DNA from: Clostridium sp. HBUAS56010 | GTDB lineage: Bacteria > Bacillota > Clostridia > Lachnospirales > Lachnospiraceae | Direction: 5' to 3' | Assembly (NCBI RefSeq): GCF_007115105.1 | Contig: NZ_SULJ01000012.1 | Span: 1-64,000, forward strand | DNA: 64,000 bases | Shown: positions 1-64,000 of the stretch, one piece after another | Layout of the letters: every line of letters begins with the position of its first letter | Numbering within the stretch: position 1 is the stretch's first letter | The notes under the pieces: model-generated | Seen by the model: the letters and a program-made list of their open reading frames with translations, nothing else | Database searches by the model: none | What the model was told of the DNA's origin: nothing | Translations under genes and position numbers: made by a program

Positions 1-20
1 CAGGTTGGTTTAGGTCGCCA
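1..20 (+). rRNA. Possible 3' end of a 5S rRNA gene (partial)
   Basis: The first twenty bases end in GGTCGCCAG, which resembles the 3' terminal helix strand of clostridial 5S rRNA. A tRNA cluster follows, as is usual behind an rRNA operon. The body of the gene lies outside the window, so this is a suggestion from a short match and its context. Confidence 0.35.
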
Positions 21-22
21 GA

Positions 23-104
23 GCACTTAACGAGTTATTCAACGAGTTTAGTGCGAGGCATATCAAAACACTTAGCGAGGTATTATCGAGCTTAGTATTT
101 TGAT
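23..104 (+). repeat. Two related hairpins downstream of the putative 5S gene
   Basis: Two consecutive stem-loops (about 23-54 and 61-104) share the words CACTTA and CGAG and are probably a duplicated element. The second has arms TATCAAAA and TTTTGATA. Neither ends in a clean U-tract. They may be processing sites between the rRNA and tRNA parts of one transcript. Confidence 0.4.
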
Positions 105-187
105 AAAGAGGAAGAACGGATGAAGAAGATATATAACAATGTGTGGTTTTGAGGGTATATGCCTCAATCGTTGCAGTAATGCAATAA

Positions 188-260
188 TCCTCGATAGCTC
201 AGTCGGTAGAGCAACCGGCTGTTAACCGTTGGGTCGTTGGTTCCTGTCCTACTCGGGGTG
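188..260 (+). pseudogene. Degenerate tRNA-Asn (GTT), probable tRNA pseudogene
   Basis: The overall tRNA-Asn shape and the GTT anticodon are recognisable and the length is the expected 73 nt. Several positions are broken. The T-loop reads TTCCTGT instead of TTCGAGT, losing the conserved purine 57 and A58. The T-stem has a T-T mismatch. The anticodon stem has a C-T mismatch in its second pair. The first acceptor pair is T-T. Such clustered changes are typical of a decaying copy. The other tRNAs in the cluster keep these positions intact. Confidence 0.7.
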
Positions 261-308
261 TTCGTAATACTCTGGCAAAAGACTGTGAGGAAAGCGAAAA
301 GAGAAGTT

Positions 309-380
309 GGCCCCATGGTCAAGCGGTTAAGACATCGCCCTTTCACGGCGGTAACACGAGTTCGAATCTCGTTGGGGTCA
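309..380 (+). tRNA. tRNA-Glu (TTC)
   Basis: A full cloverleaf can be drawn. The anticodon loop is CTTTCAC, the T-loop TTCGAAT, and acceptor GGCCCCA pairs with TGGGGTC. No CCA is encoded; the discriminator is A. Confidence 0.95.
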
Positions 381-386
381 TTGAAT

Positions 387-459
387 GCCGATGTGGCTCA
401 ATTGGCAGAGCAGCTGATTTGTAATCAGCAGGTTATCGGTTCGAGTCCGATCATCGGCT
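387..459 (+). tRNA. tRNA-Thr (TGT)
   Basis: Acceptor GCCGATG pairs with CATCGGC. The anticodon loop is TTTGTAA and the T-loop is TTCGAGT. It lies seven bases after tRNA-Glu. Confidence 0.95.
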
Positions 460-497
460 TCACAAAAAACTAAATATATATCAGATCATTATGTTTA

Positions 498-571
498 GGA
501 CCTTTAGCTCAGTTGGTTAGAGCAACCGGCTCATAACCGGTCGGTCCTGGGTTCGAGTCCCCGAAGGTCCA
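498..571 (+). tRNA. tRNA-Met (CAT), elongator type
   Basis: Acceptor GGACCTT pairs with AAGGTCC and the anticodon loop is CTCATAA. It lacks the GGG/CCC anticodon stem of the initiator. A CAT tRNA modified to lysidine (Ile2) cannot be ruled out by eye, but elongator Met is the simpler reading. Confidence 0.85.
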
Positions 572-600
572 CTAACACTGAACTAAATATTTGATAATCT

Positions 601-674
601 GGCCTGGTGGCTCAGCTGGTTAGAGCGCCGCCCTGTCACGGCGGAGGTCGTGGGTTCGAATCCCATCCGGGTCG
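601..674 (+). tRNA. tRNA-Asp (GTC)
   Basis: Acceptor GGCCTGG pairs with CCGGGTC with wobbles. The anticodon loop is CTGTCAC, the T-loop TTCGAAT and the discriminator G. Confidence 0.95.
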
Positions 675-738
675 TTCTGTATACATATACAGACTTTATA
701 ACCAGCAGATAAGCTTAATTGTTTATCGCAACATTTAT

Positions 739-811
739 GGGATCTTAGCTCAGCTGGGAGAGCATCTGCCTTACAAGCAGAGGGTCATAGGTTCGAGCCC
801 TATAGGTCCCA
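739..811 (+). tRNA. tRNA-Val (TAC)
   Basis: Acceptor GGGATCT pairs with AGGTCCC. The anticodon loop is CTTACAA and the T-loop TTCGAGC. Confidence 0.93.
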
Positions 812-834
812 TTTCCATGAGAAATCATGAGAAT

Positions 835-920
835 GCCGGCGTGGCGGAACTGGCAGACGCACAGGACTTAAAATCCTGCGGGCTTAATCGCCCGTACCGG
901 TTCGATTCCGGTCGCCGGCA
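835..920 (+). tRNA. tRNA-Leu (TAA)
   Basis: An 86-nt class II tRNA. Acceptor GCCGGCG pairs with CGCCGGC, the anticodon loop is CTTAAAA, and the variable arm is GCGGGCTTAATCGCCCGT. Confidence 0.95.
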
Positions 921-949
921 TTTGTCTAACGAGACAAATAATTGAATAT

Positions 950-1023
950 GTGTGTGTAGCTCAGCTGGATAGAGCACTTGGCTACGGACCAAGGTGTCGG
1001 GAGTTCGAATCTTCTCACGCACG
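950..1023 (+). tRNA. tRNA-Arg (ACG), first copy
   Basis: Acceptor GTGTGTG pairs with CACGCAC through one wobble. The anticodon loop is CTACGGA and the T-loop TTCGAAT. It is the last tRNA before a strong terminator. Confidence 0.95.
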
Positions 1024-1046
1024 TAGCTAGAACTTTTAAAGTTCTT

Positions 1047-1079
1047 AAAAGAGACATTCTTTATAGAGTGTCTCTTTTA
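1047..1079 (+). terminator. Terminator of the main tRNA cluster
   Basis: The stem AAAGAGACATTCT pairs almost perfectly with AGAGTGTCTCTTT around a four-base loop, and T residues follow. Confidence 0.85.
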
Positions 1080-1149
1080 TTATATAAACTATCATATTGG
1101 TAATAGAAAGTGAATACAAGATTATGCTGATGGAATATCAGCTTTACAC

Positions 1150-1178
1150 TTTACAAATAGATCAATTAGGTGTATAGT
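1150..1178 (+). promoter_or_regulatory. Sigma-A promoter for the solitary tRNA-Arg
   Basis: TTTACA and TATAGT are separated by 17 bases, and the -10 box ends 18 bases before the tRNA 5' end. The tRNA lies behind the cluster terminator, so it needs its own promoter. Confidence 0.65.
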
Positions 1179-1196
1179 AACCTTTGTACAAAGGAT

Positions 1197-1270
1197 GCGT
1201 TGGTAGCTCAGCTGGATAGAGCGTCTGGCTACGGACCAGAAGGCCGCGAGTTCGAATCTTGTCCAGCGCA
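1197..1270 (+). tRNA. tRNA-Arg (ACG), second copy
   Basis: Acceptor GCGTTGG pairs with CCAGCGC and the anticodon loop is again CTACGGA. Body, acceptor and T-stem differ from the first copy, and the T-stem relies on two G-T wobbles. It is a diverged isoacceptor rather than a recent duplicate. Confidence 0.88.
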
Positions 1271-1275
1271 TGTGA

Positions 1276-1314
1276 AGAACAGTTTTATGAATTTTAAGAC
1301 TGTTCTTTTTTTGT
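1276..1314 (+). terminator. Terminator of the solitary tRNA-Arg
   Basis: AGAACAGT pairs with ACTGTTCT and is followed by a run of T. Confidence 0.85.
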
Positions 1315-1640
1315 TGTAAATTAAGAATGTCAAAAGTTAAGATTGACTGTTAGAGAAAGATGCAGGCAAAAAATAGTAATAATGAGTATATGTTACTAAT
1401 AAATTAAATATAGACAGGCTATTTTTGAAAAAATATATATTAAAAAAAAACTTGATTTTTTTCTATATTTTATTCTACTAATTATAGAATAAAATTTTAT
1501 ATTCCGACGCGATGAGGCAACTGCAGGCTATTGATACAGTGCCTCTTTTTTGTATCTGGTTCTTTGGTTAGCTTGTCAAGTGCATTGAATAGAAGTGATT
1601 GTTGGATAGAAGTAGTTGTTGAAAGGAGTGATGAGAAACA
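1315..1640. other. AT-rich intergenic region with an orphan terminator-like hairpin
   Basis: No gene is visible. At about 1470-1497 an inverted repeat (TTTTATTCT and AGAATAAAA) could be an operator. At 1514-1551 GAGGCA pairs with TGCCTC ahead of a T-run, giving an intrinsic terminator with no gene before it. It may be a leader terminator for the serine hydrolase gene that follows. Confidence 0.4.
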
Positions 1641-2438
1641 ATGGTATCTAAAATTATAAAAAGATTGGAACAGCTACCTGGAAAAATAGGGTTTTATTAT
1701 GAGAATTTAAATACAGAGGATGTGATTTTCTATAAAGACCAGGAGCCTTTTTTGGCAGCAAGTGTAATAAAACTATTTATTATGGCTGTGGCATTTGAGC
1801 AGTTGGAAAGGGGAGACTACAATTGCAAGATGCTGTTTTCCATAAAACAAAAGGATTGCGTTCCATCGTGTGGTGCTCTTACCTATCTGCATGAGGGAAT
1901 TGAAGTAACGGTAATGGATCTGATCACACTGATGATTATTTTCAGTGATAATACGGCAACGAATGTATTGATTGAACACATGGGAATAGAAGAGATTAAC
2001 ACAGCCATTAAGAGGTTTGGATTTGAGAAAACGGTACTTCGCAGAAAGATGTTTGATCTGGAGAAAGCAAGGAACGGAATTGAAAATTATATTACGGTTG
2101 GAGAAGTAGGAAAACTGTTAAAAATAATGTACGCTGGAACGTTAATCAGTAAGCAGGCTAGTGAGAAAATGCTATCAATTATGAAAAACCAGCAGTTAAC
2201 AGGTAAAATTCCTTTTTATCTAAAAGCACTTTCCCACATGCCAGAGATTGCTCATAAAACAGGCGAAGATATGGGAATCAGCCATGATGTAGGAATTATT
2301 TATGGAAAAAACCCTTTTATTGTTTGTTTCTGTGGAAATGAGACAGACACTCCCCGCTTTGAAAGGGTTATGGCGGATATTTCCTTGGAATTATATAAGG
2401 TACATAACTCAGGACATGAAAAAACAGATTTTATATGA
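1641..2438 (+). CDS. Cytosolic class A beta-lactamase-fold serine hydrolase
   Basis: This 265-residue protein carries the three signatures of the penicillin-recognising serine hydrolase fold: SVIK (Ser41, Lys44), SDN (102-104) and KTG (206-208). There is no signal peptide or lipobox, so it should act inside the cell. Where class A beta-lactamases have the deacylating Glu166 motif ExxLN, it reads M-F-D-L-E, so efficient beta-lactam hydrolysis is unlikely. A D-amino-acid peptidase, amidase or esterase role is more plausible. A paralogue with the same layout lies at 9820-10665, on the far side of the oligopeptide transporter. The start has an AAAGGAG site about 12 bases upstream. Confidence 0.8.
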   Translation: MVSKIIKRLEQLPGKIGFYYENLNTEDVIFYKDQEPFLAASVIKLFIMAVAFEQLERGDYNCKMLFSIKQKDCVPSCGALTYLHEGIEVTVMDLITLMIIFSDNTATNVLIEHMGIEEINTAIKRFGFEKTVLRRKMFDLEKARNGIENYITVGEVGKLLKIMYAGTLISKQASEKMLSIMKNQQLTGKIPFYLKALSHMPEIAHKTGEDMGISHDVGIIYGKNPFIVCFCGNETDTPRFERVMADISLELYKVHNSGHEKTDFI

Positions 2439-2989
2439 GATAAGGATTGGAATATATAAATTGGAATAGAAAGAGTAATATAGAGAGAGCAATATAGAAG
2501 GATCAATATAGGGAGAGCAATATAGAAGGATCAATATAGAAAATCAATATAGAAAGATTAATCGAAAGAGCAATATAGAAAGATCAATAGAAAATCAATA
2601 GAAAAAAGTAAAGAAAAATAATTAAAAAAGGAATACAAAATAGCCCAAAAACATGATAAGAAAATTAATATAAATATAAGATCATAGATTTGGGATGAAA
2701 AGATTGGGATGAAAAGATTGAGATGGAAAAGTTGTGATGAGAGGATTAAGGTGGAAGGATTGGAAAGATGAATCCACGTCAAAGAGTCGAGGTGGAATAA
2801 GAGGGAAAATATTGAGAGGATCAGTTTTAAGTGGCAAATTTTATTATAGTTGAACATAAAATAAAAGAACAGGGATTCAAAGTAAAGTTTGATTTATTCA
2901 AGACTATTATTTTAAGACTATTATTTCAAGATTATTATTTCAGAATTATTTTTTCAAGATTAATAAATCAGGATAATGGAGGAAAGTGA
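2439..2989. repeat. Low-complexity intergenic tract of three tandem-repeat families
   Basis: There is no credible gene in these 550 bases. At about 2473-2601 roughly ten imperfect copies of a 13-14 bp unit end in CAATATAG or CAATAG. At about 2695-2775 a purine-rich unit near GGGATGAAAAGATT recurs. At about 2898-2960 a 15-bp unit near AAGACTATTATTTCA repeats four times up to the oppA ribosome binding site. The plus strand is strongly purine-biased in the first two blocks. Confidence 0.8.
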
Positions 2990-4921
2990 ATGAAAAAAGG
3001 AAAATTTATGGCAGGAATACTCTGTGTGGTGATTGCAGTGTCTACTATATTAAGCGGCTGCGGAGCAAAGAAACCAGGGGATCAGGAATCTAAAGGAGTA
3101 AATGGAAAGGGTTCAGTTCAGGAAGCAAATCAGGCGGTATACACGAAGTTATATGGAGCGGAAGCTGCAACCTTGAATTATCTGGTTTCGTCCTCGGAGG
3201 GGGACTATAAGATTGGGGCAAATTGTGTTGATACATTGGTAGAGTATGACAGCAAAGGGCAGATTAAGCCGGGGCTTGCATTGGACTGGAGTTTTGACGA
3301 TTCTACGATGACATGGACATTTCATCTGAGGGAAGCAAAATGGGTTGATCATACTGGAAAAGAAGTGGCAGAAGTTACCGCTCAGGATTTTGTTGATGCA
3401 ATGAAATATCAGTTGACACCTGAAAATGAAAGCTCCAATGTCCAGAATCTGTTTGGTATCATTGCCAATGCAGATCAGTATTACAATGGACTGGTTTATC
3501 AGGGCGGCAAAGATGAGAATGAAACGGTGTGGGACCAGATTGATTTTTCTGAGGTAGGAGTGAAGGCAATTGATGCCCATACACTTACCTATACATTAGA
3601 ACGGGAAGTACCCTATTTCCTATCTTCCTTGGCTTATATTATTTATATGCCTGCATACGGACCTCAGCTTGAGGAGCTTGGTAAAGAGTTTGGAACCGGG
3701 GCGGATAAAATGTATTACAATGGAGCTTATTATCTGGAGGAATTTTCACCTCAGGAAAAGCATGTATTAAAGAAAAATCCCTTAAACTATGATGCGGATT
3801 TTGTTTACATAAATGAAATACAGGAAATTTATAATGCAGAATACAATACCATTGGACCAGAGATGGTAAAGCGGGGGGAGATTGATTATGCGGAAATTTC
3901 TGCAGATATTCTGGATGACTGGTTACAGAATGAGGAGACAAAAAATCTGGTAAGCAGGGAGAGACCGAAAACCAGTTATTCTTACTTTTATAGTTTTAAT
4001 TTTAATCCCCAGTTTGATGCGGCGTATGAACCGGATAACTGGAGAAAGGCGGTAAATAATGAGAATTTTAGAAAGGCATTGTTCTCCGGATTAAATAAGA
4101 CAAAGCAGGTTGCAGTCATGGAACCGTCTAATCCGGATGATTATGTAATCCAATCCATCACACCTCCAGATTTTACATTTAATGAAGATGGAACGGATTA
4201 TACAGCAGTGGGGGATGTGGCGGATTTAGGCAATACCTTTGATGAAGCAAAGGCAAAAGAATACCGGGATCTTGCAAAAGAGGAATTGGGGGCAGAAGGA
4301 GTTACGTTCCCGGTCAAGGTTCTGATGCCTTATAACCCCTCAGAAGTCAACTGGGATAAGGAATGTCAGGTGGTAAAACAGCAGATGGAGAGCCTTCTCG
4401 GCAATGATTTTATTCATGTGATTGTTGAGGCTGGTCCGGCAGATGGATTTTTGACAGAAGTGCGGAGAGGTGGGAAATATGCACTGATGAAATGCAACTG
4501 GGGAGCAGATTATGCAGACCCGGAGACCTGGACAGATCCATTTTATCAGGAAAAAGAAGAAAATGGGTATGATCCTGGATTTAAATATGGAAATATTGCA
4601 AAGGCTGTTGAAGAGGGGACACCTTCTGCTAAAGCAGCCCAGGAGTATTTTCAATTAGTGGAAGCAGCAAAAGGAATTAAAGTGGATATTAATGCACGGT
4701 ATGAGGCATTTGCAAAGGCAGAGGCAAGTTTAATTGAACATGGGTTTGTATTGCCTTACAGCATTTCTGTCAGCAAATACGTGGCATCCAAATTAAATGT
4801 ATTTGAGGGGCAGTACGCACCGTTTGGGGTTTCGAATCTTCGGTATAAAGGACAGCATCTTCTGGACCACTATGTTTCTATGGAAGAGTTTAAGAAAAAC
4901 AGGGAAGCAGATGTAAAATAA
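2990..4921 (+). CDS. oppA: Oligopeptide ABC transporter, substrate-binding lipoprotein
   Basis: This 643-residue extracellular lipoprotein begins with a lipoprotein signal peptide ending in the lipobox LSGC (Cys24), so it is lipid-anchored outside the membrane. The rest fits SBP family 5 (OppA/DppA/MppA): an N-terminal segment with AATLNYLV, LVEYD and WTFHLREAKW, and later GADYADPETW. At 643 residues it is on the long side for the family. It is the first gene of an operon with two permeases and two ATPases and delivers the ligand to them. The ligand cannot be read from sequence. The cytosolic peptidases in the operon suggest peptides, possibly cell-wall-derived. The start has GGAGGAAAG eight bases upstream. 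Confidence 0.9.
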   Translation: MKKGKFMAGILCVVIAVSTILSGCGAKKPGDQESKGVNGKGSVQEANQAVYTKLYGAEAATLNYLVSSSEGDYKIGANCVDTLVEYDSKGQIKPGLALDWSFDDSTMTWTFHLREAKWVDHTGKEVAEVTAQDFVDAMKYQLTPENESSNVQNLFGIIANADQYYNGLVYQGGKDENETVWDQIDFSEVGVKAIDAHTLTYTLEREVPYFLSSLAYIIYMPAYGPQLEELGKEFGTGADKMYYNGAYYLEEFSPQEKHVLKKNPLNYDADFVYINEIQEIYNAEYNTIGPEMVKRGEIDYAEISADILDDWLQNEETKNLVSRERPKTSYSYFYSFNFNPQFDAAYEPDNWRKAVNNENFRKALFSGLNKTKQVAVMEPSNPDDYVIQSITPPDFTFNEDGTDYTAVGDVADLGNTFDEAKAKEYRDLAKEELGAEGVTFPVKVLMPYNPSEVNWDKECQVVKQQMESLLGNDFIHVIVEAGPADGFLTEVRRGGKYALMKCNWGADYADPETWTDPFYQEKEENGYDPGFKYGNIAKAVEEGTPSAKAAQEYFQLVEAAKGIKVDINARYEAFAKAEASLIEHGFVLPYSISVSKYVASKLNVFEGQYAPFGVSNLRYKGQHLLDHYVSMEEFKKNREADVK

Positions 4922-4955
4922 AAGAATCGTCCAAAGAAGAGGAGACAGGAAGCTG

Positions 4956-5897
4956 ATGGTAAAATATTTAGGTAAAAGAATTGCCCGTTCTTTTCTTACC
5001 CTGGCAATCATTTTAACGGCAGTGTTCTGCCTGCTTCGGTTTATGCCGATTGAGGGGTATTTCCAGAACTTTGATAAAATGACTTCCCAGCAGATCCAGG
5101 TTGGGTTAAAGGAAATGGGGCTTTCTGATCCCCTGCCGGTCCAGATTATTGGCTTTTTTGCAGATTTATTTCATGGGGACCTGGGGGTGTCACGGATTTA
5201 TCGTGCTAATGTTCCGGTTTCCGACATATTGGCTGATAAGATTCCTGTTTCCATAAAACTTGGGGGCTGGTCCATGGTGGTATCGCTGTTGATCGGATTG
5301 CCTTTAGGTGCTTTGATGGCAAGATTCCAGCATGGTCTTGCGGATCGGATTGGAACCTTATTCATTGTTTGTATCCAGGCAGTTCCGGCTACTGTCTATT
5401 TTCTGTATATCCAGCTATATGGGACCAGTATACTAAAAGTAGGGCTTTTATTTCAGATTGATGATCCAAGATACTGGATTCTCCCCATTCTTTCCATGTC
5501 TTTGGGAAATATTGCATTTTATGGTATGTGGCTTAGGCGGTATATGGTAGATGAAAGCAACAGGGATTATGTAAAGCTGGCAAAGGCAAAAGGATTATCA
5601 GAGAATCAGATTATTGTTCGGCACATGTTCCGCAATGCCTTTGTTCCTCTGGTTCAGTACATCCCTACAGCGTTTTTAAATACTGTAATTGGATCTATCT
5701 ATATCGAATCTCTTTATAGTATTCCTGGAATGGGAGGACTGCTTGTGACAGTGATAAAAAAGCATGACAATACTATGGTTCAGGGAATTGTGCTTCTCTA
5801 TGCCTGTGTGGGAGTCTTAGGGCTTTTAATCGGAGATGTGCTGATGGTCATGCTGGACCCTCGGATCAGTCTGGGAAGGAAAGAGGGTGACAGGTGA
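4956..5897 (+). CDS. oppB: Oligopeptide ABC transporter permease OppB
   Basis: This 313-residue inner-membrane permease has about six hydrophobic segments. The first follows VKYLGKRIARS, typical of OppB/DppB. The cytoplasmic coupling loop is visible as DYVKLAKAKGLSENQIIVRH, the EAA-like motif that docks on the ATPase. It ends in LDPRI as family members do. It lies 34 bases after oppA behind a GGAGACAGG site and overlaps oppC by one base. Confidence 0.9.
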   Translation: MVKYLGKRIARSFLTLAIILTAVFCLLRFMPIEGYFQNFDKMTSQQIQVGLKEMGLSDPLPVQIIGFFADLFHGDLGVSRIYRANVPVSDILADKIPVSIKLGGWSMVVSLLIGLPLGALMARFQHGLADRIGTLFIVCIQAVPATVYFLYIQLYGTSILKVGLLFQIDDPRYWILPILSMSLGNIAFYGMWLRRYMVDESNRDYVKLAKAKGLSENQIIVRHMFRNAFVPLVQYIPTAFLNTVIGSIYIESLYSIPGMGGLLVTVIKKHDNTMVQGIVLLYACVGVLGLLIGDVLMVMLDPRISLGRKEGDR

Positions 5898-6880
5898 TGA
5901 AACAGTTTTCTTACCGGCATACAAAAGAAGCGGATCTGATGAATCACATGGAGGAATCGGAGCTGTTTTCCTTTGCAGAGTTTCAGGAGGGAGAGGCGGA
6001 GCGGACAGGGTATAGCAACTATTCCTATTGGGGCAGTACCATTCAGTCTTTTTTAAAGAACAGGGGAGCAGTTGTTTTATTTGTTCTGCTGCTTCTGCTG
6101 CTTGCATTTACATTTATTCAGCCTTATCTGCCTGGTCAACATGATCCAAATACCATTATGAATGACAGCAGTGGAATGCAGTACCGGAACGTTCCGCCTG
6201 GAAAAGGGTTTCTTCTTGGGACCAATTCCATCGGGCAGGACTTATGGGCAAGAATCTGGGCAGGAACCAGAACCTCTTTGATCATTGGATTTCTGGTTGC
6301 CATGGCAGAGGCAGTTATAGGCATTACGGTTGGTGTGATCTGGGGGTATGTGAGAAAGGCAGATTTTCTGCTTACAGAAGTTTATAATATTATTGATAAC
6401 ATCCCAGGTACCATTATTTTAATATTGATTTCCTATATTTTAAAACCCAGTGTACAGACTCTTGTATTTGCCATGTGTCTCACTGGCTGGATTCAGATGG
6501 CGAGATTTATAAGAAACCAGATCCTGATTATCCGGGACAGAGACTATAACGTGGCAAGCCGCTGTCTTGGAACACCGGTGAGCCGGATTGTTGTAAGGAA
6601 CCTTCTGCCTTATCTGGTATCCGTAATCATGCTTCGTATGGCGCTTACCATTCCTGCTGCTATTGGAAATGAAGTGTTTATTACTTATATTGGACTGGGG
6701 CTTCCGGTGGATACTCCCAGCCTGGGGAATCTGATTAATGAAGGGCGGGTGCTGGTTACCAGTGCCGCACTGCGTTATCAGCTTTTATATCCAACTATAA
6801 TTCTTTCTTTTGTTACCATATCATTTTATATCATCGGGAATGCTTTTTCTGATGCAGCTGACCCCAAAAACCATGTGTAA
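5897..6880 (+). CDS. oppC: Oligopeptide ABC transporter permease OppC
   Basis: The second permease, 327 residues from ATG 5897 (TGATG overlap with oppB; a GTG directly before it is the alternative). A cytosolic N-terminal tail of about 50 residues precedes the first membrane span. The OppC-type sequence LGTNSIGQDLWARIWAGTR follows. The EAA loop is DYNVASRCLGTPVSRIVVRN. It pairs with OppB to form the channel. Confidence 0.9.
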   Translation: MKQFSYRHTKEADLMNHMEESELFSFAEFQEGEAERTGYSNYSYWGSTIQSFLKNRGAVVLFVLLLLLLAFTFIQPYLPGQHDPNTIMNDSSGMQYRNVPPGKGFLLGTNSIGQDLWARIWAGTRTSLIIGFLVAMAEAVIGITVGVIWGYVRKADFLLTEVYNIIDNIPGTIILILISYILKPSVQTLVFAMCLTGWIQMARFIRNQILIIRDRDYNVASRCLGTPVSRIVVRNLLPYLVSVIMLRMALTIPAAIGNEVFITYIGLGLPVDTPSLGNLINEGRVLVTSAALRYQLLYPTIILSFVTISFYIIGNAFSDAADPKNHV

Positions 6881-6891
6881 GGAGGAAAGAG

Positions 6892-7947
6892 ATGGAGCGT
6901 GAGAAGATTATTTTAGGGGTAAAGGATCTGGATATCCATTTTGAACTTCGTGGAAAGACACTGCATGCAATCAGGCAGATATCTCTGGATATTTATAAAG
7001 GAGAAGTTCTGGCGATTGTAGGAGAATCGGGAAGCGGAAAGTCTGTATTTGCAAGATCTTTTATGGGCCTCCTGGAGAAAAACGGTTCTGTAGCCGGAGG
7101 AAGCATTATTTATTATGGGGCAGATGATGGGCAGGAAGTCGTTATTACCTCTATAAAAAAAGAAAAAGATTTCAGGAAAATACGGGGACGTGAAATCGCC
7201 ATGATTATGCAGGACCCTATGACCAGCTTAAATCCCCTCAGAACCATCGGAAGTCAGATTATGGAGGCTGTTGTGCTCCATCAGAAGGTAGGACGCTTAG
7301 AGGCAATTAAGAGAACCTTTCAGTATCTGGAGGATGTGGGAATAGAGGAACCGGAGATCCGGTTTGAGCAGTATCCTCATGAATTTTCGGGTGGAATGAG
7401 GCAGAGAGTGGTCATTGCCATTGCAATAGCATGTAATCCTAAGATTTTAATTTGCGATGAACCCACAACGGCTCTTGATGTGACTATTCAGGCACAGATT
7501 CTTGATCTGATTAAAAACCTGCGTTATAAATATGGTCTTTCTGTTATTTTCATCACTCATGACCTGGGAGTGGTTGCAAACATTGCTGACCGGGTAGCAG
7601 TGATGTATGCCGGAGATATTGTGGAAATCGGGACAAGTGATGAGATTTTTTATGATCCAAGACATCCATATACCTGGGCACTTTTATCCTCTCTTCCTCA
7701 GGCAGGGCAGAAGGGGGAGGCGCTTTTTTCCATTCCCGGAACTCCTCCCAGTCTTTATACTGCCATAGAAGGGGATGCATTCGCACCTCGCAATCCAAAA
7801 GCACTAAATATTGATTTTGTAAAACGTCCTCCTGCATTTTTCGTGTCTGCTACCCACAAAGTAAAGACCTGGCTTTCAGATCCAAGAGCGCCAAAGGTAC
7901 CTTTGCCGTCTGCGGTTGAGAAAATCAGAAGGGGAGGTATGATGTGA
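6892..7947 (+). CDS. oppD: Oligopeptide ABC transporter ATPase OppD
   Basis: This 351-residue ATPase has Walker [10 protein letters not shown]-loop [10 protein letters not shown], signature FSGGMRQR, Walker [13 protein letters not shown] and switch His in FITHDLG. The C-terminal oligopeptide-family extension follows the ABC core ([15 protein letters not shown]). It lacks the usual Cys-rich C-terminal stretch (PxCxxxPPxF type); at the matching place it has [17 protein letters not shown], so an Fe-S or metal site seen in some homologues is absent. It starts behind AAGGAGG and overlaps oppF. Confidence 0.92.
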
Positions 7948-8879
7948 TGGAACGGGAAATATTATTGGAAGTGAAAAATTTGAGTGTGGCATTTGGAGAA
8001 CGGAAAAAAGCTTATTATGCAGTAAAAAGTGTGAATTTTCAAATATATAAAGGGGAGACACTGGGACTTGTAGGGGAATCGGGATCTGGAAAAACCACCA
8101 TTGGGCGTGCAATTATGCGGATTGTAAAGGCTTCAGGGGGAGAAATCCGGTACAAGGGAGAGAAAATCAATGGGGATATTTCCAGGCAACTGGATCATAA
8201 GGTGATTAGAGAGATTCAGATGATTTTCCAGGATCCTCAGGCGTCTTTAAACGAAAGAGCCAAGGTAGATTATATTATCAGTGAGGGGCTGATGAATTTA
8301 GAGCCGGAACTCAGTAAAAGGCAGCGGAAATGGCGGGTGGAGCAGGCTCTTTGTGACGTAGGTCTGCTGCCTGATTTTGCAGGACGTTTTCCTCATGAGT
8401 TTTCAGGCGGGCAGAGACAGAGGATTGGAATTGCAAGAGCATTAATCATGAATCCGGATTTTATTATTGCGGATGAACCAATCTCTGCTTTGGATGTATC
8501 GGTAAGGGCACAGGTGTTAAATCTTCTGAATGAGATGAAGAAAAGGAAACAGATTACCTATCTGTTCATTGCGCATGATCTGTCTGTGATGCGGTTTATT
8601 ACAGACAGGATTGCCGTGATCAGGAAAGGGGAGATTGTGGAGATGGCAGAAACAGAAGAACTGGTTACCCACGCCATTCATCCTTATACGAGAGCACTTT
8701 TATCTGCAATTCCCATGCCTGATCCAAGGAGGGAAAGAAATAAGAAGCTTGTGATTTATAATCCGTCTGTACATGATTACTCTGAGGATAAACCATTTTG
8801 GCAGGAAATTCGTCCGGATCATTTTGTGCTTGCAAATCAAAAAGAAGGGGAAGACTATAGAAAGCGGTATAGAAATTAG
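7947..8879 (+). CDS. oppF: Oligopeptide ABC transporter ATPase OppF
   Basis: The second ATPase, 310 residues from ATG 7947, which overlaps the oppD stop (TGATG) and has GGGGAGG nine bases upstream. Walker A is GESGSGKTT, signature FSGGQRQR, Walker [13 protein letters not shown] and switch LFIAHDLS. It has a shortened family-type C-terminus with [12 protein letters not shown]. Together with OppD it should power uptake through OppBC. Confidence 0.92.
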
Positions 8880-8902
8880 GTTCCCAATCAGAAAGGAGTT
8901 TC

Positions 8903-9793
8903 ATGGAGCTGTTTGGAGTGATAAATAAACCGGTAGTAACTCTGTGGGAATTGCCGGGAGAAAGTAAGGAGAATCCGCATGGAGAGGAAATCTCTGCTAT
9001 CGCTGATGAAGTTTTATATGGAATGGGTCTAAAGATCACTGGAGATCTGATTGGAGGATATTATCCGGCAGAAACGTTCTACGGATATTCTGGTTTTGTC
9101 AGAGAAGAAGAGATAAAAGTCCTTTCCCTGGCGGAGATAAAAGAATATGAAGCAAGTGGACTGATGGTTGTTGACAGAAGTCATGGAGATGTGCTGTCCT
9201 TGCCCAGAGTGCAGGGAGTCCGCCTTCTCACACTTCCAAGGGGAGCGGTAATAAAAGCAGGAGCGTCTGATCCGGGCCATGAAGGCTGGCTGGCAGCAGA
9301 ACTTCTCAATGGAGAGAAGGGGTATATACGAAAAGAGGATGTGAGAAGAAAAGAATTTTCTCAGGAAATGTTGTGGACGAATGTTCTGCCTCAGAAAGAA
9401 ATTGCGGATGAAATAAAGTTTCGAAAGGCAGTTGTGGAAGATGCCTTAAAATATCTGGGAACCCAGTATCGCTGGGGAGGAAGATCGGCAGATGGAATTG
9501 ACTGTTCTGGGCTTACCTCGGAGAGTTATCTGCTTAATGGAGTTCTGATTTTCCGGGATGCAAAAATAAAATCAGGATTTCCGGTTCATGAGATTGCAAA
9601 GGAAGCAATGATGCCAGGGGATCTGATGTATTTTCCAGGTCACATTGCCATGTATCTGGGAGATGGTGCTTATATTCATTCAACAGGAAAAGCAGGGAGA
9701 AGTGGGGTAAGAATCAATAGCCTCAATCCTTCTGCCAAAGATTACCGTAAAGATCTGGCAGAAAGCTGGTACGCTTCTGGCAGTATATTTTAG
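8903..9793 (+). CDS. Cytosolic NlpC/P60 cysteine peptidase with SH3-like N-terminus
   Basis: This 296-residue protein has no signal peptide. Residues about 1-160 look like two bacterial SH3-like repeats (VTLWELPGE; LPRGAVIKA; EGWLAAELLNGEKGYIRKED). The C-terminal part is an NlpC/P60 domain: YLGTQYRWGGRSADGIDCSG supplies the catalytic Cys, and FPGHIAMYLGDGAYIHSTG supplies His. The layout matches the YkfC type of gamma-D-glutamyl-L-diamino acid endopeptidase, which trims imported murein peptides in Bacillus. Its place directly after oppF and before a serine hydrolase supports such a role; that is inference. Confidence 0.85.
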   Translation: MELFGVINKPVVTLWELPGESKENPHGEEISAIADEVLYGMGLKITGDLIGGYYPAETFYGYSGFVREEEIKVLSLAEIKEYEASGLMVVDRSHGDVLSLPRVQGVRLLTLPRGAVIKAGASDPGHEGWLAAELLNGEKGYIRKEDVRRKEFSQEMLWTNVLPQKEIADEIKFRKAVVEDALKYLGTQYRWGGRSADGIDCSGLTSESYLLNGVLIFRDAKIKSGFPVHEIAKEAMMPGDLMYFPGHIAMYLGDGAYIHSTGKAGRSGVRINSLNPSAKDYRKDLAESWYASGSIF

Positions 9794-9819
9794 TTCAGTC
9801 TGATGAAATGGAGGATCAT

Positions 9820-10665
9820 ATGGATTCCAGGCTCACATTGGAAAAAAGAGTGGAAGCAGAAATAAAAAGCTATGATGGATTCATGGGAATTTATCTTGAT
9901 GATTTTCATGGAAATGTAGTGAAAGTACATGCAGATGAAACCTTTGAAACGGCAAGTGCCATTAAAACTCTGATTCTTGCCAGTTTATTTGATGAGGCAG
10001 AGAAAGGAAATGCTTCTCTTACTGATATGCTGAAATATAAGGAAGAGCATATCGTTGAGGGAAGTGGTGTGCTTTCAGCATTAACGCCGGGGGCAGTTCT
10101 CCGTGTTATTGATGCGGCAACTTTTATGATTATAGTAAGTGATAACATTGCAACCAATATGCTGATTGATTATCTGGGAATTGATACCATTAACAACTGT
10201 ATAAAAAGGCTTGGATGCAAGGATACCATACTTTATAATCCCATCCATTTTGAGCAGTACAAAAGACTGGGAACCAGTACACCGGCGGATTATGCAAGTG
10301 TGTTTATCCGGCTGGCAAAAGGAGAGCTGATCAGTACCGGTGCAGACAGCCAGATGCTTGAGATCTTAAAACAGCAGCATTACAACAGCATGATTACAAA
10401 GGACTTTCCTCCGTATTTTATGGACAGTGACAATACAGATGATGTATTAATAACGGTGGCATCAAAAAGCGGAAGCATGGATGGATGCAGAAATGACGGA
10501 GGAATTGTATTCACTCCCTATGGACCTTATGTAATTGTAATGTTCCATAAACAATTCTCCGATGCCATGTATTATCCGGGACACCCTGCCATGGTATTCG
10601 GAGCAAGGGTATCCCGGATGATCCTTGACCAGTATCTGGCACTGGAAGGAAGATTCTATCAATAA
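9820..10665 (+). CDS. Cytosolic class A beta-lactamase-fold serine hydrolase, second paralogue
   Basis: The protein is 281 residues from ATG 9820, chosen because GGAGG lies six bases before it; the ATG at 9808 sits directly before that site. SAIK (Ser46, Lys49) and SDN are present. The third motif is KSG rather than KTG (ASKSGSMDG), also seen in non-lactamase members. There is no export signal. It ends three bases from the oppositely oriented HAD gene. It closes the opp operon, with the related enzyme at 1641 on the other side. It probably acts on a peptide or amide delivered by the transporter. Confidence 0.8.
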   Translation: MDSRLTLEKRVEAEIKSYDGFMGIYLDDFHGNVVKVHADETFETASAIKTLILASLFDEAEKGNASLTDMLKYKEEHIVEGSGVLSALTPGAVLRVIDAATFMIIVSDNIATNMLIDYLGIDTINNCIKRLGCKDTILYNPIHFEQYKRLGTSTPADYASVFIRLAKGELISTGADSQMLEILKQQHYNSMITKDFPPYFMDSDNTDDVLITVASKSGSMDGCRNDGGIVFTPYGPYVIVMFHKQFSDAMYYPGHPAMVFGARVSRMILDQYLALEGRFYQ

Positions 10666-10668
10666 ATG

Positions 10669-11340
10669 TTACAGGGAAAGAAGCTCCCTCAAATCAGAGA
10701 TGGTATGAGTTGCCTTTAAAGAGGGATTGTTTCCTGTTGGGGAGTAAAGACAGGAAGCAATTCCAGAATTAAGAGCACCCTGTATGTCAGAAGTCAGGCT
10801 GTCTCCAACCATAATCGTTGTGGTTTTATTAAAATCTTTGATATTATTAAAACAATGGTCAAAGAAACCGATATTTGGTTTTTCAAATCCCACTTTTTCT
10901 GAGATAAACATACCTTCAAAGTAGTGAAAAAGACCGGCGATTTTCAAACGTCTGATCTGGGTTGCGTACACACCATTAGAGGCAGAATAAAGTTTTTTTC
11001 CAGCGTCTTTTAAACAGCGGAGCACTTCTTCGGCATTGGGCATCATCTCTTTGCCATCGCTAAGATGGTTCTGAAAACGGTGCTCTGCTTCAGAAGGATT
11101 AATGTCCAGTTCCAGAGAGGAAAAAAATTCCCTGAACCGTCCTGTCAATATGGTGGGTTTATCAATCTTGCCCTGCTCCAGCAGATTCCATAAATTTTTA
11201 TTGATCTCCTTATAGCGGGTAAATAAATCTTCCTGGAATGGAATGTCGTAGGATTCCATGAGTTTCCGAAAGCTCTCTTGTTCAGCGGCATCAAAGTTAA
11301 GCAGTGTATTATCAATATCCAGTAAGTAAAACTCATACAT
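10669..11340 (-). CDS. HAD-superfamily phosphatase, YjjG-like nucleotidase
   Basis: This 223-residue soluble enzyme has the HAD catalytic motif DIDNT (Asp8 nucleophile, Asp10), motif II SASNG, the conserved Lys in EKVGFEKPNIGFF, and motif IV MVGDSLTSDIQGA. Length and motifs match the YjjG/YfnB branch, which dephosphorylates pyrimidine nucleoside monophosphates, some noncanonical. The exact substrate is not predictable. ATG 11340 has GGAGGAA close upstream. It is the first gene downstream, on the minus strand, of the promoter inside the putative invertible segment. Confidence 0.85.
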   Translation of the reverse strand: MYEFYLLDIDNTLLNFDAAEQESFRKLMESYDIPFQEDLFTRYKEINKNLWNLLEQGKIDKPTILTGRFREFFSSLELDINPSEAEHRFQNHLSDGKEMMPNAEEVLRCLKDAGKKLYSASNGVYATQIRRLKIAGLFHYFEGMFISEKVGFEKPNIGFFDHCFNNIKDFNKTTTIMVGDSLTSDIQGALNSGIASCLYSPTGNNPSLKATHTISDLRELLSL

Positions 11341-11374
11341 GGGTCATTCCTCCAGTGTAAATAACATTTTAGTC

Positions 11375-11404
11375 ATTATATCATACTCCCGTAAGCAGGG
11401 GCAA
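11375..11404 (-). promoter_or_regulatory. Probable own promoter of the HAD gene
   Basis: On the minus strand TTGCCC and TATAAT are separated by 18 bases, 35 bases before the ATG. With this promoter the HAD gene would be expressed whatever the orientation of the neighbouring segment. Confidence 0.5.
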
Positions 11405-11505
11405 ATAGTTCTGCAATCTTGTTGGAGTGGGATATTTATCCATTTGAATACTTTTCACCAGATTGTCCTATGATAACACATGTAATATGTTTAAATTCAC
11501 CATAA

Positions 11506-11532
11506 AAATGCAACAATATATAGATATTGTTG
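11506..11532 (-). repeat. Left 27-bp inverted repeat (IRL) of the putative invertible segment
   Basis: Read on the minus strand this is CAACAATATCTATA, then TATTGTTG, then CATTT. It matches 24 of 27 bases of the repeat at 12258-12284 in opposite orientation, with 14 contiguous matches at the start. Positions 11511-11532 are also a palindrome in their own right: 9-bp arms CAACAATAT and ATATTGTTG around a 4-bp core. This is the architecture of a tyrosine-recombinase crossover site. Confidence 0.7.
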
Positions 11533-11547
11533 TATTTTATAATAAAT

Positions 11548-11576
11548 ATTATAGGTAATAATAACTGTTGTGTCAA
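11548..11576 (-). promoter_or_regulatory. Consensus sigma-A promoter inside the putative invertible segment
   Basis: On the minus strand TTGACA and TATAAT match consensus exactly and are separated by 17 bases. The expected start site lies about ten bases inside the left inverted repeat, so transcripts cross the repeat into whatever gene lies outside. In this orientation that is the HAD gene. Confidence 0.8.
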
Positions 11577-11610
11577 TAATATGTGTTTTTTTCTGCTTAT
11601 TTCTCCAATT

Positions 11611-12171
11611 CTATAGTTGAACAAGGGCATAAAGCTCATCTTTTTCATCTTGATTAATTCCAATATAACGTAGTGTTACTCTGGGGGAACTGTGATTAAA
11701 GGTATCCATAATCAATCCAATATTGTACTGTGACATCCGGTAAGTCCAGTACCCCCAGGTTTTTCTAAGGCTGTGTGTTCCAAAGTTTTCAATATCAAGT
11801 GAACAGGCTGTCTGTTTGAGAACCCTGTATATCTGAATTCGCCCCACATATCCCCCTTTCTGACTGGGAAAGAGGTAATCATCGCAGGTTAAGGATTTTT
11901 TCAGGACATAATCGCGTAAGGTATTTCTTAAGGTCTCGTTAAGTTTGATTTTCTTTTGTTTTCCTGTCTTTTTTTCTGTTAATGCAAAGTAATCTTTAAA
12001 ATGTTCCTCATCCAGAAAGATATCAGATACCCGAATGGATATGATGTCGCTGATTCGCAATCCTGTGTTGATTCCAAATTTAAAAATTACCGCATATTTG
12101 GGATTCCTGCTATAGAGGAGGCTGTACATTTGTGATATTTTTCCCTTTTCCCGTATTGGCTCTACTGTCAT
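11611..12171 (-). CDS. Short tyrosine recombinase, likely the inverter of its own segment
   Basis: The protein is 186 residues, with start at 12171 because GGAGG lies eight bases before it; the upstream in-frame ATG at 12186 abuts that site. It is essentially a stand-alone catalytic domain without the usual N-terminal SAM-like DNA-binding domain. Catalytic residues can be placed: Arg39 (GLRISD), a beta-hairpin Lys near 67-71, His133 and Arg136 (THSLRKT), His160 (NHSSP) and Tyr169 (RYIG). Family members of this size invert promoters in Gram-positive and Bacteroidetes genomes. Inverted repeats on both sides support the same job here. Phage-remnant integrase is the alternative. Confidence 0.85.
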   Translation of the reverse strand: MTVEPIREKGKISQMYSLLYSRNPKYAVIFKFGINTGLRISDIISIRVSDIFLDEEHFKDYFALTEKKTGKQKKIKLNETLRNTLRDYVLKKSLTCDDYLFPSQKGGYVGRIQIYRVLKQTACSLDIENFGTHSLRKTWGYWTYRMSQYNIGLIMDTFNHSSPRVTLRYIGINQDEKDELYALVQL

Positions 12172-12257
12172 TTTTTGTTCCTCCATTTTATTTTCTTACT
12201 AAACCGTAAGCAAAAATTGTCCAATATACAATAATACACTGAAAGAAGTAAGAAACG

Positions 12258-12284
12258 CAACAATATCTATAGAGTGTTACATTT
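12258..12284 (+). repeat. Right 27-bp inverted repeat (IRR) of the putative invertible segment
   Basis: It reads CAACAATATCTATA, then GAGTGTTA, then CATTT. It is the inverted partner of 11506-11532 with three mismatches, and its second arm is degenerate relative to the left palindrome. It ends 27 bases before the HD-GYP start codon. Confidence 0.7.
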
Positions 12285-12311
12285 GAAAGACAAAAGAGAG
12301 CAGGTGACAAG

Positions 12312-13001
12312 ATGAGCAGCAATCATTGGGCTGATAATCATTGGAAAGAAACCAGGTGCCTGGTGAAGCTAAAAAAAGAAACGGAATCCAGTAACCAGAA
12401 AGTGCTTGATGAGGCATATAAAGTGATGAATCAGATTTTATATGAGTCGGATCAGGAACCATGGAGTGAGTATATTAATACATTAACGCTAAAAAGTGAT
12501 GAACTATATCCTCATTCACTGGATGTTGCATTGTTATCCCTTATGATGGGAGCGGAGCTTAATTATTCTGAAAAGACTTTAATGGAAATTGCTCTGGGAG
12601 CCTTGTTTCATGATATTGGAAAACGTCTGATCTCAAAACGGATTTTAAACATCTCTGGAAAGCGGACCAGGGAGGAGGAGGCGATTTTCCAGAAGCACTG
12701 TGTTCTTGGTGTCCGTTATGTCTCTGGAAGTGCGTTGCCGGAAAGCAGCAGGGACATTATTCTGCAGCATCATGAGAGAATGGATGGAAGCGGGTATCCC
12801 TGGAAACTGACGGAGGAAAAGATCAATGAATACACGAAGATTGTTATGGTTGCAGATATGTATGATTATTTTACCACAAGTCATTCAATGAGGTCCTGGG
12901 AAGCATTCCGGCTGATACGGGGGGAGCGTTCTTCCTATCCGCAGAACTATGTAAATGTACTGGAGAGAGTGATTGACCGGTTTGATACGGAAAGGGGATA
13001 G
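12312..13001 (+). CDS. HD-GYP domain protein, likely cyclic di-GMP phosphodiesterase
   Basis: This 229-residue soluble protein consists largely of an HD-GYP domain. The metal-binding HD is in GALFHDIGK (about residues 97-105), and the hallmark HHERMDGSGYP follows, with a later Asp in VMVADMYDY. Metal ligands and the GYP triplet look intact, so it should be active against cyclic di-GMP or a related dinucleotide. There is no receiver or membrane domain, so control is probably transcriptional. The ATG has a modest GCAGGTG site. The next gene starts seven bases after its stop and is likely co-transcribed. Confidence 0.85.
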   Translation: MSSNHWADNHWKETRCLVKLKKETESSNQKVLDEAYKVMNQILYESDQEPWSEYINTLTLKSDELYPHSLDVALLSLMMGAELNYSEKTLMEIALGALFHDIGKRLISKRILNISGKRTREEEAIFQKHCVLGVRYVSGSALPESSRDIILQHHERMDGSGYPWKLTEEKINEYTKIVMVADMYDYFTTSHSMRSWEAFRLIRGERSSYPQNYVNVLERVIDRFDTERG

Positions 13002-13007
13002 AACGAA

Positions 13008-13508
13008 ATGATAAATAGAAAACAGATTCACAAAGCCTGTACATTCATGACAAGAGCAGTCAGAATCAGTACAATGCTTGTCTGCATACACGGCAGAAAA
13101 GAAGGTGCTCTTTATGGCGAGATTCTTAATTGTTATATGGAATATCCGGTTCCTTTTAAAAATGAAGGAGAAATGATCCTTCGGATTGATGAAATGTGTG
13201 ACTGGATCGGAACCCCTCACCCCTCAACGGAACCCAGATTTTTAAATGATGCCATGGAAAAAGAATTTATGGAGCACAGAAAATTAAAAAGTAATGTTCC
13301 GATTAAGGCAAAAGTGAGGTTTCAGGACAGCAGCAGTCTGGTATCTTATTCAGTGAAAGCGAGGGCTACGATGCTGATAACCGTGGAATACCGGCTTCAT
13401 TCCAGTTTGCAGGGCAGAGTGCAGGGGAAAATGACCAATGGAAAAGCAGTTGGGTTTCGCAGTGCCATGGAATTAATGCGTATGATGGAGGCAATTGTCT
13501 TTCCTTAA
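13008..13508 (+). CDS. Conserved-looking protein of unknown function, HD-GYP partner
   Basis: I do not recognise this 166-residue protein. It is soluble, without signal peptide or membrane span, and rich in Met and basic residues. The N-terminal half contains GEMILRIDEMCDWIGTPHP. The C-terminus ends with GKAVGFRSAMELMRMMEAI, a helix-like tail that gives the impression of a small recurring C-terminal module. It follows the HD-GYP gene by seven bases and precedes a terminator, so the two form one transcription unit. A cyclic di-GMP-related function is possible by association only. Confidence 0.6.
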   Translation: MINRKQIHKACTFMTRAVRISTMLVCIHGRKEGALYGEILNCYMEYPVPFKNEGEMILRIDEMCDWIGTPHPSTEPRFLNDAMEKEFMEHRKLKSNVPIKAKVRFQDSSSLVSYSVKARATMLITVEYRLHSSLQGRVQGKMTNGKAVGFRSAMELMRMMEAIVFP

Positions 13509-13521
13509 ATTTATCAGAAAT

Positions 13522-13560
13522 GGAGATATCTCTTGTGAATAGATGTCTCCTTTTTTTTAT
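13522..13560 (+). terminator. Terminator of the HD-GYP unit
   Basis: GGAGATATC pairs with GATGTCTCC through one wobble and is followed by eight T. Confidence 0.85.
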
Positions 13561-13628
13561 TTTTATGGTATAATATGATATTTGAGAGAGAAATTTAAAG
13601 CAGGGTCATTTTAGGATCCGTAAAGGTT

Positions 13629-14360
13629 ATGGTGCAGAGAATGTCAGAAAAGAATGTTGCGTACCGGATTGTGTTTTCCAGAAGGAGCTCTATGGCAATC
13701 CAGGTAACAAAAGATGGGGAAGTTGTGGTCCGGCTGCCTGACTATGCTTCGGAGGAAGACGGGCGGAAGCTGATCCTTAAAAATAAAGAGTGGATTTACA
13801 AACAATTAGACCGGATACAGAAAAGGGCAGAAGAGAAACAGGAATTTCACTGGAGCGAAGGGGCAGGTGTACTGCTTCATGGAAAGGATATCGTCCTGCA
13901 TGTAAAGGAAAGCCCTGATTTGAAAGCCCGCATTACTCTTGATTCGGAAGAGGAGATTACCGTTGCCGTTCCCTTTTTAAAAGCAGCAGGGGCGGCTGAT
14001 GAGGAAGAAGTGCAAGGTGTCATGAAGCAGTGGTACAGGAAAGAGGCAAGAAGTTATTTAGAGGAGATAACCTCCTTCTGGGCGCAATGTATGAACGTAT
14101 CTTATAAAAAGATTGCCATACGGGATCAGTCCACCAGATGGGGAAGCTGCAGTTCAAAAGGGAATCTGAATTTTAACTGGAAGCTTGTTCTTCTGCCCCA
14201 GACGCTGGCTGATTATGTGGTGGTTCATGAATTGTCCCATCGGATTCATATGAATCATTCCAGGGCATTCTGGAATACAGTGGCTGATGTATTGCCGGAT
14301 TATCTGGTAAGAAGAAACCAGTTAAAGCTTTGGGGAGAGAAGATAGAGGGGATTTATTAG
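13629..14360 (+). CDS. YgjP/SprT-like zinc metallopeptidase (DUF45)
   Basis: This 243-residue soluble protein of the M48-like DUF45 family has the zinc signature VVHELSHRIHMNHSRAFW, where the two His and the Glu of HELSH and the downstream His bind zinc and activate water. It also has the family-specific RDQSTRWGSCSSKGNLNFNW and KNKEWIYKQL. Substrates of this family are poorly known. Start choice is uncertain: ATG 13629, GTG 13632 and ATG 13641 are in frame and AAAGG lies just before the first. It is followed 38 bases later by recJ. Confidence 0.85.
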   Translation: MVQRMSEKNVAYRIVFSRRSSMAIQVTKDGEVVVRLPDYASEEDGRKLILKNKEWIYKQLDRIQKRAEEKQEFHWSEGAGVLLHGKDIVLHVKESPDLKARITLDSEEEITVAVPFLKAAGAADEEEVQGVMKQWYRKEARSYLEEITSFWAQCMNVSYKKIAIRDQSTRWGSCSSKGNLNFNWKLVLLPQTLADYVVVHELSHRIHMNHSRAFWNTVADVLPDYLVRRNQLKLWGEKIEGIY

Positions 14361-14398
14361 TACATAAGTCGTCATCTGGCTTGTAAGGGAGAAAAAAC

Positions 14399-16117
14399 AT
14401 GGCAGCAGAAAAATGGATGGTACAGACGAAACGGGCAGATTTTAATGAAATGGCAAAATGTCATGGTATAACTCCGGTAACTGCCAGAATTATAAGAAAC
14501 CGGGATGTAATAGGAAGAGAATCCGTGGAACGATATCTTCATGGCGGTTTAAAGGATTTATACAGTCCTCATCTGCTGAAAGATATGGATATAACGGTTG
14601 ACATCATAAAGAGTAAGATTAAGGACTCAAAACCCATAAGAATCGTTGGTGACTATGATATTGATGGGGTGTGTTCCACATACCTGTTATATAAGGGACT
14701 AAAAGAAGCAGGGGCAGTTGTAGATTATGAGATTCCTGACCGGATTAAGGATGGATACGGAATTAATGAATCCATTATCAGGGCAGCAGCAGCAGACGGG
14801 ATTGATACCATTCTGACTTGTGATAATGGCATTGCGGCCGTGGATCAGATCAGGCTTGCAAAAGAGCTGGGGCTTACAGTCCTTATAACAGATCACCATG
14901 ATATCAGAAAGGAAGAGGGCAAAGAACTTCTTCCTCCGGCAGACACCATTGTCAATCCCAAGCAGATGAGCTGTACTTATCCTTATAAAGAGATCTGCGG
15001 CGGTCTGGTGGCATATAAGCTGGTTCAGGCGTTGTATGAGTCCTGTTCCATTCCGGCAGATAAGTGCGTTGAGATGCTGGAGTTTGCTGCCATTGCTACA
15101 GTGGGAGATGTGATGAAGCTTCAGGATGAGAACAGAATCATTGTTAAGGAAGGGTTAAAGCGGATTGGCAGTACCAGAAGTTCCGGTCTGTTAAAGCTGA
15201 TTGAAAAGAATAATCTGGATAAAGATGAGATGACGGCATATCAGATTGGGTTTGTAATCGGTCCCTGTTTAAATGCGGGGGGACGTCTGCAGACCGCCAA
15301 ACTCGCTCTATCCCTATTGCTAAGTGAGGATGAATCAGAGACAGACCGTCTGGCGATGGAATTAAAGGATTTAAACGACCAGAGAAAGACCATGACAAAA
15401 GAAGGGACAGAGCAGGCAATGGAACAGGTGAAATCTCTCTATGCACAGGACAAGGTGCTGGTGGTCTATCTTCCTGAGTGTCACGAGTCACTGGCGGGAA
15501 TCATTGCCGGCAGGCTTCGGGAGCATTTTCAAAAGCCGGCATTTGTTTTAACCGATGGGGAGGAGCATGTGAAGGGTTCAGGCCGTTCTATTGAAGCTTA
15601 CCACATGTTTGATTCCCTGGTGGAGGTAAAGGACCTGCTTATAAAATTCGGAGGGCATCCTCTGGCAGCAGGGCTATCTTTAAAAAGAGAAGATGTAGAT
15701 GAATTCCGCCGCCGGTTAAATCAACTGGCAAAGCTAACAGAAGATGATTTTATCCGCAAAGTGTGGATTGATGTTCCCATGCCTTTTGAGTACATCAGTG
15801 AACCATTCATTGAGGAATTGGAACGGTTAGAGCCTTTTGGGCAGGGAAATGAAAAACCTTCGTTTGCCCAGAAGGATTTATACATAAGAAGCGTAAGAGT
15901 TATGGGGAAAAATAGAAATGTTGTGAAATTTTCTCTCGCAGCCAAGGACGGAGTGCCTATGGACGGACTTTTATTCACCGATGGGGACCGGTTTATGCAG
16001 GAACTGGGAGACAGTCGGATGCTTGATGTCATTTATTATCCTGCAGTCAATGAATACAATGGAAACCGGTCTCTTCAGATTGTGATAAAGAGTTATAAGA
16101 TTTCAAAGATATCCTAG
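14399..16117 (+). CDS. recJ: Single-stranded-DNA-specific exonuclease RecJ
   Basis: This 572-residue protein has the DHH-superfamily core: motif I GDYDIDGVCS, motif II TCDNGI, motif III ITDHHDI and the NPKQ region. Later come the DHHA1 domain (SLAGIIAGRLREHF, KGSGRSI and the GGHPLAAG motif) and a C-terminal OB-like region. RecJ degrades single-stranded DNA 5' to 3' in recombination and mismatch or base-excision repair. The length is standard. ATG 14399 has GGGAG upstream. Confidence 0.95.
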   Translation: MAAEKWMVQTKRADFNEMAKCHGITPVTARIIRNRDVIGRESVERYLHGGLKDLYSPHLLKDMDITVDIIKSKIKDSKPIRIVGDYDIDGVCSTYLLYKGLKEAGAVVDYEIPDRIKDGYGINESIIRAAAADGIDTILTCDNGIAAVDQIRLAKELGLTVLITDHHDIRKEEGKELLPPADTIVNPKQMSCTYPYKEICGGLVAYKLVQALYESCSIPADKCVEMLEFAAIATVGDVMKLQDENRIIVKEGLKRIGSTRSSGLLKLIEKNNLDKDEMTAYQIGFVIGPCLNAGGRLQTAKLALSLLLSEDESETDRLAMELKDLNDQRKTMTKEGTEQAMEQVKSLYAQDKVLVVYLPECHESLAGIIAGRLREHFQKPAFVLTDGEEHVKGSGRSIEAYHMFDSLVEVKDLLIKFGGHPLAAGLSLKREDVDEFRRRLNQLAKLTEDDFIRKVWIDVPMPFEYISEPFIEELERLEPFGQGNEKPSFAQKDLYIRSVRVMGKNRNVVKFSLAAKDGVPMDGLLFTDGDRFMQELGDSRMLDVIYYPAVNEYNGNRSLQIVIKSYKISKIS

Positions 16118-16123
16118 AAAGCC

Positions 16124-16152
16124 TTGACAGAATCGGGAAGTGGCTATATAAT
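16124..16152 (+). promoter_or_regulatory. Consensus sigma-A promoter of glyA
   Basis: TTGACA and TATAAT match perfectly with 17-bp spacing, starting seven bases after the recJ stop. Confidence 0.9.
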
Positions 16153-16202
16153 CGACCAAAATACAAAAGTCGTAGTTTTAACGGAAAAGTGAGGGAATGG
16201 AC

Positions 16203-17450
16203 ATGGTAAATGAAGTAATGAAGTTTATTACCGGCTATGATAAGGAAGTCGGGGAAGCCATTGAGAAAGAGTGTGCACGCCAGAGAAGAAACTTAGAGCT
16301 GATCGCATCAGAGAATATTGTTTCTGAGCCGGTTATGATGGCAATGGGCACAGTACTTACGAATAAGTATGCAGAGGGATATCCTGGAAAGCGTTATTAT
16401 GGTGGCTGTGAAGAAGTGGATGTGGTTGAAACCATTGCCATTGAACGTGCCAGGGAGCTTTTTGGCTGTGATTATGTCAATGTGCAGCCTCATTCCGGTG
16501 CTCAGGCGAATATGGCAGTATTTCTTGCCATGCTGAAGCCAGGGGATACAGTTATGGGAATGAACTTAAATCATGGTGGACATTTGACTCATGGAAGCCC
16601 TGTTAACTTTTCCGGTTTATATTTTAATATTGTACCTTATGGTGTTAATGATGAAGGAATTCTTGATTATGATGAGATGGAGCGTCTTGCCGTTGAGCAT
16701 AAGCCAAAGCTGATTGTAGCCGGTGCAAGTGCTTATGGAAGAGCCATTGACTTTAAGAGATTCCGTGAAGTAGCGGATAAGGTGTCAGCATATTTAATGG
16801 TAGATATGGCTCATATTGCCGGTCTGGTGGCAGCCGGACTTCATGAAAGCCCCATTCCCTATGCAGACGTTGTTACCACGACTACCCATAAGACATTGCG
16901 GGGACCAAGAGGCGGAATGATTCTTGCCAATCAGGAAGCTGCTGATAAGTTTAACTTTAATAAGGCAATTTTCCCAGGAACACAGGGTGGTCCTTTAGAG
17001 CATGTTATTGCAGGAAAGGCAGTATGTCTGGGAGAGGCGTTAAAACCGGAGTTTAAGGGTTATCAGGAGCAGGTAATTAAGAACTCCAAAGCCCTGGCAG
17101 CCGCTTTAATCAAGCAGGGATTTAATATTTTGACAGGTGGAACCGATAACCACCTGATGTTAATTGATTTAAGAGGAATGGAAGTGACTGGTAAGGAGCT
17201 TCAGAACCGTTGTGATGAGGTTTATATTACTCTTAATAAGAATGCAGTACCAAACGACCCAAGAAGTCCTTTTGTTACCTCTGGTGTCCGTATCGGAACT
17301 CCAGCCATTACTTCCCGTGGTTTAAAGGAAGAAGATATGGCTAAGATTGCAGAATGTATCTGGCTTGCTGCCACTGATTTTGAGAACAAAGGCGATTACA
17401 TCAGAAGTGAAGTAACAAAGATCTGTGATAAATACCCATTATATGCTTAA
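16203..17450 (+). CDS. glyA: Serine hydroxymethyltransferase
   Basis: This PLP enzyme (415 residues from ATG 16203) interconverts serine and glycine with tetrahydrofolate and supplies one-carbon units. The PLP-lysine motif is [37 protein letters not shown] and [11 protein letters not shown] are all present. GAGGG lies seven bases before ATG 16203 but touches the upstream ATG 16197, so the inner start is preferred. It is monocistronic between a strong promoter and a terminator. Confidence 0.97.
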
Positions 17451-17460
17451 TTCATAAAAT

Positions 17461-17487
17461 AAAAGCTGCCTGTTGGCAGTTTTTATT
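17461..17487 (+). terminator. glyA terminator
   Basis: CTGCC TGTT GGCAG followed by a T-run. Confidence 0.85.
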
Positions 17488-17496
17488 TTGCATTAA

Positions 17497-17527
17497 AATA
17501 CTGCGCAGGATCAGTGCGCAGTATTTT
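17497..17527. terminator. 13-bp perfect hairpin downstream of the DUF1540 gene
   Basis: AAAATACTGCGCA pairs perfectly with TGCGCAGTATTTT. With A and T runs on both sides it can terminate in either direction, and most likely ends the minus-strand DUF1540 transcript. Confidence 0.7.
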
Positions 17528-17549
17528 AGGAGGAAATCAGTATGGCTGC

Positions 17550-17720
17550 TTAGGCCTGGTTGCTGAAAGACATGCAGTCGGTACACTCTTTTTTTGTTGG
17601 ATTCTCTTCATGAGTTCCTACTTTGATTTTGTCCAGTGTACAGTAGTCTTCACTTTTTGCGTGATAAGCGCAGTTGTCGATAGAACATTCAATACATTCA
17701 TTTTTCCCGTTTACTATCAT
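17550..17720 (-). CDS. Small DUF1540 cysteine-rich protein
   Basis: This 56-residue protein begins at ATG 17720, because GGAGGG lies seven bases upstream and overlaps an earlier in-frame ATG at 17738. It fits the DUF1540 pattern: CIECSIDNCAYH near the start, YCTLDKIKVG in the middle and a C-terminal CTDCMSF. Six Cys and one His could bind metal. DUF1540 proteins are common in spore-forming Clostridia and Bacilli; the function is not established. Confidence 0.8.
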   Translation of the reverse strand: MIVNGKNECIECSIDNCAYHAKSEDYCTLDKIKVGTHEENPTKKECTDCMSFSNQA

Positions 17721-17803
17721 AGATAAACCCTCCTTCATTGATTGTTACGTCTATTATTGTGAACGGATTTGTCAGAATTATTATGCCAATTATTTCTTAA
17801 AAT

Positions 17804-17853
17804 AAAAAACGGACTCTGAAAGGTGTGTGTTACCATTTCAAAGCCCGTTTTTA
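17804..17853 (-). terminator. Terminator of the cell-wall-binding repeat gene
   Basis: AAAAACGG and CCGTTTTT close an interrupted hairpin containing TGAAA/TTTCA. It lies 80 bases past the stop of the minus-strand gene at 17932. Confidence 0.6.
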
Positions 17854-17931
17854 CTTAGTGTATTAGGATGTTAGTGCATAATTATGATATTAGTGTACTG
17901 TGATGTTCATATTATGATGTAATGAATTGGA

Positions 17932-19356
17932 TTATTTAATTTTTTCGTAACTGGATTCTTTGATAGTTCCGTCACTGTTAGTCTTGTAGTATTTCTCGTC
18001 TCCGTCTTTCACGTTTGACTTATTCTTAGCAAGTTTGCCGGAAATTCCAACTAAGTATTCTTTGCCGTTGAATTCTACTACTTTATACTTCTCATCTCTG
18101 TCAGCTTTTAACAGACGTCCCTGAATGTAAATGCTGTCATCGTTGATACCGTTGTAGCCTGCACCCTTGTTGCTTCCGGATTTGCGGAAGTTATAGGTAT
18201 ACTTTTCGCCATCAAGGTCGATTGTAGTCTTACCAGTAGCCATAGCACCCTCTTTTGGAGAGTTACCGAAGTAGTAAACGAAAGCTTCGTCATCTACGCC
18301 TGGGAATTCATCTTCTGTTTCAATTTCATCATAAGATGTAATATTTCTGTTTGAATCAAAGGTCAGCTTGTAAAGTCCTGCAAGCATTTCGCCTTTTTCA
18401 TTAAACGCATATCTTAATCCGTTGATGGATTTGATCTGGTTTGTTACCAGGTCTCCGCTGTTATTTGCATAGAACCAGTACTCATCACCGTTTTCATTTG
18501 CTTCCTGGTCAACAGTTTCGCTTGGAACGGTTTTGAACCAGCCTTTTGCAAGCCATGACTGCTCTGGAAGGTTATAGTACTGATTTGGGTTGCTTGCAGT
18601 AGCAGCAGAAGCTTTCTCATACCATTCGGATTCAGCAGCACCGTATTCATTGAAACGGTATTTCTTGCCGTTAATGGTTTTAGAAGTATCTTTCATCTTC
18701 TTACCATTGTTGCCGAAGTAGAACCAGTAAGTGCCGTCAAAGTTATCTTTGTTATTGTCATCATCAACAACTTCGATTAATTTCCATTCGCCGCTTGCTT
18801 TTACACCGCTGTTAGCAGCTCCTAAGTAATAGGTTCCTTCTTTCCATGCATCATCACCAGTTACACGGGAAGCGTCTTCGTTTACCCAGCCAAAAAGCAT
18901 TCTTCCTTCGGTATCGAAGGCATAATCGTTGACTTTACCATCTGCTGTTTTAACAGACTTGAAGCTGGTCCTTCCGGAATTTCCTGCTTTGTAAGCTTTT
19001 CCGTTACTACCGAAATAATACCAGTAAGTATCCTGACCATCTTCGTCATCAGTTTCATCAGAAGTGATTTCACGCCACTCGTTGGTTACCATAGCACCTG
19101 CGGAATTGACATAGTAGTAATTGTCATTGTCCTCAATTAATGTGCTGATTGCCATCTGGCCGTCGGAATCTAAGTAGAACCAGTTGTCTCCGGATTTTCT
19201 CCAGGTCTCTGTTGTCTGATCCCCGTTGTTATCATAATACACCCATGTATTATTTTCCTCGGTCCAGCCCTGGGCTGCAAAGGATGTCATAGAGGCACCT
19301 ATGGTGAAAAGCGCAGCCGCGCAGGGAACGATCCATTTCAGTTTCTGTTTTCTCAT
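17932..19356 (-). CDS. Secreted cell-wall/glucan-binding repeat protein
   Basis: The protein is 474 residues from ATG 19356, which has AAGGAG ten bases upstream; the open frame extends 30 codons further but without a site. A signal peptide (MRKQKLKW then a hydrophobic stretch to SFA) is followed directly by degenerate repeats of about 20-40 residues. They have the pattern aromatic-aromatic-x-x-x-x-G typical of choline/glucan-binding repeats (WVYYDNNGD, NWFYLDSDGQM, YYYVNSAGAM, YWYYFGSNGK). No catalytic domain is seen. Acidic linker stretches rich in Asp-Asp alternate with the repeats. It is probably a non-covalently wall-attached surface protein. Confidence 0.8.
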   Translation of the reverse strand: MRKQKLKWIVPCAAALFTIGASMTSFAAQGWTEENNTWVYYDNNGDQTTETWRKSGDNWFYLDSDGQMAISTLIEDNDNYYYVNSAGAMVTNEWREITSDETDDEDGQDTYWYYFGSNGKAYKAGNSGRTSFKSVKTADGKVNDYAFDTEGRMLFGWVNEDASRVTGDDAWKEGTYYLGAANSGVKASGEWKLIEVVDDDNNKDNFDGTYWFYFGNNGKKMKDTSKTINGKKYRFNEYGAAESEWYEKASAATASNPNQYYNLPEQSWLAKGWFKTVPSETVDQEANENGDEYWFYANNSGDLVTNQIKSINGLRYAFNEKGEMLAGLYKLTFDSNRNITSYDEIETEDEFPGVDDEAFVYYFGNSPKEGAMATGKTTIDLDGEKYTYNFRKSGSNKGAGYNGINDDSIYIQGRLLKADRDEKYKVVEFNGKEYLVGISGKLAKNKSNVKDGDEKYYKTNSDGTIKESSYEKIK

Positions 19357-19417
19357 GTGTTCAGTCTCCTTTCGTAATACCTGTTTGTTTGCCAGCGGGT
19401 TTCGCTGTTGATGTGAC

Positions 19418-19446
19418 TTTAAACCATGGAGTAGCTCCAGGGTCAA
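19418..19446 (-). promoter_or_regulatory. Possible promoter of the cell-wall-binding repeat gene
   Basis: On the minus strand TTGACC and TTTAAA are separated by 17 bases, about 60 bases before the ATG. Just upstream, at 19461-19480, two tandem 10-bp units (TTCTTACGC plus A or C) may be a regulator site. Confidence 0.45.
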
Positions 19447-19480
19447 GGCAAGTAAAAAAGGCGTAAGAATGCGTAAGAAA

Positions 19481-19643
19481 TGCGATAAAAGTTAATACTT
19501 TTGTAATATTTCCGTATTATGGTAACAGTAAAAAGAGTAAAAAAGTTAAAAAAGTCTTTTATTATGAAAGCTTTTATAGAAAAGAAAAAACAGTTCCTTT
19601 CATTAAAAATGGAAAATTTAAGAAAATAATATGTGTATTTTAT
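19481..19643. other. AT-rich intergenic region with no gene seen
   Basis: The stretch lies between the upstream region of the surface-protein gene and the terminator of the dehydratase-activase gene. It is very AT-rich; I see no convincing ORF or RNA. Confidence 0.5.
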
Positions 19644-19695
19644 AAAAAAACACCCTGATTTGCCAGAAAAGACTGGTTCAGGATGTTTTTTTATT
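19644..19695 (-). terminator. Terminator of the dehydratase-activase gene
   Basis: AACACCCTGA...GCCAG pairs with CTGGTTCAGGATGTT with small bulges, flanked by A and T runs. It follows the minus-strand stop closely and may work in both directions. Confidence 0.75.
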
Positions 19696-19703
19696 TTAAA
19701 TAA

Positions 19704-22700
19704 TCAAGTATTTCTTTCGGTTGGTGCCTGCTCTTTGGCAAGATTTTTCTGTGCCGTTGAAAGCATCAGTTTAATACGGTTTAACTGGTTTACTTCACTA
19801 GCACCGGGATCATAGTCCACGGCAATAATATTGGAATCCGGGTGGGTTTTGCGCAGTTCTTTGATTACCCCTTTTCCAACAATGTGGTTAGGAAGGCAGC
19901 CAAATGGCTGGGTGCAGACAATATTATTGGTGCCTGTATGAATCAGTTCCAGCATCTCTCCGGTTAAGAACCAGCCTTCACCGGTCTGATTACCGATGGA
20001 AACATAGTCTTTTGCCATGTCTGCCAGATTGCCGATATGGGAAGGAGCGATGAAATGTTTGCTCTTGGTCAGTTCCTGCTTTGCTGTCTTACGGAAGAAC
20101 TCAAGCAGAGAGATTCCCATGTTGGACAGAACAGCGGTTTTCTTTTTCCCGCCTAAGTTTTCTGCCTTAAAGTTGTTATTATAGAAGCAGTACAGTAAAA
20201 AGTCCATCAGATCCGGCATCACTGCCTCTGCTCCTTCTGATTCCAATAGTTCTACAATATGGTTATTTGCCAGAGGAGAGAACTTAACCAGGATTTCCCC
20301 TACAACACCAACCTTTGGTTTCTGGATATTGTTGCGTTCCAGTTGATCGAAGTCTCTGATGATTCCCCTGATATTTTTGGAGAAGGTCATCATATCCGGC
20401 GTCTTCTTAGAAAGAGATTCAATGCATCGCTTTTTCCACTTCTCGTGAAGGGAATTGGCTGAGCCAGGAATCTTCTCGTAAGGGCGGGTGGCATATAAAA
20501 CCCGCATAAACACATCACCGTAGACAACCGCCTGCATACCTTTTGTCAGCATAGGCAGTGTAATATTAAAGCCCGGGTTGGTCTCCATGTTGTTGGCATT
20601 TACAGAGATTACAGGAACCTGGCTCATGCCTGATCGGTCCAGTGCTCTCCGGATAAAGCCAATGTAGTTAGAGGCACGGCAGCCTCCGCCTGTCTGGCTC
20701 ATGAATACAGCCGTACGGTCTAAGTCGTATTTACCGGACAAAAGAGCCTCCATAATCTGACCAACCACGATCAGGGAAGGGTAACATGCGTCATTATTCA
20801 CATATTTCAGTCCCGTGTCAACCGCAGAATGGTTGTCGTTTTGCAGCACTTCGATCTTATAGCCAAAGGTACGGATGGCAGGTTCAATCAGATCAAAGTG
20901 AATAGGTGACATCTGAGGGCAGAGAATGGTGTAGTCCTTTTTCATCTCCTTGGTAAAGGTAACTCTGTGATAAGCACTTGATACCGGTTTCTGGTCAAAA
21001 TGTTCCTTATCCCTCACCTTTAATGCAGCAATCAGTGAACGGATTCGGATTCTTGCGGCCCCCAGATTATTGACTTCGTCGATCTTTAAGACCGTATAAA
21101 TCTTTCCGGAGCCGGTAAGGATATCACTGACCTGATCTGCGGTTACAGCATCTAAACCGCAGCCAAAGGAGGTGAGCTGGACTAAGTCCAGGTTTCTCTC
21201 TCTTTTAACCAGTGTAGCGGCGCGATAGAGCCTAGTGTGGTACATCCACTGGTCTGTTACCACCATTGGCCGTTCAATCTCGGCGAGATGGGAAACAGAA
21301 TCTTCTGTAAGAACCGCAAGACCAAAAGAAGTAATAAGTTCCGGGATTCCATGGTTGATCTCAGGATCTGTATGGTAAGGACGTCCCGCCAGAACAATTC
21401 CGTGGCGGTCATTCTCTTTCAGCCAGAGCAGGGTTTCTTCCCCTTTTTTCTCCATATCTTCCCTGGAAGCCATCAGTTCACTCCACGCAGCGTGGGCAGC
21501 ATGGGAGATCTCTGATGCAGAAATTTGAAATTCATTTTTAAATACTTCAATCAGACGTGCAGTTAAAATATCTTCGTTGGTAAAAGCCATAAACGGATTG
21601 AGAAAACGAATCTGTTCTGTCTTAATTCCTTCTACGTTGTTCTTTATATTTTCTGCATATGAGGTAACAATAGGGCAGTTAAAGTGGTTACCCGCATCCG
21701 GCGATTCATTCCGCTCATAAGGGATACAGGGGTAGAAAATAGTCTTAATTCCCTCCCCTATAAGCCATTCCACATGACCATGTGCAATCTTTGCAGGATA
21801 ACACTCAGATTCACTTGGAATGGACTCAATGCCCATCTCATAGATCTTTCTGGTGGACTGAGGGGAAAGGATAGTACGGAATTTCAGCGTCTTAAAGAAA
21901 ACCGCCCAGAAGGGGTAGTTCTCATATAAATTAAGGACTCTGGGGATTCCGATGGTGCCTCGTTCTGCCTGTTCCTCTGTTAATGGTTCATAATCAAACA
22001 TGCGGTGGAACTTGTATTCAAACAGGTTTGGTACATCATTGGAAGCTTTTTCTTTTCCAAGACCACGTTCACAGCGGTTACCGGAGATGAATTTACGTCC
22101 TCCGTCAAAACGGTTTACCGTAAGAACGCAGTTATTGGTGCACTTTCTGCAGCGTGCCATGGAAGTTTCATAATGCAGATTTAATATCTCATCAAGGCTT
22201 AACATGGTGGTCTTTTCAGACTGGTTATAGCGTTCCCGTGCAATAAGGGCGGCACCGAAAGCACCCATAATACCTGCAATATCAGGACGGACTGCGTGGC
22301 AGCCGGAGATTTTCTCGAAGCTTCTCAGTACTGCGTTATTATAAAATGTACCGCCCTGGACAACCACATGCTTGCCAAGATCTTCTGCGCTCGTAATCTT
22401 TATAACCTTAAATAAAGCATTTTTAATTACGGAATAAGCAAGGCCGGCGGAAATGTCTGCTACATCAGCGCCTTCTTTCTGCGCCTGCTTTACATTGGAG
22501 TTCATAAATACAGTGCATCTGGTTCCTAAATCGGTTGGATTTTCGGCAAACAGTGCTTCGGTTGCAAAATCTTCCACCTTATAATTCAAAGATTTGGCGA
22601 AGGTCTCAATAAATGAACCGCAGCCGGCAGAACACGCCTCGTTTAACTGAACGCTGTCTACTGTGCCGTTTTTAATGCGGATGCACTTCATATCCTGACC

Positions 22701-23969
22701 GCCGATGTCCAGAATACAGTCTACATCCGGTTCAAAGAAAGAAGCAGCATAATAGTGGGAGATTGTCTCAACTTCCCCTTCGTCAAGGAGAAAAGCCGCC
22801 TTTAATAAAGCCTCTCCATATCCGGTGGAACAGGACCATACGATCTCGCTGTCCTCTGTCAGCTGTTCCTTAATCTCTTTCATGGCACGGGTGGCTGTGG
22901 CAAGAGGACTTCCGTTGTTACTGCTATAGAATTTGTACAGAAGAGTCCCGTCTTCCCCTACCAGGGCAACTTTTGTAGTTGTGGACCCTGCGTCAATTCC
23001 AAGGAAACATTTTCCGTGATAGGAAGACAATTCTCCTTTTTTCACGGTATAAGCATCATGCCTTTGTATAAATTCGTCAAAATCAGCCCGATCCTTAAAC
23101 AGAGGTTCCATTCTCTTTACTTCAAATGCCATGCGGATGCCGGTGGATAACCGGGTAATCATATCTTCCAGAGAGATGATCTCTTCAGAAGATTCGGAAG
23201 CGTTCATGGCTGCGCCAATGGCAGCAAAAAGATGGGAGTGATCTGGTGCAATGATCGCATCTCCAGACAGTTTAAGGGTACGAATAAATGCTTTTTTCAG
23301 TTCCGGAAGAAAATGCAAAGGGCCTCCCAGGAAGGCAACATGACCTCTGATCGGTTTTCCGCAAGCCAGTCCGCTGATGGTCTGGTTTACAACCGCCTGA
23401 AAAATAGAAGCCGCAAGATCTTCCCTGGTAGCCCCTTCGTTAATGAGTGGCTGGATGTCCGATTTGGCAAATACACCACAGCGGGCAGCGATTGGATAAA
23501 TTGCCTTATAGTTGGCAGCATATTCGTTTAATCCAGAAGCGTCAGTCTGTAACAGAGATGCCATCTGGTCAATAAAAGAACCGGTTCCGCCTGCGCAGAT
23601 ACCGTTCATACGCTGATCAATGCCGCCGGTGAAGTAAATTATTTTTGCATCTTCTCCGCCCAGTTCGATTGCAACGTCAGTATGTGGGGCATAATCCTTA
23701 AGGGAAGTGGCAACTGCAACAACTTCCTGGACAAAAGCCACCTTTAAATGTTTTGATAAAGTCAGTCCGCCCGAACCGGTAATGCCTGCCCGTAAGTTCA
23801 TGGGACCAAGTTCTTTAAAAGCTTTCTTTAGAAGACCGGCAAGTGCTTCCTGTATGTTGGCAAAATGCCGTTCATAATCAGAGAATAACATTTCGTTTTT
23901 CTCATTTAATATTGCAATTTTAACGGTAGTAGAACCGATGTCGATTCCTAAAGTATTGTATGTAATCAT
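19704..23969 (-). CDS. Giant 2-hydroxyacyl-CoA dehydratase activase-type fusion protein
   Basis: This soluble protein is 1421 residues from ATG 23969. Two BadF/BcrA/HgdC-type ATPase domains lie in tandem. The first has [21 protein letters not shown] and [13 protein letters not shown]; the second has [23 protein letters not shown] and [13 protein letters not shown]. Each keeps a Cys that in HgdC holds the bridging [4Fe-4S] cluster. A Cys-rich linker follows ([15 protein letters not shown]). The rest resembles the HgdB-like dehydratase component ([33 protein letters not shown]). Large proteins of this type are widespread in Clostridia but their substrate is unknown. The Shine-Dalgarno sequence is unusually far from the ATG (see findings). 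Confidence 0.85.
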
Positions 23970-24134
23970 ATGTGCGGGGGTATCCCCTGCCTCCTTTTGT
24001 GTAAAAGTAAGTTGCTGGCTCACCGAACATCAGTTTAACATAAAATAAGAAATAATACAATTGTCATTCCATGATAAATTACTGCTAAAACAGGCAAAAA
24101 TTGTTTAAGTTCACAAAATACGGATTCATTTTGT

Positions 24135-24163
24135 TTGACAAAAAGGGTTGGGGATTTTATAAT
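24135..24163 (+). promoter_or_regulatory. Consensus sigma-A promoter of the CorA-type gene
   Basis: TTGACA and TATAAT match perfectly with 17-bp spacing. The start codon follows about 60 bases downstream. Confidence 0.9.
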
Positions 24164-24223
24164 GTATAAGTCGAAGTCTGTCAAGGAATTTTTTATGATT
24201 TTTTAGTGGAAGGGGGAAACGCT

Positions 24224-25165
24224 ATGATACAGATATATAAAACAGAGGATGGTCTGTTGCAACAAAAGGATGAGCTTTCTCCAGGTTCCTGGATAGCGCT
24301 TACAAACCCCACTGCTACAGAGATTCTGGAAATCGCAAACACTTACAGGATTGATCCGGATGATTTAAGAGCGCCTCTCGATGAGGAAGAGCGTTCCCGT
24401 ATCCAGACGGAGGATCATTACACACTGATTCTGGTGGATGTTCCAACCATTGAGGAGCGGAATGACAAAGACTGGTATGTGACCATACCTATGGGGATTA
24501 TAACAACGGACGAGACCATTATTACAGTCTGTCTGGAAGATACTACAGTGCTCAATGCGTTCATGGACGGCAGGGTCAGGGATTTCCATACGTATATGAA
24601 AACACGTTTTATTTTACAGATTCTGTATAAGAATGCGTCACTATATCTGCAATATTTAAGAGTCATTGACAAAAAGACTGTAGTGATAGAACAAAAACTT
24701 CATGAATCCACGAAGAACAGGGAATTAATTGAGCTTCTGGAACTGGAGAAGACTCTTGTGTACTTCACTACTTCCCTGCGTTCCAATGAGATCGTGCTTG
24801 AAAAACTGATGCGGAATGAAAAAATCAAAAAGTATCCGGAAGATACGGAGCTTTTAGAGGATGTAATCATCGAAAACAAGCAGGCGATTGAGATGGCGAA
24901 TATCTACAGCGGTATTTTAAGCGGAACCATGGATGCGTTTGCTTCTGTAATTTCCAACAACTTAAATATTGTAATGAAGTTTCTTGCTACTATTACGATT
25001 GTTATGTCCATACCCACCATGGTGGCGAGTTTTTACGGGATGAATGTGAACAGCAAGGGAATGCCCTTTGCCAACAATCCTTACGGGTTTTTGATTGTAT
25101 TGGGCTTTACACTGGTCCTGACCCTGATTGTTGCCTGGATTTTTTCGAAAAAGGATCTGTTTTAG
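24224..25165 (+). CDS. CorA-family divalent cation (Mg2+) channel
   Basis: This 313-residue membrane protein begins at ATG 24224 behind GGAAGGGGG; the GTG at 24206 overlaps that site. A long N-terminal cytosolic domain (about 250 residues) is followed by two C-terminal membrane spans with the CorA selectivity motif FYGMNVN between them. It ends in the basic tail FSKKDLF. CorA channels form pentamers and import Mg2+ or related ions. The gene is 32 bases upstream of a rhomboid-like membrane protein and probably co-transcribed. Confidence 0.9.
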   Translation: MIQIYKTEDGLLQQKDELSPGSWIALTNPTATEILEIANTYRIDPDDLRAPLDEEERSRIQTEDHYTLILVDVPTIEERNDKDWYVTIPMGIITTDETIITVCLEDTTVLNAFMDGRVRDFHTYMKTRFILQILYKNASLYLQYLRVIDKKTVVIEQKLHESTKNRELIELLELEKTLVYFTTSLRSNEIVLEKLMRNEKIKKYPEDTELLEDVIIENKQAIEMANIYSGILSGTMDAFASVISNNLNIVMKFLATITIVMSIPTMVASFYGMNVNSKGMPFANNPYGFLIVLGFTLVLTLIVAWIFSKKDLF

Positions 25166-25197
25166 TCTTATACTATAATTAGGAAAAGGAAGGAAAC

Positions 25198-26046
25198 ATG
25201 AAATTTTTTTATAATCTGGAGCGCAAATTCAGAAAATATGCGATTTCAAATCTGATGTATTATATTATCGGATTGTATGGTGCAGGGCTTGTTTTAGAGC
25301 TTGTTGCACCTGGGTTTTATCTGGAATACCTTTCCCTCAACGCAAAGATGATTTTAAGAGGGCAGGTCTGGAGAATCATAACATTTATGATTTATCCGCC
25401 GGGAGGTACGAATCTGTTCTTCAGTCTGATCGCTATGTATCTTTACTATATGCTGGGTCAGAACTTAGAGAGAATCTGGGGAGCGTTTCGGTTTAATGTT
25501 TATTTTTTTATGGGAGTAATCGGTCATGTGGCAGCAGCCCTTATTGTGTATTTTTTAACAGGGAATGTCGTGTTCCTTACGACAGAATTTCTTAATTATT
25601 CTCTGTTCTTTGCTTTTGCTGCAACGTTTCCTGATTTGGAATTTTTAGTGTTTTTTGTGATTCCGGTAAAAGCGAAATGGCTGGCGGTATTTAATGGTGT
25701 TTATTTCCTTTATGGCTTCATTGCCGGCGGAATGACAACCAGAATCACAATCGTTATGTCTTTATTGAACTTCTTCATCTTCTTTCTTTTAACCCGGAAT
25801 GTAAGCCGGCTGAATCCAAAAGAGATAAAAAGAAAGAATAATTTCCATAAACAGATGAAGATTATGCCCCAGGGCGGAACACATCATAAATGTGCTGTTT
25901 GCGGACGGACGGAGAAAGATTCCCCGAACCTGGATTTTCGTTATTGCTCAAAATGTGAAGGCAGTTATGAATACTGTACCGATCATTTGTATACACATCA
26001 ACACGTGACGTCAGACAACCCCACAACTGACAGCACGACCAATTAG
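25198..26046 (+). CDS. Rhomboid-like membrane protein with C-terminal zinc ribbon
   Basis: This 282-residue protein has about six hydrophobic segments in a rhomboid-like arrangement (WRIITFMIYP after the first span, NLFFSLIAMYLYYMLGQNLERIWG, then the MGVIGHV segment). The catalytic GxSG serine motif and the partnering His of active rhomboids are not evident, so it may be a pseudoprotease. After the last span come a basic stretch and a zinc-ribbon-like tail (CAVCG, YCSKCEGSYEYCTDH). It sits between corA and pyk with short gaps. Confidence 0.7.
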   Translation: MKFFYNLERKFRKYAISNLMYYIIGLYGAGLVLELVAPGFYLEYLSLNAKMILRGQVWRIITFMIYPPGGTNLFFSLIAMYLYYMLGQNLERIWGAFRFNVYFFMGVIGHVAAALIVYFLTGNVVFLTTEFLNYSLFFAFAATFPDLEFLVFFVIPVKAKWLAVFNGVYFLYGFIAGGMTTRITIVMSLLNFFIFFLLTRNVSRLNPKEIKRKNNFHKQMKIMPQGGTHHKCAVCGRTEKDSPNLDFRYCSKCEGSYEYCTDHLYTHQHVTSDNPTTDSTTN

Positions 26047-26061
26047 CTACGGAGGATAACA

Positions 26062-27498
26062 ATGAAGAAAACTAAGATTATTTGCACAATGGGACCTAAT
26101 ACTAATGACCGCAACCTGATGAAAGCTCTGGCTGAGAATGGAATGGATATTGCCAGATTTAACTTCTCTCATGGTGATTACGAGGAACAAAAGGCACGTC
26201 TTGATATGTTAAGAAGTGTCCGTGAAGAGCTGGATCTTCCGATTGCAGCACTTCTTGATACAAAAGGACCGGAGATCCGTACCGGTGTATTGGCAGATGG
26301 AAAGAAAGTTTTATTAAAAGAAGGCGAGACTTATACTTTAACAAGTGAAGAGATTGTCGGAGATGCCAAAAGAGGATATATTACTTATGAAGGTCTTGCA
26401 GAAGATGTAACTGCAGGCAACCGTATTTTAATTGATGATGGACTGATTGAACTGGTTGTGGAAGAAGTAAAAGGCAAAGAGATTGTCTGCAGAATTGTTA
26501 ACGGCGGTGAGCTGGGAGAGAGAAAGGGTGTTAACGTACCGAATGTTAAGATCAAACTTCCTGCACTGACAGATAAAGATAAACTGGATATCCAGTTTGG
26601 TATTGAGCAGGGATTTGATTTCATAGCTGCTTCCTTTGTCCGCACTGCAGATGCAATCCGTGAGATCAAGGATATTCTGGCTGCCAACAACTATCATATG
26701 GGTGTGATTGCCAAGATTGAGAATGCAGAGGGAATCGAGAACTTAGATGATATCATCGAGGCAAGTGATGGAATTATGGTTGCCAGAGGAGATATGGGTG
26801 TTGAGATTCCTGCTCAGGAAGTGCCTTTTATCCAGAAAAGCATTATTGATAAATGTAATGTTGCCTGCAAGCCGGTTATCACAGCAACTCAGATGTTAGA
26901 TTCCATGATCCGTAACCCACGTCCAACCAGAGCAGAAGTGACTGACGTTGCTAATGCTGTTTATGATGGTACAGATGCTGTTATGCTTTCTGGTGAGACT
27001 GCTATGGGTAAATATCCGGTTGAAGCTCTTTCTATGATGGCTTCTATCGTAGAAGAGTCAGAAAAGCATCTGGATTACAATTCATTCCGTCAGCGCAGAG
27101 TATCAGAAGCCAATGAGCAGAACGTATCCAATGCAGTATGCTATTCTTCTGTAGCAACTGCCCATGATTTAAATGCGAAAGCAATCGTTGCACCAAGTAT
27201 CAGCGGCTTTACTGCAAGACTGTTATCAAAATGGAGACCAGAGTGCCAGATCATCGGATTATCTCCAAGCGCTGCTGCACTTCGTCAGATGCAGTTATAC
27301 TGGGGTGTAAAACCATATCAGGCAAAACGTGCGGAGTCTACGGACGTACTGATTTATTCTTCTATTGAGCTGTTAAAAGAAAAGAACGTTGTAAAAGAGA
27401 ATGATACAGTAGTTGTAACCGCAGGCGTGGTTAATCCAGTGAGAAAGCATGAATCAGCAGAGCATACCAATATTATGCGTGTTGTAAATGTAAATTAA
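26062..27498 (+). CDS. pyk: Pyruvate kinase
   Basis: This 478-residue glycolytic enzyme converts phosphoenolpyruvate and ADP to pyruvate and ATP. It begins KTKIICTMGPNT. It contains RFNFSHGDYE, LDTKGPEIRTG, the catalytic-lysine segment GVIAKIENAEGIENLDDI, MVARGDMGVE and the signature region TATQMLDSMIRNPRPTRAEV. It lacks the extra C-terminal PEP-utiliser domain found in some Bacilli. ATG 26062 has GGAGG seven bases upstream. Confidence 0.97.
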   Translation: MKKTKIICTMGPNTNDRNLMKALAENGMDIARFNFSHGDYEEQKARLDMLRSVREELDLPIAALLDTKGPEIRTGVLADGKKVLLKEGETYTLTSEEIVGDAKRGYITYEGLAEDVTAGNRILIDDGLIELVVEEVKGKEIVCRIVNGGELGERKGVNVPNVKIKLPALTDKDKLDIQFGIEQGFDFIAASFVRTADAIREIKDILAANNYHMGVIAKIENAEGIENLDDIIEASDGIMVARGDMGVEIPAQEVPFIQKSIIDKCNVACKPVITATQMLDSMIRNPRPTRAEVTDVANAVYDGTDAVMLSGETAMGKYPVEALSMMASIVEESEKHLDYNSFRQRRVSEANEQNVSNAVCYSSVATAHDLNAKAIVAPSISGFTARLLSKWRPECQIIGLSPSAAALRQMQLYWGVKPYQAKRAESTDVLIYSSIELLKEKNVVKENDTVVVTAGVVNPVRKHESAEHTNIMRVVNVN

Positions 27499-27537
27499 TT
27501 GCAATCAGAGAATTTTGAATAAATATACAAAAAACAG

Positions 27538-27566
27538 TAGACAAAGGAGTCTATCCCCGGTACAAT
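27538..27566 (+). promoter_or_regulatory. Promoter of the lysA-like gene
   Basis: TAGACA and TACAAT are separated by 17 bases, starting 40 bases past the pyk stop. Confidence 0.6.
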
Positions 27567-27638
27567 GTAGCTTACCAGCAGATGTGCCAGGGACAGGCTC
27601 TTTCTGCATAGTTTAGCTTACGAGAGGAGAGGAAGGCT

Positions 27639-28910
27639 TTGGAAAAAAGACCATTTGTAACCAAGGAACAATTAAGTGAAATAGTGAAAGAATATCCAAC
27701 TCCTTTTCATATTTATGATGAAAAAGGAATCAGGGAGAATGCAGCGAAACTAAAACAGGCATTTTCCTGGAACAAAGGATACCGGGAGTACTTTGCAGTC
27801 AAAGCCACACCTAATCCATTTATTCTAAATATTTTAAAAGATTATGGATGCGGAGCCGACTGTTCTTCTATGACGGAACTTATGATGTCTGATGCCATGG
27901 GTTTTTCCGGTTCTGATATTATGTTTTCATCGAATGATACACCGGCAGAGGAGTTCCAGTATGCGGATAAAATCGGAGGAATTATCAATCTTGACGATAT
28001 TACCCATATTGATTTTCTGGAAGAAGCAATCGGACACATTCCGGAGACCATAAGCTGCCGTTATAATCCAGGCGGTGTATTTAAGATCAGCAATGATATC
28101 ATGGATAATCCGGGAGATTCCAAATATGGAATGACAACGGAGCAGATCTTTGAAGCCTATAAAATTTTAAAAAGCAAGGGTGCTAAGAAATTTGGCATTC
28201 ACGCTTTTCTGGCAAGTAATACCGTAACCAATGAATATTATCCTTTGCTTGCAAAGGTTCTTTTCGAACTTGCAGTTAAGTTAAAGCAGGAAACAGGTGC
28301 TGAGATAGCGTTTATCAATCTGTCCGGCGGAATTGGAATTCCTTACCGCCCAGACCAGGAGCCCAATGATATTTTTGCCATCGGCGAAGGGGTAAGAAAG
28401 GTTTACGAAGAGATTTTAATTCCGGCAGGAATGGGAGATGTGGCGATTTATACGGAGCTTGGCCGCTTTATGCTTGGACCTTACGGCGGACTTGTAACAG
28501 AAGCAATTCATGAAAAACATACCCATAAGGAATATATCGGTGTGGATGCCTGCGCGGTAAACTTAATGCGCCCGGCGATGTACGGCGCTTACCATCATAT
28601 CACGGTTATGGGAAAAGAAGAGAATGCCTGCAGCCACAAGTATGATGTAGTTGGCTCTCTCTGCGAAAACAATGATAAGTTTGCAATTGACCGGATGCTG
28701 CCGGAGATTGAGATGGGAGATTTGCTGTTCATTCATGATACGGGTGCCCACGGATATGCCATGGGATATAACTACAATGGTAAATTAAGATCAGCAGAGC
28801 TGCTTTTAAAAGAGGACGGAAGTGTTCAGATGATCCGCAGGGCGGAGACACCAAAGGATTATTTTGGAACATTTGATTTCTGTGATGTGTTAAAGGCTGT
28901 AAAGTATTAA
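27639..28910 (+). CDS. lysA: Diaminopimelate decarboxylase-like PLP enzyme
   Basis: This 423-residue fold-III decarboxylase probably converts meso-diaminopimelate to lysine. The PLP-lysine is in EYFAVKATPNP. The His and Gly-rich cofactor-binding elements appear as GIHAFLASN and INLSGGIGIPYRP, and the C-terminal active-site region includes GSLCENNDK. The start is TTG 27639 behind GAGAGGAAGG; no better ATG exists nearby. Several features, such as the long interdomain insertions, differ from textbook LysA, so a related amino-acid decarboxylase cannot be excluded. Confidence 0.85.
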   Translation: MEKRPFVTKEQLSEIVKEYPTPFHIYDEKGIRENAAKLKQAFSWNKGYREYFAVKATPNPFILNILKDYGCGADCSSMTELMMSDAMGFSGSDIMFSSNDTPAEEFQYADKIGGIINLDDITHIDFLEEAIGHIPETISCRYNPGGVFKISNDIMDNPGDSKYGMTTEQIFEAYKILKSKGAKKFGIHAFLASNTVTNEYYPLLAKVLFELAVKLKQETGAEIAFINLSGGIGIPYRPDQEPNDIFAIGEGVRKVYEEILIPAGMGDVAIYTELGRFMLGPYGGLVTEAIHEKHTHKEYIGVDACAVNLMRPAMYGAYHHITVMGKEENACSHKYDVVGSLCENNDKFAIDRMLPEIEMGDLLFIHDTGAHGYAMGYNYNGKLRSAELLLKEDGSVQMIRRAETPKDYFGTFDFCDVLKAVKY

Positions 28911-28923
28911 ACAGGTTATTAAT

Positions 28924-28959
28924 AAGGAAAGGACTTTTACCGGTCCTTTCCTTTTTTTG
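28924..28959 (+). terminator. Terminator of the lysA-like gene
   Basis: AAGGAAAGGAC pairs with GTCCTTTCCTT followed by T residues. Confidence 0.9.
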
Positions 28960-28970
28960 CCTTAAATAGA

Positions 28971-29008
28971 AAAATCCCCGTGTCTTACGACACAGGGGAA
29001 ATTTTCTT
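28971..29008. terminator. Second hairpin after the lysA-like gene
   Basis: CCCCGTGTC pairs with GACACAGGGG through one bulge, flanked by A and T runs. It would terminate transcription from either side. Confidence 0.6.
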
Positions 29009-29246
29009 AGGATTTTCGGATTTTCAAAAAGGGTAAAAGGATAATTGCTATACATTGTGCATTTCTTATGACACAAGTATATCACACCCACCGTAGAAAA
29101 GTTTGTATTTTATTTGAATAGATTATGAAGATTTTCTTAATATCGTATTTGAGAGAAAGCACAGGAGTGGAAAATTTTAGCCTGGAAAAGAAACCTTAGA
29201 CCACGGATTTGAATATCTTAATAAAAAAGGGATCAGGTAGTGGACT

Positions 29247-30137
29247 GTGGATCATGTAAGAGAGGCGATACATTGTGAGACTGCTTACCGGATGGGATAT
29301 ACCGGACGCGGAGTAGGGGTTGCAGTGCTTGATACAGGAATTTATCTTCATGAAGATTTTCAACATAGAGTTGCAGCTTTTGTAGATATTGTGCATCGCA
29401 GGCGTGATGCTTATGACGATAATGGCCATGGCACCCACATCGCAGGGATTATTGGCGGAAGCGGGGAAGCCTCAGGCGGGAAATATATGGGAATTGCGCC
29501 GGAATGCCATTTTGTTATGTTAAAAGTTCTTGATAAAAAAGGAAACGGATATGCGTCTGATGTGCTGGCAGGATTAAAATGGGTCCGCGATAACCGGGAA
29601 AAATACGGAATCAGGATCGTAAATATTTCTGTAGGTTCCTTTTCAAGGAAAGGAATGACAGAAAATTCTGTTCTTGTACGAGGGGTAAATGCAGCCTGGG
29701 ATGATGGTCTTGTGGTTTGTGTCGCAGCAGGAAATATGGGACCTGGCACCAACACCATTACCACTCCGGGAATCAGCCGAAAGGTGATAACGGTGGGCTG
29801 TTCCGATGATTATAAAGAAGTAAATGTTATGGGCAACCGGATGATTGATTATTCCGGGAGAGGTCCTACCGGTGCATGTATCTGTAAACCCGAAATCATA
29901 GCACCTGGCGCAGGAATTATGAGCTGTGCCAATGAACCTGGAGAGTATCAGAGCAAAAGCGGAACTTCCATGTCGACGCCCCTGGTTTCAGGGGCAATTG
30001 CACTTCTTTTGCAGAAATATCCGTATATGAGCAACAGGGATGTAAAGCTGATGCTGAGGGAACGGGCCGTGGATCTAGGCCTTCCCATAAACCAGCAGGG
30101 CTGGGGACTTCTTGACGTGGAACAGCTTTTACTATAG
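29247..30137 (+). CDS. Intracellular subtilisin-like serine protease (S8)
   Basis: This 296-residue subtilase has no signal peptide or propeptide. The catalytic triad is visible: Asp in VAVLDTGIY, His in DDNGHGTHIAGI and Ser in SGTSMSTPLVSGA; the oxyanion Asn is in CVAAGNMGPG. Size and lack of a prodomain fit the AprX/intracellular-subtilisin group, which degrades cytosolic or forespore proteins. The start is GTG 29247, the first start codon after an in-frame stop at 29238, with AGG nine bases upstream. Confidence 0.9.
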   Translation: MDHVREAIHCETAYRMGYTGRGVGVAVLDTGIYLHEDFQHRVAAFVDIVHRRRDAYDDNGHGTHIAGIIGGSGEASGGKYMGIAPECHFVMLKVLDKKGNGYASDVLAGLKWVRDNREKYGIRIVNISVGSFSRKGMTENSVLVRGVNAAWDDGLVVCVAAGNMGPGTNTITTPGISRKVITVGCSDDYKEVNVMGNRMIDYSGRGPTGACICKPEIIAPGAGIMSCANEPGEYQSKSGTSMSTPLVSGAIALLLQKYPYMSNRDVKLMLRERAVDLGLPINQQGWGLLDVEQLLL

Positions 30138-30367
30138 ATTATTTTTTATTGTGGTCTGGTCCGCCTCCGTTCCTGTGAGGCGGGCCGATAAAAATACTTG
30201 CAGACTACGGGCTGCTGTGCTATAGTTGATTCATAGTCAGAAGGTATCTTGCCTTCCGTTCCATTCAATGTCTGGCAGATCGCCGGAGTTTCCGTAACAT
30301 TTTTGAATTTTAGCCGGACAGGCAGGGAGTGCTGCAGCCGCTGATGTCAGAAGAAGTTTTTTTCTGG
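30138..30367. other. Structured intergenic region before recA
   Basis: There is no ORF. GGTCCGCCTC pairs with GAGGCGGGCC at 30158-30186 and may terminate the protease transcript. Beyond it, TTGCAG and TATAGT with 17-bp spacing (30198-30226) look like a promoter, and several short stems follow before a T-run at about 30356. A small RNA is possible but I cannot identify a family. Confidence 0.4.
30198..30226 (+). promoter_or_regulatory. Possible promoter of a non-coding transcript upstream of recA
   Basis: TTGCAG and TATAGT are 17 bases apart, with TG one base before the -10. No coding sequence follows until recA, 210 bases on. Confidence 0.4.
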
Positions 30368-30396
30368 TTGACATTTCCGGAAAAGTATACTATTAT
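30368..30396 (+). promoter_or_regulatory. recA promoter
   Basis: TTGACA and TATTAT are separated by 17 bases, 42 bases before the recA ATG. Confidence 0.85.
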
Positions 30397-30410
30397 TATA
30401 ACTATAAGAA

Positions 30411-30422
30411 GAACGTTTGTTC
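30411..30422 (+). promoter_or_regulatory. LexA (Cheo) box in the recA leader
   Basis: GAACGTTTGTTC, followed by G, fits the Gram-positive LexA operator pattern CGAAC-N4-GTTCG. It lies about eight bases downstream of the predicted start site, so LexA would block initiation and DNA damage would induce recA. Confidence 0.8.
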
Positions 30423-30437
30423 GTGTTGGAGGAAAAG

Positions 30438-31532
30438 ATGAATAAAGATGATAAGCTGAAAGCACTGGATGCGGCCCTTACACAGATAGAAAAGGCATTT
30501 GGAAAAGGTTCTGTCATGAAACTGGGTGATAACGCAACGAATATGAATGTAGAGACAGTTCCCACAGGGGCGTTGAGCCTGGATATTGCTTTGGGACTTG
30601 GCGGAATCCCCAAAGGCAGAGTGGTTGAGATCTATGGACCGGAATCCAGTGGTAAGACTACGGTTGCTCTTCATATAATCGCAGAGGTACAAAAGCGGGG
30701 AGGAATTGCCGGTTTTATTGATGCAGAGCATGCCCTGGACCCTGTATATGCCAAGAAGATCGGAGTAGATATTGACAACCTTTACATATCCCAGCCAGAT
30801 AATGGAGAGCAGGCTCTGGAGATTACAGAGACCATGGTTCGTTCCGGTGCAGTTGACATTGTGATCGTTGACTCGGTTGCAGCTCTGGTTCCAAAGGCAG
30901 AGATTGAAGGAGACATGGGAGATAGTCATGTCGGCCTGCAGGCACGTTTAATGTCCCAGGCACTGAGGAAACTGACAGCCGTTATCAGCAAGTCTAACTG
31001 TATTGTTCTCTTTATTAACCAGCTTCGTGAGAAGGTAGGAGTTATGTTTGGAAGCCCTGAGACAACGACAGGCGGCCGTGCTCTTAAGTTCTATGCGTCA
31101 GTCCGTATGGACATCCGAAGAATTGAGACTTTAAAGCAGGGCGGCGATATGGTCGGAAACCGGGTGCGTATAAAGGTAGTAAAGAATAAGATCGCTCCTC
31201 CATTTAAAGAAGCGGAGTTTGATATTATGTTTGGAAGAGGAATATCCAAAGAAGGTGATGTGTTAGACCTTGGCGTGAAAGAGAACATTGTGGAAAAGAG
31301 CGGAGCATGGTTCGCTTACAACAATGTTAAGATTGGACAGGGACGTGAGAATGCCAAGATCTATCTCCAGGACAATCCTGCTATCTGCCAGGAGATCGAG
31401 AATAAAGTCCGTGCAAATTATAATCTTCCAGGAGAAGGTGTTGCTGTTGCTCCGGAAACCAGTGCAGCGGGAGCGAAGGAAAGTAAGCGAATCAAACCGG
31501 AAGAAAGTAAGGCAGCTCCAGAAAAAGAATAG
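30438..31532 (+). CDS. recA: Recombinase A
   Basis: The protein is 364 residues from ATG 30438 (GGAGG seven bases upstream; in-frame TTG codons further up overlap the LexA box). RecA coats single-stranded DNA and drives strand exchange and LexA self-cleavage. Walker A is GPESSGKTT; the family signature [14 protein letters not shown] and the L2-loop region GSPETTTGG are intact. The acidic/basic C-terminal tail is rich in Lys and Glu. The recX gene follows 62 bases later. Confidence 0.98.
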
Positions 31533-31594
31533 TCTGCCAGAATAACCGCGATTTATAATTAGAAGAAAGAAAAAAGACGAGATAAGAGGCATAT

Positions 31595-32203
31595 ATGATA
31601 GTAACAGAGATTGTGCCCGTCGATAAACGCAGGAGTAAAGTCGTTCTTGATGAAGACTTTACTCTTGTTCTTTATAGAGGGGAACTAAAAAAATATGGAA
31701 TCGAAGAGGGAGAATCACTGGAAGAGGATACTTACCAGGAGATTGTGAATGTAGTATTAAAAAAGAGAGCCAGGGAAAGGGTTTTATTTCTATTAAAGTC
31801 TGCAGATAAGACGGAACAGGAACTGGTGAGAAAGTTAAAGGACGGAGGATACCCGTCAGAAGCTATCGAGTATGCCATTAGTTTTGTAAAGGAGCACCGC
31901 TTTATCAATGATGAAAACTATGGCAAACGCTATGTGGAGTTTAATTCCAATAGAAAGAGTGAAAAGCAGATTCAGTATGACCTTCAAAGGAAAGGGCTGG
32001 ATAAAGAGATGATCCGGGATATTTTGAAGGAACAGCCGGTGAATGAGGAAGCACAAATCCAGGCATACATCAGAAAAAAGTGCCGAAATGTTGAAAATAT
32101 GGATCGAAAAGACAAGAGTAAAGTCATTGCAGCCCTTGCAAGAAAGGGTTTTTCTTATGAAGTAGTGAACCGGGTTTTTGGCGGTATTTATGATGATGAC
32201 TGA
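31595..32203 (+). CDS. recX: RecA regulator RecX
   Basis: This 202-residue, highly charged, all-helical protein has the three-repeat RecX architecture (LLKSADKTEQELVRKLKDGGYP; YVEFNSNRKSEKQIQYDLQRKG; the third near ARKGFSYEVVNRV). RecX caps or disassembles RecA filaments. Position directly after recA is standard and places it in the same SOS unit. Confidence 0.93.
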   Translation: MIVTEIVPVDKRRSKVVLDEDFTLVLYRGELKKYGIEEGESLEEDTYQEIVNVVLKKRARERVLFLLKSADKTEQELVRKLKDGGYPSEAIEYAISFVKEHRFINDENYGKRYVEFNSNRKSEKQIQYDLQRKGLDKEMIRDILKEQPVNEEAQIQAYIRKKCRNVENMDRKDKSKVIAALARKGFSYEVVNRVFGGIYDDD

Positions 32204-32250
32204 CAATACGGAAAATGTGTATAAGTATACCGGAAACAGGGGCGAAATAC

Positions 32251-32279
32251 TTGACATAATGTATAAAACAGTTTAAAAT
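32251..32279 (+). promoter_or_regulatory. Promoter of rny
   Basis: TTGACA and TAAAAT are separated by 17 bases, ahead of the rny ribosome binding site AAGGAGGTG. Confidence 0.75.
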
Positions 32280-32328
32280 TGAAGTGTTGTATTGTTGTAC
32301 AATGAAAATCTAATAAGGAGGTGCTCCT

Positions 32329-33888
32329 GTGTCAGTATCAGTATTCACGACTGTATTGGTTGTAATTTTGGCATCAGTAGTAGTCGCTTTTATTGCCTGG
32401 TCTGCTGCAATCACATATCGTAAGAACACTTACGAGAGTAAAATCGGTTCCGCAGAAGAAAAGTCCCGGGAAATAATAGATGAAGCGTTAAAAACCGCTG
32501 AGACAAAGAAGCGTGAAGCTCTCCTTGAGGCGAAAGAAGAGTCTTTAAGGACTAAGAATGAACTGGAAAAGGAAACCAGGGAAAGAAGAGCTGAGCTTCA
32601 ACGTTATGAAAGACGAGTACTAAACAAAGAAGAAAACTTGGACAAGAAGTCTGAGGCAATGGAAAAACGCGAAGCAGGTCTTGCTGCTCGAGAGGATGCC
32701 CTGAACAAAAAAAATGCCGAAGTCGAATTGCTGTATGAAAAAGGCATTCAGGAACTGGAGAATATCTCCGGACTTACCTCCGAACAGGCAAAAGAATATC
32801 TTTTAAAATCTGTTGAAGATGATGTAAAACATGACACTGCGAAATTAATTAAGGAACTTGACAACAAAGCGAAAGAAGAAGCCGATAAAAAGGCAAAAGA
32901 GTATGTAGTTACAGCCATTCAAAGATGTGCGGCTGATCATGTAGCAGAGACGACAGTTTCTGTTGTACAGCTTCCTAACGATGAGATGAAAGGCAGGATT
33001 ATCGGTAGAGAAGGACGTAATATTCGTACGTTAGAGACCCTTACGGGTGTGGAACTCATTATTGATGATACCCCGGAGGCAGTTGTATTATCCGGATTTG
33101 ATCCGGTTCGTAGAGAAGTGGCAAGAATTGCATTGGAACGCCTCATTGTGGATGGTAGGATTCATCCCGCCAGAATTGAGGAGATGGTAGAGAAGGCGCA
33201 GAAAGAAGTAGAGACCAATATGCGTGAAGAAGGAGAGGCCGCCGCTCTTGAAGTGGGAATTCACGGTCTTCATCCAGAACTCATCAGATTGCTTGGCAAG
33301 CTGAAATACAGAACCAGTTACGGACAGAATGCGTTAAAGCATTCCATGGAAGTGGCTCAGTTATCCGGTTTATTAGCTGGAGAGATTGGCCTCGATATCC
33401 GTATGGCCAAGCGTGCTGGTTTATTACATGACATCGGGAAAGCCGTTGACCATGAGATGGAAGGTTCCCATATTCAGCTAGGTGTAGAACTTTGCAGGAA
33501 ATACAAAGAATCTGCGATTGTGCTGAATACGGTTGAGTCCCATCATGGTGACGTTGAGCCTCAGAGCCTTATTGCCTGCATTGTCCAGGCAGCGGATACT
33601 ATTTCTGCCGCAAGACCTGGAGCCAGAAGAGAGACTCTGGAAACATATACAAACAGATTAAAACAGTTAGAAGATATTACCAATTCCTTTAAGGGAGTGG
33701 ACAAGTCCTTCGCTATTCAGGCAGGACGTGAAGTTCGGATTATGGTAGTTCCCGACCAGATCAATGATGATGATATGATTCTTTTAGCCCGTGATATCTC
33801 AAAGCAGATTGAAGAATCCTTAGAGTATCCCGGACAGATTAAAGTCAATGTAATTCGGGAGTCCAGAGTAACAGATTACGCAAAGTAA
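32329..33888 (+). CDS. rny: Ribonuclease Y
   Basis: This 519-residue endoribonuclease initiates mRNA decay. An N-terminal membrane span (residues about 4-28) anchors it. A long charged coiled coil follows (to about 190), then a KH domain with [15 protein letters not shown], then an HD domain with [12 protein letters not shown] and the later metal-binding ESHHGDVE. The start is GTG 32329 with a near-perfect AAGGAGGTG site. The monocistronic arrangement behind recA-recX is common in Clostridia. Confidence 0.97.
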
Positions 33889-33892
33889 AATA

Positions 33893-33940
33893 GTGCCCTA
33901 AAACCGTATAATACTCTTTTTGCGGTTTTAGGGCATGTTT
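33893..33940 (+). terminator. rny terminator
   Basis: TGCCCTAAAACCG pairs perfectly with CGGTTTTAGGGCA. The T-run after it is short. Confidence 0.75.
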
Positions 33941-33959
33941 TATGTTGGAGGATTGATAC

Positions 33960-35384
33960 GTGAAACGTAAGTTGAAAACACTGCTGTGCTGCATGTTAAT
34001 CAGCCAGCTATTTATTATGACTGTATACGCAAAACCAGACTGGCCGTCAGATACAGATATCCAGGCAGAGGCGGGGATTGTCATTGATGCAGATTCAGGA
34101 GCAGTGATATTTGGTAAGAATATGCACGAAGCATATCCTCCTGCCAGTATTACAAAGATATTAACCGCACTTATTGTGCTTGAACATGCCAAACCAGAAG
34201 ATATGGTTACCTTCTCCAAAGACTCTGTCTATAATGTGGAAGAAGGAAGCGGCAATAAGTTAAATGTAACGGACGGGGATCAGCTTTCTGTAGAAGACTG
34301 CCTTTATTCTCTGATTCTTCATTCCTGCAATCAGGCTGCCAATGCTCTTGCAGAACATGTGGCAGGCAGCAGGGAAGATTTTGTGAAGATGATGAATGAT
34401 AAGGTAAAGGAGCTTGGCGGAACAGAAAGCCATTTTGATAATCCGTCAGGGCTGAATGGGGATACCCAGTATGTATCTGCTTATGATATGGCTCTGATAG
34501 CGAAAGAGGCGTATAACAACAAAAAACTGGTGGAGATCAGTTCTTCGTTAAGCCGCAAAATTCCCCCAACTGCCAATAATCCGGAAGGATTGACTATTTA
34601 CAATGAGCACCGTTTGGTAAAGACAAAGGATTCTTCCAGTGAATTTTATTTTCCCGCAGCAGTTGCAGGAAAAACCGGATATCTGATCAAAGCTGGGAAT
34701 ACTCTGGTGACTTATTCTGAACAGGATGGGAGAAGGTTGATTTCAGTTGTCCTAAAGGGAAGTCCAAGACAGTATTTTATTGATGGAAAGAATCTTTTGC
34801 AGTTTGGATATGACCGGTTTCAGAATATAGAAGTAGATGGAAAAGAAACGCAATACATTCAGGGAGAAGAGCCGGTTAAGATTGGAGATACCCAGTATAA
34901 GCCTTCGGACTTAAAGCTGCAAACCGGAAGCCAGATCACTGTTCCCAAGGAAGCCTCCTTTTCTGATGTAAAAAAAGAGTTGGTCACAAAACTACCGAAA
35001 AACAGTCCGAAGGGGGCAGTCGCCTTCATTCAGTACACTTATAATGACAGGAAGATAGGGCAGGCATACTTAATTGCATCAAATGGAACCGGTGGAGAGA
35101 CGGAAGAAACGTCTGAGCAGACAACGACCGGGGCCAATAAAGCAGAAGATCCCTCAGGAGCAGCAAAAACGGAAGGCAAACGGAAATCAGGGATTTTTCC
35201 TGCTGCAATTGCAGGAATTGTATTGTTAGCCGGAGCAGGAACTGGTTTTGTATTATACAGAAGAAAAAAAGAATTCAGGGAAAGCGAACGCAGAAGAGAA
35301 GAAAGAAGGCGCCGGCTGAGAGAAGAAGGCGACCACGAAGCGTTTGAAAAGATTTTAGAGAAACGAAGAAATGGAAAAAAATAA
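33960..35384 (+). CDS. dacA: D-alanyl-D-alanine carboxypeptidase (DacA type)
   Basis: This 474-residue secreted low-molecular-weight penicillin-binding protein trims the terminal D-Ala of peptidoglycan pentapeptides. The signal peptide ends near VYA. S11 motifs are SITK (in PPASITKILTAL), SCN (HSCNQAANALAEH) and KTG (VAGKTGYLIKAG). Unlike PBP5, which ends in an amphipathic helix, it ends in a real membrane span (GIFPAAIAGIVLLAGAGTGF) followed by a very basic tail. The start is GTG 33960 behind GGAGG. Confidence 0.92.
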   Translation: MKRKLKTLLCCMLISQLFIMTVYAKPDWPSDTDIQAEAGIVIDADSGAVIFGKNMHEAYPPASITKILTALIVLEHAKPEDMVTFSKDSVYNVEEGSGNKLNVTDGDQLSVEDCLYSLILHSCNQAANALAEHVAGSREDFVKMMNDKVKELGGTESHFDNPSGLNGDTQYVSAYDMALIAKEAYNNKKLVEISSSLSRKIPPTANNPEGLTIYNEHRLVKTKDSSSEFYFPAAVAGKTGYLIKAGNTLVTYSEQDGRRLISVVLKGSPRQYFIDGKNLLQFGYDRFQNIEVDGKETQYIQGEEPVKIGDTQYKPSDLKLQTGSQITVPKEASFSDVKKELVTKLPKNSPKGAVAFIQYTYNDRKIGQAYLIASNGTGGETEETSEQTTTGANKAEDPSGAAKTEGKRKSGIFPAAIAGIVLLAGAGTGFVLYRRKKEFRESERRREERRRRLREEGDHEAFEKILEKRRNGKK

Positions 35385-35395
35385 GTAAGAAAATG

Positions 35396-35428
35396 AAAAA
35401 GACCAGCTGGGGTAGCTGGTCTTTTTTC
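35396..35428 (+). terminator. dacA terminator
   Basis: AAAAGACCAGCT GGGGT AGCTGGTCTTTT with T residues following. Confidence 0.92.
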
Positions 35429-35773
35429 GGAGAAGGTATTTCGTTTCTTATGGGGTGTAGCAAAAACTATATAATGTATTGGGGGGGTTACAAATAATAA
35501 TATACCCTAAAATGATTAAAAAGTGTCAACAAATATCAAGATTATTCAAAAATAAAATTGTGCATATTGGATAGACGCAGAAGAAAAATTAGAATATTTG
35601 CATAAAGGTGGACAAGAAGAATACTATGTTTTAGACTCAATCCACTGAAAATCTTTTTGATTTAAAGAAATTCTTTATTATGAAAAGATTTATAACGAAG
35701 AAAACCGGATTCTATTTGAAAGAATGATAAGGATTTGTTAAAAAATCAGAAACAGAGAAAAAACAATAAAAAC
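35429..35773. other. AT-rich intergenic region, possible remnant of a reading frame
   Basis: There is no intact gene. At 35568-35648 a 26-codon stretch free of stops encodes WIDAEEKLEYLHKGGQ plus ten more residues before TGA. This looks more protein-like than its AT-rich surroundings and could be the tail of a lost gene. Otherwise I see nothing up to the AraR-like site. Confidence 0.3.
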
Positions 35774-35799
35774 AACTTGTACAATGGTGCGTACAAGTT
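35774..35799. promoter_or_regulatory. AraR-like operator palindrome
   Basis: AACTTGTAC and GTACAAGTT form perfect 9-bp arms around an 8-bp spacer. The half-sites equal those of the Bacillus AraR operator (ATTTGTACGTACAAAT), but there the arms abut. The site lies 146 bases before the first ara gene, and an AraR-type regulator is encoded at the end of the operon. Confidence 0.6.
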
Positions 35800-35905
35800 A
35801 TACATTGGTAATAAGAGGATGGGATTCTCATCCTTATGGAGAAGGCAGGGGGAGGAGGTATAAGATTATTATTAGTCAATAAGATTACTTTAAGACGTTT
35901 GGTGA

Positions 35906-37471
<1,566 letters not shown>

Positions 37472-37483
37472 GGAGGAGTTGAA

Positions 37484-39079
37484 ATGAAGGAGAAACAGGT
37501 CGCAGCCATTCGGCAGGGAAAGACAGCCCTTGGAATTGAACTTGGTTCCACCAGAATAAAAGCTGTGTTAATTGACGAAGACCATAATCCTATTGCATCA
37601 GGAAGCCACGACTGGGAAAACCGGTATGAGAACGGGATCTGGACTTATTCCCTGGAGGATATCTGGAATGGAGTCCAGGAAAGTTATAAAAGTCTTGCAA
37701 ATGCGGTGGAGGAACAATATGGAGAGACTCTGACAACCATTGGGGCAATCGGTTTTTCTGCCATGATGCACGGATATATGGCATTCGATAAAATGGGGGA
37801 ATTACTGGTTCCTTTCCGGACCTGGAGAAACACGATGACAGAAGAGGCTTCCAGGCAATTAACGGAGCTGTTTTCCTATCAGATTCCCCAGCGATGGAGC
37901 ATCGCCCATCTGTATCAGGCAATTATCAATAAAGAAGAGCATGTTTCTTCCATTGATTATCTGATTACTCTGGAAGGGTACGTTCACTGGAAACTGACAG
38001 GGGAACGGGTATTGGGAATTGGTGACTGTGCAGGAATGTTTCCGGTGAACGGTGAGGCAAAAGATTTTAATCAGCGTATGATGGATCAGTTTGATGATCT
38101 TGTGAAAGAAAAGCAGTTTCCATGGAAACTCAGGGACATTATGCCAAAGGTCCTCACCGCCGGGGAACCGGCTGGAATGCTGACAGAAGAGGGAGCGAGG
38201 CTTTTGGATGTCAGCGGCAATTTAAAAGCGGGAATTCCCTTATGTCCGCCAGAAGGGGATGCCGGTACCGGTATGACAGCGACCAACAGTGTGGCGAGAA
38301 GAACCGGTAATGTTTCAGCAGGAACCAGTGTGTTTGCCATGGTAGTCCTGGAAAAAGAACTGTCAAAGGTGTATTCTGAGATTGATCTTGTTACCACACC
38401 GGCAGGCGATCCGGTGGCAATGGTGCACTGCAATAACTGCACTTCGGATTTAAATGACTGGGTATCTTTATTCGAAGAGTTTGCCAATATGATGGGACTG
38501 GATACGGATAAAAACGCCTTATACTCCGCTTTGTTCCAAAAAGCATTAGAGGGAGACAAAGATGGAGGAAACCTTCTTTCTTACGGATATTTATCCGGGG
38601 AACATATAACCGGCTTTGAAGAGGGAAGACCACTTTTTGTCCGTACGCCAAATAGCAGGTTTCATCTGGCTAATTTTATGCGGGTTCATCTTTATACGGC
38701 TTTAGGTGCTTTGAAGGTGGGAATGGATATTCTTAAAAAAGAGGGCGTAAAGCTGGATGTGCTTTTGGGTCATGGAGGGCTTTTTAAAACCAGAGAGGCA
38801 GGACAAAAAATCATGGCAGCAGCAATGAATGTTCCGGTTGCCGTCATGGAGACAGCAGGAGAAGGCGGTGCCTGGGGTGCGGCTCTTCTGGCAGCTTATA
38901 TGATTCGAAAGGATGAGGATGAGACTCTTGACAGATATCTCTCTGATAGAGTTTTTGCAGACAATACCGGTACGGTTCTTGCCCCTGATCCTGAGGATGA
39001 AGAGGGCTTTGCAGTCTTTATGGAGCGTTATAAAAAAGGCTTAGCCATCGAGCGTGCGGCAGTAGACAATCTGGATTAA
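37484..39079 (+). CDS. FGGY-family sugar kinase, probable L-ribulokinase (AraK type)
   Basis: This 531-residue kinase has the FGGY fold: ATP-binding [15 protein letters not shown] at the N-terminus, FRTWRN and the second-domain motifs [11 protein letters not shown] and [13 protein letters not shown]. The C-terminal ATPase-fold part has [21 protein letters not shown]. It is not the classical AraB. Its place between GH51 and araD makes it the operon's ribulokinase, as with the AraK replacement known from clostridia. It starts behind AAGGAGG, 12 bases after the GH51 stop. Confidence 0.85.
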
Positions 39080-39099
39080 ACACAGGAAAGGCGATAAAC

Positions 39100-39795
39100 A
39101 TGCTGGAAGAATTGAAAGTAGCAGTATACGAAGCAAATATGGAACTGCCCCGGAAGGGGCTGATTACTTACACCTGGGGAAATGTCAGCGGCATTGATCG
39201 GAAAAGGGGGCTGTTTGTTATTAAGCCAAGCGGTGTTGAGTATGATAAGCTTCAACCGGAAGATATGGTGGTTATGGACTTAAATGGGAACCAGGTAGAA
39301 GGAACACTGAACCCGTCTTCTGATACCGCCACCCATCTGGAACTTTATAAGGCTTTTGAAGAAGTGGGAGGAATTGTACATACCCATTCTCCCATGGCGA
39401 CATCCTGGGCACAGGCGGGAAGAGCCATTCCCTGTTACGGAACTACCCATGCAGATTATTTTTACGGTGAGATTCCATGCGCCAGGAATCTGACTGATGG
39501 TGAGATAGAAGAGGATTATGAGAAGAATACAGGACTTGTCATTATAGAGACTTTTAAAGGAATCAATCCCATGCACGTTCCCGGGGTTTTATGTAAGAAC
39601 CATGGACCTTTTACATGGGGAAGCAATGCTGCCAATGCAGTTCATAATGCCGTTGTGCTGGAAGAGCTTGCAAAGATGAATCTGATGACAGAACTGTTAA
39701 ATCCGTCTGTGATTCCTGCACCCAAAAGTCTGCAGGATAAGCATTTCATGAGAAAGCATGGTCCTCATGCTTACTATGGGCAGCGCAAAGAATAA
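39100..39795 (+). CDS. araD: L-ribulose-5-phosphate 4-epimerase
   Basis: This 231-residue class II aldolase-family zinc enzyme converts L-ribulose 5-phosphate to D-xylulose 5-phosphate. Zinc ligands are seen in [11 protein letters not shown] and TTHADYF, and a third His lies in [10 protein letters not shown]. Family marks [19 protein letters not shown] and [13 protein letters not shown] are present. It completes the lower arabinose pathway with the preceding kinase. Confidence 0.96.
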
Positions 39796-39805
39796 GGAGT
39801 TATCA

Positions 39806-40906
39806 GTGACAGAGGACAGTGGTAAAACAAAGTATTATGTATTAATGGAAGAACTGAAACGGGATATTATTTCAGGAAAAAGGAAACCAGGGGACCGTCT
39901 GCCATCGGAGAATGAATTATCCGCCGCCTGCCATGTCAGCCGCCACACCGTAAGAAAAGCACTTTCTATTCTGGAACAGGAAGGGTTTATTGAGGCAGAA
40001 CATGGCAGGGGTACCTTTGTATCCAGGAGAGCTGGAACAAAAAAGGGATCAGGTAACATTGCGGTGATTACCACGTATTTATCTGACTACATATTCCCAG
40101 GGCTGATTCAGGGGATTGACAGCGTGCTGACCGCAAAAGGCTACAGTATTATTTTAAAGAATACGGGGAACAGTCGGTTGAAGGAAAGCAGATGTCTGGA
40201 AGAGATCCTTGAAAAAGAGGTTGACGGCTTGATTATTGAACCTAGCAAAAGCGAAATCATGTGCGGACATAAAGGGCTTTATGACAAACTGGATTTCTAT
40301 GGTATTCCTTATGTATTTATTCAGGGATATTATGCCCAGATGAGACAGAAGCCCTGTATTCTCATGGATGACTGTATGGGAGGATATCTGGTGACCCGGC
40401 ACTTGATCCGGCTGGGACACAAGAAGATTCTTGGAATCTTTAAGGCGGATGATGTGCAGGGAATCCAGCGTCACAAAGGTTATGTAAAAGCATTGCAGGA
40501 GGGGGGATTTACCTATGATCCTGATCTGGTCATCTGGTTTCATACAGAAGACCGGAATATGAAACCATCAGAAGTCCTGATCTACCTGCTGGAAGAGGGG
40601 GAAAAGATGGATGGAATTGTCTGTTACAACGATCAGATTGCCCTTGAAGTGATTAAAGCTTTGGAACGGTGCGGGTTATCTGTTCCTGAGGATATTTCAG
40701 TGACAGGCTATGATAATTCTTTCATTGCGGAGAATGCGGTGGTAAAGCTTACCACCATCGCCAACCCCCAGGAACGGCTGGGGGCTATGGCAGCAGAACT
40801 TCTTCTGGAAAAGATTCAGGGAATACCAGATGCAGAAAGCCAGGTAAAGCGGATATTAAAACCTGAACTGGTAGTAAGGGAATCCTGCAAAGACCGGAGA
40901 ATTTAA
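39806..40906 (+). CDS. araR: Arabinose repressor, GntR-HTH with LacI-type sensor domain
   Basis: The protein is 366 residues from GTG 39806 (AAGGAG six bases upstream). The longest frame starts earlier inside araD but without support. Residues about 10-80 are a GntR winged helix (LPSENELSAACHVSRHTVRKAL; EAEHGRGTFV). The rest is a LacI/GalR periplasmic-binding fold (LIRLGHKKILGIFK; DGIVCYNDQIALEVI; ISVTGYDNS). This chimera defines AraR, which releases DNA when it binds L-arabinose. It most likely acts on the palindrome at 35774-35799. Confidence 0.92.
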   Translation: MTEDSGKTKYYVLMEELKRDIISGKRKPGDRLPSENELSAACHVSRHTVRKALSILEQEGFIEAEHGRGTFVSRRAGTKKGSGNIAVITTYLSDYIFPGLIQGIDSVLTAKGYSIILKNTGNSRLKESRCLEEILEKEVDGLIIEPSKSEIMCGHKGLYDKLDFYGIPYVFIQGYYAQMRQKPCILMDDCMGGYLVTRHLIRLGHKKILGIFKADDVQGIQRHKGYVKALQEGGFTYDPDLVIWFHTEDRNMKPSEVLIYLLEEGEKMDGIVCYNDQIALEVIKALERCGLSVPEDISVTGYDNSFIAENAVVKLTTIANPQERLGAMAAELLLEKIQGIPDAESQVKRILKPELVVRESCKDRRI

Positions 40907-40920
40907 CGGTATGTGAATCG

Positions 40921-41766
40921 CTATAACTGTGATTTTCTGTATTCTGCAGGAGAAAGACCGGTGTATTTTTTAAAGATCCGGCTAAAGTAGAGGGGATTCT
41001 CATATCCAATAATCTGTCCGATCTGTCCAATGCCGTAGTTTGTGCTTTCTAAGAGCTCCTTTGCTTTTTGAATCCGGATAGAGGTCAGGTATTGCCGGGG
41101 AGGAAGTCCGGTATATTGCTTGAAACTCCGGATAAACCAGCAGGTACTCATATGAAGTTTTTTTGCATACGCCTCCATTTGGATATCCTCTGTGAAGTTC
41201 TCATGGAAATCGTGAACCGCCTGTTCCATATCGTTTCTGATTCCGGATTTTTTATTTCCTCCTTCTCTATGAAAACGCTCCAAATACAGGAAGAGCTGAC
41301 GGAGGAAGAGGGTGGATAGTTCCTCAGAACAGGATCTGGGAAGCTGTATTTCCCGAATGATGGAGAGAAAGATGTCCTGATATCTGGGCGAAATCCCGGT
41401 ATATACCACAGGATTTTCTGAAAATCCAGCACGTCCTAAAAGATCATGGACTTCTTTCCCTGTAATGTGCAGCCAATATACTTCTGGTTTGTCAGCCAAA
41501 CAGTAGGAATAATGCTGGCACTGATGGGGAAGGTATAAAACCATGTTTCCGGCTGGAACTTCCCTTAATTCATTCCCCAGTTGAAAGGTGGCCTTTCCTG
41601 CTGCAATGTATAAGATTTGATAATCGGGTCTGCCAAAGGGGCGGTTTGTGACCATGACAGGAAGGGTGAGAAGGCGGTAGACGCCGCAGCAGTTGATTCT
41701 TAGAGAAACCTCATAATCTTCCAGTTGTTCATCATTCAGATTCCTATATCCGGTATTGGTATACAT
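40921..41766 (-). CDS. AraC-family transcriptional regulator
   Basis: This 281-residue regulator has an N-terminal cupin-like sensing domain (GRPDYQILYIAAGKATFQLG; VLYLPHQCQHYSYC) and two C-terminal helix-turn-helix units (AYAKKLHMSTCWFIRSFKQYTG; GQIGQIIGYENPLYFSRIFKKYTG). This type usually activates sugar or glycan genes. It is convergent with araR and stands 525 bases from the beta-galactosidase gene, so control of that gene or of the ara genes is possible. The effector is unknown. Confidence 0.92.
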   Translation of the reverse strand: MYTNTGYRNLNDEQLEDYEVSLRINCCGVYRLLTLPVMVTNRPFGRPDYQILYIAAGKATFQLGNELREVPAGNMVLYLPHQCQHYSYCLADKPEVYWLHITGKEVHDLLGRAGFSENPVVYTGISPRYQDIFLSIIREIQLPRSCSEELSTLFLRQLFLYLERFHREGGNKKSGIRNDMEQAVHDFHENFTEDIQMEAYAKKLHMSTCWFIRSFKQYTGLPPRQYLTSIRIQKAKELLESTNYGIGQIGQIIGYENPLYFSRIFKKYTGLSPAEYRKSQL

Positions 41767-41871
41767 GGTTTCAGCTCCTTGGATATTTTCTTGATTGTAT
41801 CATCTGAGGTATGTTTTGTCTATGGAATGACAGGAAGATTCTAATCTGTACATGTCTTATATTTAATATGC

Positions 41872-41899
41872 ACAACTAGTCTGATCGTCCCATATACTA
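41872..41899 (+). promoter_or_regulatory. Possible sigma-K-type sporulation promoter
   Basis: AC, 17 bases, then CATATACTA matches the sigma-K pattern (AC-N16/17-CATA-N3-TA). It is placed 31 bases before the start codon of a small Cys-rich protein. The match is short and could be chance. Confidence 0.45.
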
Positions 41900-41930
41900 C
41901 TTATATAATCAAAGAAATGAGGTAGTTTAT

Positions 41931-42113
41931 ATGAGTTGTTCATGGGGTAATAGAAATAATTGCTGCAGCAATTCCAATAAATGTTGTAATTCTGGAAATA
42001 AAAGCAATGTAGATCCTTGTGCAGAGGAAAAAAGAAGATGTTATTGTGAAGGTTACCGTGCTGGCTGCAACGATGCTTCCTGCCGTCGCAGTAATGATGA
42101 TAATTGCTGTTAA
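41931..42113 (+). CDS. Small cysteine-rich protein, possibly spore-coat associated
   Basis: This 60-residue protein has 13 Cys and many Asn, Ser and Arg residues and begins MSCSWGNRNNCCSNSNKCC. Later Cys occur in RRCYCEGYRAGCNDASC, and it ends in NCC. A GAGG site lies close upstream and a strong terminator follows, so it is a stand-alone unit. I do not recognise a family. Composition and the sigma-K-like promoter would suit a disulfide-crosslinked spore-coat protein. Metal binding is an alternative. Confidence 0.6.
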   Translation: MSCSWGNRNNCCSNSNKCCNSGNKSNVDPCAEEKRRCYCEGYRAGCNDASCRRSNDDNCC

Positions 42114-42121
42114 TTGTAACA

Positions 42122-42158
42122 ATGCCAGGTTCCCATTTTAGGGACCTGGCGTTTTTTC
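42122..42158 (+). terminator. Terminator of the Cys-rich gene
   Basis: GCCAGGTTCCC pairs with GGGACCTGGC and is followed by six T. Confidence 0.9.
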
Positions 42159-42270
42159 GTTACAGGATCGTTTTGCGATTCTCCTATAAAAAGGGTTTGT
42201 ATCATTTTGTGTATATTTTGTCTCATCAGAGTTATGGATTTTTCATTCTTATCTCTTATAATAAAAGTAG

Positions 42271-45342
<3,072 letters not shown>

Positions 45343-45347
45343 AAGTT

Positions 45348-46148
45348 TCAGAAATGGGTCCAGCCGTGCCAGACTGGTCCATTTCCTTTTCCAAGGTTCA
45401 GTTCTGCCAAAAGCGCACCTCTTAGATACTCTTTGGCAGAAGAAATGCTTTTAATTAAGTCTGTTCCTTTTGCAAGACCGCAGGCAATGGCGGAGGATAA
45501 GGTACAGCCTGTGCCATGGGTGTTCTCTGTCATAATCCGCTCACCTTTGAACCAGGTAAGAGAACCGTTGTGGCACAGAACATCGCTTGCCTCCTGATCC
45601 AGATGCCCTCCCTTTAATAAAAAGGAGGTGTGGAATGTCCGGGACAGTTCAACAACCGCAGATTCCATATCCTCCAGGGAAAGAATGGGGCTCTTTGTGG
45701 ATAACAGGACTTCCGCTTCTGCCAGATTGGGGGTAACCAGACAGGCAAGAGGGAATAGGCGGCTGGTCAGGGTTTTCACCGCTTCTTTCTGAAGAAGGGT
45801 TCCTCCGCTGGTAGACACCATGACCGGATCCACCACAACAGGAATGGAAGGCAGGGCTTCCAGATGATCTGCAATGATTTCAATGGAAGATACGGTTCCG
45901 GCCATACCAATTTTAATTGCCTGGGGCGGAATGTCAGAGAGGACTGCTTCAAGCTGTGCCAGAAGCATCTGGGGTTCCACCGCTTGTGACAGATAAACTC
46001 CTGTTGTATTCTGGGCGGTAAGAGCGGTGATCACACTGGAACCGTAAAGTCCCAGTGAGGTAATGGTCTTTAAATCCGCCTGAATTCCTGCGCCTCCGCT
46101 GCAGTCTGAGCCTGCAATAGTCAGTACTGATGGAAGAAGAAGGCTCAT
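45348..46148 (-). CDS. thiD: Hydroxymethylpyrimidine (phosphate) kinase
   Basis: This 266-residue enzyme phosphorylates HMP and HMP-P to HMP-PP for thiamin synthesis. It has the ribokinase-like fold with LTIAGSDCSGGAGIQADLKT at the start, VVDPVMVSTSGG in the middle, and the nucleotide/anion-hole motif TENTHGTGCTLSSAIA. ATG 46148 overlaps the thiE stop (ATGA). The longer open frame into thiE is not real, because it reads thiE out of frame with a Cys-rich product. Last gene of the thi operon. Confidence 0.95.
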   Translation of the reverse strand: MSLLLPSVLTIAGSDCSGGAGIQADLKTITSLGLYGSSVITALTAQNTTGVYLSQAVEPQMLLAQLEAVLSDIPPQAIKIGMAGTVSSIEIIADHLEALPSIPVVVDPVMVSTSGGTLLQKEAVKTLTSRLFPLACLVTPNLAEAEVLLSTKSPILSLEDMESAVVELSRTFHTSFLLKGGHLDQEASDVLCHNGSLTWFKGERIMTENTHGTGCTLSSAIACGLAKGTDLIKSISSAKEYLRGALLAELNLGKGNGPVWHGWTHF

Positions 46149-46786
46149 GACAGCACCGCCTTTCCGGCTTCTTTTTTTAAGGCATGAACAGCAGCAGGAA
46201 TATCCTTCTGTCCAAAGATGCCGGAAACTACAGAGACACCGGAGATTCCAGTTCCCTTTAAAAAGGAAACATTCCCGGAAGTAATTCCCCCAATGGCAGT
46301 AACGGGTATGGGAACACAATTGCAGATTGCCTGTAACTGCTCCTTTGTCATGACAGTGGCATCTTCTTTGGTGCTGGTTTGAAATACGGCTCCGGCACCA
46401 AGATAATCAGCACCGTCTTTAAAAGCCTGCTTTGCCTGTTCTGGATTTTTCACAGTGACTCCCACAATCTTATCTGGACCCATCAGACGGCGGGCTTCTT
46501 TAGCGGACAGGTCATCCTGTCCCACATGAATCCCGTCTGCTTTGCATTTTAATGCAATGTCCACATCATCATTAATAATAAGAGGCACTCTGTATTGATT
46601 GGTCAGTTTTCTTACTAAAATTGCTTCTTCTAAGAACTCAGATTTGCTCATATTTTTTTCTCTGAGCTGTAACAGAGTAACCCCTGCTGCAAGTGCTTCT
46701 TCTATCTGCTCGTACAGCGTCTTTTCTCCTGTAAATGTCCGGTCTGTAACGGCATAAACAAGGAGCATGTCCTTATAAAAATTCAA
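46145..46786 (-). CDS. thiE: Thiamin-phosphate synthase
   Basis: This 213-residue TIM-barrel enzyme joins HMP-PP to hydroxyethylthiazole phosphate. Key motifs are QLREKNMSKSEF, NDDVDIALKCKADGIHVGQDDL, GVTVKNPEQA, YLGAGAVFQTSTKEDA and PVTAIGGIT. It overlaps thiM by 14 bases and thiD by four, so translation of the three is probably coupled. Confidence 0.96.
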   Translation of the reverse strand: MNFYKDMLLVYAVTDRTFTGEKTLYEQIEEALAAGVTLLQLREKNMSKSEFLEEAILVRKLTNQYRVPLIINDDVDIALKCKADGIHVGQDDLSAKEARRLMGPDKIVGVTVKNPEQAKQAFKDGADYLGAGAVFQTSTKEDATVMTKEQLQAICNCVPIPVTAIGGITSGNVSFLKGTGISGVSVVSGIFGQKDIPAAVHALKKEAGKAVLS

Positions 46787-47636
46787 TTCGTAACCCTCCC
46801 TTTAACTCCTGTTCGCTGGCGCAGCTTATTTCATCCATAAGAAAAGTATGGAAACTTCCGGTTCCTGCCTGCTGTTTTTTTACCTGGCGGGCAGCCTGTT
46901 CTCCGCATAGACCATACATGGCAGTTGCCAGAGAAACGGTTTCTAAGATCTGGCTTTTGGAAGGCTTAGATTCAGTGGTGTAATCAGAGGCGACGCAGGC
47001 GGCAATTACGCCATCTAACATACAGCCGCTGCCCGTAATTCCGGACATGTCGGGACAGCCGTTTTTCACCAGTCTGGTTTCACATTCCGTTGATATGATA
47101 TCCGTGGCGCCGGTCATGACGATAACTGCACCTGTCATACGGCTTAAAGCTCTGCATGTTTCTATGAAAGAATTCAGATTATCTCCGGTGATTTTATCTT
47201 CAAAAGAGGCATCAACTCCCCGTATGGCAATGGAATTGTGTTCCCCTTTCGGGTCTGTTAAGCTTTGAAGCAGAATACGCAGTTCTGAAACATTTCCCCG
47301 GATCACCGTAACGTTTACATGGTTTAGTACTTCCAGAACCAGTCTGGTGCGAAAGGTGGAACAGCCCATGCCTACCGGATCAAAAAGAACGGGAATATGC
47401 AGTTTGTTTGCCTGTATTCCAGCCTGTATCATGGCTGCTTCTGTAGTATCTCCTGGTGTTCCCATATTCAGTAAAAGACCATTGGAGCGTGCAGTGATCT
47501 CTGAAACCTCCTGGGGAGCATCTGCCATAACCGGAGACCCTCCACAGGCAAGAATGATATTTGCCACAGATTCTGTTGTTACATAGTTGGTGATGCAGTG
47601 AATCAGTGGGTTTGTTTTTCTGACGATATGGTTCAT
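46773..47636 (-). CDS. thiM: Hydroxyethylthiazole kinase
   Basis: This 287-residue kinase salvages the thiazole half of thiamin. The ribokinase-like fold is seen in HCITNYVTTESVANIILACGGSPVMADAPQE-type sequence near the start, with LFDPVGMGCSTFRT and the catalytic GSGCMLDGVIAAC. No thiazole-synthesis genes occur here, so the pathway seems to depend on this kinase and the ThiW transporter. Confidence 0.96.
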   Translation of the reverse strand: MNHIVRKTNPLIHCITNYVTTESVANIILACGGSPVMADAPQEVSEITARSNGLLLNMGTPGDTTEAAMIQAGIQANKLHIPVLFDPVGMGCSTFRTRLVLEVLNHVNVTVIRGNVSELRILLQSLTDPKGEHNSIAIRGVDASFEDKITGDNLNSFIETCRALSRMTGAVIVMTGATDIISTECETRLVKNGCPDMSGITGSGCMLDGVIAACVASDYTTESKPSKSQILETVSLATAMYGLCGEQAARQVKKQQAGTGSFHTFLMDEISCASEQELKGGLRIEFL

Positions 47637-47649
47637 GCAAGTGTCCTTT

Positions 47650-48189
47650 CTATTCGTTTATCAGCCGGGTGAGATAGGAGATCAGCCCCGTGCGATGCAA
47701 GATCAGTAAGAGAATGGCTGCCAGAATAGTTCCGCAGACTGTACTCATAAGAAACGGAGTTACAAAGAAGAAAACTGCAACCTCTTTTCCCATCAAAGCG
47801 GTGGCAATGGGATAGCAGAGAACTGCTCCGATCAGCCCGGTTCCAAAGATTTCTCCCAGACAGGCTGGGACAAAACGGCAGGTTTTCTGGAAAAGGAATG
47901 TGCTTAAGGCTGCACCTGCCATGCTGCCAGGAAAAGCGAGAAGGCTTCCAGTTCCCAGCAGATTGCGGATGAAAGAAGTACTAAATGCCATGGAAATCCC
48001 GTAAACAGGTCCTAAGAAAACGCCTGCAAAAACGTTAACCAGATGCTGGATAGGAAAACATCTGGAAGCACCAATGGGGATAGAAAATCCTGAGAGTGCA
48101 ACGGTAAATGCCACCAGCATTCCACTGACTGCCAGTTTTTTTATTTTCATTCTACGGATCGTTTGTGTTTGATGATTCACGTTATTCAT
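47650..48189 (-). CDS. thiW: Thiazole ECF transporter substrate-specific subunit ThiW
   Basis: This 179-residue membrane protein has about five to six spans and begins, after a basic head, with KKLAVSGMLVAFTVALSGFSIPIG. ThiW features include RCFPIQHLVNVFAGVFLGP and the S-component-like loop GTGSLLAFPGSM. It would bind hydroxyethylthiazole and use an energy-coupling module encoded elsewhere. A GGAGGAA site precedes ATG 48189. It lies between thiC and thiM under the same riboswitch. Confidence 0.88.
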   Translation of the reverse strand: MNNVNHQTQTIRRMKIKKLAVSGMLVAFTVALSGFSIPIGASRCFPIQHLVNVFAGVFLGPVYGISMAFSTSFIRNLLGTGSLLAFPGSMAGAALSTFLFQKTCRFVPACLGEIFGTGLIGAVLCYPIATALMGKEVAVFFFVTPFLMSTVCGTILAAILLLILHRTGLISYLTRLINE

Positions 48190-48225
48190 GAAAATTCCTC
48201 CTGTTAATATTATTTACACAATGAA

Positions 48226-49533
48226 TCATTCATCAAAGATGGTAATGGGTTTCCCCTCCAGAATCCGGTTCATATTTTTCATGGCACAGAAATTGCCGCA
48301 CATGGAGCAGGTATCTTCTTTTTCTGGTTTTGATGTTTCCCTATAATGTCTTGCTTTCTGAGGATCAATGGCAAGGCGGAACATGGCTTCCCAGTCTAAG
48401 TCTTTTCTCGCCTGGCTCATCTGGTGATCCCAGTCTCTGGCACCTTTGATTCCTTTGGCAATATCAGCGGCATGGGCAGCGATGCGGGCGGCAATAATGC
48501 CTTCCTTTACATCTTCTGTATTGGGAAGTCTTAAATGCTCTGCAGGAGTGACATAGCAGAGAAAAGCGGCTCCGGCAGCAGCGGCAACAGCACCTCCGAT
48601 GGCAGAAGTGATGTGGTCATATCCAGGTGCAATGTCTGTTACAAGAGGTCCTAACACATAAAAAGGTGCCCCCTTGCAGATGGTCTGCTGAATCTTCATA
48701 TTGGCGGCGATCTGGTCCAGAGGCATGTGTCCGGGACCTTCAATAATCACCTGTACGTTCTTTTCCCATGCCCGTGTGGTCAGTTCCCCTAAGGTAACCA
48801 GTTCTTCAATCTGGGAGATATCGGAAGCATCTTCAATACAGCCTGGTCTGCAGGCATCGCCCAGACTTAAAGTCACATCGTGTTGGCTGCAGATATCTAA
48901 AATGCGGTCATAATACTGGTAAAATGGATTTTCCTCTCCCGTCATTTCCATCCAGGCAAAGATAATGGATCCTCCTCTGGAAACAATGTTGGTCAGACGC
49001 TTTGCTTCTTTGAAGCGCTGGGCAGTCTGTCTGTTAATTCCAACATGGATGGTCATGAAATCCACCCCGTCTTTGGCGTGCATTTCCACAATCTGAATCC
49101 ATTCTTCGGCAGTTATATCCTTTAACGCTTTATGGTAATAAACAACTGCATCATAGATGGGAACGGTTCCAATGATGGCAGGACATTCTTTTGTCAGCTT
49201 TTGACGGAAGATTCTGGTGTCTCCATAGGAACTTAAATCCATAATGGATTCCGCTCCCATTGAAACTGCATCCTGAACCTTTTCCAGTTCCATGTCCATA
49301 TTATTTAAGTCTCTGGAAGTCCCAAGGTTTACATTGATTTTGGTTTTTAACATGGAGCCGATTCCATTGGGGCTTAAACAGGTGTGATGTTTGTTGGCGG
49401 GAATTGCAACTTTTCCTTCTGCAACCAGTTTCCTGAGTTTCTCCGGTTCCCATTGTTCCTTGTCTGCAACTGCCAGTAATTCCTTTGTCAGAATGCCCTT
49501 TTTAGCAGCATCCATTTGCGTGGTGTAATTCAT
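48226..49533 (-). CDS. thiC: Phosphomethylpyrimidine synthase
   Basis: This 435-residue radical SAM enzyme turns aminoimidazole ribotide into HMP-P. The C-terminal cluster motif [11 protein letters not shown] (CxxC plus Cys) is present, with [28 protein letters not shown] and [12 protein letters not shown]. It is first in the thi operon and starts behind AAAGGAGG. The length is that of the shorter Gram-positive form without the long N-terminal extension. Confidence 0.97.
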
Positions 49534-49580
49534 ATGTATCCTCCTTTGATTATCTGGAGGGATTTACGAGTACTTTTCGA

Positions 49581-49618
49581 GCAAAAAAAAGAACCCGTAC
49601 CAACAGGCACGGGCTCAG
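49581..49618 (-). terminator. Riboswitch-controlled terminator before thiC
   Basis: On the minus strand GAGCCCGTGCC pairs with GGTACGGGTTC and is followed by eight T. It lies between the TPP aptamer and thiC, so transcription should stop here when TPP is bound. Confidence 0.88.
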
Positions 49619-49640
49619 AAAATTCATTCGTCTCGTATAA

Positions 49641-49725
49641 ATCCCTACGTTGGCATTACCCAAATCAGGTTATAAAGGTCGAAGTTTGATTACTTCCTCT
49701 CAGCCCGCTTACGAGCTCCCTCTTG
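49641..49725 (-). promoter_or_regulatory. TPP riboswitch (THI element)
   Basis: On the minus strand the conserved segments appear in order: GGGAGCTC, GGGCTGAGAGG, CGACC, AACCTGATTTGGGTAATGCC and CGTAGGGA. With the terminator that follows, it should shut off thiC-thiW-thiM-thiE-thiD when thiamin pyrophosphate is plentiful. Confidence 0.95.
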
Positions 49726-49768
49726 TGGCATTAGTGTAGCACCGGGTCAGACGGTTGTCAAGATGAAA

Positions 49769-50548
49769 TTAACAGTCTTCTGTAATGGCTTTTTTCATTT
49801 CTGTTACAAAGCTGCAGATAGGACCAATGCAGTCGCTGCCATATTGAGCTGCCAGTTTTACAATGGCACTGCCCACAATCACACCGTCTGCCGACTGACT
49901 GATTTCCCTTGCCTGCTCTGGCGTAGAAATGCCAAATCCAACGGCACAGGGAATATCCTGCTCCTCTTTTACAAGGGCAATCATTTCTTTCATATTGGTT
50001 TTGATTTCACTTCTTACTCCGGTCACACCCATGGATGATACACAGTATACAAACCCTTGGGAATCTTTTGCAATGGTTCGTATCCGCTCTTTGGAGGTAG
50101 GAGCAATCAGGGAGATCAGATCAAGGTTGAATTCCTGACAAAAGGGCAGCAGTTCCTCTTTTTCTTCGTAAGGCAGATCCGGCACAATCAGTGCATCAAT
50201 TCCGCATTCTGCGGCTTTTTTAATGAAGCGCCGGCTTCCATATACAAAGACAGGATTTAAATAGGTCATAAACGCCAGGGGAACACTGGTTTTTGTCCGG
50301 ATGCGTTTAACGGATTCAAATAATTTATCCGTGGTAGTACCTGCGAAAAGAGCACGCTGATCCGCTTCCTGGATAACGATTCCCTCTGCCACAGGATCAG
50401 AAAATGGAATCCCGATTTCGATTAAATCTGCGCCTGCTTCTGCCATGGCAGGAATCAGTTCTTCGGTGATGGAGAGACTGGGGTCTCCTGCAGTGATAAA
50501 TGGAATAAATGCTTTTCCCTTTGAAAATGCTTCCGATACTCTACTCAT
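49769..50548 (-). CDS. trpA: Tryptophan synthase alpha chain
   Basis: The protein is 259 residues from ATG 50548 and overlaps the end of trpB by eight bases (ATGAGTAG); the open frame further upstream only reads trpB out of phase. It cleaves indole-3-glycerol phosphate. Catalytic Glu lies in [12 protein letters not shown]. The second acid, Asp60 in E. coli (LADGP), is replaced by Glu in VAEGIVIQ. I recall this replacement as common in Firmicutes. Phosphate-binding GFGIST and GVIVGSAIV are intact. Confidence 0.95.
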
Positions 50549-51725
50549 AGATTTCAACCCCCTTATAACGGGCAATGGAAGCCACATCTTTATCGCCCCG
50601 CCCTGATAAATTAATAACAATAATCTGGTCTTTTCCCATGGAAGGAGCCACTTTTCTGGCATAGGCGATGGCATGTGCGCTTTCAATTGCCGGAATAATG
50701 CCCTCCATACGGGATAGATATTCAAAAGCCTCCACCGCCTCTTTGTCTGTAACCGGAACATAGGAGGCCCTGCCTGAATCAAAAAGTGCGGCGTGCTCCG
50801 GTCCGATTCCAGGATAATCAAGACCGGCGGAAATGGAGTAAACCGGTGCGATCTGTCCGTATTCATCCTGACAGAAGTAAGATTTCATACCATGGAAGAT
50901 TCCAGGGGTGCCATTGGAGATGGTGGCGGCATTTTTATCTGTATCAACGCCGTGACCGGCAGCCTCACACCCTACAAGACCCACAGACGGCTCATTTAAA
51001 AATTCATAAAAAAGCCCTATGGCATTGCTGCCTCCCCCTACGCATGCGATTAAAAGGTCGGGAAGTTTTCCTTCTTCCTTTTCTAACTGACCGCGGACTT
51101 CCCTTCCGATAATACTCTGGAAATCCCTTACAATCGTGGGAAATGGATGGGGACCCATCACAGAACCGAGAACGTAGTGGGTGTCATCTACCCGGTTGGT
51201 CCATTCCCTCATGGTTTCGTTGACTGCATCTTTTAAGGTTTTTGTTCCGCTGGTAACGGCATGAACGTTTGCACCCAGAAGTTCCATGCGGAATACGTTA
51301 AGTGCCTGACGCTTTGTATCTTCTTCTCCCATAAAAATCTCACATTCCATGCCTAAAAGTGCAGCAGCTGTGGCTGTGGCAACCCCATGCTGTCCGGCAC
51401 CGGTTTCTGCAATCACCCGGGTTTTACCCATTTTTTTGGCAAGAAGAACCTGCCCAAGAGCATTGTTAATCTTGTGGGAACCGGTGTGGTTTAAGTCCTC
51501 CCGCTTTAAATAGATTTTTGCTCCGCCCAGATCTTTTGTCATTTTGTCCGCATAAGTAAGGAGAGAGGGTCTTCCGGTATAGGTTTTATTAAGAGCGTCA
51601 AGTTCCGATAGAAAATCATCGTCCTGACTGTATTTTTTGTAGGCTATTTCTAATTCTGTAACTGCGTTCATCAGCGTTTCAGGGATAAACTGTCCGCCGT
51701 GCCGTCCAAATTTTCCTTTTGACAT
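50541..51725 (-). CDS. trpB: Tryptophan synthase beta chain
   Basis: This 394-residue PLP enzyme condenses indole with serine. PLP-lysine is in [24 protein letters not shown], the phosphate-binding GGGSNAIG and catalytic Glu in [16 protein letters not shown] are present. It starts behind AAGGAG. The first 55 bases are shared with the 3' end of trpF in another frame. Confidence 0.97.
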
Positions 51726-52354
51726 GATGTTTTACTCCTTATTAATTGAATGATGTTCCTGATTTTATCAGGATCTTTTTTGCCTTCTGTTTCCACTCCA
51801 GTGCTGATATCCAGACAAAACGCATTGGTTTTCATTGCATCATATAGATTAGACTCCTCAATCCCGCCTGCCAGAAAATAAGGCTTTTTTATGGCAGGAA
51901 TCATGGTCCAGTCAAAGGTTTTCCCGCTGCCGCCGTGGATGCCTTTGCAGTAAGTATCAAAAAGCAGAAAATCAACCGAGAGAGAATCTGCCAGATGAAA
52001 ATCTGTTTTCTCCTTTATCCGGATGGCTTTTATAATGGGAACAGAAGTTTGCATCTCCTGTTTCATGTTCCTGATATAGGTTTCATCTTCTTCTCCGTGA
52101 AGCTGTATGGCGTCGATCACATGGTCCCTGACCAGGGGAAGAATTTCTGTCACCGGACTGTTTACAAACACGCCTACGGCTGAGATTTCTGGTATCAGTG
52201 CTTTTCTCAGCAGAAAAGCTTTTGAAGGAGAAATCTGCCGTTTTCCCGGTGCAAAGACAAAACCTGCATAGTCTGGTTTGAACCTGTTTACTGCGTCTAT
52301 ATCTTCTATGGTTTTTAAGCCGCATAGTTTGATCTGTTTTTCTTTCTGCATCAT
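51671..52354 (-). CDS. trpF: Phosphoribosylanthranilate isomerase
   Basis: This 227-residue TIM-barrel enzyme carries out the Amadori rearrangement of PRA to CdRP. Catalytic Cys is in [11 protein letters not shown] and catalytic Asp in [20 protein letters not shown]; phosphate binding is at LAGGIEESN and DISTGVET. It begins on ATGATG overlapping the trpC stop. It runs 55 bases into trpB, giving a C-terminal tail of about 20 residues that is not part of the normal fold. Confidence 0.94.
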
Positions 52355-53151
52355 GTGGCAGCCCTCTGGAATGATTCAAGAAGTTCCTTTTTATTTTCTG
52401 ATTTCATCAGGCTTTCCCCGATTAAAACCCCGTTGACTCCTGCATCAGCCAGAGAGCGGATATCTTCTTTGGTTCTGATTCCGCTTTCTGCAACAAAGAT
52501 TACAGGGTCGGGAACCAGAGATCTTAGCCGGAGACAGGTATCTAAATTGACGTCAAAGTTTTTAAGATTCCGGTTATTGACTCCCACAATTCTTGCCCCT
52601 GCCATGAGAGCAGAGTGGATTTCCCTTTCATCGTGGGCTTCTGTCAGTGCACTTAAGCCCAGGCTGTCACAGATGGTTAAATACTCTTTTAAGGTACTGG
52701 TATCCAAAAGGGAGCAGATCAGAAGAACTGCCGATGCTCCAAGAACCTTTGCCTCATAGATCTGGTATGGGTCCACCGTAAAATCTTTTCTTAAAAGCGG
52801 GAGAGAGACGGACTTTCTGATCTCTGAAAGATATTCGTTTTCCCCCAGAAAATAGTCTGGTTCTGTAAGGACGGAGATGGCATCTGCTCCTGCCTTTTCG
52901 TATTCTTTTACAATTTCCACATAGGGAAAGTCCTCTGCAATGATTCCCTTGGAAGGAGAGGCACGTTTGACCTCGCAGAGAAAGGACATGGACTTTTTTT
53001 TAAGTGCCTGTTCAAACACTCTGCCATCAGGGCTGTCTTTTTCGGCATCCAATGCAGCCAGGGCAAGTTTTCGCATCTGATCCATAGGGATTTTTTCTTT
53101 TGCCGCCTCAGCCCTTTTTTTAGAGCCGGCAGCCAGAGTATCTAAAATCAT
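52351..53151 (-). CDS. trpC: Indole-3-glycerol phosphate synthase
   Basis: This 266-residue TIM-barrel enzyme closes the indole ring. Catalytic Lys and Glu appear in FLCEVKRASPSKG and later VAESGI, with LLRKDFTVDPYQIYEA and NNRNLKNFDVNL. ATG 53151 overlaps the trpD stop by four bases. Confidence 0.97.
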   Translation of the reverse strand: MILDTLAAGSKKRAEAAKEKIPMDQMRKLALAALDAEKDSPDGRVFEQALKKKSMSFLCEVKRASPSKGIIAEDFPYVEIVKEYEKAGADAISVLTEPDYFLGENEYLSEIRKSVSLPLLRKDFTVDPYQIYEAKVLGASAVLLICSLLDTSTLKEYLTICDSLGLSALTEAHDEREIHSALMAGARIVGVNNRNLKNFDVNLDTCLRLRSLVPDPVIFVAESGIRTKEDIRSLADAGVNGVLIGESLMKSENKKELLESFQRAAT

Positions 53152-54167
53152 TGGTACACCTCCTTAGAAGCCTGGATAAATTCTTCCAGTTTTTCGTATG
53201 CTTTCCCGGAATCAATCAAGCGTGCAGCAGTGTCCATGCATTGGGAAATGGTACAGTCATCGGTTCCAAGATACAGACTCAGAGCAGAATTCAGCAGAAC
53301 AATTTCTCTTTTTGGACCTTTTAAAGTTCCCTTTAAAATTGCTCTTGTTATCTCTGCATTGTCAGAGGGAGTCCCCCCTTTCAGCTCTTCAAGAGAGGAA
53401 GAAGTAAGACCAAACTGTTCCGGTGTGATTTTGTAATGGGTCAACGCTCCAAAACGGATTTCACACACATGAGTGGGACCGGTAACGGTGGCTTCATCAA
53501 GTCCGTCTTCTCCGCAAACCACCAGTCCACGGTTCACGCCAAGGTTGCTTAGCACCTGGGCAAGAGGTTTCACCAGCTTTTCGTCGTAGACTCCAAGAAG
53601 CTGCATGGTGGCACCGGCAGGATTGGAGAGCGGTCCCAGAATATTAAAAATGGTCCGCACGCCCAGTTCTTTTCTAACCGGACCGGCATATTTCATGGAG
53701 GAGTGGTAGGTCTGTGCAAAGAGAAAACACATTCCTGTGTTCTTTAGCAGAAGTTTGGATTGTTCTGCTGTCAGGTCTAAATTCACTCCAAGGTGCTCCA
53801 AAACATCGGCAGCTCCGCTTTTGCTGGATACACTGCGGTTGCCATGTTTGGCTACCGGAACTCCTCCGGCAGCCACCACAAATGCACTGGTGGTGGAGAT
53901 GTTAAAGGTTCCCGCTTCATCTCCCCCGGTTCCTACAATGTCTATGACCGGAAAATCCGGTTCCAGACGAAGGGATTTTTCCCTCATGACAGTGGCGCAG
54001 GCTGTGATTTCATCAATGGTTTCCCCTTTCATCCGGAGACCTGTGAGAAAAGCGGCGATCTGGGCGGGTGTTGTCTCTCCGCTCATAATCTCGTTCATAA
54101 CCTCTTTGGCGGCATCAAAGCTTAAATCCTGACCTGTTATTACCTCATGAATTGCTTTCTGGATCAT
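53148..54167 (-). CDS. trpD: Anthranilate phosphoribosyltransferase
   Basis: This 339-residue enzyme attaches the phosphoribosyl group of PRPP to anthranilate. The PRPP-binding GTGGDEAGTFNIST, KHGNRSVSSKSGAADVLE and the magnesium-binding GEDGLDEAT are clear. It is not fused to trpG, which is a separate gene overlapping it by 23 bases. Confidence 0.97.
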   Translation of the reverse strand: MIQKAIHEVITGQDLSFDAAKEVMNEIMSGETTPAQIAAFLTGLRMKGETIDEITACATVMREKSLRLEPDFPVIDIVGTGGDEAGTFNISTTSAFVVAAGGVPVAKHGNRSVSSKSGAADVLEHLGVNLDLTAEQSKLLLKNTGMCFLFAQTYHSSMKYAGPVRKELGVRTIFNILGPLSNPAGATMQLLGVYDEKLVKPLAQVLSNLGVNRGLVVCGEDGLDEATVTGPTHVCEIRFGALTHYKITPEQFGLTSSSLEELKGGTPSDNAEITRAILKGTLKGPKREIVLLNSALSLYLGTDDCTISQCMDTAARLIDSGKAYEKLEEFIQASKEVYQ

Positions 54168-54759
54168 GGTTTTTTGCTCCTTTCCTTGCTTTCCCTATGG
54201 ATAAAAAATTTCTTAGAATGGTTTTGCCATCTGGTGTAAGAATGGATTCCGGGTGAAACTGAAGCCCATAAACCGGATAATCCTGGTGCTTTACTGCCAT
54301 AATTTCTCCCTGGTCGTCGGTGGCAATCACAGAGAGAGAAGAGGGAAGAGATTCCCTTTGGGCAATGAGAGAGTGATACCTTGCAGCCGGAATCTGTGCG
54401 GACAGACCGAAAAAGAGAGGATCTGTCCGGGAAACCGTAAGAATACTTTGCTTTCCGTGCATCAGCTTTCTGGCAGGTGTTATGGCAGCACCAGACACCT
54501 CACAGATAGCCTGATGCCCCAGACACACACCAAGTATGGGAATTTTCCCGGTAAATGTCCGGATTGCTTCTTCACAGATTCCGGCATCTTTTGGATAGCC
54601 GGGACCAGGGGAGAGGATCAGATAATCGGGAGAAAACTCTTTGATTTCCCCGATGGTTTTCTCGTTGTTACGGATTACTTTAATCCGTGAGTCCAGCCCG
54701 CCAAGCATCTGAACCAGGTTGTAGGTAAAACTGTCATAATTATCAATCATCAGAATCAT
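54145..54759 (-). CDS. trpG: Anthranilate synthase component II (glutamine amidotransferase)
   Basis: This 204-residue class I amidotransferase supplies ammonia to TrpE. Nucleophile Cys is in GVCLGHQAI and the His-Glu pair in YGLQFHPESILTPDG; MIDNYDSFTYNLVQ begins the protein. The gene overlaps the trpE end by four bases. It could also serve PabB, but the operon makes tryptophan the main role. Confidence 0.96.
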   Translation of the reverse strand: MILMIDNYDSFTYNLVQMLGGLDSRIKVIRNNEKTIGEIKEFSPDYLILSPGPGYPKDAGICEEAIRTFTGKIPILGVCLGHQAICEVSGAAITPARKLMHGKQSILTVSRTDPLFFGLSAQIPAARYHSLIAQRESLPSSLSVIATDDQGEIMAVKHQDYPVYGLQFHPESILTPDGKTILRNFLSIGKARKGAKNHDPESNS

Positions 54760-56231
54760 AAGCTGTTTACCTCCGCCGCTTTCTGTAAGGCATAAATCAC
54801 CGCTTCTGCTTTATGTCCGGATTCCTCATATTCCAGTGTTGGAATACTGTCTGCAACAATTCCGCTTCCTGCCTGCACAGTTACAATTCCATCTTTTTTT
54901 GCTGCCATCCGAATGGCAATGCAGGTATCCATATTTCCCGTAAAATCCACATACCCAAGGGCACCTCCGTAGACCCCTCTGGGAACGGATTCCAGTTCGT
55001 CAATAATCTGACAGGCGCGAATCTTTGGAGCACCGGATAAGGTTCCGGCAGGAAGAACAGATTCAATGGCAGAAAATGCGTCGCAGTCTTTTTTGATGAC
55101 AGCCTCCACCTGGGAACAGATGTGCATGATCTTGGAATAGCGGTGGATGATTTTGTATCCGGTTACCTCTACGGTGGAGAATTCAGCAATCTTTCCAAGG
55201 TCATTCCGCCCAAGATCTACCAGCATGTTATGTTCTGCCAGTTCTTTTTCATCTGCCAGCAGTTCTTTTTCAAGCCTTTTATCTTCCTCCTCATCAGCAC
55301 CCCTTGGTCTGGAACCGGCAACAGGAAACGTAGTAAGGCGCCCGTCTTTTAGCCGGACAAGAGTTTCCGGGGAAGTGCTCATAATCTCCATATCCCCGGT
55401 GCAGAGATAGACCATATAGGGGGAAGGATTGGTGGTTCTTAATACCCGGTAGGCATCGAACAGGCTGTCAGAATATTCACTGGTAAATTGTCTGGAGAGA
55501 ACTGTCTGGAAAATATCTCCGTTAACAATATACTTTTTTGCCTGTTCCACCATAAGGCAGTAGTCCTCTTTCGTCACATTGCAGTGAAAGCTGGGAGAGC
55601 AGGAAGAGGCGGGCTGCTTTTTAACCGTTGTTTCCCGAATGATTTCTGTCAGTTGTTCTATTTTTTTACAGGCATTTTTGTATGCTTCTTCCACATGCTC
55701 TGTCTTCATGTTTACCACAAGACTTATTTTTTCTGTCAGATGGTCATAGGCAATCACCGTATCAAAAAGCATAAGGTCAAAATCATTGCAGTTTCCTTCC
55801 TTGATGGAGAGAATTGGTTCTGCATAGCCGATCATGCGGTAGGAAAAATATCCTACAAAACCTCCAGTAAAGGGAGGAAGACCGTTGATTTTTGGTGACC
55901 GATACTCTTTTAGAAGATCCCTTAAAACGTCATAAGGCGTATCAGTCTCAATGTTTTTGGTTTCTTCCTTGCTGGAATAATGATGTATGGTAACTTCTTT
56001 GTTTTTGCAGGTAACCTGCATGATGGGGTCATATCCAAGAAAGGAGTAGCGGCCCCAGGTTTCTCCGCCCTCAACGCTTTCTAACAGATAAAAACGGCTG
56101 TTCCTGGCTGCTATTTTCTGCAGCAGGCTAATGGGAGTTACAGTGTCTGCAAAGATTTCCCTGCAGATCGGAATTACGGGATAGGAAGCGGCAAGCTTTT
56201 TTATTTCCCTGATGTCCGGTGTAGTATTCAT
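54756..56231 (-). CDS. trpE: Anthranilate synthase component I
   Basis: This 491-residue chorismate-using enzyme is first in the trp operon. The feedback tryptophan-binding motif LLES is in FYLLESVEGGETWGRYSF. Catalytic-domain marks are DIFQTVLSRQF, TFPVAGSRPRGADEEED, LVDLGRNDLG and GTLSGAPKIRACQIIDE. The intact LLES suggests allosteric inhibition in addition to T-box control. Confidence 0.97.
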   Translation of the reverse strand: MNTTPDIREIKKLAASYPVIPICREIFADTVTPISLLQKIAARNSRFYLLESVEGGETWGRYSFLGYDPIMQVTCKNKEVTIHHYSSKEETKNIETDTPYDVLRDLLKEYRSPKINGLPPFTGGFVGYFSYRMIGYAEPILSIKEGNCNDFDLMLFDTVIAYDHLTEKISLVVNMKTEHVEEAYKNACKKIEQLTEIIRETTVKKQPASSCSPSFHCNVTKEDYCLMVEQAKKYIVNGDIFQTVLSRQFTSEYSDSLFDAYRVLRTTNPSPYMVYLCTGDMEIMSTSPETLVRLKDGRLTTFPVAGSRPRGADEEEDKRLEKELLADEKELAEHNMLVDLGRNDLGKIAEFSTVEVTGYKIIHRYSKIMHICSQVEAVIKKDCDAFSAIESVLPAGTLSGAPKIRACQIIDELESVPRGVYGGALGYVDFTGNMDTCIAIRMAAKKDGIVTVQAGSGIVADSIPTLEYEESGHKAEAVIYALQKAAEVNSL

Positions 56232-56257
56232 GGTTTCCTTACTCCTTTCTTATACAA

Positions 56258-56555
56258 TAAAAAAAGCTCCCGTCCCTCCTCCATATGATTATGGATAAGA
56301 GGGACGGAAGCTTATGATCTGATTTCCGCGGTACCACCCTGATTGGAGAAGATAGACTTCTCCCGCCTTTCAGCACACCAACATGTGCCTCCCCTTGATA
56401 ACGGATAGGAAACCCGTCAGCATCTACTCCCGGAATATTCCGGTTTCAAGCCGCCCTCGCAGGTCCATTCAGATCGGACACCAACGCTTCCTCTCACCAA
56501 CCGGAAGCTCTCTGTGCATGATGAAGTGATCTTACTTACTCCTGCTCAACAGTTT
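56258..56555 (-). promoter_or_regulatory. T-box leader of the trp operon (tRNA-Trp sensing)
   Basis: On the minus strand the T-box AGGGTGGTACCGCGG (56326-56340) is an exact match. Upstream the stem I start AGAGAGC, a long multi-stem region and GAATGGACC are seen. TGG at 56465-56467 is the likely specifier codon, which fits the tryptophan genes downstream. Uncharged tRNA-Trp would stabilise the antiterminator and allow trpEGDCFBA transcription. Confidence 0.92.
56260..56312 (-). terminator. Terminator of the trp T-box leader
   Basis: On the minus strand AAGCTTCCGTCCCTC pairs with GAGGGACGGGAGCTT and is followed by seven T. The 5' strand lies just after the T-box so it competes with the antiterminator. 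Confidence 0.92.
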
Positions 56556-56709
56556 ATTATTTTGCTTTGCTACAGTATATGAGATGGAAATACAAATGTC
56601 AACATTTATTTTTTTAAAATGATTTTGTTGTCATTGACATGATTTTAAGAATGGTGCTAGAATGATGCTGATTGGTTTTGATTTCTAACAGAAAACAGGA
56701 GGATGTTTC

Positions 56710-57504
56710 ATGGCAAAGATCGGTATTATAGGAATTGGAAATATGGGGCTGGCAATATTAAAAGGGCTTCTTCATGTATATGACAAAGAAGATCTTATGT
56801 TCACAGATGTCAATAAGGACCGGTGCACGCAGATCACAGAAGAACTGGGAGTTTTGCACGCAGATCATAACGGCCAGCTTGCAGGGAATGCGAAGTATAT
56901 TGTACTGGCTGTAAAGCCCCAGTATTTTACTCCGGTTCTCGCAGATATACGCAATGCTGTATCGGAAAAAAATGTGATTATTTCCATTGCTCCTGGCATT
57001 ACCACCACCCAGTTGAAGGAAAAGCTGGGAGATGAAAAAAGGGTTGTCCGTGCCATGCCAAACACTCCTGCACTTTTGGGCGAAGGGATGACTGGAGTCT
57101 GCTACGAAAAAGGTGTATTTTCCGACGAAGAGCAGAATGCAATTAAGAATATCTTCAGCTCTTTAGGAAAGATGAGAATTGTAGAAGAACGGCTGATGAA
57201 TGCAGTGGTCTGTGTCAGCGGAAGTTCTCCTGCTTATGTGTACATGTTTATTGAAGCTCTGGCAGACAGTGCTGTAAAGTACGGACTTCCGAGAGATGCT
57301 GCCTATGAAATGGCTGCACAGACGGTTCTTGGCAGTGCGAAGATGGTCTTAGAGACAGGGGAGCACCCGGGAGCATTAAAGGACAAGGTCTGTTCTCCGG
57401 GAGGAACCACCATTGCAGGCGTTTCCGCACTGGAAGAGCATGGACTGCGTAATGCGGTGATAAAAGCGACGGATGCCTGCTTTAAAAAATGCACAGAATT
57501 TTAA
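56710..57504 (+). CDS. proC: Pyrroline-5-carboxylate reductase
   Basis: This 264-residue enzyme reduces pyrroline-5-carboxylate to proline with NAD(P)H. The Rossmann motif is IGIIGIGNMGLAI; the family signature near the C-terminus includes VCSPGGTTIAGVSALEEHGLR, and VSGSSPAYVYMFIEAL forms the dimer region. It starts behind ACAGGAGG. Confidence 0.96.
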   Translation: MAKIGIIGIGNMGLAILKGLLHVYDKEDLMFTDVNKDRCTQITEELGVLHADHNGQLAGNAKYIVLAVKPQYFTPVLADIRNAVSEKNVIISIAPGITTTQLKEKLGDEKRVVRAMPNTPALLGEGMTGVCYEKGVFSDEEQNAIKNIFSSLGKMRIVEERLMNAVVCVSGSSPAYVYMFIEALADSAVKYGLPRDAAYEMAAQTVLGSAKMVLETGEHPGALKDKVCSPGGTTIAGVSALEEHGLRNAVIKATDACFKKCTEF

Positions 57505-57518
57505 CAGGGAGGGATCAC

Positions 57519-58067
57519 ATGGAACAGCCGCCGGTAAAACGTATAAAACGGGAATTGAAATACCAGGGAAGTATATTAAAGATTTATCAGGACACGGTCC
57601 TTGTAAGCGGTCATGAGGCACATTGGGACTTCATTCATCACATGGGAGCAGCGGCAGTGGTTCCTGTCACAAAAGAGGGAAAGATTTTAATGGTACGGCA
57701 GTACCGCAATGCATTGGACCGCTATACCCTGGAAGTTCCTGCGGGAGCACTTGACAGCCCGGAAGAAGCCAAAATAGACTGTGCGCACAGGGAGTTGGAA
57801 GAAGAAACAGGATTTAAGACCCGGAAAGAAAATCTGGAATATTTAATCAGCGTGAACACCACGGTTGCATTTTGCGATGAAGCCATTGATATCTTTGTAG
57901 CAAGAGATTTAGAAGAGTCAAAACAGGATCTTGATGAAGATGAGTACATTGAGGTAGAAGCCTGGACGGTAAAAGATCTGGAGGAAAAGATCTTTAAAGG
58001 AGAGATTACTGACGGAAAGACCATTGCAGCCATCCTTGCTTATGCCCGTAAATATCAGGTGAAATAA
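57519..58067 (+). CDS. ADP-ribose pyrophosphatase (Nudix hydrolase)
   Basis: The protein is 182 residues from ATG 57519, which has GGGAGGG seven bases upstream; the frame from 57489 overlaps proC and is not supported. The Nudix box GALDSPEEAKIDCAHREL plus EEETGF is complete, with the KRELKYQGSILKIYQDTV and MVRQYRNALDRYTLEVPAG features of the ADP-ribose/NudF branch. It should clear free ADP-ribose. It sits 14 bases after proC and is probably co-transcribed with it. Confidence 0.92.
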   Translation: MEQPPVKRIKRELKYQGSILKIYQDTVLVSGHEAHWDFIHHMGAAAVVPVTKEGKILMVRQYRNALDRYTLEVPAGALDSPEEAKIDCAHRELEEETGFKTRKENLEYLISVNTTVAFCDEAIDIFVARDLEESKQDLDEDEYIEVEAWTVKDLEEKIFKGEITDGKTIAAILAYARKYQVK

Positions 58068-58128
58068 CAGACCGAATAATTGTCCCCCTTAAGGCATAAA
58101 TTATCACAAGACCTATAGGGGGAATGTT

Positions 58129-58725
58129 ATGTCCAGTTTATTGTATGCACTGAAAGTGAGATTAAAAAGGAAACCAGAACCCGTTTATCTGCCCGCAAAC
58201 CGGAGCACCAGCTCCCTGGATATTTATATTTTCTGCCTGTTTGGAGGACTGGTTGTTGGAACAGTACTGGCTAATTTCTGCTATGCTTCTTTCGTGGATG
58301 AAGCCGGGTACTATCTGGGACTTTTAGACAGAAATGTGAATCTGGCAAAGGATGAAAAACTGCAGTTGTTCGGTCAGGTTTTAAGCCAGAGAATGATGGA
58401 AGTCTGGCTGGTCTGGCTGGTGGGTCTGACTGCCTGTGCAGTTCCTCTGTTTTGTGCATTTGCAGTGTTATTCGGATTTTCTATCGGGTTTGTTATGTCG
58501 GTCATAACCATTCAGAAAGGGCTTATGGGTCTGCCTGTTTTTTTTATGACTGTCATGCCTCAGTCCTTATGTTATCTGCCGATTTTTGCAGTATTGCTCT
58601 TCTGGGGAAGCCAGAAAGGAAAAAAATTCAGGATTCCTGCATTTTTCATGCTCCTGGTTCTGACTGCAGCAGGCAGTGCACTGGAGGCATGGATCAATCC
58701 TGTTTTTTTGAAATTTGTCCTGTAA
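58129..58725 (+). CDS. spoIIM: Stage II sporulation protein M
   Basis: This 198-residue membrane protein has about five spans, a basic N-terminus (KVRLKRKPEPVYL) and the SpoIIM/DUF95 features LFGFSIGFVMSVITIQKGLMGL and PQSLCYLPIF. SpoIIM is part of the DMP complex (SpoIID, M, P) that drives peptidoglycan remodelling during engulfment. The order spoIIM then xerD is common in spore formers. ATG 58129 follows GGGGGAA. Confidence 0.85.
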   Translation: MSSLLYALKVRLKRKPEPVYLPANRSTSSLDIYIFCLFGGLVVGTVLANFCYASFVDEAGYYLGLLDRNVNLAKDEKLQLFGQVLSQRMMEVWLVWLVGLTACAVPLFCAFAVLFGFSIGFVMSVITIQKGLMGLPVFFMTVMPQSLCYLPIFAVLLFWGSQKGKKFRIPAFFMLLVLTAAGSALEAWINPVFLKFVL

Positions 58726-58970
58726 TATGCTCCAAATTCAGTTGGCGTAGCCCAATACGCTGCCTTCCTCTGGAACAAATCTCTCACGAAGTGTAACCCG
58801 CATCTTGAAACAGGCAGTTTTCAGACACGCCCTGGAAAAAACGGAAAAAAATACAGAAAAATATAAAGAAAAAAATCACCATATCTTGCGAACAATACCC
58901 CGGTTTTCCCACATCTTGTATATGTTATGTTAATTTACCTGAAAATGCCTGTCAAGTGGGAAAAATGTGT
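58726..58970. other. Intergenic region between spoIIM and xerD
   Basis: There is no gene. A short hairpin (GGCGTA, TACGCTGCC) lies near 58744-58764. An A-rich stretch follows at 58827-58880. Nothing else is recognisable up to the xerD promoter. Confidence 0.5.
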
Positions 58971-58999
58971 TTGATTTTATCGAAAATAGTCTATATAAT
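58971..58999 (+). promoter_or_regulatory. xerD promoter
   Basis: TTGATT and TATAAT are separated by 17 bases, about 60 bases before the xerD ATG. Confidence 0.75.
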
Positions 59000-59060
59000 G
59001 GTAGAATGAAGCCTTATTTTAAGGCATTTTTGAAACCGAACGGTTAGGGGACATATAGAA

Positions 59061-59948
59061 ATGGTAGTTGAGATTGGTCATTTTATTATTTATTTAAGAG
59101 ATATTAAAAAAACATCAAAAAACACAGAGGTATCATACCAGAGGGATTTGATGCAGATGGCTTCCTTTTTGGGACAGCAGGGGATTACGGAAGTAGGCAA
59201 AGTCACAAAGACAAGCCTTAATTCTTATATCCTTTATCTGGAAAAGGCAGGAAGGGCAACGACTACCATATCAAGAACCCTGGCCTCCATGAAGGCATTT
59301 TTTCATTATGAGCGGGAGCAGGGAAATATCTTAAAAGATCCGGCAGAACTGATCAAGGCTCCTAAAGTGGAAAAGAAAGCACCTACCATACTTACGGTGG
59401 ATGAGGTGAACTGCCTGTTAAGTCAGCCTGACGGGGATTCCCCCAAAGAGCTGAGAGATCGTGCCATGCTGGAACTGCTTTATGCCACCGGAATCCGTGT
59501 GTCAGAGCTGATTCATTTAAAAAAAGTTGATTTAAATCTTTCCGTTGGTTATATTACCTGCCGGGATGAGCACAAAGAGCGCATGATTCCCTTTGGAAAG
59601 GTTGCAAAGCTCGCTCTTTCCGCATATATGGAACGGGGGAGGGAATATATGCTGAAGGAACAGGATGGAGAATGGCTCTTTACTAACTGTAACGGCAAGC
59701 CCATGAGCCGTCAGGGCTTTTGGAAGCTTATTAAGTTTTACGGTGATAAGGCCGGGATCGAAGCGGATATTACACCTCATTCCCTCAGACATTCCTTTGC
59801 CGCACATCTGCTGCGCAACGGTGCTGATATTCATGTGGTTCAGACCATGCTTGGTCATTCGGACATGGCGACTACGCAGATGTATATGAACTATACCAAA
59901 AAAGAGGTGGACCATCGTACTTATACAGGAGTTCATCCAAGAGGATAG
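59061..59948 (+). CDS. xerD: Site-specific tyrosine recombinase XerD
   Basis: This 295-residue protein resolves chromosome dimers at dif with XerC. An N-terminal SAM-like core-binding domain (to about residue 105) precedes the catalytic domain with Arg in LLYATGIRVSELIHL, HSLRHSFAAHLL, GHSDMATTQMYMNYT (catalytic His and Tyr). It is full-length, in contrast to the 186-residue recombinase at 11611. It stands alone behind its own promoter. Confidence 0.93.
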   Translation: MVVEIGHFIIYLRDIKKTSKNTEVSYQRDLMQMASFLGQQGITEVGKVTKTSLNSYILYLEKAGRATTTISRTLASMKAFFHYEREQGNILKDPAELIKAPKVEKKAPTILTVDEVNCLLSQPDGDSPKELRDRAMLELLYATGIRVSELIHLKKVDLNLSVGYITCRDEHKERMIPFGKVAKLALSAYMERGREYMLKEQDGEWLFTNCNGKPMSRQGFWKLIKFYGDKAGIEADITPHSLRHSFAAHLLRNGADIHVVQTMLGHSDMATTQMYMNYTKKEVDHRTYTGVHPRG

Positions 59949-59966
59949 GGATTTCAGCAACACTTC

Positions 59967-59998
59967 GATGCCTTCCGTAAACGATTACGGAGGGCATT
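59967..59998. terminator. Hairpin after xerD
   Basis: ATGCCTTCCGTA pairs with TACGGAGGGCAT through one wobble. There is no T-run, so it is a weak terminator or a processing stem. Confidence 0.5.
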
Positions 59999-60033
59999 CT
60001 GCCTGCAAAAAATCAACAGAGGGAAAACAGTAT

Positions 60034-60062
60034 TTGCCTGTATAACAGGTTTGCGCTATAAT
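60034..60062 (+). promoter_or_regulatory. apt promoter
   Basis: TTGCCT and TATAAT are separated by 17 bases, ahead of the apt start. Confidence 0.7.
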
Positions 60063-60117
60063 AAGTAAGGCTTTATATTTTGCCTGTGAAAATTAAAACT
60101 ATAATGAGGTATAAGAA

Positions 60118-60642
60118 ATGAAAAAGTTAGAAGAGTACGTCACAAGCATTCCGGATTTTCCGGAGGAAGGAATTATATTCCGGGATGTGACTACCATACT
60201 GGAAGATCCGGATGGTCTTTCTCTTGCAGTAGACGGGGTTCGCGGGATGTTAGAGGATGTGGAGTATGATTCTGTAATCGGGCCGGAATCAAGAGGATTT
60301 ATCTTTGGAGTTCCAGTTGCTTATGCAGAACATAAAGGATTTATTCCCATTCGTAAAAAAGGCAAGCTTCCAAGAGAAGTTCTTTCCGCAGATTACGAAC
60401 TGGAATATGGCACAGCAACCATAGAGATTCATAAAGATTCTATAAAACCAGGTCAGAAAGTAGTTGTTATTGATGACTTAATTGCGACAGGCGGCACCAT
60501 TGAAGCCATTATTAAACTGGTGGAAGAGCTTGGCGGTGTTGTGGTAAAGATCTGCTTTATCATGGAACTGGCAGGACTGAAAGGCAGAGAAAAACTGGCA
60601 GGTTATGATGTAGAATCCCTGATTGTCTACGAAGGAAAATAA
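60118..60642 (+). CDS. apt: Adenine phosphoribosyltransferase
   Basis: This 174-residue enzyme salvages adenine to AMP with PRPP. It has FPEEGIIFRDVTTIL, GPESRGFIFGVPVAY, KLPREVLSADYELEYG and the PRPP loop VVVIDDLIATGGT. Length and motifs are standard. Confidence 0.97.
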   Translation: MKKLEEYVTSIPDFPEEGIIFRDVTTILEDPDGLSLAVDGVRGMLEDVEYDSVIGPESRGFIFGVPVAYAEHKGFIPIRKKGKLPREVLSADYELEYGTATIEIHKDSIKPGQKVVVIDDLIATGGTIEAIIKLVEELGGVVVKICFIMELAGLKGREKLAGYDVESLIVYEGK

Positions 60643-60650
60643 ATACATGA

Positions 60651-60685
60651 AAAAGAGAATCCGCAGTATGGGTTCTCTTTTTATT
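60651..60685 (+). terminator. apt terminator
   Basis: AGAGAATCC pairs with GGGTTCTCT through one wobble and is followed by T residues. Confidence 0.85.
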
Positions 60686-60839
60686 TATCGATATATTTTT
60701 ATCAAAATTTATTTTTTTCGATACATCTTCCGGTGCTATTGATTTTATGAAATTCCCTATGCTATGATATGAATTATGTTACAGGCTGTATTGAAAGTGC
60801 AGCATATGAGAAATAGCGGATAGAGAAAGGAAGACATAA

Positions 60840-62063
60840 ATGGCCGTACATGTAATAGACGAAGCAAACAGATGTTTGAACTGTAAAAAGCCTATGTGCC
60901 GTCAGGGCTGCCCGATTAATACGCCGATCCCGCAGATGATCCAGGCATTTAAGGGCGGGGATATCAATGAAGCTGGAGAGATGTTATTTGAGAACAACCC
61001 CATGTCTTTGGTATGCTCCCTTGTATGCAATCATGAAAAACAATGTGAGGGACACTGCATTCTGGGAAGAAAAGGACAATCTGTCCATATCAGCAGCATA
61101 GAGAATTATATTTCTGACACTATTTTTGATAAGATAAAGATTGAATGTAAGCCAAAGAACGGGAAGATGGTAGCAGTTATTGGTGCAGGACCTGCAGGAA
61201 TTACCATTGCCATTTTGCTGACAAAAGAAGGTTACAGTGTGACGATTTTTGATGCAAAGGATAAGGTTGGAGGCGTACTTCAGTACGGAATCCCGGATTT
61301 CCGTCTGCCAAAGTCCATTCTGGAACGTTATAAAAAGAAACTGCTGGATATCGGTGTGAAGATCCGCCCCAATACTGCCATTGGCAATGCTTTGGAGATT
61401 AAGGATCTGGTCCGTGACGGATATCAGAGCATCTTCATCGGAACTGGTGTATGGAGACCGAAGACCCTGGGCGTAAAGGGAGAATCGTTAGGCAACGTTC
61501 ACTATGCCATTGATTATCTGGCGAATCCTGATGCCTATGATCTGGGAGATAAGGTAGCAATAATTGGCATGGGAAATTCAGCCATGGATGTGGCAAGAAC
61601 TGTAATCCGACATGGAGCAAGGAAAGTAACCCTCTATGCCAGAGGTCTGCACAGCACAGCCAGTGAGCATGAGACTACCTATGCCAGGCTTGACGGCGCT
61701 GATTTCCAGTTTGGAAAGCAGATTAAGGAGATCAATGAGGATGGTCCTGTATTCACTACCATTTTGTATGATGAAGAGGGCAATCAGATAGGAACCGAAG
61801 AAGAACCGGATCAGGTTTATGCGGATTCCACCATCGTATCCATCAGCCAGGGACCAAAGAGTAAGCTTGTCAGTACCACAGAAGGCTTAAAAGCCAGTCA
61901 GAACGGACTTCTCATGACCGATGATGAAGGCAGGACCACCATACCAGGTGTGTTTGCTTCCGGCGATGTTGTTCTGGGTGCAAGAACTGTAGTAGAAGCT
62001 GTGGCATATTCCAAAAAAGTTGCACATGCCATGGATGAATATATGAAGTCAAAAGAGGACTGA
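60840..62063 (+). CDS. GltD-like NAD(P)H-dependent flavin/Fe-S oxidoreductase
   Basis: This 407-residue protein has an N-terminal Cys-rich Fe-S domain (CLNCKKPMCRQGCP; CSLVCNHEKQCEGHC) followed by an FAD-binding GAGPAGITIAILL, the KVGGVLQYGIPDFRLPK motif and an NAD(P)-binding GMGNSAMDVAR. It matches the small subunit of glutamate synthase and related NfnB or dihydropyrimidine-dehydrogenase-type flavoproteins. It is shorter than typical GltD. No large subunit gene is nearby, so the electron partner is unknown. Confidence 0.85.
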   Translation: MAVHVIDEANRCLNCKKPMCRQGCPINTPIPQMIQAFKGGDINEAGEMLFENNPMSLVCSLVCNHEKQCEGHCILGRKGQSVHISSIENYISDTIFDKIKIECKPKNGKMVAVIGAGPAGITIAILLTKEGYSVTIFDAKDKVGGVLQYGIPDFRLPKSILERYKKKLLDIGVKIRPNTAIGNALEIKDLVRDGYQSIFIGTGVWRPKTLGVKGESLGNVHYAIDYLANPDAYDLGDKVAIIGMGNSAMDVARTVIRHGARKVTLYARGLHSTASEHETTYARLDGADFQFGKQIKEINEDGPVFTTILYDEEGNQIGTEEEPDQVYADSTIVSISQGPKSKLVSTTEGLKASQNGLLMTDDEGRTTIPGVFASGDVVLGARTVVEAVAYSKKVAHAMDEYMKSKED

Positions 62064-62068
62064 TCCTG

Positions 62069-62977
62069 ATGGATTACAGTAGTCTTATCAATCTTCAGGG
62101 AATGCTTTTTCTTCTGGTTGCAGCAGGAATTATTCTCAGAAAGACGGGAATAATGCCAGAGAGCGCAAAGTCTGTTTTAACAGATCTGGTGATCTGGCTG
62201 ATTCTTCCCTGCAACATTATCAGTTCTTTCTTTCTCCAGTTTAATCTGGAGATATTAAAAGGATTTCTGGTGATTCTCGTTATTGCCACGCTGATTCAGT
62301 TTGGGTGTCTGATGATTGCCCGGACCTTTTATAACAGAGAATCTTCCGGAAGAAAAAAAGTGCTTCAATACGGAACCGTATGTTCCAATGCAGGTTTTAT
62401 GGGCAATCCCATTGCAGAAGGCGTTTACGGAGCAGAAGGTCTTATGTATGCTTCCATATTTCTGGTTCCTCAGCGTATTGTCATGTGGTCGGCAGGGGTA
62501 TCTTATTTCACAGAAAGCCCGAACCGAAAGGCAGTTGTAAAGAAGGTGTTGACACACCCCTGTATTATAGCTGTTTTTATCGGATTATTTTTTATGCTTA
62601 CCCAATGGAGACTACCGGAATTTGTTGAGAATACCATAAGGAATATTGGTGGCTGTACCACTACCGTGTCCATGGTTTTAATAGGAACCATACTGGCAGA
62701 AGTCAGGCCATCGTCTATGTTTGACCGGGCTATTGTGAAGTATACGGTTATCCGGCTTTTGTTCATTCCCCTTCTGGTGGTGGCAGCCTGCAGGCTGGTA
62801 TCCGTAGATCCTCTCATTACAGGAGTGTCCGTACTTCTTACGGGAATGCCGGCTGGAAGTACCACAGCAATTCTGGCGGCAAAGTACGATGGAGATTATA
62901 TTTTTGCGACAAAATGTGTGGTAGTGACCACACTGTTATCCTTAATTACCATCCCTTTCTGGTGTGTGGTTTTGTAA
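62069..62977 (+). CDS. AEC-family (auxin efflux carrier-like) transporter
   Basis: This 302-residue membrane protein has about ten spans in two five-helix repeats. Conserved parts include GNPIAEGVYGAEGLMYASIF and LLTGMPAGSTTAILAAKYDGD. The family exports or imports organic acids and other small solutes in bacteria. The substrate is unknown. It follows the oxidoreductase by five bases, so the two are one operon. Confidence 0.85.
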   Translation: MDYSSLINLQGMLFLLVAAGIILRKTGIMPESAKSVLTDLVIWLILPCNIISSFFLQFNLEILKGFLVILVIATLIQFGCLMIARTFYNRESSGRKKVLQYGTVCSNAGFMGNPIAEGVYGAEGLMYASIFLVPQRIVMWSAGVSYFTESPNRKAVVKKVLTHPCIIAVFIGLFFMLTQWRLPEFVENTIRNIGGCTTTVSMVLIGTILAEVRPSSMFDRAIVKYTVIRLLFIPLLVVAACRLVSVDPLITGVSVLLTGMPAGSTTAILAAKYDGDYIFATKCVVVTTLLSLITIPFWCVVL

Positions 62978-63012
62978 AATGGCAGACGGTTTTATTCGTC
63001 TGCCATTTTCCG
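62976..63012 (+). terminator. Terminator of the oxidoreductase-AEC unit
   Basis: AAAATGGCAGACG pairs perfectly with CGTCTGCCATTTT around an eight-base loop. Confidence 0.9.
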
Positions 63013-63087
63013 TGATTCAGAAAACCGATTGTTGACTGCTCCGGAATATGATAGAATATTTTTATTGAAGAAAAGGAGGGATCGTTG

Positions 63088-64000
63088 ATGAAACGACTCG
63101 AGACAGATTTACATTTGCATTTAGACGGATCCTTATCCCTTGATGTGATCAAACATCTGGCGGCTGAGACTGGATATGATTTTTTAGGACGGGAAATTAA
63201 AGAAAGTGTTTCTGTAGGAGATAATTGTGAAAGCCTGACAGACTATCTGAAATGTTTTGATTTACCAGGACAGCTTCTGCAGACCGAAGAAGCTTTGGAA
63301 CTGGCAGCAAAAGACTTAACAGAGCGTCTGGAAAAAGCGGGTGTGCTCTATGCGGAGATCCGGTTTGCGCCCCAGCTTCATATGCAGAAGGGACTGACCA
63401 AGGAAAAAGCGGTGGAAGCCGTAATCCGGGGAGTGGAAAAAGGAAGCGGACAATCTCCTTTTAAAGCTGGAATTTTACTCTGTTCTATGGTCAATGGATC
63501 GGACCGTGAGAATGAGGAGACATTTGAGATCGCCTCTTCTTATCTGGAAAAAGGAGTGGCAGGCGTGGATATTGCAGGTCCGGAAGGATTGCTGCCCATG
63601 AACCACTTTGAATCTCTGTTTCGAATCGCATATGAAAAAGACGTTCCTTTTACCATTCACGCAGGGGAATGCGGGGATAGTGAAAATATTAGAAAAGCAG
63701 TATCTTACGGTGCAAAGAGAATTGGTCATGGTTGTGCAGCCATTCACTCTGAATCATGTATGGAGCTTCTAAAAAAGGAAAAGATTACATTAGAGATGTG
63801 TGTAATCAGTAATTTGCAGACCAAGGCAGTTGCTTCCATCAAAGAGCACCCATTGAAGGCGTTTTATGACAGAGGCATCCGTGTAACTTATAACACGGAT
63901 AACATAACCGTTTCTGATACATCTCTGGAAAAGGAAGCAGAACTGATTAAGAAAAATATGGGATTTACCGAAGCAGATTTAAGGCAGATGAACCGTTATG
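63088..64000 (+). CDS. add: Adenosine deaminase, 3' end cut by the window
   Basis: The open frame from ATG 63088 (AAGGAGGG ten bases upstream) runs to the window end without a stop, giving 304 codons; a usual family member has about 330. Zinc and catalytic motifs are HLHLDGS near the start, HAGECG, GAKRIGHGC and the distal Asp in YNTDN. The last reads NTDN where the animal enzyme has NTDD. The enzyme turns adenosine into inosine and fits purine salvage next to apt. Confidence 0.92.
   Translation, partial: MKRLETDLHLHLDGSLSLDVIKHLAAETGYDFLGREIKESVSVGDNCESLTDYLKCFDLPGQLLQTEEALELAAKDLTERLEKAGVLYAEIRFAPQLHMQKGLTKEKAVEAVIRGVEKGSGQSPFKAGILLCSMVNGSDRENEETFEIASSYLEKGVAGVDIAGPEGLLPMNHFESLFRIAYEKDVPFTIHAGECGDSENIRKAVSYGAKRIGHGCAAIHSESCMELLKKEKITLEMCVISNLQTKAVASIKEHPLKAFYDRGIRVTYNTDNITVSDTSLEKEAELIKKNMGFTEADLRQMNRY

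Follow-up and report, generated by a model that had tools for sequence, protein, structure and literature searches.

A predicted self-contained promoter-inversion cassette beside an HD-GYP gene of Clostridium sp. HBUAS56010 and its relatives in Clostridia

We analysed a window of 64,000 nucleotides from Clostridium sp. HBUAS56010 (NZ_SULJ01000012.1, positions 1–64,000 of the forward strand; assembly GCF_007115105.1). Judged from its sequence, the segment 11506–12284 is very probably a self-contained promoter-inversion cassette for the adjacent HD-GYP gene, lying at present in the OFF orientation. Comparison with homologous loci of other Clostridia, covering sites, cores, promoter placement, targets and orientations, strongly supports the prediction that its promoter is invertible and aimed at HD-GYP.

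Anatomy of the cassette

The invertible segment is 779 bp in length. The locus contains the following features:

10669–11340, minus strand: HAD hydrolase, YjjG-type nucleotidase (TIGR02254, over cut-off)
11375–11404, minus strand: promoter-like site TTGCCC-N18-TATAAT (10/12, TG before the −10), 5′ of HAD and outside the segment
11506–11537: recombination site, HAD side (28-bp site 11508–11535, core TATAGA at 11519–11524)
11548–11576, minus strand: outward promoter TTGACA-N17-TATAAT (12/12), pointing away from HD-GYP as written
11611–12186, minus strand: small tyrosine recombinase, 191 aa (Pfam Phage_integrase, E = 1.7e-20)
12253–12284: recombination site, HD-GYP side, inverted (28-bp site 12255–12282, core at 12266–12271 identical to the other core)
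12312–13001, plus strand: HD-GYP domain c-di-GMP phosphodiesterase-like protein, 229 aa (Pfam HD_5, E = 3.7e-20), the predicted target
13008–13508, plus strand: 166-aa protein with no family assigned, 6 bases 3′ of HD-GYP

The inverted repeats at 11506–11532 and 12258–12284 are alike at 24 of 27 positions, and the likeness reaches 32 nt at 84% (11506–11537 and 12253–12284). Both sites are near-palindromes individually. Among pairs of at least 24/27 with a gap of 500–1000 bases, the cassette repeats are the sole inverted pair in the window. The recombinase between them has the R, H-x-x-R, H, Y set of the tyrosine recombinase superfamily, in the form of R44, H138, R141, H165 and Y174, all of which are invariant in a three-sequence alignment. 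Its true start is likely Met6, at position 12171.

The outward promoter is located between the recombinase stop codon and the recombination site, and its −35 begins 44 bases from this far site. The perfect TTGACA/TATAAT pattern, with a spacer of 16–18, occurs three times in the window, compared to an expectation of 0.10. Upon in-silico inversion, the promoter is placed at 12214–12242 on the plus strand, towards HD-GYP, with the end of the −10 about 70 bases 5′ of the start codon. The original prediction, made from the window alone, had proposed the repeat pair around a short recombinase with all catalytic residues, the perfect minus-strand promoter and its position after flipping, and each of these was recovered as described. 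It had also held that HD-GYP has no comparable promoter in the current orientation. This agrees with our simple scan, which on the plus strand 5′ of the gene detected nothing promoter-like that scores 9/12 or better.

We propose that the recombinase would act on the two 28-bp sites, exchanging strands in the shared 6-bp core, and that the segment would invert with the recombinase gene and the outward promoter on board. As written, both face away from HD-GYP, which would leave it OFF; after inversion, the promoter would drive HD-GYP, probably together with the 166-aa gene. We infer that the segment inverts in this strain, that the promoter is active and that c-di-GMP would be lower in ON cells.

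The predicted target and its companion gene

The HD-GYP gene starts 27 bases from the recombination site. Its protein aligned over 170 residues (E = 8.8e-20) with the solved structure 4mcw, which we take to be a c-di-GMP phosphodiesterase. E64, H68, H100, D101, H129, H153, H154 and D182, presumably the metal ligands, lie in motifs that align with 4mcw. With an intact frame and the HD and GYP metal-ligand motifs kept, the protein is a predicted phosphodiesterase. No receiver domain was found in the Pfam scan of the protein. The genome of the strain contains seven GGDEF matches over the cut-off and three further matches to the HD-GYP protein, so the bistable c-di-GMP put forward in the original prediction is a conjecture, and any effect of the switch may be large or small.

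HD-GYP and the 166-aa gene are probably co-transcribed. The 166-aa protein gave neither a Pfam nor an NCBIfam match. Its relatives occur in 7 of the 25 genus genomes, with two or three matches in several of them, and another lies in the strain's own genome (C34:207855).

A family of related loci in Clostridia

Searching the contigs of 84,980 species genomes with a profile of the three-sequence recombinase alignment yielded 68 loci (numbered L below; congeners are numbered G). At E ≤ 1e-40, the recombinase was present in 16 of 391 genomes sampled from the class and in 4 of 392 sampled from the order, the strain's own genome being counted in both. The set for comparison consisted of 74 loci, namely the window locus, L052–L119 minus L063, L049 with its three copies entered once, L178, L129, L177, L179 and L147. 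L063 was excluded as the same record as L049, and L146 because it reads like L059. Among 31 viral contigs, two are close to the recombinase (L146 and L147). L128, L131 and L134 were entered as L178, L177 and L179, and L129 as itself; apart from L122, L135 and L137, the other rows of L120–L145 duplicate loci already counted. L113 and L114 are without flanks, which left 72 loci for counting.

The search for sites covered 400 bases to either side of the recombinase. In 63 of the 72 homologous Clostridia loci, paired 28-bp sites flank the recombinase; because the sites were sought by their mutual likeness, their overall likeness within a locus and the enclosed recombinase are in part products of the method. 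The site pairs scored at least 17, compared to a top score of 16.0 for shuffled sequences (four shuffles per locus, preserving base make-up only). Segment length across the site-bearing loci ranges from 759 to 1056 bases. The window locus has all three features of the family: paired sites with an identical core, an outward promoter and a signalling gene.

Nine loci (L062, L067, L081, L109–L112, L116 and L118) have no paired sites. Five of them are less than 60% identical to the window recombinase; the sequence of L081 runs out some 110 bases past the recombinase, and L118 matches only in part. No sites were found in the distant loci L122, L135 and L137 either (52%, 56% and 46% identity, respectively), and the count including them is 63 of 75. 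The recombinase frame contains a stop or frameshift in 5 of the 63 site-bearing loci (L119, L117, L147, L065 and L070), which are possibly locked switches or sequence errors.

Recombination sites and cores

The sites have the approximate form ATGTAACAATA-core-TATTGTTACAT, with well conserved outer arms and a variable core. The window sites match at 23 of 28 positions, which places them among the less similar pairs; the 28-base pairs range from 22 to 28. Core statistics were calculated from 51 distinct pairs, drawn from 58 pairs of length 28 (60 pairs overall). The core (columns 12–17) is alike within the pair in all 51, compared to 2.75% between loci; for the truly variable columns 13–16, the values are 51 of 51 within the locus and 2.98% between loci. 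The arms are fully identical within the locus in only 49% (columns 1–10) and 57% (columns 19–28) of cases; the way in which the sites were searched for does not account for the core being more alike than the arms. Strand exchange by tyrosine recombinases requires a matching core within a site pair; identity within loci combined with variation between loci is thus the pattern that such strand exchange demands.

Four genomes with two or four cassettes were compared, and every core within a genome differs. The metagenome-assembled genome A05DMB11 carries four cassettes with four cores, all OFF, before FapA, MCP, CheA and CheY genes (L069, L083, L084 and L090). One exception is G001, in which three tandem cassettes have identical recombinases and sites, each with an MCP gene start (L049:6714–14243). 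This triple may be a tandem duplication or a misassembly; an assembly error is possible because some of the MCP copies run into undetermined bases.

Promoter placement, targets and OFF bias

In 30 of the 63 loci, the 110 bases that precede the far site contain an outward promoter scoring 10/12 or more, compared to 7 on the reverse strand, 4 pointing outward at the other end and 4.2 in shuffled sequences. The −35 starts 29–81 bases from the site, and in 21 of the 30 it starts at 38–54 bases. The remaining 33 loci gave no promoter of at least 10/12 in this simple scan.

In 59 of the 63 loci, a gene for HD-GYP, MCP, CheA/CheW/CheY, EAL or FapA lies within 1.1 kb and points away from one end of the segment, the genes being labelled by BLAST links, by motifs and by seeds set manually. 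In 56 of these the signalling gene is at the end from which the recombinase diverges, with the promoter directed away from it (OFF), and in three it is at the promoter end (ON; L092, L105 and L178); signalling genes at both ends were found in none. Of the four loci without a target, L075 and L089 are at a contig end, L064 has runs of N and an MCP-like gene 1.35 kb off, and at L104 the place of a signalling gene is taken by one for an EamA transporter. The 56:3 bias could reflect rare or lost inversion. L089 begins on its own site at the contig end, and a contig break at that point would fit mixed orientations. In the cassette of this family at L177:5581–6147, the OFF side is occupied by genes for CheW and CheA.

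Pfam assignments were obtained for 56 divergent-side genes from 67 loci (at least 150 aa, within 900 bases; some of these loci are siteless). HD_5 was found in 14, MCPsignal in 12, CheW in 12, EAL in 5 and FapA in 5. On the promoter side, 61 of 64 genes were analysed (L049, L064 and L112 excluded), and the best 25 of 95 families are mixed housekeeping ones, except for HD (3) and HD_5 (2). Since the promoter-side genes are mixed, they serve as an internal control for the signalling targets on the opposite side.

Orientation comparisons and descent

The original prediction had suggested a search of related genomes for the same locus in the flipped state. Such a state was found elsewhere in the family. 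The cassette is flipped relative to a homologous target in three pairs, L105–L099 and L105–L101 (HD-GYP) and L178–L073 (FapA operon), in which the recombinases aligned on the same strand and the homologous targets on opposite strands. Six pairs have the same orientation (L093–L177, L093–L179, L177–L179, L054–L058, L086–L095 and L099–L101), with long shared flanks in L093–L177, L093–L179 and L054–L058. All the compared pairs are from different species. Both states exist, yet the pairs do not show switching at one place or within a population, because the flipped ones have little in common besides the recombinase, the sites and the target. For the window locus itself, the 24 congeners provided no flipped orthologue: their HD-GYP relatives are at most 39% identical among the matches listed, and the recombinase was detected by DNA in G001 only.

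The recombinase tree contains 58 sequences (5 of the 63 were dropped); CheA, CheW and CheY were merged into one label, and L099 was manually assigned to HD-GYP. The window recombinase falls in a branch of eight rows with 100/97 support, six of them HD-GYP and two MCP, including Syntrophomonas, Desulfosporosinus and Anaerovorax. Its own branch length is 0.91, compared to a median of 0.14. The tree requires at least 27 changes among six target labels, 'none' included, compared to 34.8 in shuffles, and none of 200 shuffles was as low. The MCP label alone does not cluster on the tree (350 of 500 shuffles were as low). The cassettes often switch target type, nearly always inside one signalling theme.

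Alternative readings of the locus

The original prediction went further than a switch for HD-GYP and described a choice between HD-GYP and HAD. The family comparison bears out the HD-GYP inversion switch but not the choice of HAD: in the relatives, the nearest promoter-side gene is convergent in 46 of 64 loci and of mixed type, so a second target is no feature of the family. A two-way switch, with one orientation driving HD-GYP and the other HAD, is compatible with the promoter-inversion cassette and adds a second target to it; we consider this possible but rather doubtful. HAD is co-directional with the cassette promoter, 165 bases past the recombination site, and the terminator scan lists no terminator-like site on the minus strand between them. 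In G007, HAD lies 4 bases behind a 232-aa frame, with which it may be read; no Pfam match was found for this upstream frame in G007 or G011. With this gene missing from the window, the promoter that once served HAD may be missing as well.

Against a need for the cassette promoter stands the 10/12 promoter-like site with TG directly 5′ of HAD. The scan gave four promoter-like sites, compared to 9.1 from shuffles, and since the total falls below the shuffles, the site at 11404–11375 is within chance expectation. Alignment of G007 and G011 to the window runs from HAD to 11389 and then stops. Their counterpart of the site, TTGTCT-N18-TATAAT, falls in the coding tail of the upstream frame; this match weakens the objection, and on account of it the likeness does not speak for 11404–11375 as a promoter kept between the congeners. 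HAD may be read from the cassette promoter, from the 11404–11375 site or from both. Positions 11341–11404 (minus strand) resemble a decayed 3′ tail of the gene that is present 5′ of HAD in G007 and G011, and this remnant suggests that the cassette and HD-GYP region took that gene's place.

Two other readings would deny a working switch at this locus. It is unlikely that the cassette flipped once and no longer does so here, HD-GYP being silent or read from elsewhere. The long recombinase branch and a site pair whose arms are less alike than those of most relatives do mean that the switch may be decaying or locked, but the recombinase frame and catalytic residues, the core and the perfect promoter are all intact, and so is the HD-GYP frame with its metal-ligand motifs. 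We regard it as very improbable that the recombinase is an integrase, the sites being the ends of a small mobile element and no inversion switch. This would account for the 14-kb stretches of G007 and G011, which gave no cassette or HD-GYP match at the corresponding place, and for the many target-label changes on the tree; relatives of the recombinase also occur in plasmid and phage records, all of them distant (below 60% identity). However, inverted sites with identical cores give inversion, an integrating element would not be expected to have a promoter near the far site or to keep to one class of target, and opposite orientations exist among the loci.

Relation to known switches

Like the proposed cassette, the Salmonella Hin switch has a recombinase gene and an outward promoter inside its invertible segment. 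Hin is a serine recombinase that acts on hix sites with an enhancer. Different from Hin, the cassette has a tyrosine recombinase, 28-bp sites and locus-specific cores, and its recombinase is not classed with the serine enzymes. FimB and FimE are recombinases of about 200 aa that invert a promoter; the fim switch thus shares with the cassette a tyrosine recombinase of this size and promoter inversion. The fim recombinase genes are outside the segment, whereas the cassette recombinase is inside. The window recombinase scored below the NCBIfam cut-offs of PRK09870 (27 compared to 221 bits) and PRK09871 (23.2 compared to 222), which we take to be Fim-type tyrosine DNA invertases.

Read-based inversions beside signalling and chemotaxis genes in Clostridia have been reported (Sekulovic et al. 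2018, PMC5903667). According to the available part of that report, an inversion in Desulfitobacterium dehalogenans adjoins the gene of an HD-type phosphodiesterase, two in Clostridium thermocellum lie close to chemotaxis genes, and one in Anaerotignum propionicum lies at an MCP gene; one Providencia segment encloses a recombinase, and Hin is named as an in-segment recombinase. The Clostridia loci share with the cassette the bacterial class and the kind of neighbour gene, and they likely overlap with the present family. Unlike our description of this family, the accessible text describes no recombinase-bearing cassette, sites or promoter for the Clostridia loci. In Clostridioides difficile, an invertible promoter has been described for pdcB, a c-di-GMP phosphodiesterase gene (PMC9286219). 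As far as the available text of that paper goes, the pdcB switch resembles the cassette in placing an invertible promoter 5′ of such a gene; it differs in that its element measures 174 bp, has repeats of 19 bp and is 840 bp away from the gene, that the enzyme is of the EAL and not the HD-GYP type, and that its recombinase was not identified. A profiling study of gut invertons contains no mention of chemotaxis or c-di-GMP in the accessible main text (PMC11892184).

Given the inversions in the available parts of PMC5903667 and PMC9286219, the kind of switch is already known. The literature searched, mostly outside subscription journals, yielded no description of the cassette family. To that extent, the family seems to be new, in its sites and cores as well as in where the promoter lies and in its bias towards OFF. 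We lean slightly towards a broader view, in which autonomous, Hin-like tyrosine cassettes have spread and been repeatedly retargeted class-wide in Clostridia, nearly always to genes of chemotaxis, c-di-GMP turnover or FapA, each with its own core and an OFF default, and switch motility signalling in a rare sub-population. An own core for each cassette would prevent recombination between cassettes in one genome. If this view is true, clostridia have a common, portable and self-operating switch on motility and second-messenger signalling, a phase-variable gene and its recombinase can be predicted from sequence alone, and stochastic c-di-GMP and chemotaxis states become testable in non-pathogenic anaerobes.

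A second candidate switch in the same genome

Another pair of inverted repeats was observed on contig C34 of the same genome (C34:221089–221351; L184:6590–6613 and 6829–6852). The repeats are 24 bp in length, perfect, and 239 bases apart from start to start. A simple scan found no sigma-70-like promoter at these repeats, and the reversed-pattern control also gave two matches. The pair adjoins a 296-aa tyrosine recombinase-like frame, the 3′ end of which extends into one of the repeats, as well as a repeat protein of 550 aa; it is likely a second switch in the genome of this strain.
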